From Nocardioides sp. InS609-2 (GTDB lineage: Bacteria > Actinomycetota > Actinomycetes > Propionibacteriales > Nocardioidaceae), in contig NZ_CP060034.1 in assembly GCF_023208195.1 (NCBI RefSeq), positions 1,426,001 through 1,490,000 of the forward strand: a stretch of DNA of 64,000 nt, in the 5' to 3' direction. Positions 1-64,000 of this stretch are shown here, piece after piece; positions within the stretch are counted from its first letter, which is position 1, and every line of letters starts with the position of its first letter. The translations under genes were made by a program, and so were the position numbers. The notes below the pieces were generated by a model that worked only from the letters and a program-made list of their open reading frames with translations, ran no database searches and was not told the DNA's origin.

Positions 1-1234
1 ACGAGCGGCCGTCGCGGTCGTCGCCGTACACACCGGTGTAGCGGATCGTCTCCTGGTCGGCGGGCATCTTGCCGTCGACCGCCTTGGCGACGACGCCGGC
101 GAGTACGCCGAGCAGCCGGAGGATGACGAAGGTGCGCGCGTTGGTCGGCGCCGGGAAGACCGGCGTCAGCAGCGTGCCGGGCTCGGGGAACCGCATCTCG
201 ATGAGCGGCACGATGCCCTCGTTGACGTCGAGCTCGGCCATCCGCTCGGGCGACTCGGCCAGGTTGCGCAGGATCGGCGCGAGCCACTTCTTGAGGAAGA
301 CGCCGTCGCTGTAGTCACCGCAGTGGTTGATCGGTCCCTTGGCCTGCGGGCTGGTGCCGTCGAAGTCGAGCACCAGCCGTTCGCCGTCGGGGTCGTCCTT
401 GGGTGTGCGGGTGAGGGTGATCCGCTGGGTGTGCAGCCTGGGGTCGTCGACACCGTCGTGCTCGGCGTAGTCCTCCCAGGTCCACGAGCCGACCGGGATC
501 TGGCTGAGGATCTCGCGGCGGTACGTCGTGGTGGTGCGGTCCAGGATCGCGTCGAAGCACGACTCGACCGTGGCGACGCCGTACCTCTCGAAGAGCTCAC
601 CGAGACGTCGGGCACCCATCAGGCAGGCCGAGCACTCGGCGTCGAGATCGGCGGCGAGCGACTCGGGCATCCGGGAGTTGCGGGTCATGATGCTCAACGC
701 GGCCCGGTTGGGCACACCCGCGTCCCAGAGCCGGATCGGCGGCACCATCAGGCCTTCCTCGAAGACGCTGGTGGCGTGGCTGGGCATCGAGCCCGGCACC
801 GCGCCGCCAATGTCGTCGTGGTGACCAAAAGCCTGCACGAACGCGACGACCTTGCCTTCGGCGAAGACCGGCACCGTGACGCAGAGGTCGGGCAGGTGGC
901 CGATGCCGCCCTCGGAGCGGTAGACGTCGTTGTGGAAGAAGACGTCGCCCTCGCGCATCTCCTCGATCGGGAAGTCGCGGGCGACCGGGTGCACCAGCGC
1001 GGAGTAGGACCGGCCGGTGAGCTTGCGCAGCAGCCGGTCGTGGATGCCGGCGCGGAAGTCGTGCGCGTCGCGGATCATCGGGCTGCGGCTGGTGCGGCCG
1101 ATGGCGGTCTCGACCTCCATCTCGACACTCGCGAGCGAGCCCTGCACGATCTCGACCAGCACCGGGTCGGCGCTCGCGCCGGCGTCGTCGGTCAACATGC
1201 CGTAGGGGAACTGGGTCGGCGCGCGCCTGCTCAT
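1..1234 (-). CDS. hyuB: Hydantoinase B / oxoprolinase family protein (HyuB), 3' end outside window
   Basis: The visible 411 codons form the N-terminal part of a HyuB subunit; the C-terminus lies beyond the window edge. The start ATG overlaps the hyuA stop (ATGA), so the subunits are translationally coupled. Family hallmarks seen are GDVFFHNDVYRSEGGIGHLP near residues 100-120 and GHHDDIGGAVPGSMP near residues 140-155, with a His/Asp cluster. HyuA and HyuB together form ATP-dependent ring-opening amidohydrolases (N-methylhydantoinase, 5-oxoprolinase) or related carboxylases. The substrate cannot be read from sequence. The neighbouring purine/pyrimidine-type genes suggest a cyclic ureide or imide. 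Family assignment is secure, substrate open. Confidence 0.93.
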   Translation of the reverse strand, partial: MSRRAPTQFPYGMLTDDAGASADPVLVEIVQGSLASVEMEVETAIGRTSRSPMIRDAHDFRAGIHDRLLRKLTGRSYSALVHPVARDFPIEEMREGDVFFHNDVYRSEGGIGHLPDLCVTVPVFAEGKVVAFVQAFGHHDDIGGAVPGSMPSHATSVFEEGLMVPPIRLWDAGVPNRAALSIMTRNSRMPESLAADLDAECSACLMGARRLGELFERYGVATVESCFDAILDRTTTTYRREILSQIPVGSWTWEDYAEHDGVDDPRLHTQRITLTRTPKDDPDGERLVLDFDGTSPQAKGPINHCGDYSDGVFLKKWLAPILRNLAESPERMAELDVNEGIVPLIEMRFPEPGTLLTPVFPAPTNARTFVILRLLGVLAGVVAKAVDGKMPADQETIRYTGVYGDDRDGRS

Positions 1235-3348
1235 GCTTGATCCCTCTTGTCGACTCGAGTCACGATGATGTTGAGGTAGTCGTCGACCCGGGCACTGAAG
1301 CCCGGGTGCAGCGGCACCGTGGAGCCGAACTCCTCGATGATGGCCGGGCCGTTGATCACGGTCCCCGGTGGCAGCTCGGAGCGTTGGAACAATGCGGTGT
1401 CGACGTACCCGATCTCCGCGTCAAAGCACACTTCTCTCGTTGGTCGAGTAGCCCCCGAGGCACGAGGGGGCGTATCGAGACCCTCCGCCTTCCGGATCTC
1501 CGGCCGCTGGATCGGCCCGATCCCCGACGTCCGCACGTTCACCCACTCCACCTGCTGCGAGTCGTCAGCAGAGAAGTCGTAGCCGTACAACGTCTTGTGC
1601 TCCGCATGGAACCGGTTCGCCACCTCGTCGAGCGCGGCCCGGTCGAGCGGCCCGTCGGGCACCGGCACCCGCACCTCGAAGGCCTGCCCGAAGTAGCGCA
1701 CGTCGGCGGTCCGCTGGAAGACGTGCGTCTCGTCGGCGAAGCCCTCGGTGGTGAGGGCAACGCGGGCCTGCTCGGTGAGCGCGTCGTACGCCGTCTGCAG
1801 GGTCGCGGGGTCGACCGACTCGTGCAGCGCGACATGGGTCTGCACGTAGTCGTTCTTGACGTCGACGGTGAGCAGCCCGAACGCCGACACGTTGCCGGGG
1901 TTGGGCGGCACCAGCACGGTGGGGATGCCGAGGATGTCCATCAACCTGCAGAGCAGCAGCGAGCCGGAGCCGCCGAACGTGGTGAGGGTGAAGTCGCGGA
2001 CGTCGAGCCCGCGCTTGACGGTGACCTGGCGCAGGGCGTTGGCCTGGTTCCAGGCGGAGATCTCGAGTACGCCGGCAGCACAGGCCTCGGCCGACATGCC
2101 GAGCTCCTTGGCCAGCGCCTCGATGCCCGCCTTCGCCGAGTCGGCGTCGAGCGGGATCTCGCCTCCGAGCAGATGTGGCGGGATGCGGCCGAGGAAGACG
2201 TGCGCGTCGGTGATGGTGACCTGGTCGCCGCCCTTGCCGTAGCAGATGGGACCGGGGTCGGCGCCCGCCGACTGTGGCCCGACCTTGAGCGTGCCCTCAG
2301 GCGAGAGCCAGGCGATCGAGCCGCCGCCGGCGCCGACGGTGACCACGTCGATCATCGGGATCTTCGACGGGTAGGCCCCGACGCTGCCCTCGGTGGTGAG
2401 CGCAGGCTGGCCGTCGATGACGACCGAGACGTCGGTGGACGTGCCGCCGCCGTCACTGGTGAGGACACGGTCGAAGCCGGCCACCTTGGCGATCAGCGCG
2501 GCGCCAAGGGCGCCCGCGGCAGGCCCGGACAGCACGGTGGTGATCGGCTGGTGCACGACCTCGTCGGCCGACAGCACCCCGCCGTTGGACTTCATCACGT
2601 AGAACGGCACCTTGCGGCCGCCGTACTCCTGGAGGCGTCGGCTGATGTTCGTGACGTAGCGGCTGAGCCTCGGCTTGACCGCCGCGTCGACGAGGGTGGT
2701 CATGGCGCGTTCGTACTCGCGGTACTCGCGCAGCACCTCGCTCGAGATCGAGACGACCGCGTCGGGGTGCTCCTCGGCGAGGATCGCGCGCATCCGCTCC
2801 TCGTGGTCGGGGTTTGCGTAGGCGTGCAGGAAGCAGACCCCGAGGGTGTCGATGCCCTTGGCCCTGAACCAGCGAGCGACCTCGCGCGCGCCGTCCTCGT
2901 CGAACCGCCGCACCTCCGCGCCGGTGAAGTCGAGCCGACCGCCGACCGCCTTCACGAGGTGCCTGGGCACGATCCGGGGCGGCTTCACCCAGAAGTAGGA
3001 GTTGCCGTAGCCGTCGGGCACCGACTGCCGCGCGATCTCGAGCATCGCGTCGTAGCCCTCGGTGGTGATGAACCCGAGCGCGTCGACCTTGCCCTCGAGC
3101 AGCTGGTTGGTCGCGACCGTGGTGCCGTGGCTGACCGCGGCGATCGCGCTGCCGTCACCCTCGGGAAGCCCGAGCAGCCCCAGCACCTTGTCGATGCCGG
3201 CCATGAACCCGTCGGCCGGGTCGGAGGGCGTCGAGGGGGTCTTGGTGGTGACCAGCTCCCCGCTCTCCTCGTCGAGGGCGACGACGTCGGTGAACGTGCC
3301 ACCGGTGTCGATGCCGATGCGAATCCTACGCGTTGCTGGCTCAGACAT
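1231..3348 (-). CDS. hyuA: Hydantoinase A / oxoprolinase family protein (HyuA)
   Basis: This 705-residue protein is the ATP-binding partner of HyuB. The N-terminal domain carries the acetate kinase/actin-fold phosphate loop IGIDTGGTFTDV (about residues 9-20), and the central domain has SGPAAGALGA and TSDGGGTSTDVSV. The C-terminal domain ends with a GPAIIEEFGST segment. ATP is expected to activate a cyclic amide carbonyl for hydrolysis. I chose the ATG at 3348; an ATG at 3357 is also possible and neither has a clear ribosome-binding site. Residues about 622-637 (TPPRASGATRPTRE) are translated from an interspersed palindromic repeat and have no counterpart in the family as I know it. Confidence 0.93.
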   Translation of the reverse strand: MSEPATRRIRIGIDTGGTFTDVVALDEESGELVTTKTPSTPSDPADGFMAGIDKVLGLLGLPEGDGSAIAAVSHGTTVATNQLLEGKVDALGFITTEGYDAMLEIARQSVPDGYGNSYFWVKPPRIVPRHLVKAVGGRLDFTGAEVRRFDEDGAREVARWFRAKGIDTLGVCFLHAYANPDHEERMRAILAEEHPDAVVSISSEVLREYREYERAMTTLVDAAVKPRLSRYVTNISRRLQEYGGRKVPFYVMKSNGGVLSADEVVHQPITTVLSGPAAGALGAALIAKVAGFDRVLTSDGGGTSTDVSVVIDGQPALTTEGSVGAYPSKIPMIDVVTVGAGGGSIAWLSPEGTLKVGPQSAGADPGPICYGKGGDQVTITDAHVFLGRIPPHLLGGEIPLDADSAKAGIEALAKELGMSAEACAAGVLEISAWNQANALRQVTVKRGLDVRDFTLTTFGGSGSLLLCRLMDILGIPTVLVPPNPGNVSAFGLLTVDVKNDYVQTHVALHESVDPATLQTAYDALTEQARVALTTEGFADETHVFQRTADVRYFGQAFEVRVPVPDGPLDRAALDEVANRFHAEHKTLYGYDFSADDSQQVEWVNVRTSGIGPIQRPEIRKAEGLDTPPRASGATRPTREVCFDAEIGYVDTALFQRSELPPGTVINGPAIIEEFGSTVPLHPGFSARVDDYLNIIVTRVDKRDQA
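1440..1482. repeat. Interspersed palindromic repeat inside hyuA
   Basis: The sequence begins TTGGTCGAGTAGCCCCC and ends GGGGGCGTATCGAGACC, giving an imperfect hairpin with a perfect GCCCCC/GGGGGC core and GGTCGA/TCGAGACC arms. The same arms recur at 36492-36571, and related arms occur at 7991-8010. It lies wholly within the hyuA reading frame, which stays open through it. Short elements of this kind are common in Nocardioides-like genomes, from memory and not tested here. Confidence 0.7.
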
Positions 3349-3398
3349 GGGGACCATTCAAACGACCGTGTACGACGGGCTGCGAGGTCACAATCTGC

Positions 3399-3422
3399 TG
3401 ACAAAATGGGCGATCGTTGTCA
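3399..3422. promoter_or_regulatory. Inverted repeat TGACAA-N12-TTGTCA upstream of hyuA
   Basis: Perfect 6-bp half-sites TGACAA and TTGTCA are separated by 12 bases, between the small ORF at 3425-3520 and hyuA. The half-sites are identical to those of the palindrome at 6114-6129 in front of the secreted-peptide gene, where the spacer is only 4 bases. It is AT-richer than its surroundings and has a weak stem, so an operator is more likely than a terminator. Which protein binds is unknown; the XRE regulator nearby is a candidate. Confidence 0.4.
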
Positions 3423-3424
3423 GG

Positions 3425-3520
3425 TCATGCCATGAAGTGCAGCGGCTTGGGGAAGGGCTTGGGCACATCGTCGACGCCATAGTTGAGGCGTCGGGTCGGG
3501 GCGGTCAGTTCATCGGACAT
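3425..3520 (-). CDS. 31-residue small ORF with strong ribosome-binding site upstream of hyuA
   Basis: The ORF encodes MSDELTAPTRRL...PLHFMA and stops 67 to 76 bases before hyuA, depending on the hyuA start. The ATG follows a good Shine-Dalgarno sequence, AGGAG with a 7-base spacing, which is stronger than that of hyuA itself. The segment LNYGVDDVPKPFPKPL resembles the extreme N-terminus of NCS2 purine permeases, where a YGxDDxPP-type segment precedes the first helix. It may therefore be the remnant of a truncated permease gene, or a genuine leader peptide of the hyu operon. I cannot decide between these. Confidence 0.45.
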   Translation of the reverse strand: MSDELTAPTRRLNYGVDDVPKPFPKPLHFMA

Positions 3521-3786
3521 GGCAACGCTCCTGCCTAGGTTGCTTCGTACTCAAGACCCGCGCGGGCAGGCCAACAACCGCCGTTTCCAGATGGCTCGAT
3601 TAGCAGGCCTAATGGAGCTTGCGCGGCAGGCGCGAACGTCCGGCCGGACTGGACAGGCAACACAAGATCTACGTCCAGAAGCGCTACAGATGATCCGGTC
3701 GGGATCCCAACGCTCGGCGCGAGGTCAGCCGCAAGGCATCCGCCCGGGTACGGCGCGGGAGGGGTTTGGCGACATCAGTGAAGACG
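3521..3786. other. Gene-free stretch between hyu locus and XRE module
   Basis: No reading frame here has convincing codon use or a ribosome-binding site. The composition is less GC-rich than its neighbours and it contains scattered remnants with no recognisable product. It should hold the promoter for the small ORF/hyuA transcript on the minus strand. I see no clear -35/-10 pair, tRNA or strong hairpin. Confidence 0.5.
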
Positions 3787-4290
3787 TCAGCTCTCGAGGC
3801 AGCCCTCGTCCTGGCCGATGGCGATCCACTGCTCGGCGTACACCTCGTGCTCGGCTCCGTGGCCGGCTATGTATTCGGTGTACTCCATGACGATCAGCTC
3901 GTCGATGGCCTCACAGATGTCGTCGTCATCGTCGTCATCGGCCGCCACGTCCGGGGCGTAGCGGTCGACCAGCTTCCGGGCGCCCGCGACACCTCTGCCC
4001 ACGAAGTCATCGGCGAACCGCTGGGGTGCGAAGCGACCCTGCTTGGCCGCATCTGCCAAGGTCTCTTCGAATGCTCCCCGGTAGCTCTCGAAGAAGGTCA
4101 GCAATGCCTCGGCCTGACGGCGCGCGTCGGGGCGCACCTCCCGGCGGAGGTCGTAGAGCTCGGTGATGTCGGCGACCGAGGCGCCCCGGGCAGCGAGGGC
4201 GGTGACCAGGCGGGTCACGCGCACGAACCGTTCCAGGCCGTCACCTGCCTTCGCGAGCTCGACGAAGGCGCCTGACATTGACGTAGGCAT
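3787..4290 (-). CDS. Hypothetical protein, 167 residues, divergent from XRE regulator
   Basis: I do not recognise the family. The chosen ATG at 4290 has a strong ribosome-binding site (GGAGG, 7 bases upstream). The protein looks soluble, mostly helical and acidic, with no signal peptide. Visible features are an Arg-rich central part (LRREVRPDARRQAEALLTFF) and an unbroken run of seven aspartates near residue 125. The C-terminal region is acidic and rich in Ile and Tyr (DELIVMEYTEYIAGHG). It is transcribed divergently from the XRE-TPR regulator, and a palindrome at 4522-4537 lies in the shared intergenic region, so it may be a target or partner of that regulator. Confidence 0.65.
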   Translation of the reverse strand: MPTSMSGAFVELAKAGDGLERFVRVTRLVTALAARGASVADITELYDLRREVRPDARRQAEALLTFFESYRGAFEETLADAAKQGRFAPQRFADDFVGRGVAGARKLVDRYAPDVAADDDDDDDICEAIDELIVMEYTEYIAGHGAEHEVYAEQWIAIGQDEGCLES

Positions 4291-4521
4291 GGCGATCCTC
4301 CAACCCGGCCGGGGGTGTTGCACCCAGTGCACCGGATCGGCGGCCGACCTGTCATCGCCAAAGATGGGTGACCCGTCGATGGGTCAGTGCATGGCCAACG
4401 GCGCGTCTCGGCAGTCCCGGAGCCGCCGGTTCGGGTACGTCAAGGCACACGAGGTGCGGATCGTCCGGGGCGTTGATGGGCCGTTCCTCGACAGGTCCTT
4501 GTCGTGCTCAGTTCGCGAGGC

Positions 4522-4537
4522 TGACACGTATTCGTCA
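4522..4537. promoter_or_regulatory. Candidate operator TGACACGTATTCGTCA in front of XRE gene
   Basis: The 16-base site lies 20 bases before the regulator's start codon. It matches the palindrome TGACAAGATTTTGTCA at 6114-6129 at 12 of 16 positions, including both outer TGAC and GTCA arms. A shared site in front of the regulator and in front of the peptide gene is what an autoregulated signalling module would show. Binding is inferred. Confidence 0.5.
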
Positions 4538-4557
4538 TCTTCAGTCACAATGGGGGG

Positions 4558-5919
4558 ATGCGCGACGACCTCATCGACCTGCTCCGCACGATCGACCCTG
4601 CACAGCTGGGCGACCGGATCAGAACTGCGCGCCTGCGCGCGGGGCTGACCCAGACCCAGGTGGCGGGTGACGCGGTCTCGGTCGGATACGTCTCGCGGAT
4701 CGAGAGCGGACAGCGTCGGCCGGACACCGGGCTGCTCGTCGGGATTGCAGATCGGCTCGCCGTCACCGTCGATGAGCTGCTGCTCGGTGTCGCGCCCGAC
4801 CACATCGCCGAGCTGCGGCTCCAGCTCGACCACGCGGAGCTGGCACTGGCCACGGGGTCGCCTGACCAGGCGCTCGAGATCGTCAGCCGGATCCTCGCGG
4901 ATCCCGCGGTCGAGGAGCTCACCGACCTGCGTCGCAGCACCTGCTACCTCCGCGCAAGTGCCCTCGAAGCGACCGGTGACCTACAAGAGGCGATCCTCGC
5001 GCTCGAGGACCTCGCCGAGACATCGCCGCCGGACCTGGCCTGGATCGACGGTCTGGCCGCACTGAGCCGGTGCTACCGGGAGTCAGGCGAGCTCGGCCGC
5101 GCGATCGAGGTCGGCACCCAGGGGACCCGGCGCGTCGAGGAGCTCGAGCTGGACGGGGTCGACGAGGCCATCCGGCTGACCCTCACCCTCGCAGCGGCCT
5201 ACTATGAGCAGGGTGACGCCGCCTACGCCGCTCGCCTGTGCCGGCGCGGGATCGAGCGCGCGGAGGCCATTGCTTCGCCCGTTGCGAAGGCGATGGCGTA
5301 CTGGAACAGCTCGGTCATCGAGTCGATGCGCGGCAACGCCGCAGCAGCGCTGCCGATGACCCGTCGCGCCCTGGCCGTGATCGAAGCTACCGACGACGCA
5401 CGCAACATCGCGCGACTGCGCACCCACCTGGGCATCCTCCAACTTCGACTCGACCCGCCGGAGCCCGAGGAGGCGCTCGATCTCCTGACGCATGCTGCCG
5501 ACGATCTCGCGTTCACCGGTGCGGGGCCGGCCGACCTGGCCGACAACCGGATCGCACAGGCGCGCGCGCGGTTCCTGCTCGGGGACACAGACGGCGCTCG
5601 TCGTCAGGCCACCGAGACCGCGACGGGGGTTCGTTCCGGCATGCCGCTACTCGCCGCAGACGCGTTCGCCCTGCTCGGTCAGATCGCAGTGCACGAGGAT
5701 GCGCTCGACACCGCCCGCAGCCACTTCCAGGAGGCGGTCCTCCTGCTCAGTGGAGTGGGCGCGGACCGCGCGGCCGCGCAGCTGTGGTTCGAGCTCGCCG
5801 GGTTGTTCGAGAGCGTCGACGAACCCGCGTCTGCGCTAGACGCCTACCGTCGCGCCGCAGCGGCAACCGGGCTGATGGCTCCGTCCTCACGCCAGGTGAC
5901 ACCGGCGAGGACACGCTGA
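4558..5919 (+). CDS. XRE-family transcriptional regulator with C-terminal TPR domain
   Basis: This 453-residue protein has an N-terminal helix-turn-helix (about residues 17-75: LGDRIRTARLRAGLTQTQVA, then VSRIESGQRRP). About 370 residues of helical tetratricopeptide-like repeats follow, rich in ALEA, AYYEQGDAAYAARL and LLGQIAVHEDALDTA units. The architecture and length match RRNPP regulators (Rgg, PlcR, NprR, PrgX), whose TPR domains bind imported signalling peptides, and also peptide-independent actinobacterial XRE-TPR proteins. A gene for a small secreted peptide converges on it ten bases downstream, as is common for RRNPP pairs. Candidate autoregulatory operator at 4522-4537. Regulator assignment is firm; peptide sensing is inference. 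Confidence 0.88.
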   Translation: MRDDLIDLLRTIDPAQLGDRIRTARLRAGLTQTQVAGDAVSVGYVSRIESGQRRPDTGLLVGIADRLAVTVDELLLGVAPDHIAELRLQLDHAELALATGSPDQALEIVSRILADPAVEELTDLRRSTCYLRASALEATGDLQEAILALEDLAETSPPDLAWIDGLAALSRCYRESGELGRAIEVGTQGTRRVEELELDGVDEAIRLTLTLAAAYYEQGDAAYAARLCRRGIERAEAIASPVAKAMAYWNSSVIESMRGNAAAALPMTRRALAVIEATDDARNIARLRTHLGILQLRLDPPEPEEALDLLTHAADDLAFTGAGPADLADNRIAQARARFLLGDTDGARRQATETATGVRSGMPLLAADAFALLGQIAVHEDALDTARSHFQEAVLLLSGVGADRAAAQLWFELAGLFESVDEPASALDAYRRAAAATGLMAPSSRQVTPARTR

Positions 5920-5929
5920 CTCCGGGGCG

Positions 5930-6073
5930 TCAGCAGCACCAGCGGTTTGACATCACCACGGGCGCGGAGTCCAAGCTCGCCGAGTCCGGCGTCGCGGCGG
6001 TGACCACTCCCCCGACTCCCAGCAGCGACAGCATGGCGACGACTCCGACGAGGATCCTGTGCGTTCCGCTCAT
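5930..6073 (-). CDS. Small secreted peptide precursor, 47 residues
   Basis: The ATG at 6073 follows a purine-rich AGAAAGAAG stretch. The precursor has a short basic N-terminus (MSGTHR), a hydrophobic core (ILVGVVAMLSLLGVGGVV) and a small-residue cleavage region (TAA). The predicted mature peptide is about 20 residues, starting near TPDSAS and ending SNRWCC. The tail is notable for an Arg-Trp pair and two terminal cysteines. The gene converges on the XRE-TPR regulator with a ten-base gap, and a perfect palindrome lies 41 bases upstream of its start. I infer an export signal and possibly a signalling or redox-active peptide. No homologue is known to me. Confidence 0.6.
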   Translation of the reverse strand: MSGTHRILVGVVAMLSLLGVGGVVTAATPDSASLDSAPVVMSNRWCC

Positions 6074-6113
6074 GATGACTTCTTTCTGGCCCCGGAAGAC
6101 CGGAACGGTAGTT

Positions 6114-6129
6114 TGACAAGATTTTGTCA
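6114..6129. promoter_or_regulatory. Palindromic operator candidate TGACAAGATTTTGTCA
   Basis: A perfect inverted repeat (TGACAA-GATT-TTGTCA) lies 41 bases upstream of the secreted-peptide start, in an AT-rich island that contrasts with the GC-rich surroundings. It shares 12 of 16 bases with the site at 4522-4537 ahead of the XRE gene. Such a site is expected to bind a dimeric helix-turn-helix protein, most simply the adjacent XRE regulator. Confidence 0.6.
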
Positions 6130-6453
6130 CATATTGGCAAGGCTTGTGGCAGAATAGCCCTACATTGCGTTTCGAGGCACCACCCGCACATCAGATCCCC
6201 CATCTGGCGGTGTGTGTCTCGGGAACGCGGCACAGAGAAGACGCATCGACCCCGCCCGGTCAACCTCCCCCCGGAGCCGTAGGCGGGGTCGAGCGCCGTC
6301 CGGGCCCTGATCGCAGGCGCGGCCGACGGTCACGCGCCTCCGGGAAGCCGCAGCCCGCGCGGGCGGGCCGGCAGTCTCCGGGCTTCCGCCCCGGTCACGG
6401 CCGAGTACGTCCCTCGAGACCAAGGTGGCCATGGTGGTCTAGCCCAGCTGGCC
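6130..6453. other. Intergenic region with several inverted repeats
   Basis: No gene is supported here. It contains three stems: CGACCCCGCC at 6247-6256 paired with 6282-6291; GGAAGCC at 6343-6349 paired with 6381-6387, enclosing the palindrome GCCCGCGCGGGC; and AGACCA at 6417-6422 paired with 6435-6440. The promoter-proximal part presumably serves the peptide gene. The stems nearest 6454 follow the amidase operon. Confidence 0.55.
6343..6387 (-). terminator. Probable terminator of the permease-hydroxylase-amidase operon
   Basis: GGAAGCC pairs with GGCTTCC across a loop that itself contains the palindrome GCCCGCGCGGGC. It lies about 65 bases after the amidase stop on the minus strand. No T-run follows, which is usual for actinobacterial terminators. 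Confidence 0.4.
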
Positions 6454-7842
6454 TCAGCGGTCGGCGCCCTCGACGGCCGCCGCGATCTCAAGCAGCCTCC
6501 GGTCGGCGCCATGAGGGGCGACGATCTGGATGCCGACCGGCAAGCCGTCGACGGTGTCACCGGTGGGGAGGGAGATGGCCGGGCAGCCGGTGACGGTGAT
6601 GAAGTACGCCGACTTCATCCAGTCGAGGTAGGTCTCCATGGGCTTGCCGTTGATGTCGGAGGGGAACTCCTGATCGGCGGGGAACGGCGGCACCTGTGAG
6701 ACCGGCAGCACGAGGACGTCGTACTGCTCGAAGAACAGGCGCATCGCCTCGGCGAGCGAGGTGCGCTGGGCGTACGCGCGGGCGATGTCGGCGCCGGTCA
6801 GGCCCTGGCCGAGGCGGATGTTGTCGGCCAGTGACTGCTTGAAGGAGTGGGGGTTGTCGGCGAGGAGCTTCCCGAACTTCGCCTGGAAGTGCCAGGCGCG
6901 GAGGGTGCGGAAGGTGTCATCGGCGAGGCTGAGGTCGGGGTGTGCACCCGTGACGTGAGAGCCGTTCGCCGTGAACGTCCGTCCGCCTTCCTCGACCACC
7001 GCGGCGACCCGGTCGTCGACCTCGAAGGCGCCGCCGAGGTCGATGCTCAGCGCGACCCGGAGCCCGGACAACGAGCCGGCAACCGGAGACGCAAACACGG
7101 AGCCGGGGTCGCCCAAGGCCATCGGCGCCCGCGGATCCGGGCCGGCGAGGACAGAGAGGAGCAGCGCCAGGTCGCCGACGTTGCGGGCCATCGGTCCGGC
7201 GACAGACGTCGTCTCCCAGTGGTTGCGCTGCGGCCACTCCGGCACCCGGCCCAGCGACGGGCGCATGCCGACGACACCGCAGAACGACGCCGGGTTGCGC
7301 AGCGAGCCGCCCATGTCGGAGCCCTCCGCGAGCGGCACCATGCCGGAGGCCAGCGCGCACGCCGCTCCCCCACTCGAGCCGCCGGCGGAGAAGCGCGGGT
7401 CGACGGGGTTGAGCGTCGTACCGAAGATCGTGTTGAAGGTGTGCGACCCGGCGGCGAACTCCGGCACGTTGGTCTTGCCGATCGTCACCGCGCCGGCGCG
7501 GCGTACGCGCTCGACGACCAGCTCGTCGTTCTCGGGCACGTGGTCGGCGAAGAGCGGCGAGCCGTACGTCGTGCGCCAGCCCCCGACCGCGTGGGTGTCC
7601 TTGAAGGCGAACGGGAGCCCGTGCAACGGTCCGACCTCGTCGCCGGACGTCAGCGCCTCGTCGGCCTCGGTCGCGCCGGTGCGAGCGCGCTCCTCGTCGA
7701 GCGAGACGATCGCGTTGAGCCCGGGGTTGCGTTCGGCGATGCGCGCCAGGTGCAGGTCCATCAGCTCGCGCGCGGAGATCCCACGGTCGGCCACGGCCGC
7801 GACCATCTCGCGCGCGGTGGAGTCGACCGTGAGGTCGGTCAT
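6454..7842 (-). CDS. Amidase signature family amidase
   Basis: This 462-residue protein has the full amidase-signature catalytic triad: Lys81 in FAFKDTHAVGG, the cis-Ser in FSAGGSSGGAACALASG (about Ser156) and the nucleophile Ser180 in GSDMGGSLRNPASFCG. These enzymes hydrolyse amides; relatives include GatA, allophanate hydrolase and indoleacetamide hydrolase, so the substrate is not defined. It is the last gene of a six-gene operon, with a start overlapping the CoxG-like stop by four bases. In this setting it probably removes ammonia from a linear ureide or amide released by ring opening. It lacks the C-terminal extension of allophanate hydrolases. Confidence 0.9.
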   Translation of the reverse strand: MTDLTVDSTAREMVAAVADRGISARELMDLHLARIAERNPGLNAIVSLDEERARTGATEADEALTSGDEVGPLHGLPFAFKDTHAVGGWRTTYGSPLFADHVPENDELVVERVRRAGAVTIGKTNVPEFAAGSHTFNTIFGTTLNPVDPRFSAGGSSGGAACALASGMVPLAEGSDMGGSLRNPASFCGVVGMRPSLGRVPEWPQRNHWETTSVAGPMARNVGDLALLLSVLAGPDPRAPMALGDPGSVFASPVAGSLSGLRVALSIDLGGAFEVDDRVAAVVEEGGRTFTANGSHVTGAHPDLSLADDTFRTLRAWHFQAKFGKLLADNPHSFKQSLADNIRLGQGLTGADIARAYAQRTSLAEAMRLFFEQYDVLVLPVSQVPPFPADQEFPSDINGKPMETYLDWMKSAYFITVTGCPAISLPTGDTVDGLPVGIQIVAPHGADRRLLEIAAAVEGADR

Positions 7843-8465
7843 CGACGACGCCCGAGTACGGCGCCCGCGAAGACGCCGGCGAGCACGAGCCCGGCGCCGA
7901 CGGCGATGCCCGTCAGGAAGTCCTGCTGGGAGCCGACCGCCGGGGTGGCCGCGGGGGCGGTGAAGACCTGGCCGACCTCTGCCGGGGCTTGGTCTCGACT
8001 CCGCTCGACCGGCGGGGTGGGCGAGGCGCCAGACAGGACGTTGCCGACGTTGCCGAAGAACTCGCCGGCCATCTTGCGCGAGACCGAGGTGAGCATCCGC
8101 TGGCCGACGCCGCCGACCATGCCGCCGACCACTGCGTCGGCGTCGTAGGTGATGCGGGTGGTGCCGTCGCCGGCGTCGTGGAAGGCGACGGCCACCTGGG
8201 CGCCGATGGTGCCGGGAGCACCGGCGCCCTGGAGGTCCATCATCAGCGACTCGTGCGGCTGGAGGTCGTGGAGCTTGCAGGTGCCGGCGTACGTGCCCTT
8301 GATCGCGGCGACGCCGGCGGTGACGGTCATGTCGTAGGAGTTCTCGCCGGTCGCTTCGAGCCGCGAGCAGCCCGGGATCGTGCGCACCAGGACGGCCGGG
8401 TCGAGCAGCGCGTCCCAGACCTGGTCGATGGGTGCATTCAGGACGTTCTCGCCCGTGAACTTCAT
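7839..8465 (-). CDS. coxG: CoxG-like SRPBCC protein with C-terminal membrane anchor
   Basis: The 208-residue protein starts MKFTGENVLNAPIDQVWDAL, the typical CoxG opening. A START/SRPBCC fold covers about residues 1-145, followed by a Pro/Ala/Gln-rich linker and a C-terminal hydrophobic segment (LTGIAVGAGLVLAGVFAGAVLG) with terminal RRR. In carboxydotrophs CoxG anchors or helps mature CO dehydrogenase at the membrane, and it recurs with other xanthine-oxidase-family operons. The start overlaps the large-subunit stop (ATGA). Linker residues about 153-159 (ERSRDQ) come from a palindromic repeat element. Confidence 0.9.
   Translation of the reverse strand: MKFTGENVLNAPIDQVWDALLDPAVLVRTIPGCSRLEATGENSYDMTVTAGVAAIKGTYAGTCKLHDLQPHESLMMDLQGAGAPGTIGAQVAVAFHDAGDGTTRITYDADAVVGGMVGGVGQRMLTSVSRKMAGEFFGNVGNVLSGASPTPPVERSRDQAPAEVGQVFTAPAATPAVGSQQDFLTGIAVGAGLVLAGVFAGAVLGRRR
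7991..8010. repeat. Short palindromic repeat in the coxG linker
   Basis: GGTCTCGACTCCGCTCGACC has arms GGTC(TC)GA and TCGACC like those of the elements at 1440-1482 and 36492-36571. It falls in the low-complexity linker between the SRPBCC domain and the membrane anchor, a place that tolerates insertions. Confidence 0.45.
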
Positions 8466-10852
8466 GAGGTCTCCTTGTGGGTCAGGCGCAGCGCGTAGAG
8501 GTCGGACGGCGAGATCGGCATCGACGTGATGGTGAAGCCCTCGGCGTCCTCGATGGCGGCCGCGATCGCGGCGGAGCCGGGGATCACGCCGGCCTCGCCG
8601 GCGCCCTTGATGCCGAGCGGGTTGAGCGGCGACGGTGTCTCGAGGTGGTCGATCTCGATGGTGTCGGGGACCTCGGTGACGTAAGGCATCAGGAAATCCA
8701 TGAACGATGCGTTCTGCAGCTGGCCGGACTCGTCGTACGCCATCTTCTCGTAGAGCGCACCACCCACGCCCTGCGCGACACCGCCGTGGATCTGACCCTC
8801 CACGATCATCGGGTTGATGATGTTGCCGCAGTCGTGGACGACGGCGTACCGCACGATCCTGATCTCCGCGGTGTCCGGATCGGTCTCGACGATCACGGCG
8901 TGCATGCCGGAGGCGAACGTCGCGCGTTGTGGTGAGTAGAACTCCCGACCTTCCAGACCGGGCGACTCGCCCTCGGCGACCGGCGGCTTGCTCGCGTCGC
9001 CCACGGCGAACTGGGTGGCAGCCTTGGAGGCCTCGTCGAACGCGTAGCGCAGCGGGTTGGACAGCACCGCCACCGTGCCAAGTGCGAGCTGGGCGTCGGT
9101 GCCGCGCACGCGCACGATCCCGTCGATGATCTCGAGGTCGTCGACGTCGGCCTCGAGCGCTTCCGCCGCAATGCGTAGGGCCTTCTCCTTGGCCGACTTG
9201 GCGGCCAGGTGCACCGCCGAGCCGCTCATCACGGCCGCGCGCGACGCGAACGTGCCGACGGCGTACGGCATCTTGCGGGTGTCGCCGGAGGTGACCTCGA
9301 CGTCCTCGATGGGTACGCCGAGCTCGTCGGCCACGAGCTGCGCGAAGACGGTCGCGTGCCCCTGGCCCTGGGTGGTGAGGCCGATCGCGACCTTGACCTT
9401 GCCGGAGGTCTCGATGTGGACGTGCGCGCCTTCGTAGGGTCCGACGCCGGTGCCCTCGACGTAGCAGCCGAGGCCGATGCCGAGCTGCCGCCCTTCCTTT
9501 GCCGCCTCCGCCTTGAGCGCCGGGAAGTCGTCCCAGCCGATCAGCGCCTTGATCTTCTCGAGCGACGCCGGGTAGTCACCCGAGTCGTAGGTCAGCTCGC
9601 GGCCGTCCTGGAAGACCAGCCCGTGCTCGTAGGGGAACTCGTCGGGCTGGATGAAGTTGTTGGCGCGCACCTCGGCACGGTCCATGCCGAGCTCGGCAGC
9701 GATGGCGTCCATGGTCCGCTCCATCACGAAGCAGCCCTGCGGCCGGCCGGCGCCGCGGTAGGGCGTCACCATCACCGTGTTGGTGAACAGCGACTCGAAC
9801 CGCACCCGGTAGGCACCCGGCTTGTACGGCCCCAGCAGCTGGGTGGCCGTGATGATCGGGACGATCAGCCCGTACGGCGAGTAGGCGCCGTGGTCGTGCC
9901 AGAACTGCACGTCCAGGCCGAGCACCCGGCCGTCGTCGTCGAAGCCGACCTCGACGTGGTGCACCTGTGCGCGCTCGTGCGCGGAGGAGATGAAGTGCTC
10001 GCGCCGGTCCTCGGTGAACTTCACCGGGCGCCCGAGTGCGCGCGCCGCCATCGGCACGAGCAGCTCCTCGGGCCACGGGTGCACGATCTTGACGCCGAAG
10101 CCGCCGCCCACGTCGGGCGTGACGACGTCGACCTGCGCGAGGGCAAGGTCGAGCCGCGCGGCGACACAGCCTCGGACACCTGTGGACGTCTGCGTGGAGC
10201 TCCACACGGTCAGCCGGCTGGTGTCGGGGTCCCAGCGCGCGACCACTCCCCTGCCCTCCATCGGCTGGCACGAGCTGCGCTCGATGAAGAGGTCCAGCGA
10301 CAGGGTGCGCGGAGCCTTGGCGATCGCCGCCGGGGCGTCGCCGTTCTTCTGCTCCATGCGCGCACCGACATTGCCGGGTACGTCGTCGTGCACGAGGTTG
10401 GTGGCCGCGCGAGCGGCCTCGATGCCGACCACCGGCGGCAGGAACTCGTAGCTGACCCGGATCCGGTCGACGGCGTCCTCGGCGACGTAGCGGTCGTCGG
10501 CGACCACGAAGGCGATGGCCTCGCCGACGTAGTTGACCTCGTCCTTCGCGAGAGCGAACTGCGTGCGTCCGTGCGTCAGCGCCGGATGCGGGATCAGCAG
10601 CGGCAGCGGGGCCGCCATCGCGCCGGTCAGGTCCTCGTGGGTCCAGACGGCGTGCACGCCTTCGAGGCCGAGCACCTCGTCGACGTCGATCTCGAGGATC
10701 CTGGCGTGGGCGTGGGGTGATCGAAGTACGGCGGCGTGCAGCGTGCCGGCGTGCGCGCCGACCAGGATGTCGTCGACGTACCGTCCCTTGCCGCGCAGGA
10801 AACGCTGGTCCTCGACGCGCGGGACCTTCTGGCCGAAGAGCCTGGTCGTCAT
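8462..10852 (-). CDS. Molybdenum hydroxylase large subunit (xanthine dehydrogenase/CoxL-like)
   Basis: The 796-residue subunit binds the molybdopterin cytosine dinucleotide cofactor. The real start is the ATG at 10852 (MTTRLFGQKVPRVEDQRFLRG), overlapping the small-subunit stop. The active-site loop reads PYRGAGRPQ near residue 363, the form II/aldehyde-oxidase pattern, not the AYRCSFR loop of genuine CO dehydrogenase. The catalytic Glu lies in KGAGEAGVIP near residue 750, and FGGGFG-like VGGGFGVK is present. It therefore most likely hydroxylates a purine, pyrimidine or other N-heterocycle or an aldehyde, with electrons passing through the 2Fe-2S and FAD subunits encoded upstream. Confidence 0.93.
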   Translation of the reverse strand: MTTRLFGQKVPRVEDQRFLRGKGRYVDDILVGAHAGTLHAAVLRSPHAHARILEIDVDEVLGLEGVHAVWTHEDLTGAMAAPLPLLIPHPALTHGRTQFALAKDEVNYVGEAIAFVVADDRYVAEDAVDRIRVSYEFLPPVVGIEAARAATNLVHDDVPGNVGARMEQKNGDAPAAIAKAPRTLSLDLFIERSSCQPMEGRGVVARWDPDTSRLTVWSSTQTSTGVRGCVAARLDLALAQVDVVTPDVGGGFGVKIVHPWPEELLVPMAARALGRPVKFTEDRREHFISSAHERAQVHHVEVGFDDDGRVLGLDVQFWHDHGAYSPYGLIVPIITATQLLGPYKPGAYRVRFESLFTNTVMVTPYRGAGRPQGCFVMERTMDAIAAELGMDRAEVRANNFIQPDEFPYEHGLVFQDGRELTYDSGDYPASLEKIKALIGWDDFPALKAEAAKEGRQLGIGLGCYVEGTGVGPYEGAHVHIETSGKVKVAIGLTTQGQGHATVFAQLVADELGVPIEDVEVTSGDTRKMPYAVGTFASRAAVMSGSAVHLAAKSAKEKALRIAAEALEADVDDLEIIDGIVRVRGTDAQLALGTVAVLSNPLRYAFDEASKAATQFAVGDASKPPVAEGESPGLEGREFYSPQRATFASGMHAVIVETDPDTAEIRIVRYAVVHDCGNIINPMIVEGQIHGGVAQGVGGALYEKMAYDESGQLQNASFMDFLMPYVTEVPDTIEIDHLETPSPLNPLGIKGAGEAGVIPGSAAIAAAIEDAEGFTITSMPISPSDLYALRLTHKETS

Positions 10853-11355
10853 GACTGCTCCCGCTCGGCAGTGATCTCGGCTGCGCGCAGGACCGACTTC
10901 ACGATGTTCTGGTAGCCGGTGCAGCGGCACAGGTTGCCGGCGATCATCTCGGTGGCCTCGGCCTTGGTGGGCGTGGGGTTCTCGCGCAGCCCGGCGGTGA
11001 TCGTGGTCAGGAAGCCCGGCGTACAGAAGCCGCACTGGAGGCCGTGGCAGTCCGCGAACGCCTGCTGCACGGGCCCGAGCGAGTCGTCGTCACCGCCGAG
11101 TCCTTCGACGGTCGTGATCTCGGCGCCGGCGACGGAGACCGCGAGCAGCAGGCACGAGCGCACCGGCTTGCCGTCGAGCAAGACCGTGCAGGCTCCACAG
11201 ACGCCGTGCTCGCAGCCGACGTGGGTGCCGGTCAACCCGCAGTCGTGGCGGATCGCGTCGGACAGCAGCCGACGCGCGGGCACGCGCACGGCGTGCGGTG
11301 CACCGTTGACCGTCAGCGTGACGTCGTGCAGTTCTTCCCGAAATGACTCAGCCAT
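10849..11355 (-). CDS. Molybdenum hydroxylase 2Fe-2S small subunit
   Basis: The 168-residue subunit has both iron-sulfur motifs of the family. The N-terminal plant-ferredoxin-type cluster is bound by Cys48, Cys53, Cys56 and Cys68 (CEHGVCGAC). The C-terminal helical-bundle cluster is bound by Cys108, Cys111, Cys143 and Cys145 (CGFC and CRC). It carries electrons from the molybdenum centre to FAD. The start overlaps the FAD-subunit stop by eight bases and the stop overlaps the large-subunit start, giving the medium-small-large order of CO dehydrogenase-type operons. Confidence 0.96.
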   Translation of the reverse strand: MAESFREELHDVTLTVNGAPHAVRVPARRLLSDAIRHDCGLTGTHVGCEHGVCGACTVLLDGKPVRSCLLLAVSVAGAEITTVEGLGGDDDSLGPVQQAFADCHGLQCGFCTPGFLTTITAGLRENPTPTKAEATEMIAGNLCRCTGYQNIVKSVLRAAEITAEREQS

Positions 11356-12187
11356 GGGCCCTCCCGCGGGCGTGTTCGGTCGCGGCAGCCAGCACGCGCG
11401 GTGTCAGCACGCGCACCAGGTGGGCGCGGTAGTCGGCGGTGGCGTGGATGTCGGCGGCCGGATCGAGGTGGGCCATTGCTGCCGCACCCGGGTCGTCGGC
11501 GCCGGTGAGGTCGACGACGGTCGGCTGGTCGCAGACAGAGAAGAAGCCAGCCCTGGCCGAGACCACGCGGTCGCCGTCGAGTACGACGTGGGCGGCCAGG
11601 CCGGCCATCGCGTAGTCGCCCTGCCTCCGGGCGATCTCCTCGAAGGCCACGCCCGCACTCGGCACGAGGGCGGGGAAGAACGCCTCCACCGCGATCTCGT
11701 CGCGCCGCATCGACGTCTCGAGCGGGCCGACGTAGAGCTCATCGGCGGCGATGGTGCGCCGCCCCGATGGCCCTTCGACATCGACCGAGCCACCGAGGAG
11801 CATCAGCACGGCAGGCAGCTCCGACGCAGGATCCGCGTGTACGACGGAGCCCACCGTGGTGCCACGGTTGCGGATGGTCGCGTGGGCGACGTGCTCGAGG
11901 GCCATCTTCAGCAGCGGCTGCGACGCGGCGGCCTCCGCAGAGGCCAGCACCGCGCTGTGCCGAGCCAGGGCGCCGACGCGCACGCCTGCCGGAGTACACG
12001 TCACGTGGTCGAGGTCGGGCAGCCCGTTGATGTCGACGAGACGCGACGGTGCGGCGAGCCGCATCGACAGCAACGGGAGCAGGGACTGGCCACCGGCCAG
12101 CACCTTCGCGTCGGGGTCCTCACCGAGTGCAGTGAGGGCCTCCGACAGCGTCGACGGGCGGACGTAGGCGAAGGGTGCCGGCTTCAC
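11348..12187 (-). CDS. Molybdenum hydroxylase FAD-binding medium subunit
   Basis: The 279-residue protein starts at the GTG at 12187, overlapping the permease stop (GTGA), and reads (M)KPAPFAYVRPSTLSEAL. The FAD motifs are AGGQSLLPLLSMRL near residue 31 and TIRNRGTTVGSVVHADPASE near residue 97, as in CoxM and XdhB-type subunits. The C-terminal CO-dehydrogenase flavoprotein domain follows (VAFEEIARRQGDYAM...). It passes electrons from the iron-sulfur subunit to an acceptor. No stand-alone cofactor maturation gene (XdhC/CoxF type) is in the window. Confidence 0.94.
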   Translation of the reverse strand: MKPAPFAYVRPSTLSEALTALGEDPDAKVLAGGQSLLPLLSMRLAAPSRLVDINGLPDLDHVTCTPAGVRVGALARHSAVLASAEAAASQPLLKMALEHVAHATIRNRGTTVGSVVHADPASELPAVLMLLGGSVDVEGPSGRRTIAADELYVGPLETSMRRDEIAVEAFFPALVPSAGVAFEEIARRQGDYAMAGLAAHVVLDGDRVVSARAGFFSVCDQPTVVDLTGADDPGAAAMAHLDPAADIHATADYRAHLVRVLTPRVLAAATEHARGRAHG

Positions 12188-13545
12188 AGCGCCCGAGTCA
12201 CCTCGCCCGAATCGCGGCTCTTGCGGAAGTTGACCATGTGGAAGAACGCGATCACCATGATCGTGCCCAGGGCGATGCCGCCGAGCTCGAAGTCGTCGGT
12301 GATCTTGAGCGTGACGCCGCCGATGCCGGCGATCAGGCCGGCGGCGAGGCCGACCAAGTTGACCGGGTTGCCGAAGTCGACGCGGTTCTCGACCCAGATC
12401 TTGGCGCCCACCAGGCCGATCATGCCGTAGAGCACCACGGTGATCCCGCCGAGCACACCACCGGGGGTGGCGTTGACGATGGCGCCGAACTTGGGGCATA
12501 GACCGAGCAGGATCGCCACGATCGCGGCGACGTAGTAGGCAGCCGTCGAATAGACGCGAGTGGCACCCATGACGCCGATGTTCTCGGCGTACGTCGTGGT
12601 GGGCGAGCCGCCGAACGCGCTGGCGAACGCCGTGGCGAGGCCGTCGGCGCCGATCGCGCGGCCCATGTAGGGGTCGAGGTTCTCGCCGGTCATCTCGGCG
12701 ACCGCCTTGACGTGTCCGGTGTTCTCGGCGATCAGCGCGATGACGCCGGGCAGCACGAGCAGCACGAACGAGAGCGAGATGCTCGGGCCGTGCACGACCG
12801 AGACGCCGTCAAGAAGGTCACCGCTCGGGAAGCCGATCCAGTCGGCGGCCTTGACGCCCGCCCAGCTGACCCGGTCGTGGTCGAGGAGCTCGCCGTTGCT
12901 GGACCCGGTGATGGAGTTGATCGGGCCGAAGATGATGTCGGCGAAGAGGCTGATCAGGTAGCCGAAGATCAGCGCGAGGAACACCGCGATCCGGGCCCAG
13001 AAGCCGGGGAACGTCACGGCCGCCAGCACCATGAACGCGGCGGTCAGCAGCGCGATCCACTGGTCCTGGGGCCAGTAGATGCCCGCCACGACCGGAGCCA
13101 GGTTGAAGCCGATCAGCATGACGACGGCACCGGTGACGGCGGGCGGCAGGATCTTGTGGATCACGGCGCCGCCGGCGAAGTGGACGAGCACGCCCACCAG
13201 CAGCAGCACGACGCCGGCGACCATGATCGCGCCGGTGACGTCGGCGGAGTCGCCGCCCTGGCCACGGATCGCCGCGACGCTCGCGACGAACGACGCGCTG
13301 GTGCCGAGGTAGCTGGGCACCCGGTTGGCACAGATCAGCAGGAACATGATCGTGCAGATTCCGGAGAACATGATGGCGAGGTTGGCGTCGAGCCCCATCA
13401 CCAGGGGGAACACGAAGGTCGCGCCGAACATGGCCACCACGTGCTGCGCGCCGAGCCCGATCGTCTTGCCCCACGGCAGCCGCTGGTGTGGCGCGACGGC
13501 CACTCCCGGCTCCGGGTCAACCACGTCCCACTTGAACATCGACAT
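12184..13545 (-). CDS. NCS2-family uracil/xanthine permease
   Basis: This polytopic membrane protein of about 453 residues has 12-14 hydrophobic segments and the NCS2 signatures GLGAQHVVAMFGATFVFP near the N-terminus and GGSPTTTYAENIGVMGATRV in the substrate-binding region. It most resembles proton-coupled uracil/xanthine transporters. I chose the ATG at 13545, preceded by GGAGGG at about nine bases, over the upstream ATG at 13566. It is the first gene of the operon with the molybdenum hydroxylase, CoxG-like protein and amidase, indicating that the operon's substrate is an imported nucleobase-like ring. PucR, encoded just upstream, is the likely regulator. Confidence 0.93.
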   Translation of the reverse strand: MSMFKWDVVDPEPGVAVAPHQRLPWGKTIGLGAQHVVAMFGATFVFPLVMGLDANLAIMFSGICTIMFLLICANRVPSYLGTSASFVASVAAIRGQGGDSADVTGAIMVAGVVLLLVGVLVHFAGGAVIHKILPPAVTGAVVMLIGFNLAPVVAGIYWPQDQWIALLTAAFMVLAAVTFPGFWARIAVFLALIFGYLISLFADIIFGPINSITGSSNGELLDHDRVSWAGVKAADWIGFPSGDLLDGVSVVHGPSISLSFVLLVLPGVIALIAENTGHVKAVAEMTGENLDPYMGRAIGADGLATAFASAFGGSPTTTYAENIGVMGATRVYSTAAYYVAAIVAILLGLCPKFGAIVNATPGGVLGGITVVLYGMIGLVGAKIWVENRVDFGNPVNLVGLAAGLIAGIGGVTLKITDDFELGGIALGTIMVIAFFHMVNFRKSRDSGEVTRAL

Positions 13546-13702
13546 CTTCGGAGTCCCTCCACGCATTGGTCCGGGTGTGCCCGAGAAGTCACAAGTTAGT
13601 GCTCCCCATCACACCGCAGTCAGAGCGAGATCTGTCGAAGGAACGCCGGGTTCGTTGGCAGAGGTTGACGCGTGTCGCTTGGGATCGCCGGACGGCGGGC
13701 TC

Positions 13703-14968
13703 TCAGGAGATGTCGAGCACCCGCAGCGCGACCGCGACGTCGAGCCGCAGGTGCGGGTCGCTCGAGAGCGGACCGAGCTGACGTTCGAGCTTGCTGACCC
13801 GGTAGCGCAGCGTGTTGTAGTGCACGAACTGCGCCCGCGCCGCCTCGGCCACGTTGAAGTTGGTGTCGAGCAGCACCTGCAAGGTCTCGCGCGCCTTGGC
13901 CGCCTCGTCCGTCGGCTCGGCCAACGGACCGAGTACGTCGCGGGCGAACTCGCGCAGCTCGAGCGAGTCCGGCACCAGCGCGAACAGACGGTGCACGCCG
14001 AGCTGGTCGAAGAACGTCGTGGATCCGCTGCCGTGCAGCTTCTTTCCGATCGCCAGCGCCCGGCGCGACTGCGCATAGGCGTCCGGCAGCCCGGCCAGCG
14101 ACGTGATCACCCGACTCACGCCGACGGTGAACGGCCGGCGCCCACCGCCCTTGTCGCCGGCCACCGCCTTCACCACCCGTCGTACGACGTCGTGGGCCAC
14201 GCGGTCGCGCTCGAGGGCGGGCAGCAGGCACACCACCTCCGAGGAGAAGTCGGCCGTCGGGATCCCCGGGCCGACGTCGCGGGTGACCTGCCGCCAGGCC
14301 CGTGCGAAACGCTCCTGCCACTGCCGGTGCTGGGCCGACTCCCCCGCCACGTCGGCGGGCGCGGGGTCGATCTCGGCGCACACGACGACGTTGGGGCGGT
14401 TGAGGTCCCAGCCGAAGGACGCCAGGTGCCCGGTGACGTAGGCGATGTCGCCGGCCCGACCCAGGAAGAGGTCGCGCAGGAAGTCGCCCTGGTACTTCGT
14501 CTCGACGGCCGACACCGCCTGCTCACGGGTGATCAGCAACGCGGCCACGGCGGCCGCACGTTCGAGCGCGTGCACGTCGTCCTGGTTGATCTCGCCGTCC
14601 GCCCGGCAGGCCACCAGGCGTGCGAGGTCGGTGCCGCCCGCGACGACCCGCAGCACGCGCGCCTCACCGGTGCCCAGGGGTACGCCGTCGGCACCGGCCC
14701 GCTCGACCCGGACCCGGCCGGTGGGGTCGACAAGTCCGGCCTCGCCGAGCGCCGTACGCAGGTCGTCGCTGACCGCCGACGCCCGTTCCCGGCCGTCGGT
14801 CGAGGTGATCAGGACACCCAGGTCGAGGACGCGCGCGGCCTCGGCGGCGATCCGGTCGAGGTCACCGCCCTCGAGGACGAGCTCGGTCAGCGCCGAGTGC
14901 AGGGCATCGATCCGGGCCAGCGCCGCGCTGGCCCCACCACGTGTCGTCAACTGTTGGACCTCATTCAC
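13703..14968 (-). CDS. pucR: PucR-family transcriptional regulator
   Basis: The 421-residue protein has a variable N-terminal sensory part, a GGDEF-like central region and the diagnostic C-terminal PucR helix-turn-helix (about residues 345-415: TLQVLLDTNFNVAEAARAQ, HYNTLRYRVSKLERQLG). PucR proteins activate purine catabolism in Bacillus and allantoin or ureide use in actinomycetes. It is divergent from the allH-fdrA-allG operon, with only about 60 bases between, and upstream of the permease/hydroxylase operon, so it is well placed to control both. The effector is unknown. Confidence 0.92.
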   Translation of the reverse strand: MNEVQQLTTRGGASAALARIDALHSALTELVLEGGDLDRIAAEAARVLDLGVLITSTDGRERASAVSDDLRTALGEAGLVDPTGRVRVERAGADGVPLGTGEARVLRVVAGGTDLARLVACRADGEINQDDVHALERAAAVAALLITREQAVSAVETKYQGDFLRDLFLGRAGDIAYVTGHLASFGWDLNRPNVVVCAEIDPAPADVAGESAQHRQWQERFARAWRQVTRDVGPGIPTADFSSEVVCLLPALERDRVAHDVVRRVVKAVAGDKGGGRRPFTVGVSRVITSLAGLPDAYAQSRRALAIGKKLHGSGSTTFFDQLGVHRLFALVPDSLELREFARDVLGPLAEPTDEAAKARETLQVLLDTNFNVAEAARAQFVHYNTLRYRVSKLERQLGPLSSDPHLRLDVAVALRVLDIS

Positions 14969-14975
14969 CAGATCG

Positions 14976-15005
14976 TTGGCAGAACCTCACATCGGTCAAC
15001 AGTAT
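14976..15005 (+). promoter_or_regulatory. Candidate promoter of the allH-fdrA-allG operon
   Basis: TTGGCA at 14976-14981 and CAGTAT at 15000-15005 are separated by 18 bases, in the only AT-richer part of the short pucR/allH divergent region. The -10 would leave an untranslated leader of roughly 20 bases. It is a weak match to consensus, and an activator such as PucR would probably be needed. Confidence 0.3.
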
Positions 15006-15029
15006 GCATCGCCACTAGCGTGGTCGATC

Positions 15030-15770
15030 ATGATGGTCCAACTGCCAGTCAGCGCCCCGGCGCGCTTGCGCTCCCTGGTGGCGCGCACACCCGACGCGAC
15101 GCTGGCGATCGTGCACCGCGGACCGCACGCGATCTACGTCGCGCTCCCCGGGCCAGACGCCTTCTGCACGGGCGTGGTCGGGTCCGCCGCGACCGCCGTA
15201 CCGTGCGGCCTGCGCCTGGCCACCACCACGGTCGCTCCACTCACCGGCGAGCACGCCGAGATCCGTGGCGGTGTCCTGCAGGTCGACGGTGTCGCCCTTC
15301 CCGTACGCCGCGTGGTCGACGCCGCCGTGCCCCGGCTGATGCGAGGCCCCGTAGCCGGCGACCCGGCAGCCGGCATCGACCCCGGCGTGGCCGCAGAGCT
15401 CACCGCCCTCGACCTCCACGCAGAACGGCTCGACAGCTTGCTCGGCCGCGGCGGCGGCCTGACCCCGCTCGGCGACGACGTCGTGTGCGGCTGGCTCGCC
15501 CTGCACCATTCCGTCAGGGTGGCCACGCCCTGGGCCGACGACCTCGTCGGCCGCGCGCGCACGCGCACCACGACCCTGTCCGCCACGCTCATCGAGTGTG
15601 CGGCCCACGGCGAGGTGATCCCCGAGTTCGCTGCGTGGATGGCCGCGACCGAGGCCGACGAACCGACCCGGGCTGCGAGGCTGGCCGCCGTCGGCCACTC
15701 CTCCGGCTCCGGACTGCTCTACGGCGCCCGCGCCGCGCTCACCCACCTCCACCGGAAGGCCGCCGCATGA
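15030..15770 (+). CDS. allH: DUF2877 protein, AllH-type subunit of oxamate carbamoyltransferase
   Basis: The protein is 246 residues and starts at MMVQLPVSAPARLRSL (a second ATG follows at once). The core GRGGGLTPLGDDVVCGWLAL (about residues 140-160) and the later HSSGSGLLYG are conserved DUF2877 motifs. In E. coli the homologue YlbF (AllH) works with FdrA (AllF) and YlbE (AllG) as oxamate carbamoyltransferase, which converts oxalurate and phosphate to oxamate and carbamoyl phosphate in anaerobic allantoin use. All three genes are adjacent here, overlapping by four bases. Function rests on this conserved trio. Confidence 0.85.
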   Translation: MMVQLPVSAPARLRSLVARTPDATLAIVHRGPHAIYVALPGPDAFCTGVVGSAATAVPCGLRLATTTVAPLTGEHAEIRGGVLQVDGVALPVRRVVDAAVPRLMRGPVAGDPAAGIDPGVAAELTALDLHAERLDSLLGRGGGLTPLGDDVVCGWLALHHSVRVATPWADDLVGRARTRTTTLSATLIECAAHGEVIPEFAAWMAATEADEPTRAARLAAVGHSSGSGLLYGARAALTHLHRKAAA

Positions 15771-17251
15771 CCACTGCCACCAGCCACGTCGAGCTGCGCC
15801 CCGGCGCGTACGCCGACTCCGTGGCCCTGCTGCAGGTCAGCCGGACCCTCCAGCAGCTGCCCGGAGTCGCGACCGCCCAGGTCGCGATGGGCACTCCCCT
15901 CAACGTCGACGTGCTCGCGCAGATGGGGTTCGACGTGCCCGCCGGTGCCACGCCCAACGACATGGTCGTGGCGGTCAGGCTGACCGACGACGCCGGCCCC
16001 GACGCCCTCGCCAAGGCTCACGCCGCCATGGAGAACGCCCTCGCCACCCGCACCGAGTCGGCCTCCGAGGAGCAGGCGCCGCCGCGCACGACCGCCACCG
16101 CGCTCAGGCAGGCGCCCGACAACGCGCTCGTGCTGGTCTCGGTGCCTGGCGCGAACGCCCTGGTCGAGGCGATGGACGCGGTCGAGGCCGGCCGCGACGT
16201 GATGATCTTCAGCGACAACATGCGCCTCGACCACGAGCTCGCCCTCAAACGAGCGGCGGCCGAGCGCGGCGTACTCGTCATGGGACCCGACTGCGGCACC
16301 AGCGTCCTGGGCGGCATCGGGCTCGGCTTCGCCAACACCACCGAGCCCGGACCGGTCGCTCTCGTCGCGGCGTCCGGCACCGGGGCCCAGCAGCTCCTCT
16401 GCCTGCTCGACCACGCCGGCGTCGGCGTGACGCACGCACTCGGGGTCGGCGGCCGCGACCTCTCCGCCCAGGTGCGTGGCCTGTCCACGCGCGCCGCGCT
16501 GGCCCGCCTCGACGCAGACGACTCGGTCGAGCTCATCGTCCTGGTCTCGAAGCCGCCGGCCGACGACGTCGCCGACGAGATTCGTGAGTACGCCGCCGGG
16601 CTGGGCACGCAGGTCGAGTTCGCGTTCCTCGGTGCCGGGCGACCCGACCTGACCGCCGCCTGCGAGTCGGCTCTCGGCGCACTGGGCAGGCCGGTGCCCC
16701 AGTGGCCGGTGCGCGAGCCCGCGACTGTGCGCGCATCGACCGGCGGCCATCTGCGAGGCCTCTTCGTCGGCGGCACCCTGTGCGATGAGGCGATGCTGAT
16801 CGCGACGGCTGAGCTCGGCCCGATCCGCAGCAACATCCCGCTCTCGGCCGGGCTCGAGCTCGAGCTCGGCGCAGGCCTCACAGCAGTTGGTCACACGATG
16901 ATCGACTTCGGCGACGACGAGCTGACCGCCGGGCGTGCGCACCCGATGATCGACCCGACGCTCCGCCTCGAGCATCTCGCCCGGACCGCCGCCGACCCCA
17001 CTACCTGCGTACTCCTCCTCGACGTCGTACTCGGCCATGCGGCCGAGCCCGATCCGGCGGCCCTGCTGGCCCCGGCCATCGCGGCAGTCAGCCAGCCCGT
17101 CGTGGTCTCCGTGGTCGGCACGGCGGCCGACCCCCAAGGACTCGAACGGCAGGTGGCCGCCCTCGCCGAAGCCGGCGCGCAGGTGCACCTCTCCAACGCG
17201 GCGGCCACCCGTGCTGCCGTCGCCCTGACTCTCGCGGGAGGACCCCGATGA
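15767..17251 (+). CDS. fdrA: FdrA/AllF family acyl-CoA-synthetase-like subunit
   Basis: This 494-residue protein starts at the ATG overlapping the allH stop; the open frame upstream of it is not coding. It has the succinyl-CoA-synthetase-like fold of FdrA: an N-terminal domain (VELRPGAYADSVALLQVSR), a Rossmann-type segment with IFSDNMRLDHELALKRAA and MGPDCGTSVLGGIGLGFAN near residues 170-190, and VALVAASGTGAQQLLCLLD in the next domain. It is the largest AllFGH partner and probably handles the carbamoyl transfer. It overlaps allG by four bases, indicating co-translation of a complex. Confidence 0.9.
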   Translation: MTTATSHVELRPGAYADSVALLQVSRTLQQLPGVATAQVAMGTPLNVDVLAQMGFDVPAGATPNDMVVAVRLTDDAGPDALAKAHAAMENALATRTESASEEQAPPRTTATALRQAPDNALVLVSVPGANALVEAMDAVEAGRDVMIFSDNMRLDHELALKRAAAERGVLVMGPDCGTSVLGGIGLGFANTTEPGPVALVAASGTGAQQLLCLLDHAGVGVTHALGVGGRDLSAQVRGLSTRAALARLDADDSVELIVLVSKPPADDVADEIREYAAGLGTQVEFAFLGAGRPDLTAACESALGALGRPVPQWPVREPATVRASTGGHLRGLFVGGTLCDEAMLIATAELGPIRSNIPLSAGLELELGAGLTAVGHTMIDFGDDELTAGRAHPMIDPTLRLEHLARTAADPTTCVLLLDVVLGHAAEPDPAALLAPAIAAVSQPVVVSVVGTAADPQGLERQVAALAEAGAQVHLSNAAATRAAVALTLAGGPR

Positions 17252-18663
17252 CCACCCCCACCCCCCAGCTCGTCGTCGGCGTCGGCGCCGACCTCTTCGC
17301 CGACGCCGTGGCCGGCCAGGCCGTCGACGTCACCCGCGTCGACTGGCGCCCGCCGATGCCCGACACGGCCGACGACCTGGCCACCCTGGCGAGCGACCCG
17401 CTCCGCTCCGCCGCCAACGAGCAGGCCCTCGCGGCGATGCTCGGCGTCCAGGCGATGCTCGTCGACGTCGGCCCGGCCAGCGAGGTGCTCGGCCTCCAGG
17501 AGGGCGAGTTCCTGCACGCCGGCCCGCCGATCGAGTGGGCCCGCGCGACCGGCCCGTTACGTGGCGCGCTGATGGGTGGCGCCGCACTGGAGGGCCTGGT
17601 CGAGGACCCCGAGGACGCCGTACGCCTCTTCGAGGCCGGCACGTCCGTCAGCCTCGAGCCCTGCCACCACCGCAACACCGTCGGCCCGATGGCCGGTGTG
17701 GTCACGCCGTCGATGTGGATGTTCGTGCTTGAGGACCCGACCACCGGGCGGCGTACGCACTGCTCGCTCAACGAGGGCCTCGGCAAGGTGCTGAGGTACG
17801 GCGCCTACGGCCCCGACGTGCTCACCCGACTGCGCTGGATGGGCGACGTGCTCGGGCCACTGCTGCGCACCGCCGTACGCGCCCATGGTCCGGTCGACGT
17901 GACCGGCATCCTGACCCAGATGCTCCAGATGGGCGACGAGGCCCACAACCGCAACCGCGCGGGCACGCTGATGATGCTGCGCGATCTCGCGCCGGCGATG
18001 GCGATGTCCCGGGCCGACTCGGCCGACCCTGCTGACATTGCCGAGTCGCTCAGGTTTATCGGGGCCAACGACCACTTCTTCCTCAACCTTGCCATGCCGG
18101 CCTGCAAGCTGGCGCTCGACGCGGCCCGCGACATCGAGGGCTCGACGATGGTGGTGGCGATGGCGCGCAACGGCACCGACTTCGGCATCCAGGTCTCCGG
18201 CACCGGCGACGAATGGTTCACCGGGCCGGCACAGGTCGCCGACGGTCTCTACCTCGGCGACTACGGCCCCGACGACGCCAACGCCGACATCGGCGACTCG
18301 GCGATCACCGAGACCGCCGGCATCGGCGGCTTCGCGATGGCCACCGCACCCGCGATCGTGCGCCTGGTGGGCGGGACCGTGTCCGACGCCCTGGCCACCA
18401 CCCGGCGGATGCACGAGATCACGCTCGGTGAGAACCCGCGCTGGTCGGTGCCGATCCTCGACTTCCGCGGCGTTCCGTCCGGCATCGACGTCACCCGCGT
18501 CTGCCGCACCGGGATCCTGCCGCAGATCAACACCGGCATGGCCGGCAAGGTCGCAGGCACCGGACAGGTCGGCGCCGGGCTCGTGACCCCGCCCGGAGAG
18601 ATCTTCCCGGCAGCGCTGGTCAGGCTGGCCGAGAAGGCGCGGCAGCGCCGTCGTACCCGTTGA
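17248..18663 (+). CDS. allG: DUF1116 protein, AllG-type subunit
   Basis: The 471-residue protein has the DUF1116 hallmarks EPCHHRNTVGPMAGVVTPSMW (about residues 136-156), QMGDEAHNRNRAGT near 230 and GANDHFFLNLAMPACKLALD near 270. It is the third member of the oxamate carbamoyltransferase set after AllH and FdrA, with an ATGA overlap to fdrA. No carbamate kinase gene, which follows these genes in E. coli, is found in the window, so ATP recovery from carbamoyl phosphate must be encoded elsewhere or not used. The last codons (RRRTR) are part of a 22-base tandem repeat. Confidence 0.9.
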   Translation: MTTPTPQLVVGVGADLFADAVAGQAVDVTRVDWRPPMPDTADDLATLASDPLRSAANEQALAAMLGVQAMLVDVGPASEVLGLQEGEFLHAGPPIEWARATGPLRGALMGGAALEGLVEDPEDAVRLFEAGTSVSLEPCHHRNTVGPMAGVVTPSMWMFVLEDPTTGRRTHCSLNEGLGKVLRYGAYGPDVLTRLRWMGDVLGPLLRTAVRAHGPVDVTGILTQMLQMGDEAHNRNRAGTLMMLRDLAPAMAMSRADSADPADIAESLRFIGANDHFFLNLAMPACKLALDAARDIEGSTMVVAMARNGTDFGIQVSGTGDEWFTGPAQVADGLYLGDYGPDDANADIGDSAITETAGIGGFAMATAPAIVRLVGGTVSDALATTRRMHEITLGENPRWSVPILDFRGVPSGIDVTRVCRTGILPQINTGMAGKVAGTGQVGAGLVTPPGEIFPAALVRLAEKARQRRRTR

Positions 18664-18688
18664 GTTGCGCCGTCGTACCCGTTGAGTT
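18645..18688. repeat. Two tandem copies of a 22-base repeat at the allG 3' end
   Basis: The unit GCGCCGTCGTACCCGTTGAGTT occurs twice, exactly head to tail. The first copy encodes the last five codons and the stop of allG; the second follows the stop and feeds directly into the terminator-like hairpin. This looks like a recent slippage duplication. Confidence 0.8.
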
Positions 18689-18744
18689 GCGTTTCCGTTC
18701 CGCACACAGACGCAACTGAACGGGGACAGGGGCGCAACTCAACG
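18680..18744. terminator. Bidirectional terminator-like hairpin between allG and plsC
   Basis: CGTTGAGTTGCG at 18680-18691 is the exact reverse complement of CGCAACTCAACG at 18733-18744. A third, near-identical arm, CGCAACTGAACG at 18710-18721, offers an alternative pairing partner. It lies between converging genes. The competing arms are unusual for a simple terminator. Confidence 0.6.
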
Positions 18745-18754
18745 AGCGGGACTC

Positions 18755-19435
18755 CTAAGCGTCGGGCGCCCGCTCGTTGTAGACGCCGGCGAGTTCCTGC
18801 CCGGAGAGGGCAGCGATCGCGGCCATCACCTCGTCGGTGACCATGCGACGAGCCTTGCCCAGAGGTACGCCGTCGAAGCGACCGGTGAAGTCGAGCGGCT
18901 CACCGAACGTGACGGACACCTTGACCAGCCGCGGCCGGTTGGTCCCGACAGGCATGAGCTTCTCTGTGCCGCGGACTGCCACCGGCACGATGGGTACGCC
19001 GGCGGTCAGGGCGACGTGCGCGGCGCCGGTGCGGCCGCGGTAGAGCCGGCCGTCGCGGCTGCGGGTGCCCTCGGGGTAGATGCCGAACGCCTCGCCCTTG
19101 CCGAGCACCTCCAGCGCGGTGTTGAGACTGTTGATCGCGGCCTGCGGGTCGTCGCGGTCGACCGGCAGCATGCCGATGCCCACGAACCACGCCTTCGTGA
19201 GGAACCCCTTGAGGCCGGTGCCCTCGAAGTAGTCCTTCTTCGCGAGGATCGCCACCTTGCGCGGCACCACGACGGGGATCACCACGGAGTCGACGAAGCT
19301 GAGGTGGTTGCTGGCCAGGATCACCCCGCCGGTGGGCGGGATGTTCTCCAGGCCGGTGACGTCGGGGCGCCACACCGCCTTGGAGAGCGGGGCGACGACG
19401 CGGTGGATCAGGCCGTAGAGCATGACGCCCATCAT
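18755..19435 (-). CDS. plsC: 1-acyl-sn-glycerol-3-phosphate acyltransferase (PlsC family)
   Basis: The protein is about 226 residues, starting MMGVMLYGLIHRVVAPL; an internal ATG at 19423 is equally possible and neither has a clear ribosome-binding site. The PlsC motifs are NHLSFVD (HX4D, near residue 46) and FGIYPEGTRSRDG near residue 120, plus the later GVPIVPVAVRG. It should transfer a fatty acyl group to lysophosphatidic acid at the inner face of the membrane during phospholipid synthesis. It stands alone, with terminator-like hairpins on both sides. Confidence 0.9.
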   Translation of the reverse strand: MMGVMLYGLIHRVVAPLSKAVWRPDVTGLENIPPTGGVILASNHLSFVDSVVIPVVVPRKVAILAKKDYFEGTGLKGFLTKAWFVGIGMLPVDRDDPQAAINSLNTALEVLGKGEAFGIYPEGTRSRDGRLYRGRTGAAHVALTAGVPIVPVAVRGTEKLMPVGTNRPRLVKVSVTFGEPLDFTGRFDGVPLGKARRMVTDEVMAAIAALSGQELAGVYNERAPDA

Positions 19436-19755
19436 GCCGGGTCGCGGCGGTGAGCCAGCACACGTGCTCAGGCCCGACCGCCGAGAAGTCCCGGGATGGA
19501 CGAAGGGCCCCCGCATGTATGAGATGCAGGGGCCCTTCTGGTGACCGGATCGTGGTGACGCTTCCGGTCGACTGCCCATCGACTCCGATCCCGACGCCCC
19601 GTCACCCTGGCGCCTCGGCGGCCCTGCCCAGAAGGGAAGAACTACCGCACGGATCCTCGTCTCCGAGCCATCCCGCTCTTCCCGGAGGAAGTGCGTGGGA
19701 GAAGTTCTATGTGCTCAGAACCTCTACGCACAAGGGGTTTGCCGAACTTTCTGGA
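19436..19755. other. Intergenic region with two hairpins
   Basis: No gene is supported. It holds a strong hairpin at 19503-19537 and a weaker imperfect one at 19691-19731 (GTGCGT/ACGCAC outer stem with GTTCT/AGAAC inner stem). It lies downstream of the minus-strand alkyltransferase-like gene and upstream of plsC, so it must contain both the terminator of one and the promoter of the other. No convincing -35/-10 pair was seen. Confidence 0.5.
19503..19537. terminator. Strong hairpin terminator
   Basis: AAGGGCCCCCGCAT pairs with ATGCAGGGGCCCTT over 14 positions with a single mismatch and a 7-base loop. It is followed by TCT on the plus side, with no longer T-run. It probably ends transcripts arriving on the minus strand from the DUF4129-to-alkyltransferase operon. 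Confidence 0.6.
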
Positions 19756-20184
19756 CTATTTCGCCGGGTCCGGCGTGTCGTCCACAGCCACGACCCCGCT
19801 GTCCACAGGTAGGCCCGGTTCATCCCCAGACTTGTCCACAGGGATGTCCACACTGAGATCGGCCGGGAGCTCCGCCGACCAGAAGGCCCGAGCCAGGTCG
19901 ATCGACCCCGACTGCCGTAGCGGGGTGGCCTCCTCGAGGTACGCCTGCCGGGCCTCGTCCTGGTGGCTCGGCGGCAGCGACCCGTCGGCGCGCACCACGC
20001 GCCACCACGGCACCGGACCGCCGTACGACGACATCACCGAGCCGACCTGCCTGGGTCCGCCGCCACCGGCCACGGCGCCGACAGCCTCCGCGATCGAGCC
20101 GTACGTCGTCACCCGCCCCCGCGGCACGCGCTCCACGCACGACAGCACCAGCTCGGCGTACTCCTCCGGATCGACGCGCGTCAC
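19756..20184 (-). CDS. MGMT-family alkyltransferase-like (Atl) DNA-binding protein
   Basis: The 142-residue protein starts at a GTG overlapping the upstream stop (GTGA). The fold region covers about residues 5-105: VERVPRGRVTTYGSIAEAVG, then GSVMSSYGGPVPWWRVVRADG. The methyl-acceptor PCHR of true O6-alkylguanine transferases is replaced by PWWR, so it cannot accept alkyl groups. Atl proteins instead bind alkylated guanine and flag it for excision repair. The tail after residue 110 is longer than usual, acidic and rich in Val-Asp; the DNA encoding it holds four DnaA-box-like sites. It is the last gene of a six-gene coupled operon. Confidence 0.88.
   Translation of the reverse strand: MTRVDPEEYAELVLSCVERVPRGRVTTYGSIAEAVGAVAGGGGPRQVGSVMSSYGGPVPWWRVVRADGSLPPSHQDEARQAYLEEATPLRQSGSIDLARAFWSAELPADLSVDIPVDKSGDEPGLPVDSGVVAVDDTPDPAK
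19778..19852. promoter_or_regulatory. Cluster of four DnaA-box-like sequences
   Basis: Four same-orientation NNGTCCACA sites occur in 75 bases: TCGTCCACA at 19778-19786, CTGTCCACA at 19799-19807, TTGTCCACA at 19832-19840 (matching the actinobacterial consensus) and ATGTCCACA at 19844-19852. They lie in the extended 3' coding end of the alkyltransferase-like gene. A DnaA-binding or titration site is possible; the Val-Asp codons GTG GAC partly explain the pattern. Confidence 0.35.
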
Positions 20185-20714
20185 GACGACACCTCCTCCT
20201 CGCGCGGCCGTCGAACCGCGAGAGCGCACAGCACGGTCGCGGCCATCACGCCCACCAGCCCGGCCGTCCACGCGCCGGCGACATCGACGTCACCGCGCAG
20301 CAGCCACGCCACCCCGAGCAGCACCGGCACCGGCACCAGCACGGCCAGCCCGCGGCGTACCCACAGCATCACCAGCGGGCGCCGCAGGGCGGCCTCCGAC
20401 GGTCCGTACGACGCCAGCAGGGCGGCCACGTGCGCGAGGATCAGGCAGGCTGCGACCGCGATCACGATCGGATGCAGGGCGGCGTCACCCTCGGGACCAC
20501 CCGCCCACCACGCCACCACGACGATGAGTACGACGACGCCGGCGGCCGACTCGGGGAAGACCGCCCAGCCACCTGCGAGCACCGCCACCACGACCACCAG
20601 CCCGAGCCCCGGACCCGGGCCCACCACCCCGCCCAGCAACAACGCCACGACCGGTGCGACCGTCACCGCCGCCCGCAGCACCCAGAGCTGGGCCCCGTCA
20701 CTCCGGCTCCTCAT
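20181..20714 (-). CDS. Hypothetical polytopic membrane protein, 177 residues
   Basis: I do not recognise the family. The start ATG overlaps the DUF58 stop. The protein has about five hydrophobic segments (for example LRAAVTVAPVVALLLGGVV, ALHPIVIAVAACLILAHVAA, GLAVLVPVPVLLGVAWLL) and a cytoplasmic C-terminus RRPREEEVSS. It sits in the operon position where MoxR-DUF58 clusters often carry a larger transglutaminase-type membrane protein. It lacks any transglutaminase domain, so it is probably an accessory membrane component of the MoxR/DUF58 system. Confidence 0.75.
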   Translation of the reverse strand: MRSRSDGAQLWVLRAAVTVAPVVALLLGGVVGPGPGLGLVVVVAVLAGGWAVFPESAAGVVVLIVVVAWWAGGPEGDAALHPIVIAVAACLILAHVAALLASYGPSEAALRRPLVMLWVRRGLAVLVPVPVLLGVAWLLRGDVDVAGAWTAGLVGVMAATVLCALAVRRPREEEVSS

Positions 20715-21991
20715 CGGACCCGCACCGATGGCAGCTGGGCGCGCCGGGCAAGCCGGTGCAGCACCTCGTCGAGCGTGCCCGGCCCGCGCCAGGGCACGAC
20801 CGGGCAGCCGGTGGCGGCCAGGTGTCGCAGCAGGTCTTCGCGATCGAGGCGACGCATCCGCCAGGCGAGGTCGGCCAGCGCCACGTCGGTGCCCTCGACC
20901 ACGGCCATTCGTAGGTCGGGCGGCAGCGTGTCGACCACGACGACCGGCAGTCCCCGCCGGCTGGCGGTCGCCACGGCGGTCACCACACCGTCGTCGAGCA
21001 TCGGGGAGAGGACGTAGACCACGGTGCCGCCGGACACGCCGAGCGCGAAGCCCCCGGGCAGGTGGCCGCGCTCGATGTGGGTGCGGGCGAGCAGCCCCTG
21101 CAGGCGCCGCAGGTGCCGTTGCCCGGCGGCGGGCGCGAGCCGCACGTCGTGCGCACCCAGCACCCGCAGGCCGACGCGGTCGCCGCGTCGCACGTGGTGC
21201 TCGGCCAGCGCAGAGGCGGCCCGGATGCCGAGGTCGAGGCTGCTCGCCTCGCCGTCGATGCCGTCGGAGCGACCCAGGTCGACGAGCGCGTCGAGCACGA
21301 CCAGGACGGCGCTGTCCTCCTCGGCGCGGGTGGTCACGACGTGCAGTGCGCCGGTGCGCAGCGACGTACGCCACTGGATGCGTCGAAGCCGGTCGCCCGA
21401 CGCGAACGGCCGGATGCCGGAGAACTCCGTGCCCGATCCGTTGCGGCGCGACCGGTGCGCGCCGACGAGGCCGACCGGAGCCGGCGCCTCAGCGCGTGAG
21501 TCGTACGGCGCCCGCGCAGGCAGCACGTACATCTCCTGCCCGCCCAGCGTGACCACGCCGAGCCGGAAACCCGCCCACCGGCTCGTCAGCGCCACGTTCT
21601 CGGAGCCCAGCTGCCGGCGTCCCCACCGGCGCGGGCTCAAGTTCAGGTCATGGTCGTCGCCGGCCAGCGCGACCAGCGCTCCGCCCGTCGGCCGCATCGC
21701 GACGTACGGCACTCGCTGGGCGACCCGTGTGACGGTCTCGACCTCGTCGGCGCCGGTCATGTGGAGCCGCGACACGGTGCCCTGCCCCTCGTGCAGGCTC
21801 ACGTGGTCCAGCCGGTGATCCACCCGTGCGGCGGCCCGCGGTCGCTGGAGCACCGACATCAGCGTCACCACGAGGAACGGGCTGACCAGCACGATGACCA
21901 CCGGCTCACCCAGCGTGACGGCGCCCAGCACGCCGACGGCGGCCAGGACGACGGCCCGCGCCAGGGCCGGTGTCGCCTGCCAGGCGGTCAC
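20711..21991 (-). CDS. DUF58 (VWA-like) domain protein
   Basis: The 426-residue protein starts at a GTG overlapping the moxR stop. Two hydrophobic segments (about residues 12-50) precede a cytoplasmic region. The DUF58 signature SGTEFSGIRPFASGDRLRRI followed by QWRTSLRTGALHVVTT is near residue 200, and a VWA-like segment with a DxS-type metal site variant (VLVVLDALVDLG) comes after. DUF58 proteins work with MoxR AAA+ ATPases as chaperone-like complexes. All six genes of this operon overlap by four bases, suggesting a stoichiometric assembly. Confidence 0.9.
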   Translation of the reverse strand: MTAWQATPALARAVVLAAVGVLGAVTLGEPVVIVLVSPFLVVTLMSVLQRPRAAARVDHRLDHVSLHEGQGTVSRLHMTGADEVETVTRVAQRVPYVAMRPTGGALVALAGDDHDLNLSPRRWGRRQLGSENVALTSRWAGFRLGVVTLGGQEMYVLPARAPYDSRAEAPAPVGLVGAHRSRRNGSGTEFSGIRPFASGDRLRRIQWRTSLRTGALHVVTTRAEEDSAVLVVLDALVDLGRSDGIDGEASSLDLGIRAASALAEHHVRRGDRVGLRVLGAHDVRLAPAAGQRHLRRLQGLLARTHIERGHLPGGFALGVSGGTVVYVLSPMLDDGVVTAVATASRRGLPVVVVDTLPPDLRMAVVEGTDVALADLAWRMRRLDREDLLRHLAATGCPVVPWRGPGTLDEVLHRLARRAQLPSVRVR

Positions 21992-22977
21992 GACCGCCTG
22001 CCACCAAGAGTGGGCGGTGCGGGTACGTCGGAGAGAACGGCGTCGACGATCCGCTCCCCCGACGCCTGGGTCATCCACAGCTCGGGGCGCACGGTGATGC
22101 GGTGCGACAGCACCGGCCGGGCGACCGCCTTGATGTCCTCGGGGATGACGTAGTCACGCCCGCGCAGCAACGCGAAACCGCGTGCCGCCAGCACCAGACC
22201 CAGCGAGCCTCGGGGTGACGCGCCGGTCAGGGCGTCCGGATGCTGGCGGGTGGCGGTCACCAGGTCGACGCAGTAGCGGCCGATGCTCGCGTCGACCTCG
22301 ATCTCCTCGACCGCGGCCTGCATGGCCAGCACGCCGGTCGCGTCGGTCACCTGGTCCAGGTCGATCTCCTCGCGTCGCCGGACCAGCCGCCGCGCCACGA
22401 CGTCGTACTCCTGCTCGGGGCCGGGATAGCCGAAGCTGACGCGCAGCAGGAAGCGGTCTAGCTGCGCCTCGGGCAGCGGGTAGGTGCCTTCGTACTCCAC
22501 CGGGTTGGCGGTGGCGATCACGTGGAACGGCTCGGGCAGCAGGAACGTCTCGCCCTCGATGGTGATCTGGCGTTCCTGCATGGCCTCGAGCAGCGCGGCC
22601 TGGGTCTTGGGCGGCGTCCGGTTGATCTCGTCGGCGAGCAACAGCCCGGTGAACAGGGGGCCCTTGCGGAAGTCGAACCGCCCCTCGCGCTGGTCGTAGA
22701 TGAACGACCCGGTCAGATCCGCCGGCAGCAGGTCGGGAGTGAACTGGGCGCGCGCGAAGTCGAGTCCGAGGGCCTGCGCGAACGACCGGGCGGCCAGCGT
22801 CTTGCCCAGCCCCGGGAAGTCCTCGAGAAGGACGTGCCCCTTGGCAAGCACGGCCGCCAGCACCAGCGCCAGCTTGTCGTGCTTGCCGACCACGGCCTTC
22901 TCGACCTCGGTCAGCACCCGGCCGGCCAGCCCGGCCGCGTCGGCGACACTCATCGGCGGGGTCGTCTCTGTGGTCAC
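21988..22977 (-). CDS. moxR: MoxR-family AAA+ ATPase
   Basis: The 329-residue ATPase has Walker A in EDFPGLGKTLAARSFAQ (near residue 55), Walker B in FTGLLLADEINRTPPKTQAAL (near 115), sensor 1 in FHVIATANPVEYEGTYPLPE and a conserved AQLDRFLLR arginine-finger region. MoxR ATPases remodel or activate partner proteins, here probably the DUF58 and membrane proteins of the same operon. The start overlaps the stop of the 155-residue membrane protein gene and its stop overlaps DUF58. Confidence 0.95.
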   Translation of the reverse strand: MTTETTPPMSVADAAGLAGRVLTEVEKAVVGKHDKLALVLAAVLAKGHVLLEDFPGLGKTLAARSFAQALGLDFARAQFTPDLLPADLTGSFIYDQREGRFDFRKGPLFTGLLLADEINRTPPKTQAALLEAMQERQITIEGETFLLPEPFHVIATANPVEYEGTYPLPEAQLDRFLLRVSFGYPGPEQEYDVVARRLVRRREEIDLDQVTDATGVLAMQAAVEEIEVDASIGRYCVDLVTATRQHPDALTGASPRGSLGLVLAARGFALLRGRDYVIPEDIKAVARPVLSHRITVRPELWMTQASGERIVDAVLSDVPAPPTLGGRRS

Positions 22978-23441
22978 AGGTCCTCGATTCGGGTGAGCAG
23001 TCGGTCGATCTCGGCCGCGGACAGGTGGCGGTCAGGGTCCCGGCGCAGGGCGGCCCACTCGGGCCCGAGCTCATTGTCGGAGGTGAGGTCGTCGGCGGGC
23101 ATGCCGAGTCGCGTCTCCAGCCGGGTGCGCCCGAGCACGAGGAGCCGCCGGCGCAGCGCGTGCTCGGGCTGGCGGGACGCCATGTGGCTCTCCAGGAGCC
23201 GCAGGTATCCGGACAGTACGACGTCTTGGCCGGGCGGCTGGAAGGGTGCGCTCGTGCCCACGTCCCATTCGGCCGGCGGTGCGTCGAGCGCGTCCCTGAC
23301 CAGCCACCAGACGAGCAGCATGAGGATGACAAGCAGCAGGAGCGGCACCGCGTGCGGCTCGAAGTCGAAGCGCCGCAGGGCGACGTACAGCACGGCGTAG
23401 CTCACCGCCGTCAGCGAGATGCGCCCCAGCCAGCCCTTCAT
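22974..23441 (-). CDS. Hypothetical membrane protein, 155 residues, MoxR operon
   Basis: Two closely spaced transmembrane segments at the N-terminus (ISLTAVSYAVLYVAL and AVPLLLLVILMLLVWWLV) are followed by a cytoplasmic, charged helical domain of about 100 residues ending SAAEIDRLLTRIEDL. I know of no defined function for the family. It overlaps the DUF4129 gene upstream and moxR downstream by four bases each, so it is probably a fixed partner of this MoxR complex. Confidence 0.8.
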   Translation of the reverse strand: MKGWLGRISLTAVSYAVLYVALRRFDFEPHAVPLLLLVILMLLVWWLVRDALDAPPAEWDVGTSAPFQPPGQDVVLSGYLRLLESHMASRQPEHALRRRLLVLGRTRLETRLGMPADDLTSDNELGPEWAALRRDPDRHLSAAEIDRLLTRIEDL

Positions 23442-24187
23442 GACTGCTCCTCGCTGGCCCGGCGCAGGCGGGGGCCGAGCTGGATCGCGGCGAGCGCGGC
23501 GCGAGCGGACGCCCGGGCTTCCTCACCCAGCGGGTGCTCGGAGAACCGGGCCTCGCGGTAGAGCTCACCCAGGGTGAAGGCGGCATGCGGGTCGGCGCCC
23601 ACCACGTCGAGCATCCGGTAGGTGAACTCCGAGGACGTCTCCCAAGACTTCCGCGCTAGACCGGCCTCGCCGGCCTGAACCTCGAAGCGGTGCCAGCACG
23701 CCTCGATCGCGGTCCGTGGGCTGCCTTCCTCGAGGAGCGCGCGCTGGGTCGACGCGTCGCGCTCCATCTGGTCGCTCACCCGGGCTGGCTGGTCAGGCTC
23801 GAGCATGTCGATCTCCACCGGCGCGGCCTCGGCCTCACGGCGGATGAGCCGTGCCTGTCGCCACAGCCCGCGCAGGAAAAAGAACACGAGCACCGCGAGC
23901 AACAGCCAGAAGACGGCCACGACCAGCAGGGCGAGGACGCGGAAGAAGGCCGGGGGTTCGCTCGGCAACTTGTTGATGGGCGGGGGGCCGGGGCCCTCGC
24001 TCGTGCTCGGTGTGGGCGTGGGCGTCGGGGTGTCGATCTGCATGCGCTCCGGCCCGTCGCCCGAGAGCACCGCGTCGCGGCCGATCGAGGCTGCCCACAC
24101 GGCGAGGACCGCCACGAGCATCAGGCCCGCGACGGCGAGTACGGCGACCACGCCTGCTCGCGTGCCGCCAGTCGTCTGCCCCCGCAT
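23438..24187 (-). CDS. DUF4129 domain membrane protein
   Basis: The 249-residue protein has an N-terminal hydrophobic segment (GVVAVLAVAGLMLVAVLAVW), a Pro/Thr-rich extracytoplasmic stretch (DTPTPTPTPSTSEGPGPPP), a second membrane segment (VLALLVVAVFWLLLAVLVFFF) and the cytoplasmic DUF4129 domain (about residues 150-245: RTAIEACWHRFEVQAGEAGL, then ETSSEFTYRML). DUF4129 is commonly the C-terminal domain of transglutaminase-like membrane proteins; here it stands alone. It is the first gene of the six-gene operon that runs to the alkyltransferase-like gene. Confidence 0.88.
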   Translation of the reverse strand: MRGQTTGGTRAGVVAVLAVAGLMLVAVLAVWAASIGRDAVLSGDGPERMQIDTPTPTPTPSTSEGPGPPPINKLPSEPPAFFRVLALLVVAVFWLLLAVLVFFFLRGLWRQARLIRREAEAAPVEIDMLEPDQPARVSDQMERDASTQRALLEEGSPRTAIEACWHRFEVQAGEAGLARKSWETSSEFTYRMLDVVGADPHAAFTLGELYREARFSEHPLGEEARASARAALAAIQLGPRLRRASEEQS

Positions 24188-24225
24188 GGCAGCAACCTAG
24201 CCTCACTCCCCGGTGGGCGACACGC

Positions 24226-24261
24226 GCGACGCCCCGCTCGCTTGCGCGGTCGGGGCGTCGC
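24226..24261 (-). terminator. Terminator of the serine protease gene
   Basis: GCGACGCCCCG at 24226-24236 is the exact reverse complement of CGGGGCGTCGC at 24251-24261, giving an 11-bp stem with a 14-base loop. It lies just after the protease stop and before the DUF4129 start. Confidence 0.65.
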
Positions 24262-24279
24262 ACCCGGATGGTGTGCGGG

Positions 24280-25158
24280 TCAGAGGATCGGGCTGAAGGG
24301 CTCCGTGCCGTTGACCACGGTGAGACCGGAGATGCCAGAGTTCGCTTGGGCGAAGGCGAGCTCGCGACCCAGGTCACCGATGTTGTTCGACAGCGGCAGC
24401 GGCGCCAGACCCAGGGTCGAGAGGGTGCCGATGGCCGAGCCGTCCGCGCTCAGGAAGCCCGAGCCGGAGTCTCCCGGGACGCCCGGGGTCACGGTGTAGA
24501 GCGGGTGGGTCCAGCCATCGGTGGTCGGGTCGTCGCCGATGCTGGCCCCGACGTGCGGGGACAGTTCCTCGATGCCGCCGCGCAGGCTGGAGTTGCCGTA
24601 GGTGTAGAGCTTGTCGCCGGCAGCCGTGCCGTCGGTGTCGATGCCGACCGGGCCGCCCCAGAAGGGCACGGACGGGTTGACGTTGGCGACGTCAGCCGCG
24701 TCGACCTTGACCAGCGCGAGGTCGTTGTAGGCGCAGGTGTTGGCGTCTTGCTCGTTGCGCTGCTGCATGGTCAGCCAGGAGCTGTAGGCCAGCGTGCCGC
24801 CGCCCACCCGGGTGCCCTCGGAGAGCAGCGAGCCGCCCTCGTTGAATGTGACGCGCGTGCCGAGCGGCAGCGACTCGGCCAGGCAGCCGTCGGTGTCGGT
24901 GGCCGCGCCGAGGCCGGCGCAGTGCGCGGCGTACCCGACATAGGTATTGCCGGCGCTGTCGGCGAAGACGAAGTTGGCGGTGCACTGGGCACCTTCGGTG
25001 TACATCTGTACGCCGGGGTGGATCTCGGCGGTGGCGGCCGGCGCCCAGGTGGGCGTGGCTGCGTTGGCCGGACCGGTGACCGCGGCCGCGGCCATGGTGG
25101 CCAGGATGCCGGCGCCGAACACGGCCCCGACGATTGCGCGAGTGCGATGGGTACGCAT
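24280..25158 (-). CDS. Secreted chymotrypsin-like serine protease
   Basis: The 292-residue protein has a classical signal peptide (MRTHRTR, hydrophobic core to about residue 33, ANA cleavage). The catalytic triad is His79 (GYAAHCAG), Asp146 (CAYNDLALV) and Ser231 (GVPGDSGSGF), matching the S1 family. Cysteines at 59/80 and 92/142 could form disulfides. No pro-domain of the streptogrisin kind is visible, so it may be secreted active or act on a narrow set of targets. It is monocistronic, with its own terminator. Confidence 0.92.
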   Translation of the reverse strand: MRTHRTRAIVGAVFGAGILATMAAAAVTGPANAATPTWAPAATAEIHPGVQMYTEGAQCTANFVFADSAGNTYVGYAAHCAGLGAATDTDGCLAESLPLGTRVTFNEGGSLLSEGTRVGGGTLAYSSWLTMQQRNEQDANTCAYNDLALVKVDAADVANVNPSVPFWGGPVGIDTDGTAAGDKLYTYGNSSLRGGIEELSPHVGASIGDDPTTDGWTHPLYTVTPGVPGDSGSGFLSADGSAIGTLSTLGLAPLPLSNNIGDLGRELAFAQANSGISGLTVVNGTEPFSPIL

Positions 25159-25316
25159 GAGTTCCCTCTCGTCATGTCCCGGCGGCTCCTGAGTCTGCCG
25201 CCGGTGTCTGCGAGCGGTCCAACGACGAAGTTACCTGTGGGTTACTCCGTAGACCCATGGGACTGCTTTCGGGTGACCGTGGGCCAGCGAGGGCGCGGGC
25301 CGACCAGCCCGAAGAC

Positions 25317-26558
25317 TCAGTACGAGGCCTGGCTCGGGTCGATCTGGTTGACCCAGGCCACGACCCCGCCACCCACGTGCACGGCGTCGGCGTACCCCGC
25401 CCCCTTGACGATCGCCAGCGTCTCCGCCGAGCGCACGCCCGACTTGCAGTGCATGACGACCTGCTTGCCGGAGTCGACAGGCGGGAGTTGCGCTATCGCA
25501 TGGCCGTTGAGGAAGTCGCCCTTCGGGATCAGGACCGAGCCGGGGATCTTGTTGATCTCGTACTCGTTGGGCTCGCGTACGTCGACGAGCACGAAGTCGC
25601 GAGTGCCCTCCTCGCGCTCCTTGAGCATGTGCTCGAGCGTCACGACGGAGATGGTCGAGCCGGCGGCGGCCTCGGCCGCCTCGTCACTGACCGCACCACA
25701 GAACGCGTCGTAGTCGATGAGGCCGGTGACGGTGGGGTTCTCGCCGCACAGCGCGCAGTTCGGGTCCTTGCGGACCTTGAGCTTGCGCCACTCCAGCTCG
25801 AGGGCGTCGTAGATCACGAGCTTGCCGATCGCGGGGTCACCGATGCCGGTGATCAGCTTGATGGCCTCGTTGACCTGGATGGAGCCGATGCTCGCGCACA
25901 GCACGCCCAGCACGCCGCCCTCGGCGCAGCTCGGGACCATGCCGGGCGGCGGGGGCTCGGGATAGAGGCAGCGGTAGCACGGCCCGACGGAGTCGGCCGA
26001 TGAGGAGAGCGCGTCGTTCTCTTGGCGTAGCCACGGCGCGAAGACACTGGCCTGGCCGTCGAAGCGGTAGATCGAGCCCCACACGTAGGGGATCTTCAGG
26101 AAGTACGCCGCGTCGTTGACCAGGTAGCGCGTCGCGAAGTTGTCGGTGCCGTCGACGATCAGGTCGTAGCCCTCGAAGACCTGCATCACGTTGTCGTTGT
26201 CGAGGCGCTCCTCGTGCAGGATCACCTCGACGTAGGGGTTCGCCTCGGCGATCGACTCCTTGGCCGACAGGCCCTTGGACTTCCCGATGTCGGACTGGCC
26301 GTGGATGATCTGCCGCTGCAGGTTGGACTCGTCGACCTCGTCGAACTCCGCGATGCCGAGCGTGTGTACGCCGGCCGCTGCCAGGTAGAGCAGCGCCGGG
26401 CTGCCGAGGCCGCCCGCGCCGATGACGAGCACCTTCGCGTTCTTGAGCCGCCTCTGCCCGGTCATGCCGACATCGGGGATGATCAGGTGCCGGCTGTAGC
26501 GGCGTACCTCGTCGATTGTGAGCTCGGCTGCGGGCTCTACGAGCGCTGGGTAGGACAC
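25317..26558 (-). CDS. moeZ: Adenylyltransferase/sulfurtransferase MoeZ (ThiF-rhodanese fusion)
   Basis: The 413-residue protein starts at the GTG at 26558, preceded by GAAGGAG with six-base spacing. The ThiF/MoeB-like domain occupies about residues 10-260: RYSRHLIIPDVGMTGQ, the nucleotide loop VIGAGGLGSP, and zinc-binding CYRC and CALC pairs. The C-terminal rhodanese domain has its active cysteine in MHCKSGVRSAE near residue 368. MoeZ adenylates and thiolates small sulfur-carrier proteins (MoaD, CysO, ThiS type), feeding molybdopterin, cysteine or thiamine synthesis. It would also supply cofactor for the molybdenum hydroxylase in this window. Confidence 0.95.
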   Translation of the reverse strand: MSYPALVEPAAELTIDEVRRYSRHLIIPDVGMTGQRRLKNAKVLVIGAGGLGSPALLYLAAAGVHTLGIAEFDEVDESNLQRQIIHGQSDIGKSKGLSAKESIAEANPYVEVILHEERLDNDNVMQVFEGYDLIVDGTDNFATRYLVNDAAYFLKIPYVWGSIYRFDGQASVFAPWLRQENDALSSSADSVGPCYRCLYPEPPPPGMVPSCAEGGVLGVLCASIGSIQVNEAIKLITGIGDPAIGKLVIYDALELEWRKLKVRKDPNCALCGENPTVTGLIDYDAFCGAVSDEAAEAAAGSTISVVTLEHMLKEREEGTRDFVLVDVREPNEYEINKIPGSVLIPKGDFLNGHAIAQLPPVDSGKQVVMHCKSGVRSAETLAIVKGAGYADAVHVGGGVVAWVNQIDPSQASY

Positions 26559-26778
26559 GGTTGCTCCTTCGTCTGGGCGGCTGCTCCCACGACAACGACA
26601 ACCGGGAGCGGCTTCTTCCCATCCTCCCTCGCCGGCGGGCGACCGGAGCCCCACGACCGGATCCCGGACCTGGGGGGCTCGTTCGCGGGGCCCCTCCTGC
26701 CGTGCCGGTAGGGTTCACCGACAGCGGTGCCTGCGCCGCGCCGTAGCACCAGACACGACCAGCCGAAGGAGCCGCTTA

Positions 26779-27420
26779 GTGGCCGAGCACGACGCCACCG
26801 AGGTCCGTCCCCGTGGTGGCCGGATGCCGCGCCGGGAGCGCCGCGAACAGCTACTCGGGTCCGCGCTGGAGGTCTTCGTCGCGCAGGGCTACCACGCCGC
26901 CGCGATGGACGACATCGCCGAGCGGGCCGGGGTCTCCAAGCCGGTGCTCTACCAGCACTTCCCGGGCAAGCTCGAGCTGTACCTCGCGCTCCTGGACACC
27001 TCCTGCGACCAGATCATCGACAACTGTCGCCAGGCGCTGGCCTCGACCACCGACAACAAGCTGCGGGTCGGCGCGACGGTGGAGGTCTTCTTCGCGTACG
27101 TCGCGAGCGAGACCGGCGCGTTCCGGCTGGTCTTCGAGTCCGACCTGACCAACGAGCCCGCCGTGCGCGCCCTCGTCGACCGGGTCACCATCGACTGCGC
27201 CGAGATGATCGCCGACGTCATCCACGACGACACCGGCCTGCCCGACGAGGCCTCGCGGCTGCTCGCCGTGTCGCTGGTGGGAATGGCTCAGGTCAGCGCG
27301 CGGTTCTGGTTGTCCGGGGCGGGAGCTTCGGGGGACATCACCCAGAACGACGCCGCCGCACTCGTGGCGGGTCTGGCCTGGCGTGGCATCCGCGGCTACC
27401 CGCTCACCGACGACCACTGA
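26779..27420 (+). CDS. TetR-family transcriptional regulator
   Basis: The 213-residue protein starts at the GTG at 26779 behind GAAGGAG. The TetR helix-turn-helix is at about residues 22-68: REQLLGSALEVFVAQGYHAA, then MDDIAERAGVSKPVLYQHFP. The C-terminal ligand-binding half is helical (FFAYVASETGAFRLVFESDL). It is divergent from moeZ and followed by DUF3107, an arrangement I know from many actinobacteria. The ligand is unknown. Confidence 0.93.
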   Translation: MAEHDATEVRPRGGRMPRRERREQLLGSALEVFVAQGYHAAAMDDIAERAGVSKPVLYQHFPGKLELYLALLDTSCDQIIDNCRQALASTTDNKLRVGATVEVFFAYVASETGAFRLVFESDLTNEPAVRALVDRVTIDCAEMIADVIHDDTGLPDEASRLLAVSLVGMAQVSARFWLSGAGASGDITQNDAAALVAGLAWRGIRGYPLTDDH

Positions 27421-27446
27421 TGCCCGCAACAGAAGGAGCCCTGACC

Positions 27447-27665
27447 GTGGAGGTCAAGATCGGCGTACTGCACGCCCCCCGCGAACTCGTCGTCGAAACC
27501 GACGCCACCGCCGAAGACGTCGAGAAGCAGCTCGAAGCGGCCGTGGCCGGTGACGGCGTGCTCGCACTCACCGACAGCAAGGGTCGACGCATCGTCGTAC
27601 CCGCGAACAACATCGCGTACGTCGAGATCGGCACCGGCTCCCCCGGCACCGTCGGTTTCCGCTGA
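27447..27665 (+). CDS. DUF3107 family protein
   Basis: This 72-residue protein reads (M)EVKIGVLHAPRELVVETDAT and ends YVEIGTGSPGTVGFR. It starts at the GTG at 27447, preceded by AGAAGGAG at eight bases, not at the ATG just after the tetR stop. DUF3107 is a small, widespread actinobacterial family, usually next to this TetR gene. Its molecular role is unknown to me. The predicted structure is a small alpha/beta domain without membrane segments. Confidence 0.9.
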   Translation: MEVKIGVLHAPRELVVETDATAEDVEKQLEAAVAGDGVLALTDSKGRRIVVPANNIAYVEIGTGSPGTVGFR

Positions 27666-27788
27666 CCGACACGGCGCAGGTCCACCGCCAGCGGTGATTG
27701 TCGCGACGCGCGCGAACGACGATGATGGTCCTACGTCGACCAGATCGACACCGCTGAGTCACTACGTGGCACGGAAGGGTTGGTAGCT

Positions 27789-28067
27789 GTGGACATCACG
27801 ACCATCTTGTTCTACCTGATTGTCGGAGCCATCGTCGGTCTGCTCGGGAAGTTCCTCGCGCCGGGCGACAAGGACAACATCCCGTTGTGGCTGGTGCTGA
27901 TCTGTGGCATCGGCGGCATGCTGCTCGGTGACGTCATCTACCGCGCCTTCAACGGCAACGGCAGCGAGGGCCTGGACTGGGTGCAGGGCATCGTCACCGT
28001 CCTGACCGCCATGGTGCTCGTCATCATCGCCTCGATGGTGACCGGTCGGACCCGCAGCAGGATCTGA
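27789..28067 (+). CDS. GlsB/YeaQ/YmgE-family small membrane protein
   Basis: The 92-residue protein starts at the GTG at 27789 (GGAAGG about ten bases upstream). It has three transmembrane segments (ILFYLIVGAIVGLLGKFLAP, LWLVLICGIGGMLLGDVIY, IVTVLTAMVLVIIASMV) with the glycine-rich GIGGMLLG pattern of transglycosylase-associated/GlsB proteins. These are often stress-linked, but their biochemical role is not settled. A long terminator hairpin follows. Confidence 0.88.
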   Translation: MDITTILFYLIVGAIVGLLGKFLAPGDKDNIPLWLVLICGIGGMLLGDVIYRAFNGNGSEGLDWVQGIVTVLTAMVLVIIASMVTGRTRSRI

Positions 28068-28085
28068 CACCACCCGTACGACGAG

Positions 28086-28121
28086 ACGAGGGTCCCGCAC
28101 CGACCGGTGCGGGACCCTCGT
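28086..28121. terminator. Very strong bidirectional terminator
   Basis: ACGAGGGTCCCGCACCG at 28086-28102 pairs perfectly with 28105-28121, a near-continuous 16-bp GC-rich stem with a tiny loop. It lies between the converging glsB-type and ferritin-like genes. Confidence 0.85.
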
Positions 28122-28147
28122 CCACGTCTGCGTCCCGCGCTGCTGGA

Positions 28148-28837
28148 TCAGGAGTCGAGCCCGAGCTCGGCCATTCGCTCCGCATGCCGCTCGGTGAGCC
28201 TGCTGAACATCCGGCCGATCGCAGCCAGGTCGAGGCCGGGCCGGTCGACACCGCCGGCCAGCAGCGCGCTGAGTGCGTCGCGCTCGGCGGCCACCCGCTG
28301 CCCCTGCGTCAGCGCCTCCCCCATCAACCGCCGGCCCCACAGGGCGAGCCGGCCGCCGAGGCGCGGGTTGGCCGCAATGGCGCTGCGCACCCGGTCGACC
28401 ACGAACGCCGAGTGACCGGTGTCGGCGAGCGAGTCGATGACCAGGTCGCGGGTGTCGGGATCGAGGTACGCCGCGATCTCGCGGTAGAAGTCTGCGGCGA
28501 GGCCGTCTCCGACGTATGCCTTGATGAGTCCCTCGTACCAGTCAGCCGGCGCCGTGTGCTTGTGGAAGTCGTCGATCGCGCGCCGGAACGGCCGCATCGC
28601 GGCGTACGGGTCGGCACCGAGGTCGGTGAGCCGGGCCCGCAGTGCGTTGAGGTGACCGAACTCCGCGGCGGCCATCGCGCTGATCTCGACCTTGTCCTCC
28701 AGCGAGGGCGCCAGCTTGGCGTCCTCGGCAAGCCGTTCGAACGCCGAGAGCTCGCCGTAGGCGATCGCACCGAGCAGGTCGACCACGGCCTCGCGGTAGT
28801 CGTCGTCCTGCAGGGCCACGGGCAGGGATTCCGTCAT
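28148..28837 (-). CDS. Ferritin-like fold protein (MiaE-like)
   Basis: The 229-residue protein is all-helical and carries ferritin-type carboxylate motifs: GELSAFERLAEDAK (near residue 28) and EISAMAAAEFGHLNAL (near 51), with a later second pair around DWYEGLIKAYVGDGLAADFY. The family is a conserved actinobacterial relative of the diiron tRNA hydroxylase MiaE. Whether it hydroxylates tRNA or another substrate is not shown. It is divergent from the DEAD-box helicase gene, which fits an RNA-related role, but that is inference. Confidence 0.85.
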   Translation of the reverse strand: MTESLPVALQDDDYREAVVDLLGAIAYGELSAFERLAEDAKLAPSLEDKVEISAMAAAEFGHLNALRARLTDLGADPYAAMRPFRRAIDDFHKHTAPADWYEGLIKAYVGDGLAADFYREIAAYLDPDTRDLVIDSLADTGHSAFVVDRVRSAIAANPRLGGRLALWGRRLMGEALTQGQRVAAERDALSALLAGGVDRPGLDLAAIGRMFSRLTERHAERMAELGLDS

Positions 28838-28983
28838 GCGCTGACCCTACCGATAGACTGAGGTCCGATTGACTTCCGGCGGGAGCCCCCGCCGAGCATG
28901 TGCGCGGTGGATTCACCATCGTCTTGAGACTTCTCGACTGGTCCGCCGCATCTGCTGTGGAATCCAGACGAAAGCGACATACC

Positions 28984-30450
<1,467 letters not shown>

Positions 30451-30495
30451 GGATCCGTCGAGTCGTGACTGGGGGCCCGCGCGCGTAGCAGGTCG

Positions 30496-30517
30496 GGGCG
30501 GCGGCAAGCCGCCGCCC
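30496..30517. terminator. Bidirectional terminator between helicase and L,D-transpeptidase
   Basis: GGGCGGCGGC at 30496-30505 pairs perfectly with GCCGCCGCCC at 30508-30517 around an AA pair, between converging genes. Confidence 0.75.
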
Positions 30518-30549
30518 GCGCAAGCGCCGGCCCGTCATCACCAGCCACG

Positions 30550-31203
30550 TCAGGCGGTGACGACGACCTTCGTCCCGACCTGCGCGAAGTCCCACATGCG
30601 TACGGCGTCCTGCTCGGCCTGTCGGATGCATCCATGGGACTGCGGCGTACCCAGGTCGGCACTCGACTGGAGCGGTGTGCCGTTCTTCGTGGGGATCGAG
30701 TGGAAGCCGATCGCGGCGTTCTCACCCTGGGTGAAACGCACGAAGTACTCCATCACCCCGGAGTCGTCGACTCCGACGGCCCAGCGCGACCGCGAGTAGA
30801 CCTCGTAGCTGCCCGGGTGGAGGTTGTCGACCAGGCTCCCGGAGACCAGGTAGGTGCTGCGGACCCGGTCGGCCGGACCGACGATCCACACTCGCTGGAG
30901 ACCCTCGCTGAAGACGACCCGGCGGCCCTCACCCGAGTCGGCGGGCAGTGCCTCGTCGACCACCGGCGCCGTCGGCGTGGTTTCGACCGACGGGGTCGCT
31001 GTGGGTGTCGGCGTCGCCGTCGGGGTGGGCTCGAGCTCGGCGGTCGACAACGTCGCTTCAGGAGTACGACGTTCGTCGGCCTGCGCTGTCGGCAGCACGC
31101 CCACTCCGCCCAGCACGGCCACCGACGTCACGGACATCGACGCAACCGCGAGAAACATCCGGCCGTACCTCGGCCGGACGTGCTCCAGGCGGTGTCGTGT
31201 CAC
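30550..31203 (-). CDS. L,D-transpeptidase (YkuD domain)
   Basis: The 217-residue protein starts at a GTG overlapping the parA stop (GTGA). It has a basic N-terminus, one hydrophobic segment (about residues 16-40), a Pro/Thr-rich wall-spanning linker (residues 58-80), and the YkuD catalytic domain with SHGCIR and the nucleophile Cys192. The domain is short. It should make 3-3 peptidoglycan cross-links or attach proteins to the wall. Coupling to parA is unusual. Confidence 0.9.
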   Translation of the reverse strand: MTRHRLEHVRPRYGRMFLAVASMSVTSVAVLGGVGVLPTAQADERRTPEATLSTAELEPTPTATPTPTATPSVETTPTAPVVDEALPADSGEGRRVVFSEGLQRVWIVGPADRVRSTYLVSGSLVDNLHPGSYEVYSRSRWAVGVDDSGVMEYFVRFTQGENAAIGFHSIPTKNGTPLQSSADLGTPQSHGCIRQAEQDAVRMWDFAQVGTKVVVTA

Positions 31204-32021
31204 TGCGCCGCGCCCTTGCGGGAGGCTGCCTTCTTCTTCGACACGGCCTTCTTCTTCGGTCGCTGCGAACGGGTGACCAGATTGGCCGCAACCTCCCGAT
31301 AGGCGGTCGCACCCTTGCTGCTGCGGCTGGTCGACAGGATCGAACGACCCGCGGCCGGCGCCTCGGCGAACTTGATCGTCTTGGGGATCGGCGGCTCGAT
31401 GACGTCGAGGTCGTAGGTGTCGGAGATCGTCTCGAGCACGGTGCGCGCGTGGTTGGTGCGGCCGTCGTACAACGTGGGCAGGACGCCCCACACCTCGAGG
31501 CCGCGGTTGGTGAAGCGGCGTACGTCGTGCACGGTGTCGAGCAGCTGGCCGACGCCGCGGTGCGACAGGGTCTCGCACTGCAACGGGATGAGCACGCCGT
31601 CGGCAGCAGTCAGCGCCGCTACGGTCAGCACGCCTAGGGACGGCGGGCAGTCGAGCAGGATCCAGTCGTAGCCGTCGTCCAGCTGGTCGAGCGCGCCCTT
31701 GATGACGTGCTCGCGGCCGGTGCGGGTGAGCAGGTCCATCTCGGCGCGCGCCAGCTCGATGGTGGCCGGCAGCAGGTCGACGCCGTCGTCGGTCTCGATG
31801 ATGACCTCGGCCGGGTCGAGAGCCTTCGTCAGCACGTGGTGCACGGAGACGTCGAGGTCCTCTGGGTCGATGCCCAGCGAGAACGTCAGGCAGGCCTGCG
31901 GATCGAGGTCGACGAGCAGCACGGAGTGCCCGAGCTCGGCCAGCGCGGCGCCGATCGAAGCGACGGAGGTCGTCTTGGCGACGCCGCCCTTCTGGTTGGC
32001 GATCGCAAGTGTCGTGGTCAT
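31200..32021 (-). CDS. ParA-family ATPase, orphan
   Basis: The 273-residue protein has the deviant Walker A KGGVAKTT (residues 11-18), switch I/II-like LLVDLDPQACLTFSLG and ILLDCPPSLGVLT, and a C-terminal Lys-rich tail (RSQRPKKKAVSKKKAASRK) likely to bind DNA non-specifically. No parB or parS site is adjacent, so it is not the chromosomal parAB pair. Orphan ParA proteins position other cargo such as polar or wall complexes. Its stop overlaps the L,D-transpeptidase start. Confidence 0.93.
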   Translation of the reverse strand: MTTTLAIANQKGGVAKTTSVASIGAALAELGHSVLLVDLDPQACLTFSLGIDPEDLDVSVHHVLTKALDPAEVIIETDDGVDLLPATIELARAEMDLLTRTGREHVIKGALDQLDDGYDWILLDCPPSLGVLTVAALTAADGVLIPLQCETLSHRGVGQLLDTVHDVRRFTNRGLEVWGVLPTLYDGRTNHARTVLETISDTYDLDVIEPPIPKTIKFAEAPAAGRSILSTSRSSKGATAYREVAANLVTRSQRPKKKAVSKKKAASRKGAAQ

Positions 32022-32080
32022 CGGTGCCCATCATGCCGGACCGGCTTGCCGCAATGGCGACGACACAGTTGGCTGGCAGC

Positions 32081-32839
32081 ATGTCGACTGCGATGATCAC
32101 CGGCCCCACCGCCGGCCTCGGCCTCCGTTTCGCCCACCACCTGGCCCGCCGCGGCCACGACCTGGTGCTCGTCGCCCGCGACGAGGCCCGGCTCGCGGGG
32201 GTCGCCGACGAGCTGCGTACGACGTACGACGTGGACGTCGAGGTGCTCCCGGCCGACCTGGGCGACCGCGACCAGCTGGCCAGGATCGAGGCCCGACTTG
32301 CCGACATGGACCAGCCGGTCGACCTGCTGGTCAACAACGCCGGCTTCGGGCTCAAGGAGCGGTTCCTCGACAACGACGTGGCCACCGAGCAGGCCATGCT
32401 CGACGTGCTCATCATCGCGGTGATGCGGCTCAGTCACGCTGCACTCGGCGCTATGTCCGCCCGTGGCCACGGAGGCCTGATCAACGTGTCGAGCGTTGCG
32501 GCGTACCTCCCCCGTGGCACCTACGGCGCGGCGAAGTCGTGGGTCAACAGCTTCGGCGAGTGGGCGGCGGCGGAGTACGCCACCGACGACCTGCGCGTGA
32601 TGACGCTCTGCCCGGGGTTCACCCGCACGGAGTTCCACGAGCGGATGGACGTCGCCCGCGGCTCGGCGCCCGACTTCATGTGGCTCGACGCCGACTTCGT
32701 GGTGACCCGGGCGCTCGCCGACTACGACTTGGGCCGCACGCTCTCGGTGCCGGGCGCGCAGTACAAGCTCGTCGCTGCGCTGACCCGGCTCGTGCCGCAC
32801 CGGGCCTTGCAGGCCGCGCAGTCGCTCGGGCGGCGCTGA
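32081..32839 (+). CDS. Short-chain dehydrogenase/reductase
   Basis: The protein is 252 residues if started at the ATG at 32081 (MSTAMITGPTAGLGLRFAHH); an ATG at 32054 is an alternative. It has the cofactor loop TGPTAGLG (about residues 7-14), NNAGFG near 85 and the catalytic SS...YGAAKSW triad near 135-150. It is a classical NAD(P)-dependent SDR with an oxidoreductase substrate that cannot be inferred. It is divergent from parA and followed by two small hairpins. Confidence 0.9.
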   Translation: MSTAMITGPTAGLGLRFAHHLARRGHDLVLVARDEARLAGVADELRTTYDVDVEVLPADLGDRDQLARIEARLADMDQPVDLLVNNAGFGLKERFLDNDVATEQAMLDVLIIAVMRLSHAALGAMSARGHGGLINVSSVAAYLPRGTYGAAKSWVNSFGEWAAAEYATDDLRVMTLCPGFTRTEFHERMDVARGSAPDFMWLDADFVVTRALADYDLGRTLSVPGAQYKLVAALTRLVPHRALQAAQSLGRR

Positions 32840-32853
32840 GGTCGCTGTCGCGT

Positions 32854-32921
32854 TACCCGGCTGACCGGGTATCACGTCGCCTTGTCGTCGTTGCAACGCA
32901 CACAGAGCGTGAGCAACGACG
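32854..32921. terminator. Double hairpin between SDR and marC
   Basis: The first stem is TACCCGG-CTGA-CCGGGTA (32854-32871). The second is CGTCGTTGC at 32886-32894 paired with GCAACGACG at 32913-32921, with an inner ACGC/GCGT pair. They lie between converging genes and probably end transcription from both sides. Confidence 0.65.
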
Positions 32922-32944
32922 CCACAGTCCGGCCGAAAGTTGGC

Positions 32945-33562
32945 TCAGCCCTCGCCCGCGATGAACGCCCGCACCGCGTCCGCGACCAGCTGTACGGCGA
33001 TCGCCGAGAGCAGCAGGCCTGCGATCCGGGTCACCAGCAGCACGCCGCTCTCCCGGATCAGCCGCAGGATCGGCAGCGAGAAACGCATCGCCAGCCACAG
33101 GCTGATGTGCGTCAGGATCACGCCGAGGGCCACCGCCATGAACGTCGCCAGCCCGTGCACCTGCTGCGAGAACAGCATGGTGGCCACGATCGCGCCCGGC
33201 CCGGCCAACAGCGGGGTGCCGAGAGGGACCAGCGCGACGTTGGTGCCCGCCGCGGCGGTGGGCTCCTTCTCGTTTCCCGTGAGCAGCTCGAGGGCGACGA
33301 GCAGGAGCAGCAGGCCACCGGCGCACTGCAGCGCTGGCAGAGAGATGTGCAGGTAGGACAGGATCTGCTGGCCGAAGAACGCGAACGCCGTGATCACCAC
33401 GAACGACACCGTCACCGCCTGCCACGCGGCCTTGCGGGCGGTCGCGGGCGAGCGGCCCGAGGTGAGCGACAGGAAGATCGGGACCGTGCCGACGGGGTCC
33501 ATGATCACGAAGAGCGTCACGGACACCTCGGTGAGGAGTACGACGTCGAGCACGCTGCTCAC
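32945..33562 (-). CDS. marC: MarC-family integral membrane protein
   Basis: The 205-residue protein starts at a GTG overlapping the PHP-gene stop. It has six hydrophobic helices and the MarC signatures FVIMDPVGTVPIFLSLT (near residue 18) and PLGTPLLAGPGAIVATM (near 110). MarC proteins are transporter-like; an earlier link to multiple antibiotic resistance is not supported. The cargo is unknown. It forms an operon with the PHP and DUF6758 genes. Confidence 0.92.
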   Translation of the reverse strand: MSSVLDVVLLTEVSVTLFVIMDPVGTVPIFLSLTSGRSPATARKAAWQAVTVSFVVITAFAFFGQQILSYLHISLPALQCAGGLLLLLVALELLTGNEKEPTAAAGTNVALVPLGTPLLAGPGAIVATMLFSQQVHGLATFMAVALGVILTHISLWLAMRFSLPILRLIRESGVLLVTRIAGLLLSAIAVQLVADAVRAFIAGEG

Positions 33563-34434
33563 GCCACCACCTCGGGCGTCGTACGACCCGAGCGCACGGC
33601 TGCTGCGGCAGCCAGCTCGAGAAGCCGGGCGTACTGGTCGGGCGCGGTCGTGAAGCACCCGAGGTCGTGGTCGACCTTGCCGAGCCCGTGGTGGTCGCTG
33701 GAACCGGTGACGACCATGCCGAGGTTGGTGGCGATCTCGCGCAGCTCGGCGCGCTGCTCGGCGGTGTGGTCGCGGTGGTCGGCCTCGATGCCGGACAAGC
33801 CCAGCTCCGCCAGCCCGGCGAACGCGGCCTCGTCGAGGGTGCCCGGCGCGGCGCGTCCCCACGGGTGGGCCATCACGGTCACGCCGCCGGCGTCGCGCAC
33901 GGTCGCGATCATGGTGACCAGCTCGGCAGCGTAGCGGTGCACGTGGCCCGCCCGGCCGGGGCTCAGGAAACGGTCGAACGCCTCGCGGCGATCGGCCACG
34001 ACTCCGCGTTCGACCAGTGCGTCGGCGACGTGCGGGCGGCCGGCTGCCGCGGAGGCACCGGCCACGCGGCGTACGTCGGCCTCGGTGACGTCGACGCCCT
34101 GGTCCTGCAGCCGCTCGACGATGGCGGGCACGCGGGCGTTGCGGCCGTCGAGGATGAGGGCCAGCCTCTCGACCAGCGGCGGGTAGGCCGGGTCGGGCAG
34201 GTAGGCCAGCAGGTGTACGCCGCGACCCTCGTGCCGGGTGCTGATCTCCATGCCGCGCACGAGCGAGATGCCGGCCGTCTCGGCCGCCCGGGCGGCCTCG
34301 GTCCAGCCATCGGCAGTGTCGTGGTCGGTGAGCCCAAGGACGTCGAGGCCGGCGCGCGCCGCCGCCTCGACCAGCTCCGCGGGAGTCTGCGTGCCGTCAC
34401 TCGCGAGCGAGTGGGTGTGGAGGTCGATGCGCAC
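33559..34434 (-). CDS. PHP-domain phosphoesterase
   Basis: The 291-residue protein starts at the GTG at 34434 ((M)RIDLHTHSLASDGTQTP). The PHP metal-binding motifs are HTHSLASDG, GLTDHDT, the later MAHPWG and SSDHHG, which should hold up to three divalent metals. Close relatives hydrolyse 3',5'-nucleotide bisphosphates or short RNA (YciV/TrpH type). The stop overlaps the marC start, and the gene is 50 bases after the DUF6758 gene. Confidence 0.93.
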   Translation of the reverse strand: MRIDLHTHSLASDGTQTPAELVEAAARAGLDVLGLTDHDTADGWTEAARAAETAGISLVRGMEISTRHEGRGVHLLAYLPDPAYPPLVERLALILDGRNARVPAIVERLQDQGVDVTEADVRRVAGASAAAGRPHVADALVERGVVADRREAFDRFLSPGRAGHVHRYAAELVTMIATVRDAGGVTVMAHPWGRAAPGTLDEAAFAGLAELGLSGIEADHRDHTAEQRAELREIATNLGMVVTGSSDHHGLGKVDHDLGCFTTAPDQYARLLELAAAAAVRSGRTTPEVVA

Positions 34435-34484
34435 GCCCCGAGAGTAGTGCCTGGGCCTCGCGCGCTCGGCATCCAGAAGAGCCC

Positions 34485-35120
34485 TCACCAGGCCGGCGGC
34501 GGCCCCCCGAAACTCGTCTCCACCAGCGGCGGACCGAGGGCCGACACATCCCGCAGGATCCACTCGTCGCGCAGCAGCAGCACCGCCGACGCAGGCCGCA
34601 GCACCAGCCACAGCCAGCGGCCCTCGGCCTCCCCAACGACCACGAACCGGTTGAACTCCTTGTCTGCCCCGCTCGTCGACACCGCCCACAGCGGCACGGT
34701 CTTGTGGCCGATCAGGACCCTCGCCATCGGTGACCCGTCGTGCACCGACCCGCCGGGGTCGCGGCCTCCCGTGCCGGCGATCCGCGAGCCGAGCCCGGTG
34801 CCGGGCTCCTCGGCGATGACGAAGACGTCGACCGGCCCGTCGAGATCGCTCGTGCCCGAGCTGCAGGTCACCGTCGCGTGGGTGCGGTCCGCCGACTCCC
34901 CCACCACCCCGAAGTCGCTGACGTGCCACCCGGGGCCGAGCGGCCAGGGTAAGTAGGTCGGGAAGGCACCCGCTGCGCTCAGGTGACTCGCGAAGCTGTC
35001 GTACGACGCCTCCTGGGGCCGCCACAGCGGCACCGTGGGGCCGTGGTCGACGCAGGCCCAGGCGCCGTCGTACTCCGTGACGGCGGCCGGGCAGCGTGGA
35101 CATCCCGCGACGAGGGACAT
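34485..35120 (-). CDS. DUF6758 family protein
   Basis: The 211-residue protein begins with a small zinc-ribbon-like motif (CPRC, then CVDHG near residue 23) followed by an uncharacterised domain with many Trp and Gly residues (YLPWPLGPGWHVSDFG, EGRWLWLVLRPA). It is soluble, with no signal peptide. This actinobacterial family is, in my knowledge, often next to PHP and MarC genes; its function is unknown. Confidence 0.82.
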   Translation of the reverse strand: MSLVAGCPRCPAAVTEYDGAWACVDHGPTVPLWRPQEASYDSFASHLSAAGAFPTYLPWPLGPGWHVSDFGVVGESADRTHATVTCSSGTSDLDGPVDVFVIAEEPGTGLGSRIAGTGGRDPGGSVHDGSPMARVLIGHKTVPLWAVSTSGADKEFNRFVVVGEAEGRWLWLVLRPASAVLLLRDEWILRDVSALGPPLVETSFGGPPPAW

Positions 35121-35172
35121 GGGTCAACCGTGGAGCGCCCGCCCAGCGCCGTCAAGGGCCGTCAAGGGCCGG

Positions 35173-35736
35173 TCAGGTGTTCCAGCGGAGCAGCACAGGG
35201 GTCTCGCGCTCGAAGCCGAGCGTCGAGATCGTGGCAGTGTCGAGGCGGAGGTGGCGTCCGTCGACGACGTCCTGCTGTAGCCAGAGAGCGGCCAGCACGC
35301 GCAGGGAGTGGCCATGGCCGAACACCAGTACCCGCCCGGTGGCCGCCCGCGCCCGGTCGACCACGCGGTGCAGGCGTTCCCCGACCTGCTCGGCGGTCTC
35401 GCCGCCCGGCGTCGGATGGTTGAACACAGTCCAGCCCGGCACCGTCTTGCGGATCTCGTCGGTGGTGATGCCCTCGTAGTCGCCGTAGTCCCACTCGACC
35501 AGGTCTTCGTCGACCTCGGCGGCGTCGCCGAAGCCGGCAAGCTCGGCCGTATGACGCGCGCGCAGCCGCGGGCTGGTCAGCACGAGCTCGAACGACGTAC
35601 CGGCCAGCCGCTGCGCGAGCGTGGCCGCAACCTGCTCGCCCTCATCGGTCAGCGGCAGGTCGGTGGTCGACGTGTGCTTGCCGTCGCGACTCCACTCGGT
35701 CTCGCCGTGGCGGCAGACCCAGAGCTCATTCGTCAT
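35173..35736 (-). CDS. Histidine phosphatase family protein (phosphoglycerate mutase-like)
   Basis: The 187-residue enzyme has the catalytic RHGETEW with His10, a second conserved Arg in LRARHTAEL, the acid-base region EWDYGDYEG, and the second His in FGHGHSLRV. This is the branch of small phosphatases acting on sugar phosphates, nucleotides or cobalamin intermediates (MSMEG-type acid phosphatases). The exact substrate is open. Confidence 0.93.
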   Translation of the reverse strand: MTNELWVCRHGETEWSRDGKHTSTTDLPLTDEGEQVAATLAQRLAGTSFELVLTSPRLRARHTAELAGFGDAAEVDEDLVEWDYGDYEGITTDEIRKTVPGWTVFNHPTPGGETAEQVGERLHRVVDRARAATGRVLVFGHGHSLRVLAALWLQQDVVDGRHLRLDTATISTLGFERETPVLLRWNT

Positions 35737-35881
35737 GGGGGAATGATGGCAGAGGACTTGACCCGTCGTTCTTCGATGCTGTCGTTCTTGATATGGAAGT
35801 CCTGAAGACCGTCTGGACCACGCTCACCGCGACCTCCGACGCACCGGAGTGCCGGCCCGGCGACCCGTTCGCGGTCGAGCC

Positions 35882-36415
35882 TCAGGCGTCTTGGGTGCCG
35901 GGCCAGAACTTGTCGGGCTGCGGGGTCGGCCGGCCGGGCTGCTCGCCGCCGCGCTCGGTCAGGTAGCTGTCCTTGGGCACCATCACCTTGCGGCGGAAGA
36001 TGCACACGACCTTGCCGTCCTGGTTGTAGCCGATCGTCTCGACGTGTGCGACGCCCCGGTCGTCCTTGGACTTCGACTCCCACTTGTCCAGCACCGTCGT
36101 CTCGCCGTACAACGTGTCCCCGTGGAACGTCGGCGCCACGTGTCGCAGCGACTCGACCTCGAGGTTGGCGATCGCCTTGCCCGAGACGTCCGGCACGCTC
36201 ATGCCGAGCAGGATCGAGTAGACGTAGTTGCCGACCACGACGTTCTTGCCGAACTGCGTCGTCTCGCTCGCGTAGTTGACGTCGAGGTGGAGCGGGTGGT
36301 GGTTCATGGTGAGGAGGCAGAACATGTGGTCGTCGAACTCGGTGACCGTCTTGCCGGGCCAGTGCTTGTAGGTCGCACCGACCTCGAACTCCTCATAGCT
36401 GCGTCCGAATTGCAT
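35882..36415 (-). CDS. MaoC-like dehydratase
   Basis: The 177-residue protein starts at the ATG at 36415 (MQFGRSYEEFEVGATYKHWP). It has the hot-dog fold hydratase-2 motif around VTEFDDHMFCLLTMNHHPLH, with the catalytic Asp/His pair near residues 28-42, and GNYVYSILLG. It resembles mesaconyl-CoA/acyl-CoA hydratases of the MaoC family. An isolated gene; likely acyl-CoA metabolism. Confidence 0.92.
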   Translation of the reverse strand: MQFGRSYEEFEVGATYKHWPGKTVTEFDDHMFCLLTMNHHPLHLDVNYASETTQFGKNVVVGNYVYSILLGMSVPDVSGKAIANLEVESLRHVAPTFHGDTLYGETTVLDKWESKSKDDRGVAHVETIGYNQDGKVVCIFRRKVMVPKDSYLTERGGEQPGRPTPQPDKFWPGTQDA

Positions 36416-36491
36416 GGCCCCATCCTGTCGGACCCGGCCGTACGACGACACCCGTCGAGGCGTGCCATACCTCACGCCCCGTGGTGCCCTC

Positions 36492-36571
36492 GGTGGTCGA
36501 GTGCCTCGCGAGGAACGAGCCAGGCGTATCGAGACCACCATCAGAGCGGCTGGCGCTCGCTACTCGACCAA
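36492..36571. repeat. Compound interspersed palindromic repeat
   Basis: The first unit (36492-36539) has outer arms GGTGGTCGAGTG and CGTATCGAGACCACC. A second, inverted unit follows two bases later and ends TACTCGACCAA. Arms match the repeat inside hyuA (1440-1482). It lies between the maoC-like start and the DUF5302 stop, in non-coding sequence, which is the normal setting for such elements. Confidence 0.75.
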
Positions 36572-36586
36572 CGAACTAGGTGAGGC

Positions 36587-36772
36587 TCAGGAGCCCCCGC
36601 CACCGGCCTTGCGACGGTGCATCTTCGGGGACGAGCCACCCTCGACCTCGGAGCCGTGCGCCTTCTCGCGCACCGGACCGTCCTGGTGGACGCCCTTCTC
36701 CTTGGTGTTCTTGCGGTCCAGGGCCTCGCGCATCTTGGCCTTGAGGTCGTCGTTGCCGTTGGTCTCAGTCAT
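36587..36772 (-). CDS. DUF5302 family small protein
   Basis: The protein is 61 residues (MTETNGNDDLKAKMREALD, then RKN and a charged, disordered tail ending KAGGGGS). The ATG at 36772 has GGAGG nine bases upstream; a GTG at 36778 that overlaps the upstream stop is an alternative start. DUF5302 is a small, very hydrophilic actinobacterial family of unknown function. It is coupled to the secreted EEP-family gene. Confidence 0.85.
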   Translation of the reverse strand: MTETNGNDDLKAKMREALDRKNTKEKGVHQDGPVREKAHGSEVEGGSSPKMHRRKAGGGGS

Positions 36773-36774
36773 CT

Positions 36775-37971
36775 TCACTGGCCTCCCTCGTCGGTGGTGG
36801 TGGTGCCGCCGTCAGTACGGCCCAGTGTGCCGTCTCCGGGGCACGGAACCCAGCCGGTGCCCTTGCGGACCGGGTAGCACTCACCGGTGCCGATCGCGGC
36901 GGCGACGGTCGCGTCGGCCACCACCATCGGGTGGTCGGTGCTGCGGACCACGAGCGGGCTGCGGTCGGCGACATAGTTGGCGAACGTGACCTCGGGTGAC
37001 CCGAAGATCCAGTCGACCTGCCAAGGCTTGGGCGGCATCGAACATGCGCCGGGGCCGGAGCCACCGCCGTTGGCCGCCCTCATGGACGCCTGGGTGGTGA
37101 TCGGGCAGAAGTACTCTTCGCGGTCGTTCATGTCACCGGTGATGAACACCGGGAGACCGGTGGTCGCCCGCAGGTTGTTGACCATGTTGACCTGGATCTG
37201 GGTCGCCTGGTTGCGCCACTGTTGGGCGGGACCCTGCGCGTCGGCGGGGTTATGGAAGTTGGAGAAGTACATCTGGCGCCCGGTCTGCTTGTTCTTGAGC
37301 AGGATGAGCGGCATCTTCACCGGGTTGCCACCGAAGTAGGGGATGTCGATGCCCGTGGCGCTGACGAGCTCCCACTTGTCGAGGCGGTAGGCGATCGAGT
37401 TGGCCATCGAGGCCGGGCCGAGCTGCGGGCCCGGGTATACGCCGTACTGGGAACCGAACGAGGACATGAACGCGGTGTACTGCGACGGCTGGAATTCCTG
37501 GAAGCCCACGACGTCGACGTCGTGCAGCTGCAACAGGCTCATCGACCACTGCATGCGGGTGGGGCCGGAGGCGAAGCCCTTGCGGTCACCGCCGGGCGCG
37601 GTGTGGCCGGCGCCGAGGAGGTTGAACGAGCTGATGCGCACGCTCGTGGGTGCGGTCGCACCGACCGGCACGCGGCCGAGCTTGACGAGCAGGTCCTCGC
37701 GGTAGTCAGCCTTCGTCTGGGCGACCCGCGCGAGCTTCTTGACGGCCTTCTCACGCTCGGCGACCTGGACCTTGGCGGACTTGCCCTGAGTCTTCTTCGG
37801 GCGCGCCGCCACCTGCTCGACGACATCGACAGGTGCGGCCTCGTCGGGTGCCGCTTCCTGGCGTGGCGAACGGTCGAGGTCGAGGGTCATCGCCGCGAGC
37901 ACCAGAGCGACGACCACCGCCACGGCGCCAGCGCGCAGTACGTCGGAGTGGGCGTACCGAGATGGCCGCAC
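36775..37971 (-). CDS. Secreted/membrane-anchored endonuclease/exonuclease/phosphatase family protein
   Basis: The 398-residue protein has an N-terminal hydrophobic anchor (VLRAGAVAVVVALVLAAMTLDL), a Lys-rich linker (residues 55-95) and an EEP domain from about residue 110 with RISSFNLLG, VVGFQEFQ, FITGDMNDREEY, VDWIFGS and the terminal STDHPMV His. It should be an extracytoplasmic metal-dependent phosphodiesterase or nuclease. A cysteine-containing insertion (CPITTQ...CSMPP) near the Asp pair may be disulfide-stabilised. Confidence 0.9.
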   Translation of the reverse strand: MRPSRYAHSDVLRAGAVAVVVALVLAAMTLDLDRSPRQEAAPDEAAPVDVVEQVAARPKKTQGKSAKVQVAEREKAVKKLARVAQTKADYREDLLVKLGRVPVGATAPTSVRISSFNLLGAGHTAPGGDRKGFASGPTRMQWSMSLLQLHDVDVVGFQEFQPSQYTAFMSSFGSQYGVYPGPQLGPASMANSIAYRLDKWELVSATGIDIPYFGGNPVKMPLILLKNKQTGRQMYFSNFHNPADAQGPAQQWRNQATQIQVNMVNNLRATTGLPVFITGDMNDREEYFCPITTQASMRAANGGGSGPGACSMPPKPWQVDWIFGSPEVTFANYVADRSPLVVRSTDHPMVVADATVAAAIGTGECYPVRKGTGWVPCPGDGTLGRTDGGTTTTDEGGQ

Positions 37972-38111
37972 GAAGTCCCTCCTCAGGGCTGGGTTCAGGT
38001 CGCGCCACAGCCAACGATCGCCGGGCGGTGCCCAGAGTCTAACTGCTGGCCCCCGTCACGGCCGCACATTCGCGTCTGCCCGGAGCGCCACGAGCACGTC
38101 GGGGCGGCCGG

Positions 38112-39305
38112 TCAGCGCAGTTTGTAGTCCTCGAGCAGGCGGCGTCCGATGATCATCTTCTGGATGTCCGCGGTGCCCTCGCCGATGAGCATGAACGCGG
38201 CCTCGCGGTAGAGCCGCTCGATCTCGTACTCCTTGGAGTAGCCGTAGCCGCCATGGATCCGGAAGGAGTCCTCGACGACCTCCTTGCAGTACTCCGCAGC
38301 GAGGTACTTGGCCATCCCGGCCTCGACGTCGTTGCGCTCGCCCTTGTCCTTCAACCGGGCCGCGCGAACCATCATCGAGTGCGCGGTCTCGACCTTGGTC
38401 GCCATCTCCGCGAGGCGGAACAGGATCGCCTGGTGCTGCGCGATCGGCTTGCCGAAGGTCTCGCGCTGCTGGGCGTAGGCGATGCCGAGCTCGAAGGCCC
38501 GGTTGGCGATGCCACAGGCCCGGGCCGCGACGTTGACACGGCCGACTTCGACGCCGTCCATCATCTGGTAGAAGCCCTTGCCGGCCTCGCCCCCGAGGAT
38601 CTGGTCGGCAGAGATCTTGTGTCCCTCGAAGATGGCCTCGGTCGTGTCGACGCCCTTGTAGCCCATCTTGTCGATCTTCCCGGGGATCGTGACGCCCTGG
38701 GCCGTCTCGCCGAAGCCGGGCTCCTTGTCCACCAGGAACGTCGTCATGTTCTTGTAGACCGAGTCGGCACCCTCCTCGGTCTTCACCAGCACCGCGACCA
38801 GGTTCGAGCTGCCGCCGTTGGTCAGCCACATCTTCTGGCCGGTGATCTCGTAGCCGTCGTCGGTCTTGCTGGCCTTGGACTTGATGGCGGCCACGTCGGA
38901 GCCGAGACCGGGCTCAGACATCGAGAACGACCCGCGGACCTCGCCGGTGGCCATCTTCGGCAGGTACTTCTTCTTCTGCTCCTCGGTGCCGTGCTGCATC
39001 AGCATGTAGGCCACGATGAAGTGGGTGTTGATGACACCCGAAACACTCATCCAGCCGCGCGCGATCTCCTCGACGCACAGCGCGTAGGTCAGCAGCGACT
39101 CACCGAGGCCGTCGTACTCCTCGGGGATCATCAGCCCGAAGATCCCGAGCTCCTTGAGGCCCTCGACGATCTCGGTCGGGTACTCGTCGGCATGCTCGAG
39201 CTCGGTGGCCACCGGAATGATCTGGGTGTCCACGAACGTACGGACGGCCTTGAGGATCTCGATCTGGTCCTCGGAGAGGCCCTCGGTCTGGCAGAGGCGA
39301 CCCAT
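38112..39305 (-). CDS. Acyl-CoA dehydrogenase
   Basis: The protein is 397 residues, starting at the ATG at 39305 (MGRLCQTEGLSEDQIEILK) behind AGGA. It has the three ACAD domains: FAD/substrate motif GSFSMSEPGLGSDVAAIKSK near residue 130, QKMWLTNGG near 165, the QRETFGKPIAQHQAI arm near 285, and the C-terminal RIHGGYGYSKEYEIERLYRE with the region of the catalytic Glu. It is an FAD-dependent alpha,beta-desaturase of fatty or branched acyl-CoA; chain specificity is unclear. Confidence 0.95.
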   Translation of the reverse strand: MGRLCQTEGLSEDQIEILKAVRTFVDTQIIPVATELEHADEYPTEIVEGLKELGIFGLMIPEEYDGLGESLLTYALCVEEIARGWMSVSGVINTHFIVAYMLMQHGTEEQKKKYLPKMATGEVRGSFSMSEPGLGSDVAAIKSKASKTDDGYEITGQKMWLTNGGSSNLVAVLVKTEEGADSVYKNMTTFLVDKEPGFGETAQGVTIPGKIDKMGYKGVDTTEAIFEGHKISADQILGGEAGKGFYQMMDGVEVGRVNVAARACGIANRAFELGIAYAQQRETFGKPIAQHQAILFRLAEMATKVETAHSMMVRAARLKDKGERNDVEAGMAKYLAAEYCKEVVEDSFRIHGGYGYSKEYEIERLYREAAFMLIGEGTADIQKMIIGRRLLEDYKLR

Positions 39306-39420
39306 GACATGTCCTATCTGTGGAGCGAGCACGACGACGCGCCATGTTACGGGCGGGTACGACGTCGCCCGCACCGCACCTGCATGCCGAGACGACCCGG
39401 GGCCGGTGGTGCCGGGAGGA

Positions 39421-40698
39421 TCAGTCGTCCTCCCAGGCATCACCCTTCTTCAGCTGGGGCTCCTCGACGGGGGTCTGGGTGACCATCCGACCGTAGGCGT
39501 TCGGGACCCGGTAGGGGATGTAGAGGGCCTGGTGCGAGCCGTGGTCCCAGATGTACTCGAAGTTCTCGATCCAGGCAGGGACGTAGCGCACCGGCAGCCG
39601 GATGATGACCTCGTCGCCGCGCAGGCCGCCGAAGTTCCAGTTGCTCGAGCCGGTCCAGACGCCGCCGTTGGCCGGGTTGCCCTCGTAGGTGCCAGAGACG
39701 ACGAGGTACTTCTGGTGGCTGTAGAGGTCGATCTCGCCGTCGTAGTCGGTGTCGTAGCCGTCGACGTGCACCGGCATGTAGCCGCGCGGGGTCGCCTTGG
39801 TGAACGACTCACGGACCGACGCTCCGGCCATGCCGTACATGACCTCGACGTCGCAGCCCTCGGCGTGCAGCTGGCGCATCTTGTCGGCGAGGTAGACACC
39901 GCGGCCGTCGGCCCACGAGTGCATCGAGACGCGCACGAGGGTCTTGCCGTTGCGGCCGTAGCCGGGCGCCGGCGGGGTCTTGCAGTCGATCTGGTTGAGG
40001 ATCGCCATCTCGGGGTCGGTCTTGGCCGTGGGGTACGGGAACGGCATCGCCTGGATCTGGAACTCGCCGGCCTGCTTGACCCAGTAGGGACTCTTGGTGC
40101 GCTTGTCCTTGCGCATCATCCGCCACAGCTCGTCCATACCGGCGAAGAACGCCGGGTCGTTGTTGCGGACGAGCATGTCGTTCCACTGGTTGACCACGGA
40201 GTTCTCGGTCAGGTTGAACGAGCCGGTGAACACGACGTCGGTGGCGCCGCTCTTGAGGCCGGAGAAGAGGAACATCTTGGTGTGGAGGTTCTCGCCGCGA
40301 TTGAAGTGTCGGCAGCCGAAGTGGCACTCGTAGGAGAAGCTCTGCTTCCAGCGGTTGCCGCCCAGCGCCTGCTTGAGGATGTACTGGGCGCCGGTGAACT
40401 GGTGGTTGTTGAGCAGCACCTGCACCCGCACGCCGCGCTTCTTGGCGCGGACAAGGGCCAGCGCCACCCGCTGGCGGTCCCACGAGAAGAGCGAGATCCG
40501 GATCCTCGACCCACGCTTGGCGTGGTTGATCGTCTTGAGGATGACGCTCTCGATGCGCTTTTCCTTGCGATCTGCTTCGCGAGGGTGGTTGAAGTGGCCG
40601 CCCTCAGCGGGCGTGTAGTCGCGCCCTGCGACGGCCGGTGCAGCCAACGCGCTGAAGATCAGCGCCACGATCAGAAGGGTTATCCCCCGGAACTTCAT
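39421..40698 (-). CDS. Secreted phospholipase D-like protein
   Basis: The 425-residue protein has a clear signal peptide (MKFRGITLLIVALIFSALAA, AVAG cleavage). It carries two PLD half-sites: HTKMFLFS followed by GSFN in the first half, and HQKYLVVS followed by GSSN in the second. In both, the Asp of the canonical HxKx4D is Ser. The His and Lys remain, so phosphodiesterase chemistry is still plausible. The start overlaps the sulfotransferase stop (ATGA), placing it last in the surface-glycan operon. A substrate in the cell envelope is inferred. Confidence 0.88.
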   Translation of the reverse strand: MKFRGITLLIVALIFSALAAPAVAGRDYTPAEGGHFNHPREADRKEKRIESVILKTINHAKRGSRIRISLFSWDRQRVALALVRAKKRGVRVQVLLNNHQFTGAQYILKQALGGNRWKQSFSYECHFGCRHFNRGENLHTKMFLFSGLKSGATDVVFTGSFNLTENSVVNQWNDMLVRNNDPAFFAGMDELWRMMRKDKRTKSPYWVKQAGEFQIQAMPFPYPTAKTDPEMAILNQIDCKTPPAPGYGRNGKTLVRVSMHSWADGRGVYLADKMRQLHAEGCDVEVMYGMAGASVRESFTKATPRGYMPVHVDGYDTDYDGEIDLYSHQKYLVVSGTYEGNPANGGVWTGSSNWNFGGLRGDEVIIRLPVRYVPAWIENFEYIWDHGSHQALYIPYRVPNAYGRMVTQTPVEEPQLKKGDAWEDD

Positions 40699-41849
40699 TC
40701 CCCATGCCTCCGAAGTCGGTTCAACGACCGAGAGAGCCTAACCCAGGACGCGGACTCCTCCTCATCGGCGGAAGCGACGGTGGATGCGTCCAGCCCTTCC
40801 TCCTCCGCGAGCTGGCGACGCAGCTCGTCGCGCTCGCGGGAGATGCTGCGGACGTCCTCGAGCATGGCCGCAATGGTCTGCGCCGCCGACTCGACGAGCT
40901 CGGCGTCGGTGACCTCGCTCGGGTGCCGCAAGTCGGGCAGCGGCTGCGGTGCCAGCAGCCCGGCGTCGCCGCGGACGTCAAAACCGCCCTCGGCGATCAG
41001 CTCGACAGCCTTGTCGGCCCGTTTGCGGTGCTGCTTCTCAAAGGCCTCCTCGCCGGCACGGAACCGCTCCCCCGACTCGGGGAGTACGCCGCCCTCGGCG
41101 AGGTAGCCGCGGACCCACCGGCCCCGGTCGCCGGCGGTCAGGAAGTCGGTGAGGTGCGGGGTGACCCGGCGCAACAGCTCGACCTCGACGACCCCCAGCG
41201 ACGGGTTGGCCACATCGGCGGGCGCTGGAAAGCCGGCTGCGTCCACACCGAGCACGTCGCAGAAGCGCCGCCACAGGTCGTCGGGGGTCTCGCTGGCCGG
41301 GTCGACAGGAAGGATGTGGACCTGTTCGCGGGGCAGCACCTGCGACCACCGCTTGAGGATGTCGTGCAGGTCGAAGGAGCCCCAGCCCCACTCGTTGGTG
41401 GGGTCGTAGGCGTAGCGCACCGGCCAGTCGTCGATGGCCATCGTGCCGCCGTTCTTGATCCACTCCTGCCAGCGCGAGGCGACCAGTTCGGTGAGCGGCC
41501 GGGCGGTGACGATGGCATGCAGCTCGGCACCCGGAAACGAGTCGACCATCCGCTGGACGTGCTCGGGTGCAGCGGCGCCAAAGAACTCGTGGCTGATCAC
41601 GGCATCGCCGCCGAAGTCGCGGGTCTCGTCGACCAGGTCCTGCCACGGCGCCTTGATGTTGCCGGCCCGGCGCGCGAGCCGCGGATCCTGGCGGATGTCG
41701 AGTGACGCGAGCAGGTGACGACGGTGGCGAGGTCCGGGCACCAGCACCCCGGCGCGGCGCAAGCGGTCCTTGTTGGACCACAGCGCCGTCTGGAGATAGG
41801 TCGTGCCCGTCTTGGGCAGGCCCAGGTGGATGAAGACCCGGCGGACCAT
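40695..41849 (-). CDS. Sulfotransferase family protein
   Basis: The 384-residue protein begins MVRRVFIHLGLPKTGTTYLQ, with the PAPS 5'-phosphate loop LPKTGTTY (residues 10-17). The 3'-phosphate-binding segment is HAIVTARPLTELVASRWQEW near residue 110. The C-terminal third is helical and charged, ending in a predicted coiled coil (SISRERDELRRQLAEEEG). It should transfer sulfate from PAPS to a hydroxyl on a glycan or lipid. It starts in a TGATG overlap with the small coiled-coil gene. Confidence 0.88.
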   Translation of the reverse strand: MVRRVFIHLGLPKTGTTYLQTALWSNKDRLRRAGVLVPGPRHRRHLLASLDIRQDPRLARRAGNIKAPWQDLVDETRDFGGDAVISHEFFGAAAPEHVQRMVDSFPGAELHAIVTARPLTELVASRWQEWIKNGGTMAIDDWPVRYAYDPTNEWGWGSFDLHDILKRWSQVLPREQVHILPVDPASETPDDLWRRFCDVLGVDAAGFPAPADVANPSLGVVEVELLRRVTPHLTDFLTAGDRGRWVRGYLAEGGVLPESGERFRAGEEAFEKQHRKRADKAVELIAEGGFDVRGDAGLLAPQPLPDLRHPSEVTDAELVESAAQTIAAMLEDVRSISRERDELRRQLAEEEGLDASTVASADEEESASWVRLSRSLNRLRRHGE

Positions 41850-42082
41850 CAGCGCGGCCCGCCCAGGCTTTCGCGGTAACGGTCGACGACGGCCTGGACC
41901 TTGGACTCGTCCCGCTCGGACAGGGGTACGACGAGCTCCATCATGGCATCGGTCAGCTCGGCGATGCGCAGGTTGAGCTGGCGGTTCTCCTGCACGGCCT
42001 CCTCGAGCGCCGCCACGCGGCCCCGCAGGGTGCGCCGCGACGCGAACCGGTGGGCAAGGAACAACTTGTTGTCTGTCTTCAT
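41849..42082 (-). CDS. Small coiled-coil protein, 77 residues
   Basis: The protein (MKTDNKLFLAHRFASRRTLR) has a central heptad-rich helix (RVAALEEAVQENRQLNLRIAEL) and a C-terminal VVPLSERDESKVQAVVDRY. I believe it belongs to a DUF6752-like actinobacterial family found with glycosyl- and sulfotransferase genes, with no known function. I chose the ATG at 42082 (GGAAG upstream); a GTG at 42091 overlapping the preceding stop is possible. It may tether or dimerise the neighbouring enzymes. Confidence 0.75.
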   Translation of the reverse strand: MKTDNKLFLAHRFASRRTLRGRVAALEEAVQENRQLNLRIAELTDAMMELVVPLSERDESKVQAVVDRYRESLGGPR

Positions 42083-42087
42083 GGCTC

Positions 42088-43617
42088 TCACTTCCAGGTG
42101 ACCACCAGTCTGGCGATGTTGTCGGCGCCAGCGGCGTCGCTCTCGTTGAGCATCTCGCGGTGCACCACGGTGCCACCGTGAGCAGAGACGAGGTCCAGCA
42201 GGTCGGTCAGGTCGAGGGGCGTGACGGGCCCGTTGCTCTGGGGGCTGCGTTCGGCGCCCACCTGCACCTGGCAGTAGAGCGCACCACCACCCCGCGTGAG
42301 CACCCGAGCGAGCCGGAGCAGGTTGTCACGACCCCCGCCGTCCACGGCGTCGAGCACATGGCGGGCGGTCACCACACGCGGACCGGCCAGCTGGGCCATG
42401 TCGGCCGCGGCGTCGAGCACGGAGCGGTTCTCGGTGAGATTGACCCAGCGGAAGCGCACCGGCAGCTCCTCGGCCTCGGCCACCTTCCGCATCCGGACGT
42501 AGGACTTGTAGTGGGCGTCCATCCCCCACGTCGACCGGCCCTGACGGCCCAGCCAGACCGCGTCCGTGCCGTAGCCGCAGCCGAGGTCGACGATCGTCGC
42601 GATGTCAGCGCCGGCGTCGGCGTGCACCCACTTCGCGAAGCCGCTCGGCTGCTCGGGAGTGAGGTCCTTGCCACCCATGCCGCGGCCCTGGCCGACCCGG
42701 ATGCCGCGGAACCACCCGTTGAGGCGCAGCCGCGTGGACTCGGGCGTGGTGAAGACATAGGCAGGGTCCGGCACGCGCCAGCTGTCGCCGTACATCGCGG
42801 CGAGCAGGTGGTCGGGCTGTGCGGGGGCGGCGAAGGTGCGGCCCTCGAGCGCGACGGTGGTGCGCGGGAAGATCCAGTCCTCCTCGAACGGCGCGCCGAC
42901 CTCGCCCATCAGGTACAGCTTGCCGGCGCGCATGAAGCCGCCGAAGACGTCGAGGCCGCGGATGCTGCCGTCGGCCTCGGGCACGTGCACCTTGACAGCG
43001 ATGCCGCTGTAGCGGGTGACGACGAAGCCCATCTCGACCAGCGTGCGCTGCAGCGCGAACGACTCGAGCATCACGTCGACGGGGTGGCTGTGCCGGCTGA
43101 CGTAACCCAGGTCGGCATCGGAGTCGTGACCGATCAGCCTGCCGTCGCGGTAGGCGCCGAGCAGCGTGCCGTAGGCCAGGAAGCCCTCGATGCCGCAGTC
43201 CTCGAGCGCCGTCAGGACGGTGGCGATGGCGTCCATCAACGGCGCCACCTGGTCGGCGTCGCGGCTGACGAACAGCCGCGAGAGGCGGTTGGACTTGTCG
43301 AGGCCGAGCGGCCGACCCTTGCGATCCTGTACGGCGACCCGGCCGCTGCCCGCGCCGAAGCTGACCTCGGCGGCGTACAGCTCGGCATCGGCGACGTGGT
43401 CGACCAGCGCGAGGCGGGTCGCACCGTCGAGGAACCGGCGCAGCGGCTGCGGCCAGGCGATCGTGCGGTCTCCCCCGCGTCCCTCGGTGTCGCGCTGGAG
43501 CCAGAACGACCACACGCGGGTGCCGTCGAACGTCACGTCGACGACCACGTCGTCGCGCGAGCTGAAGCGGATCCCCTCGTCGTCGACGTGGACGTCCTGC
43601 ATCGTCGTGGCGGTCAC
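42088..43617 (-). CDS. LicD-like nucleotidyltransferase fused to a class I methyltransferase
   Basis: The 509-residue protein starts at a GTG overlapping the upstream sulfotransferase stop. Residues about 100-310 resemble LicD/fukutin-type transferases: FLAYGTLLGAYRDGRLIGHD followed by SDADLGYV, then HVPEADGSIRGLDVFGGF. LicD relatives transfer phosphocholine or similar phospho-groups to surface sugars. Residues about 345-509 are a Rossmann methyltransferase with the SAM loop IVDLGCGYGTDAVWLGRQG. The first about 90 residues are a separate beta-rich segment. A phospho-transfer plus methylation role in glycan decoration is inferred from the sulfotransferase context. Confidence 0.8.
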   Translation of the reverse strand: MTATTMQDVHVDDEGIRFSSRDDVVVDVTFDGTRVWSFWLQRDTEGRGGDRTIAWPQPLRRFLDGATRLALVDHVADAELYAAEVSFGAGSGRVAVQDRKGRPLGLDKSNRLSRLFVSRDADQVAPLMDAIATVLTALEDCGIEGFLAYGTLLGAYRDGRLIGHDSDADLGYVSRHSHPVDVMLESFALQRTLVEMGFVVTRYSGIAVKVHVPEADGSIRGLDVFGGFMRAGKLYLMGEVGAPFEEDWIFPRTTVALEGRTFAAPAQPDHLLAAMYGDSWRVPDPAYVFTTPESTRLRLNGWFRGIRVGQGRGMGGKDLTPEQPSGFAKWVHADAGADIATIVDLGCGYGTDAVWLGRQGRSTWGMDAHYKSYVRMRKVAEAEELPVRFRWVNLTENRSVLDAAADMAQLAGPRVVTARHVLDAVDGGGRDNLLRLARVLTRGGGALYCQVQVGAERSPQSNGPVTPLDLTDLLDLVSAHGGTVVHREMLNESDAAGADNIARLVVTWK

Positions 43618-44741
43618 CGAACTCCGACCCCGGCCGTGTCGTCGGGTGACGTCAGGGCCTTCCAGTTGTTGACCTGCCCCATGAGCTGGCAGGCATCGAG
43701 GACGAGGTCGTCGAGCGACTCGGGCGGCGGACCGTGGTCCTCGCCCAGCTGAGCGGACAGCCACGTGCGAGCGGCGAGTGCGGCAGCCCGCGTCTCGGAC
43801 TCGTCGACACCCGGCGCCTTGTCGGCCAGGTCGGCCAGGTCGGCATCGAGGCGGATGTCGGCGAGGTCGCCGAACACCGGGTAGGCCCGCTCCTCGAGGA
43901 ACGACCGGACCTCCTTGTTGATCCCGAGGCCGAGCTTCACGCCACCGCGGTCGAGGACCGGCTTGGACTCCTTGCCCCTGCGCCCGACCAGCGCCTCGCG
44001 GGCCAACTGACGCATGCCGCGGCGGTAGAGCTTGGGGCGCACGACCGAGAGGTGGCTGTTGGCACGACGCAGGAAGTCGCACGAGCCGTAGCCCAGCGAG
44101 GGATTGGACTCCACGACCGACAGGTCGACGTCGACCTCGGGCAGGCCTGCGGCTGCGACGAAGCGCTTCCACAGCACCTCCGGCGGCGAGCCCGACGGCG
44201 GCACGGTCACGACGTGCACGCTCTCGACGCCGGCGGCCTCCTCCCAGCGTCGTACGAACGTGGGGATCTGCTGGGCGCGGTTGAACGTCTTGAAGGCGCG
44301 GGTCTTGCGCGCCCGGCCCAGGAAGGTGGGCTCGATGGAGCGCAGGTAGTCAGGCCAGCCCTCGGTGCCGAGGTTGCGGCAGTAGGTCTGCCACTGGGCC
44401 GGGATCGCGCCCAGCTGGTCACGCACCGACACGACGACCTCGATCCGGTCAGCGGCGAACGGCTCGAGCGCGGCGGCGACATGGCGGTCGGCGGCGAAGC
44501 TGAGGAACTCCATCGAGACGAGCAGGTCGCCGTCGGTGCTGGCGGCGAGGGCCTGCCAGCGCTCGCGGTTCTGCTGCGGCAGGCGCGGCAGCTTCAGCAG
44601 GTCGAGCACGGCCTGCGGACTGCCGGCGGGGTAGCCGACACCGGCATCGGCAAGCACCTCGCGGTGGGTGGCCAGCACTGACTGGATGAAGCTCGTGCCG
44701 GTCTTCATCGCACCCACGTGAAGAATCACGCGACGGGTCAC
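43614..44741 (-). CDS. Sulfotransferase family protein, first gene of glycan operon
   Basis: The 375-residue protein starts at the GTG at 44741, preceded by GAGG, and reads (M)TRRVILHVGAMKTGTSFIQS. The PAPS loop is AMKTGTSF near residues 10-17, and the second PAPS segment is VVVSVRDQLGAIPAQWQTY near 103. It is related to, but clearly divergent from, the sulfotransferase at 40695-41849, so two acceptor positions or two substrates are likely. It is divergent from the sulfatase gene. Confidence 0.85.
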   Translation of the reverse strand: MTRRVILHVGAMKTGTSFIQSVLATHREVLADAGVGYPAGSPQAVLDLLKLPRLPQQNRERWQALAASTDGDLLVSMEFLSFAADRHVAAALEPFAADRIEVVVSVRDQLGAIPAQWQTYCRNLGTEGWPDYLRSIEPTFLGRARKTRAFKTFNRAQQIPTFVRRWEEAAGVESVHVVTVPPSGSPPEVLWKRFVAAAGLPEVDVDLSVVESNPSLGYGSCDFLRRANSHLSVVRPKLYRRGMRQLAREALVGRRGKESKPVLDRGGVKLGLGINKEVRSFLEERAYPVFGDLADIRLDADLADLADKAPGVDESETRAAALAARTWLSAQLGEDHGPPPESLDDLVLDACQLMGQVNNWKALTSPDDTAGVGVR

Positions 44742-44863
44742 TTGCTGCCTCGATCCGCTCTCCAAGGGCTCGTCAACAGGGGCGAACCTAGCATCCGGTG
44801 CGCCACCGGCCCGAGTCTAGGATCGGTGGCGTCCACGTCCCCACTCGACCACGAGGTGTTTGC

Positions 44864-46465
44864 ATGCGGCACGGCCCGCAACGCCCCGGTCGTCGCTGGC
44901 TGGTGGCCGCGACGACCCTCGCGCTGATGGCCACCAGCGCCGCCGCCTGCAGCTCCGACGACCCGCAGCGCCGGGTCAAGCCGAAGCGGCAGACGCCCAC
45001 CTCCGCAGCACCCGTGCCCGATCCCGGTCCGAACGACACCGTCCTGCCGCCGTCCGCGCTGGCGCCGAAGCCGCTCCCCGCGCCGGCCACCCGCCCCAAC
45101 ATCCTCCTGATCACCGCCGACGACGCCGCGATCGGCGACCTGGACCACATGCCGCAGCTCAAGCAGTACGTCGCCGACCAGGGCATCACGGTCGAGAACG
45201 CGCTGGCGCCGACCCCCATCTGCGTCCCGGCTCGCGCGTCGCTGCTCACCGGGCAGTACTCCCACAACCACGGCGCGGTGACGATCGAGGGTGAGGGCGG
45301 CGGGTTCGACGCGTTCGCCGACAACGACACGCTGCCCGTGTGGCTGCAGACCGCTGGCTACGACACCTTGTTCGTGGGCAAGTACCTCAACGGCTATGGC
45401 GAGGACGACCCCACGTACGTGCCCCCGGGCTGGACCGACTGGCAGGCGACCGTCGACCCGTCGACGTACAACTTCGAGAGGCCGCAGATCAATCACAACG
45501 GCGAGGTCACCGAGCACGAGCAATACTCCACCGACCTGCTGCGCGACCTCTCCGTCGACGAGATCAACGACCCGGCGCGCGCGGCGAAGCCCTGGTACAT
45601 GTGGGTCAACTACGTCGCACCGCACACCGGCCAGCCGCAGCAGGACGACGACCCGCTGAAGATCGACCCGGACAACGGCAAGAGTCTCAAGACCACCGTG
45701 CCGGCGCCGGAGTACGACAACGCGTTCAGCGACCAGGACCTACCCACCACTCCCGACATGTTCGAGGACGAGACGTCCGACAAGACCGTCGCCAAGGTGA
45801 CCTACCAACGGTGGAACGAGCGCGACCGTGAGCTGCTGCGCGAGTCCTACCAGCAGCGGCTCGAATCGCTGCAGTCGGTCGACGACGCCGTCGCCGAGAC
45901 GATCGAGGCACTGCGCGAGACCGGCCAGCTCGACAACACCTGGATCGTGTTCACCGGCGACAACGGCTACGCGTCCGGCCAGCACAACATCGCCGGCAAG
46001 CTCTGGTACTTCACCGACATCCTCGGCATCCCGATGGTGATGCGCGGGCCAGGACTGCCACGCGGCGAGACCGTCTCCACCCCGGTCACCAACCCCGACC
46101 TGGCCACCACGTTCGCCACGCTGGCCGGGGCCACCCCGACCCGCCCGCAGGACGGCGTCGACGTGGCGCCGTACCTCACGACCGAGGCCGACACCCGCGT
46201 CGTACCCATCGAGGGCTATCGGGTGACGGGTGGCCTGACGCCGCTCTACTACGGCATCTGGGCCGGGCCCTGGACCTACGTGCGGACCCCCGGCCGCCGC
46301 GAGGAGCTCTACAACCGAGACCTCGACCCCTACGAGCTCAGCAGTGTCGCCGACGACCCGCGGTTCGCGACCCAGCTCGGTGAGCTGCGGCGGCTGGCCA
46401 AGGAGCAGCACACCTGCGCCGGCGACACGTGTGCGCGAGAGTTCTACTCCTCGGCGCAGCGCTGA
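44864..46465 (+). CDS. Exported sulfatase (formylglycine type), probable lipoprotein
   Basis: The 533-residue protein starts at the ATG at 44864 (GAGGTG upstream). The N-terminus has an export signal with a weak lipobox (TSAAAC, Cys29) and then a Pro-rich linker to about residue 76. The sulfatase domain begins RPNILLITADD, with metal Asp86/Asp87. The modified residue is Cys120 in CVPARASLLTGQ, the CxPxR motif used by formylglycine-generating enzyme. Later VFTGDNGYASGQHN supplies the remaining metal ligands. It should remove sulfate esters outside the membrane, opposite in effect to the divergent sulfotransferases. Confidence 0.92.
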   Translation: MRHGPQRPGRRWLVAATTLALMATSAAACSSDDPQRRVKPKRQTPTSAAPVPDPGPNDTVLPPSALAPKPLPAPATRPNILLITADDAAIGDLDHMPQLKQYVADQGITVENALAPTPICVPARASLLTGQYSHNHGAVTIEGEGGGFDAFADNDTLPVWLQTAGYDTLFVGKYLNGYGEDDPTYVPPGWTDWQATVDPSTYNFERPQINHNGEVTEHEQYSTDLLRDLSVDEINDPARAAKPWYMWVNYVAPHTGQPQQDDDPLKIDPDNGKSLKTTVPAPEYDNAFSDQDLPTTPDMFEDETSDKTVAKVTYQRWNERDRELLRESYQQRLESLQSVDDAVAETIEALRETGQLDNTWIVFTGDNGYASGQHNIAGKLWYFTDILGIPMVMRGPGLPRGETVSTPVTNPDLATTFATLAGATPTRPQDGVDVAPYLTTEADTRVVPIEGYRVTGGLTPLYYGIWAGPWTYVRTPGRREELYNRDLDPYELSSVADDPRFATQLGELRRLAKEQHTCAGDTCAREFYSSAQR

Positions 46466-46500
46466 CGGGGAACGGCCCGACCGGCCGGTAGGTTTGGACG

Positions 46501-47763
46501 GTGAGCACCACCCCCACCCGCGTCTACGTCGCCCGCCTCGTCGGGCTGCCGGTCTTCGACCCCCAGGGTGACCAGGTCGCGAAGGTGCGCGACATCGTGG
46601 TGGCCCTCCGGTCGGAGGCAAACCAGCCGCGCGTGCTGGGGCTGGTGGCCGAGGTCTTCGGGCGGCGCCGGATCTTCGTGCCGATGACCCGGGTGACCCA
46701 CGTCGACGCCGGGCAGGTGTCGACGACCGGGCTGCTCAACATGCGTCGCTTCGAGCAGCGCCCGACCGAGACGCTGGTCATGGCGCAGATGCTCGACCGC
46801 TCAGTCACGATCCAGCCATCGGGCATCAAGGGCACGGTCTACGACGTCGCAATGGAGCAGGCCCGCAACCGCGACTGGGTCGTCAGCCGGGTCGCCGTGT
46901 CCGAGCCGGCCAAGGGCTTCCGCCGCCGCGGTCAGACGCACGTGGCCGAGTGGCGTGACGTCGAGGGCCTGACGCGGCGCGAGGAGACGCAGGGCGCCAC
47001 GCAGCTGCTGGCCTCCATGAACGAGATGCGCCCGGCCGACGCGGCGCACATGATCCACGGCCTGCCCCCCGAGCGCCGCAAGGCCGTCATCGCGGCCCTC
47101 GACGACGAGCGGCTGGCCGACGTGCTCGAGGAGCTGCCCGAGGAGGACCAGGTCGAGATCCTGGAGTACCTCGACTCCGAGCGCGCCGCCGACGTGCTCG
47201 AGGAGATGTCGCCCGACGACGCCGCCGACCTGATCGCCGACCTGCCGCCCGACATGGCAGCCACCCTGCTGGCACTGATGGAGCCCGACGACGCCGCAGA
47301 CGTACGGCGCCTGATGTCGTACGCCGAGCACACCGCCGGCGCGATGATGACGCCCGAGCCGGTGATCCTCGACCCGCAGGCCACCGTGGCCGACGCACTG
47401 GCCCACGTGCGCAACCCCGAGCTCACACCGTCGCTCGCCGCCCTCGTCTACATCTGCCGTCAGCCCCTCGAGACGCCCACCGGTCGATTGCTGGGCGCGG
47501 CCCACATCCAGCGGCTGCTGCGCGAGCCGCCGTCGACGCTGGTCGCTGCCGCGCTCGACGAGTCAATGGACCCGTTGCGCCCCGAGGCGACGATCGACCA
47601 GGTGGCGGCACACCTGGCGACGTACAACCTGGTCGCGGCGCCGGTGGTCGACGAGGAAGGCCGGCTCCTGGGCGCGGTCACCGTCGACGACCTGCTCGAC
47701 CACATGCTGCCCGAGAACTGGCGCGACAATGCCGTCCGGCCCGGCCCGATCGGTGGTGAGTGA
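46501..47763 (+). CDS. MgtE N-domain and CBS-pair protein without the transport domain
   Basis: The 420-residue soluble protein starts at GTG. Residues about 8-150 form two PRC-barrel-like segments (ARLVGLPVFDPQGDQVAKVR, RVTHVDAG). Residues about 165-285 are the MgtE intracellular superhelical domain, with repeated ADVLEELPEEDQ/ADVLEEMSPDDAADLI units. Residues about 285-405 are two CBS motifs ending APVVDEEGRLLGAVTVDDLL. The five-helix magnesium channel of true MgtE is absent, so it is likely a magnesium- or nucleotide-sensing regulator. Its stop overlaps the DUF1003 start (TGATG). Confidence 0.9.
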   Translation: MSTTPTRVYVARLVGLPVFDPQGDQVAKVRDIVVALRSEANQPRVLGLVAEVFGRRRIFVPMTRVTHVDAGQVSTTGLLNMRRFEQRPTETLVMAQMLDRSVTIQPSGIKGTVYDVAMEQARNRDWVVSRVAVSEPAKGFRRRGQTHVAEWRDVEGLTRREETQGATQLLASMNEMRPADAAHMIHGLPPERRKAVIAALDDERLADVLEELPEEDQVEILEYLDSERAADVLEEMSPDDAADLIADLPPDMAATLLALMEPDDAADVRRLMSYAEHTAGAMMTPEPVILDPQATVADALAHVRNPELTPSLAALVYICRQPLETPTGRLLGAAHIQRLLREPPSTLVAAALDESMDPLRPEATIDQVAAHLATYNLVAAPVVDEEGRLLGAVTVDDLLDHMLPENWRDNAVRPGPIGGE

Positions 47764-48287
47764 TGAGCGAGTCCCGCACCCCGCGCCGGCTCGACACTCC
47801 GCGCGACAGCCGGCGCACGCTGGTCCGCCGGCCGTCGTACGACTCCGACACGTTCGGGATCTTCGCCGAGCAGTTCGCGCGCTTCATGGGCACCGCGAGC
47901 TTCCTGATCTACATGACGCTCTTCGTGGTCGTCTGGGTGGGCTGGAACCTGTTCGCGCCCCCGGAGATGCGGTGGGACGACTACCCGTTCATCTTCCTGA
48001 CCCTGATGCTCAGCCTGCAGGCGTCGTACGCCGCGCCGCTGATCCTGCTCGCGCAGAACCGGCAGGAGACCCGCGACAAGATCATCAACGAGCGCGACCG
48101 CCAGGCCAACGCCCGCGCGCACGCCGACATGGAGTACCTCGCTCGCGAGGTCGCCTCGTTGCGGATGTCGGTCGGCGAGATGGCCACCCGCGACTTCATG
48201 CGCTCGGAACTCCGCTCCCTGCTGAACGACCTCGACGAGCGGGCCCGCGCGGAGCCCGACGCCGAGGCAGACGTCACAGACTCCTGA
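47763..48287 (+). CDS. DUF1003 membrane protein
   Basis: The 174-residue protein has two transmembrane helices (FLIYMTLFVVVWVGWNLF and YPFIFLTLMLSLQASYAAPL) with the DUF1003 signature ending in ILLAQNRQETRDK, then a charged helical tail. The family is a widespread predicted inner-membrane protein, perhaps a small channel or transporter accessory. Coupling to the MgtE-N/CBS protein suggests they act together in ion homeostasis; that is inference. Confidence 0.9.
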   Translation: MSESRTPRRLDTPRDSRRTLVRRPSYDSDTFGIFAEQFARFMGTASFLIYMTLFVVVWVGWNLFAPPEMRWDDYPFIFLTLMLSLQASYAAPLILLAQNRQETRDKIINERDRQANARAHADMEYLAREVASLRMSVGEMATRDFMRSELRSLLNDLDERARAEPDAEADVTDS

Positions 48288-48336
48288 CCCGCTCCCCCGG
48301 TCGTCGGCTTCAGGGCAGCAACTAGGCTGGGGGATC

Positions 48337-49500
48337 ATGAGCACCCCCACTCTCGAGCAGGTCCAGGCCGCTCTCGCGAGGGTCAACGACCCCGAGATCA
48401 AGCGCCCCATCACCGACCTCGGCATGGTCGACTCCGTCGACATCGCCGACGACGGAGTCGTGTCGCTCACCGTCCTGCTGACGGTGGCCGGCTGCCCGAT
48501 GAAGGACACCATCACCCGCGACGTGACCGGCGCCGTCGAGAGCGTCCCCGGCGTGGCCCGGGTCGAGCTCACGCTCGGCGTCATGTCGGCCGAGCAGCGC
48601 GGCGAGCTCGGCGAGACGCTACGAGGCGGCCAGGCCCAGCGCGAGATCCCGTTCGCCCAGCCCGGCTCGCTCACCAAGGTCTACGCGATCGCCAGCGGCA
48701 AGGGCGGGGTCGGCAAGTCGTCGGTCACCGTCAACCTCGCGCTGTCGCTGGCCAAGCAGGGGCTCAAGGTCGGTGTCGTCGACGCCGACATCTACGGCCA
48801 CTCGGTGCCGGCCATGCTCGGTGTCGCCGACTCCCGTCCCACCCAGGTCGACGACCTGATCATGCCCGTGCCGACGCCCTCGGGTGTCTCGGTCATCTCG
48901 ATCGGCATGCTTAAGCCGCGCCGCGACCAGGTGGTCGCCTGGCGTGGCCCGATGCTCGACCGGGCGCTCGTGCAGATGCTCGCCGACGTCTACTGGGGCG
49001 ACCTCGACGTACTCCTCCTCGATCTGCCGCCCGGCACCGGCGACGTCGCGATCTCGCTGGGCCAGCACCTGCCCAACGCCGAGGTCCTGGTCGTCACCAC
49101 GCCCCAGGAGGCTGCCGCCGAGGTGGCCGAGCGGGCCGGCACGATGGCCTCGATGATGCACCAGCGCGTCATCGGCGTCGTCGAGAACATGAGCTACCTG
49201 CCCTGCCCGCACTGCACCGCGGAGGGCACCGAGCACCGACTCGAGATCTTCGGCGCCGGTGGCGGTGACCGGGTCGCGGCCACGCTGTCGCAGCGCTTCG
49301 GATACGACGTACCCGTCTTGGGCACGATCCCGATCGACATCTCCCTGCGAAAGGGCGGCGACTCCGGCAAGCCCATCGTCGACTCCGACCCGACCGCGCC
49401 GGCCGCCGTTGTCCTCGCCGACATCGCGGCCACCCTGTCCGGGCGCGGGCGAGGTCTCGCGGGTATGCAGCTCGGTCTCACCCCGTCGAGTAGGTTCTGA
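48337..49500 (+). CDS. mrp: Mrp/NBP35-family ATP-binding iron-sulfur carrier
   Basis: The 387-residue protein has an N-terminal MIP18/DUF59 domain (about residues 5-85) and a P-loop ATPase domain with the deviant Walker A ASGKGGVGKSSVTVNLA near residue 118. The CPHC pair (YLPCPHC near residue 289) binds a bridging 4Fe-4S cluster. Mrp proteins deliver iron-sulfur clusters to apo-enzymes. The gene lies between DUF1003 and tatB, an order I recall as conserved in actinobacteria. Confidence 0.94.
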   Translation: MSTPTLEQVQAALARVNDPEIKRPITDLGMVDSVDIADDGVVSLTVLLTVAGCPMKDTITRDVTGAVESVPGVARVELTLGVMSAEQRGELGETLRGGQAQREIPFAQPGSLTKVYAIASGKGGVGKSSVTVNLALSLAKQGLKVGVVDADIYGHSVPAMLGVADSRPTQVDDLIMPVPTPSGVSVISIGMLKPRRDQVVAWRGPMLDRALVQMLADVYWGDLDVLLLDLPPGTGDVAISLGQHLPNAEVLVVTTPQEAAAEVAERAGTMASMMHQRVIGVVENMSYLPCPHCTAEGTEHRLEIFGAGGGDRVAATLSQRFGYDVPVLGTIPIDISLRKGGDSGKPIVDSDPTAPAAVVLADIAATLSGRGRGLAGMQLGLTPSSRF

Positions 49501-49503
49501 ACC

Positions 49504-49830
49504 ATGTTCGGAGTCGGGTTGCCAGAGATGGCGCTGATCGCGTTCATCGCCGTTCTCGTCTTCGGCCCCGACAAGCTCCCCGGCCTCGCCCAGCAGGCCG
49601 GCCAGCTCCTGCGCAAGGCCCGCAACATGGCCAACAGCGCGCGCGACGAGCTGCGCACCGAGCTCGGGCCTGAGTTCGCCGACCTCGAGCTGCGCGACCT
49701 CGACCCGCGCAGCATCGTGCGTAAGCACATCATCGAGGCGATGGAGGAGGGCGACGCGGCCGATGGCCGGAAGAAGAAGCCCCGGCTCGGCGAAGGCCAG
49801 CTCCCGCCGTACGACGTCGAAGCGACCTGA
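49504..49830 (+). CDS. tatB: Sec-independent translocase subunit TatB
   Basis: The 108-residue protein has the TatA/B opening MFGVGLPEMALIAFIAVLVF with the short N-terminal helix, the GPDKLPGLAQQAGQLLRKAR amphipathic hinge and a charged tail containing LRTELGPEFADLELRDL. The longer acidic tail and the GLPE start favour TatB over TatA. It works with TatA and TatC, not in this window, to export folded proteins. It starts three bases after mrp. Confidence 0.92.
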   Translation: MFGVGLPEMALIAFIAVLVFGPDKLPGLAQQAGQLLRKARNMANSARDELRTELGPEFADLELRDLDPRSIVRKHIIEAMEEGDAADGRKKKPRLGEGQLPPYDVEAT

Positions 49831-49835
49831 GTCGG

Positions 49836-50375
49836 CTAACGGATCGTCCGGCTCTGCACTGCCGCTAACCGCGCGAAGCTGATCAGCATCGTCGCCCCGT
49901 GGTCGCCGGTGGCCTCCACGAAGTCGGCACCGACGCGGGTGAAGCGCGCCTCGTGACGAGAGCCGTCGGCCAGGTGCACCAGACAGCCTTCGCCGGCTTC
50001 GGCGAGCCGGCGCAGCGCCGAGCCCAGCCCGAGCCGGGTCAGCGGCGACCAGGCGACCTCAGGCACCGACCGCGGCGACGCGTCGCGCACTGCGGAGACG
50101 GCTGAGAGCGGCACGATCCACTCCTGGGCTCGGGCAGCGAGCAGGCACCACTCGGCGTTGACCCGATGCAGCTCCCCGCGGATCGCGCCGAGTCCGACGA
50201 CCTCCAGGCCGACCTCGGTGTCGAGCGAGGCCATCAGCCTGCTGGCCAGCGTGACGTGCTGGTACTCAGCCCGGCTGCGGTCGGCCACCTCGGCCTCGCG
50301 CTCGGCGTCGTACAACGCCTCGGCCTGACCCTCCAGGTCGTCGAACAGCGCGAACAACTGCTCTTCCCAGCTCAT
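49836..50375 (-). CDS. Hypothetical protein, 179 residues
   Basis: The protein starts MSWEEQLFALFDDLEGQAEA at the ATG at 50375. It has an N-terminal helix (residues 1-35), then a beta-rich region resembling a small SH3/PilZ-like barrel (VTLASRLMASLDTEVGLEVV, GEGCLVHLADGSRHEARFTR). There is no signal or membrane segment. I recognise it only as a conserved actinobacterial hypothetical; function unknown. It converges with tatB over a five-base gap. Confidence 0.75.
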   Translation of the reverse strand: MSWEEQLFALFDDLEGQAEALYDAEREAEVADRSRAEYQHVTLASRLMASLDTEVGLEVVGLGAIRGELHRVNAEWCLLAARAQEWIVPLSAVSAVRDASPRSVPEVAWSPLTRLGLGSALRRLAEAGEGCLVHLADGSRHEARFTRVGADFVEATGDHGATMLISFARLAAVQSRTIR

Positions 50376-50468
50376 GGCGCCCCCGTCATGAGGCCAGTGT
50401 GCCGCACCGCGACGTGGATCGCGCGAGTAGCCCGTCGGCTGTGCACAACCGGTTGACTGCCAAAGTAA

Positions 50469-50509
50469 AAACCCTTTGAATGATGCAAACGGACGCAAAC
50501 GAAGGGTTT
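50469..50509 (+). promoter_or_regulatory. Leader hairpin covering the ribosome-binding site of the LysM gene
   Basis: AAACCCTT at 50469-50476 is the exact complement of AAGGGTTT at 50502-50509, which contains the Shine-Dalgarno GAAGGG for the ATG at 50514. The loop contains a direct repeat GCAAACG-N3-GCAAACG (50485-50491, 50495-50501) with a 10-base period. The region is strikingly AT-rich. Either a translational switch or an operator with helical-turn spacing is possible. Confidence 0.45.
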
Positions 50510-50513
50510 GACG

Positions 50514-51239
50514 ATGTCTCGGGGGATCGAATCAAGGACCGGCACCTACCGGTGGCTGCGGTGCCTGGCGGTGTGGCTGTCCGTCACAGCCGCCGTCACG
50601 ATCGGGATCCTGGCGTTCCGCGACGAACTCGCGGCGGCGCTGGGTGGCGAGTGGGGCGGGCTGGCCTTCGACGGACTGCTCGTGCGGGGCACGGCCGTCG
50701 TGGCGGCCGCCGCCGGCGCCTGGATCTGGCTGGTCACCACCATCACCGTGGTCGAGGCAGCATCCGGGCTCGAGAGGCCGACCGTCGCGCGGGGTCCGGT
50801 GCGGCGGATCGTGCTGGCGGCCTGCGGGGTGGCGCTGCTGAGCGGCGCAGTGACCGCGCCGGCGGGGGCAGCCCCTGCTCACGCGGATCGCGCCGATGCT
50901 CCCACCTCCGCGCAGGAGCGGCTACTCGGCGGCCTGCCGCTGCCCGACCGGGCCAGCATCCGCGACTCCCCCGAGCCCCCGGCGCAGCCCGACACATCGG
51001 TGCGCCCGACCACTCCCACGCAGCCGGTCGCGCATCAGGCGCGGGCGCAGGCCGACTCCGTCGTCGTACTCGCCGGTGACTCGCTGTGGTCGATCGCCGC
51101 CGCGGCCCTTCCGCCCGGTGCCGACGACGATCAAGTCGACGGCCGGTGGCGGGAGATCTACGCCGCCAACCGGGCCGCCATCGGCGCAGACCCCGACATC
51201 ATCCGGCCCGGGCTGCGCCTGACGCTGCCACCTGCCTGA
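50514..51239 (+). CDS. LysM-domain membrane protein
   Basis: The 241-residue protein starts at the ATG at 50514 (GAAGGG seven bases upstream). It has two or three hydrophobic segments (CLAVWLSVTAAVTIGILAF, GAWIWLVTTITVVEAAS, IVLAACGVALLSGAVTAPAG), a Pro/Thr-rich linker (residues 140-180) and a C-terminal LysM domain (VVLAGDSLWSIAAAALPPGA, then IYAANRAAIGADP). It should be anchored in the membrane and bind peptidoglycan. It forms a conserved pair with the Rv3235-like gene downstream. Confidence 0.88.
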   Translation: MSRGIESRTGTYRWLRCLAVWLSVTAAVTIGILAFRDELAAALGGEWGGLAFDGLLVRGTAVVAAAAGAWIWLVTTITVVEAASGLERPTVARGPVRRIVLAACGVALLSGAVTAPAGAAPAHADRADAPTSAQERLLGGLPLPDRASIRDSPEPPAQPDTSVRPTTPTQPVAHQARAQADSVVVLAGDSLWSIAAAALPPGADDDQVDGRWREIYAANRAAIGADPDIIRPGLRLTLPPA

Positions 51240-51277
51240 CCCAGACCACTTCGGACCTCCTCGGAAAGGTGTCGACC

Positions 51278-51793
51278 ATGACCAACAAGCGGAAAGCATC
51301 GGTCACTTCCCTCCGCGCCCCCGTCGGCGTGGCCAGCGTGCAGGGCTCGCTGGCGCTCGACCTGGCGCCGCGCTTCGACCCGCCGGCGCCGGCCCTGGTC
51401 CCGAGCATGCCCAGCCAGGACGTCGTCGAGGTCGACGACAGCGAGCGCAGCCGCGTCGACTCCTTCATCGGTCGCTACCTGCGAGCCGCCGTCGAGATCG
51501 TCGCCGGCGACCGGCCGTCCTCCCAGGTCGCCCGGCACACGCAGCCCGAGGTGTACGCCGACCTGAGGCGCCGCGCACTGCTCATCGCCCGCGCCGGTGG
51601 GCACACGCCCGGCCAGGGCCGCACGGTCGAGGTCATCCGGCCGCAGCTGATGTCGGCTCGCACCAGCTTCGTCAGCCACGACGCCGTCGAGGCCTGCATG
51701 CTTGTCCGGTACGGCGCCCGCTGCCGGGCCGTGGCCGCCCGGTTCGAGCTCCAGCGCGAGCGCTGGATCTGCGTCGCTCTCGAATTTGCGTGA
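51278..51793 (+). CDS. Rv3235-family protein
   Basis: The protein is 171 residues, starting at the ATG at 51278 behind GGAAAGG. The N-terminal 60 residues are Pro/Ala-rich and disordered; the C-terminal domain (about residues 62-171: RYLRAAVEIVAGDRPSSQVA, then RPQLMSARTSFVSHDAVEA, ending RWICVALEFA) is the Rv3235 domain found near secA in actinobacteria. Its role is not defined; a link to SecA-dependent secretion has been suggested by position only. Confidence 0.88.
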   Translation: MTNKRKASVTSLRAPVGVASVQGSLALDLAPRFDPPAPALVPSMPSQDVVEVDDSERSRVDSFIGRYLRAAVEIVAGDRPSSQVARHTQPEVYADLRRRALLIARAGGHTPGQGRTVEVIRPQLMSARTSFVSHDAVEACMLVRYGARCRAVAARFELQRERWICVALEFA

Positions 51794-51968
51794 ACAGCGT
51801 GGCGTGAGGAACGAACGCCCCGCGTGGGTTCACGCAGGTCGAGCAAGCGCCGCGACCGTGGCTCCGGAAGGTCGCGTAACCGAGTCGAGACCCGGTGAGT
51901 CGACCGCCGACCTCAACCATGTGACCACGGAAGCTGCTCGAGGCCACCTCCGCCCGCCCCGGAAGCCG

Positions 51969-52030
51969 GATAGTCCAGTCGGATCTTGTCGCCAGGAGCC
52001 CGATAACCGACAAGAAGTGACTGGACTATC
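51969..52030. terminator. Long two-part hairpin between Rv3235-like gene and secA
   Basis: GATAGTCCAGTC at 51969-51980 pairs exactly with 52019-52030, and CTTGTCG at 51985-51991 pairs exactly with 52008-52014, separated by a symmetric 4-base internal loop. The apical loop is 16 bases. It lies in the otherwise gene-free interval 51794-52093 between converging genes. The moderate GC content and internal loop are unlike the other terminators here. Confidence 0.5.
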
Positions 52031-52093
52031 GCCTGCTAGGGGCGACGAACCGCGCGGACAACCGCGGTGGGTGGAACAGCTAGCCAGCCCGCG

Positions 52094-54922
<2,829 letters not shown>

Positions 54923-54985
54923 GGAACTGGTCTCCTGAAACGTCTGGGGCGGCTGCACACCGGGCAGGCGACAGCACCGGTCATG

Positions 54986-56218
54986 CTACCCACGGACCCC
55001 AGCAAGGAGCGCACCGGAGAGCGGAGACGCGAGGTCACCGCGGGGCTCGACCACGATCTCCGACAGGCCCAGCCAGCCGGCAAGGCGGCCCAGCTCGACC
55101 GCGAGCTCCTCGGCGGTGGTGCCGGGAGCGTGCGGCTCGCCGAAAGCCGCCTTCACAAGCAGCCGCCCGGTCGCCCGATCGGCCTTGAGGTCGACCCGGG
55201 CCACGATCTGGTCGCCGAGCAGGAACGGCAGCACGTAGTAGCCGTGCACCCTCTTGGCCGCTGGCACGTAGATCTCGATGCGGTAGAAGAAATCGAACAG
55301 CGCCTCGGCCCGATCGCGTTCCCACACCACCGGGTCGAACGGGCTCAGCAGGGCACGGGCCGCGACCTTGCGCGGCAACCGGGCGTCACGGTGGAGGTAG
55401 GCCGGCCGCGACCACCCCTGGACCGTGACGGGGAGCAGCTCGCCGGTTTCGACGAGGGCCGCGATCGCGGGCTTCACGTGGTCGTTGTGCATCCGGTAGT
55501 AGTCGCGTAGGCACGAGGCGGTTGCCACCCCGTGCGAGACGGCGGCGCGTCGTACGAGTTCGAGGTCGGCCTCCTCCCGGGGCGGGGTCGGCCGGGCGAG
55601 CACGTCGGCAGGGATGACCCGCTCCGGCACGTCGTAGAGCACCTCGAACTGGCTGTTGCGGCCGGAGATCGCCACGTCGCCGGCCATGTAGAGGAAGTCG
55701 AGCACCTTACGGGCCTCCGACCAGTTCCAGCCCCAGTGCTGCTTGGTGCGCGGACCGCTGCTGAACTCCTCCTCGAGCTGCCGCGCGGTGACCGGGCCCT
55801 CCTCGAGCACGACGGCGAGCACCTCGTGCTCGAGCCCCGGGCGGGTGTCGACGATCGGCCAGTACTTGCCGCGCCTGGCGCGGTAGGACTCCATCCGGTG
55901 CTGCATGAGCGGCCACAGCTCGACGGGCATCAGCGCCTGGACGTGTGCCCAGTACTCCACGAGCCGTCGCGGCTTCGCGCTGGACGCGCGCCGCAGCAGG
56001 TCGACGTCATAGGCGCCCATCCGGGAATAAAGCGGCATGTAGTGCGCGCGCTGCAGCACGTTGACGGAATCGACCTGGAGCACGCCGGTGCGCTCGACCG
56101 TACGCATCAGGGTGCGCATCGTCGGGCTGGCGTGCTGGCTGTCGGCGAACCCCTGGGCCGCGAGGGCGATCCGGCGCGCCTGGGGCAGGCTCAGTGTGTC
56201 GGGCACGGGTGCATGCAA
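54986..56218 (-). CDS. YcaQ-like winged-helix DNA glycosylase family protein
   Basis: The 410-residue protein belongs to the HTH_42/YcaQ family: LSLPQARRIALAAQGF at the start, VQRTGVLQVDSVNVLQRAHY-type segment (ERTGVLQVDSVNVL) near residue 45, HVQALMPVELWPLMQHRME near 92, three winged-helix units, and LLSPFDPVVWERDRAEALFD near 300. E. coli YcaQ unhooks DNA interstrand cross-links. I expect a similar repair role, possibly linked to an alkylating natural product. Confidence 0.88.
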   Translation of the reverse strand: MHAPVPDTLSLPQARRIALAAQGFADSQHASPTMRTLMRTVERTGVLQVDSVNVLQRAHYMPLYSRMGAYDVDLLRRASSAKPRRLVEYWAHVQALMPVELWPLMQHRMESYRARRGKYWPIVDTRPGLEHEVLAVVLEEGPVTARQLEEEFSSGPRTKQHWGWNWSEARKVLDFLYMAGDVAISGRNSQFEVLYDVPERVIPADVLARPTPPREEADLELVRRAAVSHGVATASCLRDYYRMHNDHVKPAIAALVETGELLPVTVQGWSRPAYLHRDARLPRKVAARALLSPFDPVVWERDRAEALFDFFYRIEIYVPAAKRVHGYYVLPFLLGDQIVARVDLKADRATGRLLVKAAFGEPHAPGTTAEELAVELGRLAGWLGLSEIVVEPRGDLASPLSGALLAGVRG

Positions 56219-56236
56219 TCACGTGGCGCCGACAGT

Positions 56237-56494
56237 GGTCGCGGCTGCTTCTCGTCTCACCGGGTTTCGACATCCGGTCGCGAGCTCGTCCCTCACTCGC
56301 ACGGCTGCTCAACCGACCTTCCCACGGGCGGATTCCCTCGTACCTCGGGCATCCCCACTAGGGCAGGTCGCGGCTGCTTCTCGTCTCACCGGGTTTCGAC
56401 ATCCGGCCGCGAGCTCGTTCCTCACCAGCGCGGCTGCTCAACCGACCTTCCCACGAGCGGATTCCCTCGTACCTCGGGCATCCCCACTAGGGCA
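56237..56494. repeat. Two tandem copies of a 129-base repeat
   Basis: Copy 1 is 56237-56365 and copy 2 is 56366-56494; I count six mismatches. Each unit contains an imperfect palindrome with arms GGGTTTCGACA and GCTGCTCAACC, a second repeat family in this genome. The end of each unit (CCACTAGGGCAGG) matches the last codons and stop of the response regulator, so copy 1 carries a duplicated fragment of that gene end. Confidence 0.85.
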
Positions 56495-57164
56495 GGTCCA
56501 ACAACTTCTCCTTGACGGCGTACATGACGGCTTCCATCCGCGAGTGCAGCTGGAGCTTCTCGAGGATGTTGCGCACGTGGTTCTTGACGGTGTTCTCGGA
56601 GATGAACAGCTGCTTGGCGATGTCGCGGTTGTTGAGACCCTTCGCGACCAGCCGCAGCACCTCGAGCTCACGCTCGGTCAGCCGCAGGCCGGGCACCTGG
56701 CCGCGGTTGGGCTTGGACATCTGCTTGAACTCGTCGATCAGCTTGACCGCCATCGACGGCGAGATGAGCGACTGGCCGTCGGCCACGACGCGGATGGCCT
56801 GAGCGACGTCCTCGATCGAGGAGTCCTTGAGCAGGTAGCCGGCGGCGCCGTTCTTGACGGCTTCGTAGAGGTCGGCCTCCTCGTCGGAGACCGTCAGCAT
56901 GATGATCTTGGCCGACGGCACGGCCTCCTTGATGGAGCGGCAGGCCTCGATGCCGGTGCGTTTGGGCATGCGTACGTCGAGGAGCACGACGTCGGGCGCC
57001 AGGCTGGTCGCCATGTCGGTGCCGGCAACGCCGTCACTGGCCTCCCCGATGACCTCGATGTCGGTCTCGGTGCTGAGCAGCATCACAAGGCCACGCCGGA
57101 ACAGCTCCTGGTCATCGACGACGAGGACACGGATCGGCTCGATAGAAACGGGCTGCTCGGTCAC
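56487..57164 (-). CDS. NarL/LuxR-family response regulator
   Basis: The protein is 225 residues with the receiver phospho-acceptor Asp63 (LLDVRMPKRTG), Lys near 112 (YLLKDSS) and a C-terminal LuxR helix-turn-helix (residues about 160-215: LTERELEVLRLVAKGLNNRD, then TVKNHVRNILEKL). The start is GTG at 57164, or an ATG at 57176. No histidine kinase is adjacent, so the partner is elsewhere. Its final codons lie within the 129-base tandem repeat. Confidence 0.93.
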   Translation of the reverse strand: MTEQPVSIEPIRVLVVDDQELFRRGLVMLLSTETDIEVIGEASDGVAGTDMATSLAPDVVLLDVRMPKRTGIEACRSIKEAVPSAKIIMLTVSDEEADLYEAVKNGAAGYLLKDSSIEDVAQAIRVVADGQSLISPSMAVKLIDEFKQMSKPNRGQVPGLRLTERELEVLRLVAKGLNNRDIAKQLFISENTVKNHVRNILEKLQLHSRMEAVMYAVKEKLLDLP

Positions 57165-57217
57165 GGGGGCATCATGACATGCGTTGGCGCCCCCGTGCCG
57201 ACCAGCAGGGCCACGTC

Positions 57218-57853
57218 CTAGTCGGCGGCCTCGTTGACCTCGAGGGAGATGACTCCGTAGTCGTAGCCACGACGGCGGTAGACGACCGCAGGTCGCTCGC
57301 TCTCCTTGTCGACGAACAGGTAGAAGTCGTGGCCGACCAGCTCCATCTCGTAGAGCGCCTGGTCGAGAGTCATGGGTGACGCCGGGTGCGATTTCTCGCG
57401 CACCACCAGGGGTCCGTCGCCGGTCACCGTGATCGGACCGACCAGGCGTTGGATCACCGTGTCGCCGTCGCTCGTCGTGGTCGACGGCTCGGAGTCCGGC
57501 GCAGCATCGGCCAGTGCCTGTCCGACCGAGACGGGGGTGTGCCTGCCGCGGTGGATGCGGCGGCGGTCAGCGGCCCGGCGCATCTGCGAGGCCATCTTGT
57601 CCAACGCGAGGTCCAGCGCGCCCATCTTGTCCTCGGCGGCTGCCTCGGCCCGGATCACCGGTCCCTTGGAGAAGGCGGTGAGCTCCACGCGCGTGGCGCG
57701 GTCGTGTTGTCGAGGGTTCTTCTCCTGCTCGATCTCAACGGCGACCCGGATGATTCGATGATCGTGCTTCTCGAGCCGGGCGAGCTTCTCTGAGACGTGA
57801 CTTCGGAACCTGTCGGACACCTCGCAGTGTCGTCCCGTGACCACAACCTCCAT
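57218..57853 (-). CDS. hpf: Long-form ribosome hibernation promoting factor
   Basis: The 211-residue protein starts at the ATG at 57853 with GGAGG five bases upstream. The N-terminal HPF/YfiA ribosome-binding domain (about residues 1-100: MEVVVTGRHCEVSDRFRSHV) is followed by a linker and the C-terminal dimerisation domain (KSHPASPMTLDQALYEMELV, then HDFYLFVDKES). Long HPF dimerises 70S ribosomes into inactive 100S particles in stationary phase or hypoxia. Confidence 0.96.
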   Translation of the reverse strand: MEVVVTGRHCEVSDRFRSHVSEKLARLEKHDHRIIRVAVEIEQEKNPRQHDRATRVELTAFSKGPVIRAEAAAEDKMGALDLALDKMASQMRRAADRRRIHRGRHTPVSVGQALADAAPDSEPSTTTSDGDTVIQRLVGPITVTGDGPLVVREKSHPASPMTLDQALYEMELVGHDFYLFVDKESERPAVVYRRRGYDYGVISLEVNEAAD

Positions 57854-58219
57854 GTGAACCTCCGATATGTGCGTTGGTTACACCGTGTGTACGCCCATGC
57901 CCCGGCGCCGGTCTGTGACGCGTGATCCGGGATGGGATGGAGTCCGCCCGGCCGACCTGGTCTTCGTCCCCACAATCGCCTGCTGAAGCGTTCGCAGCTT
58001 CTCTGCCACTACTGGCCTTCTCCCGAACGTCGTCGTATATGACGACGACGCCGAGGCAGGACTTACGACTAAGCCGCACCGTGATCGGCTGCCCGGAGCG
58101 TGAGCTCCGCCAGCCTTACGTGGACCGTTTCGCCTGCGACTGGCATCGGCTTGGCACCGGGGCACACGAGGTGTCCAGGTGACGCAACCACGGACCCGGA
58201 CGGACTCCATGGCTCGACG
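57854..58219. other. Intergenic region upstream of hpf
   Basis: The 366-base stretch holds no convincing gene. It should contain the hpf promoter on the minus strand. The clearest structure is the palindrome CGTCGTC-GTATAT-GACGACG at 58028-58047. The part nearest comF (58069-58219, minus strand) translates to an open segment ending TVHVRLAELTLRAADHGAA, without start or ribosome-binding site, perhaps a relic. Confidence 0.45.
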
Positions 58220-58981
58220 CTAGCCCCTGTGGACGTCGGAGGAAAGCGAAGCCGCTGAAGATTGGCTGTGACGCCGGTGCGCGCTCGGCGGATTCCTCCG
58301 CGGGGTAGCCGCGACGGCGGCGATGCCACTCACCCTGAGCCCGACCGCCTCGAGCGCACGCTGCGCCTCGCGTGCCGTGGAGCCGGTCGTGAGGACGTCG
58401 TCGCACACGACCAGCCGCGCCGCGCGACGTCGTACGGCGAGGGCTCGCAGCCGCCGCGACGGGCAGCGCATCGTCTCGAAGAGATTGGCCGATCGGTCAT
58501 CCGCGCCGAGCCCCGACTGGTCCTTGACACCGCGCCGCGAGACCAGCAGATCGGCCACGACGACGTCGGCTCCCGACGCCCGCAGCAACCGCCCCGCCAC
58601 CCGCACCAGCGTCTCGGTCGGCGCGTAGCCACGGCGCCTGGCCGTGCCCGGCCGTGACGGCACGGGCACCAGCACGAGCGGTCCGGGCCCGCCACCAGCC
58701 GCCGCCGCGACCGCCGTAGCGAGGAGCTCGCCCAGCGGCGCGGCCAACGCGAACTGGCGGTGCTCCTTGTGGCCGACGACCAGGTCTCGAACCATCCCGT
58801 CGTACGACGCGGCAACCCATGGCGTCGCGAGGCCGGCCGGCGTCGGGGTCGGCCACGCGACGAAGGCCGCACCCTGCAGACCTGCGCGACAGGGCTCGCA
58901 AAGCAACCGACCCGCCCGGCTGCACCCCACGCAGCTGCTGCCGGTCGCGAGGTCGAACAGGTCGTCGATGATCGTCACCAT
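58220..58981 (-). CDS. comF: ComF-family phosphoribosyltransferase-like protein
   Basis: The 253-residue protein has an N-terminal zinc finger (CVGC, then CEPC, residues 17-31) and the phosphoribosyltransferase fold with PVPSRPGTARRRGYAPTETL near residue 108 and the PRPP loop VVCDDVLTTGSTA near 192. In competent bacteria ComF aids DNA uptake; in actinobacteria the role is unclear. Position between lpqB and hpf matches mycobacteria (Rv3242c). The tail is Ser/His/Arg-rich. Confidence 0.92.
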   Translation of the reverse strand: MVTIIDDLFDLATGSSCVGCSRAGRLLCEPCRAGLQGAAFVAWPTPTPAGLATPWVAASYDGMVRDLVVGHKEHRQFALAAPLGELLATAVAAAAGGGPGPLVLVPVPSRPGTARRRGYAPTETLVRVAGRLLRASGADVVVADLLVSRRGVKDQSGLGADDRSANLFETMRCPSRRLRALAVRRRAARLVVCDDVLTTGSTAREAQRALEAVGLRVSGIAAVAATPRRNPPSAHRRHSQSSAASLSSDVHRG

Positions 58982-59042
58982 GGCAGGACAGCGCGAAGCC
59001 GCTGCCGTTGCAAGGCCGGTCGCGGCGACCTGTGGACAACTG

Positions 59043-60800
59043 TCAGCCGGCGTAGCACATCGAAGTGATCTTGGGGTCCAGCTGGTTGACGGCGCGATTG
59101 GGATCGGTCAGGTCGGAGTACTCCTCGGCGGAGACCACGTAGACGCCATCGCCCTCGACCGGCGAGCTGACCAGGTGCTGGGCCCCGCCTCGCATGCGCG
59201 AGTACTCCGGCGCAGCGGCGTCGCCCGGCGCGCCGTCGACCGAGACGGTGCGGATCTGCGAGAGGTCGCCGGTGACGTGGTTGAGGATCGCCACGGACGT
59301 GAGCGAGCGCCAACCGATGTCACGGATGCGTTGCGACTGGCCCTCGCCGAGGTCGAGCACGCGTGACTCCCCCACCCGCAGCACCCGGCCCTGCGAGTCG
59401 TGCAGCACGCGCGCGACCACGACCTTGTCGGCCCGGCCGCGCACGAGCGCGACGAAGCGGGTGCCGTCGCGCGACACCAGGAACCTCATCACCCGCTTGC
59501 CGCTCACCCCCGGCACCGTGAGCTCGCGCGGCTGGCCGTCGACGAGGATCGAGACCCGCGCGTCGCCGTCGGCCATGTCGACGAGCCACAGACGGCTGCT
59601 GAAGTCCCAGGCCGGCCGCAGGAGGTCCACCGCCTCGCTGACGATCTCGGTCGCGCTCGCGTCGGAGGCGTCGACAGGCGTGGTGAGCACCGACGTGCCC
59701 TGCCCGGAGACACCGGTGGCGATCGCCCCGGTGAGGTCGACGGAGACGTCGCGCAGACCGAGGCGCTCGGTGCCGAACCGACCGCCGGTCGTCTGGATCT
59801 CCTCGATGCCACCGGTGACGAGCAGCCCGTCACGCAGGGCGAACAGGTCGTTGGTCGTCTGGGCTCCGTTGGGGTCGTAGCTGTCGGCGGAGCTGATGCT
59901 CACCTCGGTCTTGCCCCCCGGCAACGACAACACCTCACCCCCGACATTGAGCCGGATCGACTGGATCCGTGGCTCCTGCCGCAATGTCCACACCAGCTGG
60001 GCGAGCATCTGCTCGGTCACCAGCTCGCTCGTGTCGCTGGTCTCGCCGAGCAGGGTCACCTCGGCAACGCCGGCGGAGCTGATCGGCACGGACAACCCCG
60101 GCCGCAGACCCTCAGGGATGAACGAACGGGTCACCCGGGAGCGCCCCGGCCCCGGCCCGGCCAGCAGGCCGCTGAGCAGCGAGGTCGCGAACTGGTCGCC
60201 CTCGGGCACGAAGACCGGCTCAGGCACCAGGATCTTGGCCGTCGGGTCGAAGAAGTAGAGCGACACCCGGCTGAAGCGGTCGTCGAACCACGACGTGGGT
60301 ACGACGAGGGCGTCGGGCAGCTCGCTGATGCGCCACTCGTCGTCCTCGATGGTCAGCCGGAAGTCGAGGGTGTCGTCGGGCACGCCGTCGGCTGCCCCGT
60401 TGCCCACCTGCCGCACCCACGAGCCACGGGCGTCGTACTCGTTGACGCCGGTGATCGGCACCGAGATGTTCAGCTCGCCCGCCGGCTCGCCGATCTCGGC
60501 ATAGGTGATCGTCGCCAGGCCGGGCTCCCAGGTCTTCTGAGCGGCCTGGGTGAGGTACTCGCGGGCGACGCTGGTGCTGATCGGGGTGGCCTTCATGGCC
60601 TCGAGGAAGTCGACCACGATCTCGTTGGCGGCTTCGCCTGTCTGCGGCGGCTTCGGGTCGTAGAAAGTGTCGGTGGCGATGTCGTCGGACGCGCTGCCCC
60701 CTGACCTCACGACCGGCCCGTCGGTCGGCATCCGCACGCAACCGGTAAGCACCAGCAGCGACATCAGCAGAGCTGTCCCTATGAGCCCGACCCTTCTCAT
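59043..60800 (-). CDS. lpqB: LpqB lipoprotein (GerMN and beta-propeller domains)
   Basis: The 585-residue lipoprotein has a lipobox LTGC with Cys21, an N-terminal region followed by a GerMN domain (about residues 190-300, LVPEPVFVPEGDQFATSLLS) and a C-terminal beta-propeller (GRFGTERLGLRDVSVDLTGA, then RVMRFLVSRDGTRFVALVRG). LpqB interacts with and modulates the MtrB sensor kinase. The ATG overlaps the mtrB stop, completing the mtrA-mtrB-lpqB operon. Confidence 0.96.
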   Translation of the reverse strand: MRRVGLIGTALLMSLLVLTGCVRMPTDGPVVRSGGSASDDIATDTFYDPKPPQTGEAANEIVVDFLEAMKATPISTSVAREYLTQAAQKTWEPGLATITYAEIGEPAGELNISVPITGVNEYDARGSWVRQVGNGAADGVPDDTLDFRLTIEDDEWRISELPDALVVPTSWFDDRFSRVSLYFFDPTAKILVPEPVFVPEGDQFATSLLSGLLAGPGPGRSRVTRSFIPEGLRPGLSVPISSAGVAEVTLLGETSDTSELVTEQMLAQLVWTLRQEPRIQSIRLNVGGEVLSLPGGKTEVSISSADSYDPNGAQTTNDLFALRDGLLVTGGIEEIQTTGGRFGTERLGLRDVSVDLTGAIATGVSGQGTSVLTTPVDASDASATEIVSEAVDLLRPAWDFSSRLWLVDMADGDARVSILVDGQPRELTVPGVSGKRVMRFLVSRDGTRFVALVRGRADKVVVARVLHDSQGRVLRVGESRVLDLGEGQSQRIRDIGWRSLTSVAILNHVTGDLSQIRTVSVDGAPGDAAAPEYSRMRGGAQHLVSSPVEGDGVYVVSAEEYSDLTDPNRAVNQLDPKITSMCYAG

Positions 60801-62398
60801 GCCGAGACCTCCGCGTCGACGGGCACCAGCGGGAGCGGGCTGTGCCGGAGCTTCTGGCCGAGCTGGCGGGGCAGGGTCAGGCGGAACTGCGCGCCGTCAC
60901 CGGGCCTCCCCCACGCCTGCAGCCAGCCACCGTGCAGGTGGGTGTCCTCGAGGCTGATCGAGAGGCCGAGCCCGGTGCCGCCACTGGTCCGTGCCCGCGC
61001 CGGGTCGGCACGCCAGAACCGGTTGAAGACCATGGCCGACTCACCGGGGGCCAGCCCGACGCCGTAGTCGCGTACGGCGATCGCTGCGGAGTCGTCGTCA
61101 CCCGCCACGTGCACGACGATGTCGCCACTCTCGGCGTGGTCGATGGCGTTGGTGACCAGGTTGCGCACGACGCGCTCGACGCGGCGTACGTCGGCCTCGG
61201 CGAGGCAGGGGTGACCCGGGTCCCGCACCAGCACCCGGGTGTTGCGCTGCGCTGCGAGCGCCTTGGTCATGTCGGCGACCCGGTGGGCCACGTCGACGAG
61301 GTTGACGTCGTCGGTCTCGAGCACGGCCGCGCCGGCGTCGAACCGGCTGATCTCGAGCAGGTCGGCGAGCAGGGTCTCGAAGCGGTCGAGCTCGGTCTGG
61401 AGCAGCTCGGCGGCCCGCGACGTCACTGGGTCGAAGCCGTGCTTGGCGTCGTGGAGCACGTCGCCGGCCATTCGCACCGTGGTGAGGGGGGTTCGCAGCT
61501 CGTGCGACACGTCGGACACGAACCGGCGTTGCAGCCGGCTCAGCTCCTCGAGCTGGCGGATCTGCCGCTGCAGGTTGGAGGCCATCTGGTTGAACGACGT
61601 GGCGAGGCGCGCGAGGTCGTCCTCGCCCGTTACCCGCAGCCGCTCCTGGAGCTGGCCGGCCGCCAGCCGCTCGGCCACCCGGCGGGCCATTCGGATCGGC
61701 GTCACCACCTGGCGCGTGACGAGCCAGGTCAGGCCCGCGACGAGCAGCAGCAGGAGGATGCCAGCGGTCAGAAGCGCCCGCGAGACGAGGGCCAGGGTCT
61801 CGGTCTCCTCGTCGAGAGGGAAGACGTAGTAGAGCGTGTAGGTCTCGCCGTCGGCCGGCAGGGTGAGCTGCGACCCGACGACGATGCCCGGCCCTGCCTC
61901 CAGGCCGGCGATGGGGCCGACTGCGCGGATGCGGGTGTAGGTCCACGCGGTCGGCGAGAGCTCGGACATGGTGTCCTCGAGCGCCACCGGGACCGTCGCC
62001 TTGTCGAGGTTCTGGGTGAACTTCACGCCACCCGTGGCGAGGGTGCCGCCGCTGCCGACCGGCGGCGACAGGATCACCGCGAAACCCCGGGTCGCGCCGC
62101 GGTCGATGATCGGCTCGACGAGCTCCTGCTGCTGGCCGGGGACGTCGACGTCCCGGCCGGTCGCGAACGACAAGCGGGTGCGGGCCTCCGAGGTCTCGGT
62201 GCGGGCCTCGGCCACCACGGCGTCGACCCGGTGCTGGAGCAGGCCGTCCCTGGTCTGCTGGAGGAGAAACCAGCCCACGATGCTCACGACCGCGGCCGAC
62301 AGCAGCACCGTGCTCGCCACGACCCGGACCTGGATCGAGCGACGCCAGACGGTGAGCCCGCGACGTACGGCGGTGGGCAGCTCGGCACGGAGGGCCAT
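60797..62398 (-). CDS. mtrB: MtrB sensor histidine kinase
   Basis: The 533-residue kinase starts at the ATG at 62398 (MALRAELPTAVRRGLTVWRR). It has transmembrane helices at about residues 28-48 and 205-230 flanking an extracytoplasmic sensor, then a HAMP domain, the phospho-acceptor His near 297 in VSHELRTPLTTVR, and the ATPase boxes NLVTNAIDHA, VRDYGVGLAPGE and SGGTGLGLSIS. With MtrA it controls cell-wall, division and osmotic genes. Five bases separate it from mtrA. Confidence 0.97.
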   Translation of the reverse strand: MALRAELPTAVRRGLTVWRRSIQVRVVASTVLLSAAVVSIVGWFLLQQTRDGLLQHRVDAVVAEARTETSEARTRLSFATGRDVDVPGQQQELVEPIIDRGATRGFAVILSPPVGSGGTLATGGVKFTQNLDKATVPVALEDTMSELSPTAWTYTRIRAVGPIAGLEAGPGIVVGSQLTLPADGETYTLYYVFPLDEETETLALVSRALLTAGILLLLLVAGLTWLVTRQVVTPIRMARRVAERLAAGQLQERLRVTGEDDLARLATSFNQMASNLQRQIRQLEELSRLQRRFVSDVSHELRTPLTTVRMAGDVLHDAKHGFDPVTSRAAELLQTELDRFETLLADLLEISRFDAGAAVLETDDVNLVDVAHRVADMTKALAAQRNTRVLVRDPGHPCLAEADVRRVERVVRNLVTNAIDHAESGDIVVHVAGDDDSAAIAVRDYGVGLAPGESAMVFNRFWRADPARARTSGGTGLGLSISLEDTHLHGGWLQAWGRPGDGAQFRLTLPRQLGQKLRHSPLPLVPVDAEVSA

Positions 62399-62403
62399 GT
62401 CGG

Positions 62404-63123
62404 TCAGCTGGTGTCGCGAGAAGAGATGCCGGCCTTGTAACCCACGCCGCGCACGGTGAGGACGATCTCGGGGTTCTCGGGGTCGTGCTCGACCTTCGAC
62501 CGCAGGCGCTGGACGTGCACGTTGACTAGCCGGGTGTCGGCCGCGTGGCGGTAGCCCCAGACCTGCTCGAGCAGGATCTCGCGGGTGAACACCTGCCACG
62601 GCTTGCGGGCCAGGCAGACCAGCAGGTCGAACTCGAGGGGCGTGAGGTTGATCGGATCGTCGCCCCGGGTGACCCGGTGGCCGGCGACGTCGATGTCGAG
62701 GTCGCCGATGTGAAGTGACTCGGAGTCGGGGGTGTCGAAGCGGCGTACGCGGGCGCGGATGCGCGCGATGAGCTCCTTGGGCTTGAACGGCTTGACGACG
62801 TAGTCGTCGGCACCGGACTCGAGCCCCACCACGACGTCGATCGTGTCGCCCTTGGCGGTGAGCATGACGATGGGTACGCCGGACTCGGCGCGGATCTCCT
62901 TGCAGACGTCGATGCCGTCCTTGCCGGGCAGCATCAGGTCGAGCAGCACGAGATCGGGGCGGTAGTCGTGAAAAGCCGCCATCGCCAGGTCACCCCGGCC
63001 GACCATGCGGCTGTCGAAACCCTCCTGGCGCAGCACGATCGTGAGCATCTCTGCGAGAGAGGCGTCGTCGTCCACGACGAGGACCCGCCCCCGGTTGGGG
63101 GCGTCGACCGGCTGTTGACTCAT
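62404..63123 (-). CDS. mtrA: MtrA OmpR-family response regulator
   Basis: The 239-residue regulator starts at the ATG at 63123 (MSQQPVDAPNRGRVLVVDDD). The phospho-acceptor is Asp62 in VLLDLMLPGKDG, with Thr/Lys in MLTAKGD and VVKPFKPKEL. The winged helix (about residues 145-232) has LTPLEFDLLVCLARKPWQVF and VQRLRSKVEHDP. MtrA is a global regulator of cell-wall and replication genes in actinobacteria. It follows sahH directly; the tmk gene found between them in M. tuberculosis is absent. Confidence 0.98.
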   Translation of the reverse strand: MSQQPVDAPNRGRVLVVDDDASLAEMLTIVLRQEGFDSRMVGRGDLAMAAFHDYRPDLVLLDLMLPGKDGIDVCKEIRAESGVPIVMLTAKGDTIDVVVGLESGADDYVVKPFKPKELIARIRARVRRFDTPDSESLHIGDLDIDVAGHRVTRGDDPINLTPLEFDLLVCLARKPWQVFTREILLEQVWGYRHAADTRLVNVHVQRLRSKVEHDPENPEIVLTVRGVGYKAGISSRDTS

Positions 63124-63158
63124 AGGGTCATTGTGCCAGTCGACGCCACCCGAAACCG

Positions 63159-64000
<842 letters not shown>

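Follow-up and report, generated by a model that had tools for sequence, protein, structure and literature searches.

A candidate RRNPP-like regulator-peptide gene pair recurring in Actinomycetes, with operator-like repeats at both promoters

In the Bacillus cereus group, the PlcR-PapR system pairs an XRE-family HTH and TPR regulator with a small exported propeptide encoded next to it, and the C-terminus of this propeptide serves as ligand. The RRNPP/RRNPPA family is defined, in the part of PMC10075063 that we draw on, by five computational criteria: a propeptide of 10-100 aa, its secretion by Sec, a receptor of 250-500 aa, TPRs in this receptor and adjacency of the two genes. The passages of PMC12700828, PMC9765709 and PMC10075063 cited here treat it as a Bacillota (Firmicutes) family, and the last of these assigns peptide quorum sensing through cytoplasmic TPR receptors to Bacillota and describes small molecules as the typical signals of actinobacteria. 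Gamma-butyrolactones are named for Streptomyces in the passage concerned of PMC13220807, and the corresponding passage of PMC4748050 gives no such peptide system for Nocardioides. Among the open-access papers listed in our searches, none showed an RRNPP system in Actinomycetota, in agreement with the original prediction that pairs of this kind have been little described in Nocardioides-like bacteria; an earlier description may exist elsewhere.

The window, that is, the whole 64-kb stretch of Nocardioides DNA that was analysed, contains an XRE-TPR regulator gene converging on a gene for a 47-residue peptide with a putative signal sequence. This arrangement had been predicted from the letters alone, and it is borne out by both ORFs, the Pfam domains and the 10 bp between the two stop codons, with the signal recognised by motif. 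Judging from its sequence, the pair is probably an RRNPP-like peptide-receptor module with autoregulating feedback, whose signalling role we infer. Its features are the following.

4522..4537, + strand: putative operator of the regulator gene, TGACACGTATTCGTCA, a 12/16 match to TGACAAGATTTTGTCA; TGACAC-N5-YGTCA is kept in orthologues L126 and L127, with differing spacers.
4546..4551, + strand: CACAAT, likely -10 element, separated from the regulator ATG by 6 bases.
4558..5919, + strand: candidate peptide receptor, an XRE-family HTH regulator with about 9 TPRs, 453 aa (ORF, Pfam, structure model, profile against PDB).
5930..6073, - strand: propeptide gene, 47 aa, RWCC end, convergent with the regulator (ORF, homologues, convergent copies in L126 and L127).
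5933..5995, - strand: predicted exported part, 21 aa, SNRWCC end.
5996..6073, - strand: predicted signal-peptide part, residues 1-26, with the cleavage motif V-T-A before A27.
6114..6129, no strand assigned: putative operator for the peptide gene, TGACAAGATTTTGTCA, some 40 bp ahead of the ATG; the L127 counterpart is ATGTGACA-N6-TGTCACAT.
6135..6140, - strand: TTGCCA, which likely serves the peptide gene as its -35 element and lies immediately upstream of the operator.
6143..6152, - strand: CTGCCACAAG, a further conserved block lying upstream of that -35; TGCCA(C/T)A is aligned in L001, L126 and L127.

The genes flanking the pair on the minus strand (window 1231-3357 and 6454-14968) are of the N-compound catabolism type (hydantoinase A, amidase, molybdenum hydroxylase and a PucR regulator).

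The regulator, with its 453 aa, falls within the RRNPP receptor length. Pfam places an HTH at its N-terminal end (HTH_31 at residues 16-74, E 1.8e-11; HTH_3 at residues 21-74, E 8.7e-11) and finds TPR_12 (E 1.9e-9), TPR_2 and TPR_14 above their cut-offs; in the structure model (pLDDT 90.7), the helices after the HTH form nine TPR-like pairs by our own pairing. When its profile was compared with PDB, the top natural match was the peptide receptor PlcR (E 3.1e-15, profile positions 8-243 of 438), a match that has an E-value of 5.5e-4 if the single regulator sequence is used instead of the profile. PlcR as the best natural match might speak for common descent with the Bacillota receptors, but HTH and TPR are common modules. 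Generic TPR proteins, e.g., LGN, equal Rap or NprR as fold matches to the regulator, and fold alone is thus no proof of peptide-receptor function. The inner (A) helices of the TPRs are better conserved than the outer (B) helices (p 2e-4). Elsewhere in its own genome (4.52 Mb, one contig) the regulator has three other matches at E up to 0.001, all with HTH-only coverage.

Several loci carry variant forms of the regulator. Relatives that align only from about residue 77 are found in L058 (2513-6296, three in tandem), L063 (2519-3757) and L181 (2856-5113, two in tandem); they keep the W-N pair and are apparently HTH-less, their ORFs measuring 369-455 aa when counted from the first start. A CC peptide (...VADPKLCC, 3845-3970) lies between two of these apparently HTH-less relatives in L058, an arrangement like that of Rap-Phr. 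Short paralogues with an HTH and few TPRs, which match the query only to about residue 230-290, lie immediately upstream of the full-length regulator in L011, L013, L024, L036, L145 and L148, and downstream of it in L042. Regulators of family f18 were flagged as having a stop inside, and the two loci checked (L106 and L107) end at that stop.

The peptide, at 47 aa, is within the propeptide range. A longer GTG start at 6130 is available, but the homologues P0001, P0002 and P0003 (96, 77 and 74% identity, the first possibly being the database cluster of the window's own peptide) begin at the ATG. Its basic N-terminus, hydrophobic core and V-T-A motif resemble a Sec signal at the level of motif. 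By a simple rule, an A/V-x-A motif past the hydrophobic stretch is present in 100 of 113 distinct peptides from the related loci, and for 51 of these 100 the exported part is predicted to have 12-14 aa. Among 56 aligned peptides (59 before removal of duplicates), which had been picked for their CC end, the start and the Cys-Cys are the only common parts, with Cys46 and Cys47 invariant in 56/56. Another Cys is absent in 105 of the 113 distinct peptides, and the residue preceding CC is W in 61, Y in 10, G in 8, M in 7 and F in 7, so that W/Y/F/M occupy this position in 85. Close orthologues conserve mainly the last peptide residues (xRWCC). The peptides are under purifying selection, with a pN/pS of 0.46 over 22 non-overlapping pairs and of 0.53 in the last ten codons. 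Several genomes have two or three tandem peptide copies with identical or nearly identical tails.

A search of 5.8 billion proteins returned three homologues with the single peptide (one of them perhaps the window's own cluster) and nine with a profile; three of these nine carry names, all 'hypothetical protein'. Pfam and NCBIfam offered the peptides no convincing family, the best match being that of a single member out of 56 (E 0.0024). The family may have been overlooked because of the shortness of its genes, whose products seldom appear in protein databases. When the peptide profile was run against the 198 family genomes, 50 matches with E < 1e-3 reached the Cys-Cys end, all of them at regulator loci by our reading, while the remaining matches below 1e-3 ended before the Cys-Cys and one known copy (G123, L028) was missed; this search is partly circular because the profile was built from those same genomes.

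Two peptide variants stand apart. The Jiangella loci L200 and L201 have two peptides per regulator, one divergent (PGDFCC and DPGSYCC) and one convergent (GSDFCC and GSDYCC), which might be agonist and antagonist. A subfamily with regulators about 32-33% identical (L061, L064, L065, L066 and L068) has the peptide upstream on the same strand, with a basic residue after the Cys-Cys (CCR, CCRR or CCK); inspection by eye also shows CTTAC elements recurring in its promoters.

Relatives of the pair were collected by regulator sequence or profile alone, from 53 of 198 family genomes (E up to 1e-10), 94 of 394 class genomes (1e-40), 12 of 296 phylum sample genomes including the window's own (1e-50), and named genomes, where 80 of 99 confirmed loci were kept. 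DNA was taken for part of these loci, and 198 full-length regulators were reduced to 143 non-redundant ones by dropping 55 near-copies. We counted as a peptide any ORF of 28-62 aa with an ATG or GTG start, a hydrophobic segment and Cys-Cys within the last 7 residues. Such an ORF lies within 1 kb of 107 of the 143 regulators, being convergent only in 66, divergent only in 28, upstream on the same strand in 6 and of two kinds in 7. By comparison, the flanks beyond 1.2 kb, 552,521 bp in all, contained four, from which we reckon that about 2 of 143 would be expected, and the only ORF passing the rule in the whole window is the 47-aa ORF itself. The rule found 123 ORFs altogether, of which a few with long tails after the CC (AVWGW, SVDIR, PILS) may be chance. 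Orientation tracks the regulator tree: its four labels change 29 times, compared with 62.6 in shuffles, a difference to which near-copies and relatedness contribute. The recurrence of the pair across many actinomycetes points to an undescribed peptide-signal family.

These counts bear on the idea that the small ORF is a hydrophobic toxin, an antitoxin-like gene or a chance ORF beside an ordinary XRE repressor. Although its length and hydrophobic segment would resemble those of small membrane toxins, the background rate, the purifying selection, the cleavage motif and the conserved C-terminus make this idea extremely improbable, and it was on the first two of these that a chance small ORF was rejected.

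Peptide-bearing named loci include Nocardioides, Marmoricola, Jiangella, Phytoactinopolyspora, Haloactinopolyspora and Streptomyces fuscichromogenes, as well as Frankiales and Streptosporangiaceae MAGs. A 71-aa ORF with an IPLCC end, annotated as hypothetical (WP_008741297.1), is found on the same strand in a Streptomyces goshikiensis plasmid, and a Nonomuraea gerenzanensis record has a divergent ORF with a DAGCC end. No CC peptide was found beside the regulator relative in the NBC_01176 plasmid record or in a phage contig. Arbitrium (AimR-AimP) systems are carried by phages, and a mobile-element or phage origin was considered here and provisionally rejected: one pattern scan of viral contigs confirmed 0 of 30 pattern matches, and phage records gave 1 in 50,697, an unverified contig. 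Plasmid records numbered 51, of which 44 were from Streptomyces; three of the 51 and one phage record were inspected.

Conservation of the peptide beside orthologous regulators had been proposed as a check, and its outcome does not refute the prediction. It holds for the two closest, L126 and L127, both of which have a convergent ...TRWCC peptide, and fails at the next orthologue (L071/L128, 68% identical), which has no peptide; L073, L130 and L133 (52-53%) likewise have none within 1 kb. In total, 36 of the 143 regulators have no peptide within 1 kb, L072, L074, L131 and L161 among them, although four of the 36 are ambiguous cases in which a peptide lies further off (1.6 kb in L075, 2.2 kb in L196), the ORF falls outside the rule (PHWCCG in L055) or the contig ends (L154). 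Peptide-less regulators with the full groove motif (L071, L072, L073, L074, L130, L131, L133 and L037) could be receptors of another copy's signal, or could represent losses of the peptide. Both tandem propeptide copies and receptors lacking a nearby peptide are known for RRNPPA systems in the cited part of PMC9765709, RapB, RapD and RapJ being examples of the latter. The f20 relatives (L112-L115) show no CC peptide in any of the four and lack W249 in three; relatives outside the class (L214-L224) show a peptide in 0/11 and lack W249 in seven, and both groups count against universality.

The TPR domain itself bears a groove signature. L016 and L023 were removed from the receptor alignment because their matched stretch overran the stop. 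W249, in TPR helix A5, was present in 109/109 peptide-linked regulators and W410 in 107/109; W249 also occurs in 28 of the 36 regulators without a nearby peptide and in 6 of 13 others. Peptide tail distance correlates with TPR distance given the HTH (partial r 0.35, 0/300 permutations as high) but not with HTH distance given the TPR (r -0.02); the tail-TPR correlation is confounded by phylogeny, and the peptide's signal region also correlates with the TPR (0.21).

We consider it unlikely that the regulator controls the peptide without sensing it, the peptide being an extracellular effector (e.g., antimicrobial, or metal- or thiol-binding) and the TPR domain responding to something else. An operator preceding the peptide gene would suit such an effector, chemistry suggests metal binding or disulfide formation by aromatic-Cys-Cys ends as a possibility, and tandem copies could serve dosage. 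But W249 and W410 accompany the presence of the peptide, if not strictly, the tails diversify with the regulator clade as those of a ligand would, and no immunity, export or maturation gene recurs at a like rate among the neighbour families listed.

These families came from an all-against-all comparison of ORFs of 90 aa or more lying up to 3.5 kb away, which yielded at least 26 families, none of those listed approaching the peptide's 107/143. The widest among those listed occurs at 22 of 143 loci in 8 divergent groups, mostly in one Nocardioides clade, and includes what we take, by motif, to be sensor histidine kinases, which form a large superfamily. The next widest listed occurs at 9 loci in 8 groups and presumably consists of ABC-transporter ATPases, again by motif. 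A RiPP precursor with modifying enzymes was rejected on these grounds, no listed neighbour family recurring near 107/143. In one large Nocardioides clade, a gene that by motif is likely a sensor histidine kinase sits past the peptide at a distance of a few hundred bp, on the same strand as the peptide (L149, L150, L153, L155, L157, L158, L159, L166, L170, L172, L173, L175, L178, L182 and L185).

The dicysteine end itself could be read differently, as a thiol sensor in a redox or envelope-stress switch, in which the regulator would report not population density but the condition of secretion or of the envelope. Apart from the start, nothing in the peptide is invariant except Cys-Cys, and Cys172 and Cys228 of the regulator are common. 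The latter are not invariant, however (69 and 70 of 107 regulators), and the residues before the CC differ between clades in the manner of a recognition code, which together make such a switch highly unlikely.

The original prediction also placed a 16-base palindrome before the peptide gene and a 12/16 match before the regulator, and the window supports this, since on both strands 4522-4537 and 6114-6129 are the only sites with at most 4 mismatches to the 16-mer; they are also the only ones with at most 1 mismatch to TGACAN6TGTCA. Genome-wide (4.52 Mb), there are 2 instances of TGACAN6TGTCA (control 0) and 6 of TGACAN6YGTCA. Two of these 6 are the pair's putative operators; the backward-read control also gave 2 sites, and we therefore claim no excess. 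Three of the four further sites are inside ORFs (L208, L209 and L006), and the fourth (L206, G000:C1:1401444-1401459), outside the seven longest ORFs there, is an operator-like TGACACGGCGGCGTCA followed, at about 40 bp, by the first start of a 282-aa ORF that has no Pfam match. A distant regulon was considered, and no second target is evident from operator copies in the genome.

The arms recur at both promoters in L126 (81% identical) and L127 (77%) with free spacers, except that the right arm at the L126 peptide promoter is AGTCA. Their regulator promoters keep TGACAC-N5-YGTCATCTTCRGTCACAATG with variable spacer letters, and their peptide promoters have TTGCC, a short gap and then a TGACA/TGTCA-type inverted repeat. 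The putative operators thus appear to be common to both genes within the close orthologue group. The exact palindrome is not universal: TGACAN4-8TGTCA is found in 2/126 peptide promoters and 2/141 regulator promoters. In other clades the letters differ, and TTTGCCA/TGGCAAA takes its place; over both promoter sets it is enriched, being present in 42/125 peptide promoters (126 less one chance ORF, L188_0; 2.2 expected from dinucleotide shuffles, maximum 6 in 40 shuffles) and in 25/141 regulator promoters (1.8 expected, maximum 5).

As to the core promoters, the likely -35 of the peptide gene, TTGCCA, is present in 46/126 peptide promoters compared with 2.7 in letter shuffles, and is retained in L126 and replaced by TTGCCG in L127. 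CACAAT followed by 3-6 bases and the start codon is found in 31/141 regulator promoters and 0/126 peptide promoters (start codons chosen by rule), and the regulator genes look leaderless (window 4546-4560 and relatives). A scan with generic sigma-70 promoter and terminator consensus passed nothing. The position of the operator downstream of TTGCCA suggests repression, since it would fall in the presumed -35/-10 spacer of the peptide gene, while its counterpart in the other promoter is near the -35 zone of the regulator gene.

The prediction of a candidate RRNPP-type pair has thus gained in substance from the 107/143 co-conservation, the purifying selection and the PlcR match, and the pair has the form that the five RRNPP criteria describe, with secretion judged by motif; on this basis we read the regulator as a repressor whose ligand would be the re-imported C-terminal peptide. 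The propeptide would be exported by Sec and cut by signal peptidase near residue 26, and a short C-terminal peptide with an xRWCC end would be released. The mature peptide would then be taken up again, probably via an oligopeptide ABC importer, for which candidate parts exist in the form of three SBP_bac_5 proteins in the same genome, a family that is unspecific, with matches in 11 of 14 control genomes. Inside the cell it would bind the concave groove of the neighbouring regulator's TPR domain. The peptide-free regulator, sitting on TGACA-N6-TGTCA-type operators, would repress its own promoter and that of the peptide; bound peptide would alter the TPR superhelix and free or re-set the regulator, and peptide production would thereby feed back on itself. 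Such a loop might serve cell-density control and might extend to further targets.

If this is true, peptide-TPR communication would extend to a second phylum (Nocardioides, Marmoricola, Jiangellaceae, and single Streptomyces and Nonomuraea records), synthetic peptides might switch silent actinomycete functions, and the reason for two-cysteine signal ends would be a new chemical question. As a tentative extension, which we regard as somewhat doubtful, Actinomycetes may possess widespread undescribed dicysteine pheromones with cognate TPR receptors, DNA-binding or, in some Nocardioidaceae, HTH-less and Rap-like, in which the Cys-Cys end is chemically active (e.g., read only as thiol or only as vicinal disulfide ring), with the signal reporting density together with redox state.

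Among the described systems, PlcR-PapR is one with which the locus shares an HTH-TPR regulator beside a small propeptide, here predicted to be exported, and whose receptor is the best natural profile match. It differs in that the peptide is Cys-Cys-ended and convergent or divergent, and in that the regulator has about 9 TPRs in 453 aa, compared with 293 residues for PlcR (2qfc); we also take the operators to be different from the PlcR box. As regards NprR-NprX, no NprR chain is among the best 60 of 149 sequence matches, and the peptide is unrelated. Rap proteins, unlike the regulator described here, have no DNA-binding HTH. The NsdA family and other actinobacterial HTH-TPR regulators are of the same phylum and likewise of TPR type; the NsdA match is weak (18.1 bits, cut-off 75), and we know of no peptide partner for any of these regulators, whereas the one described here is encoded beside its candidate peptide.
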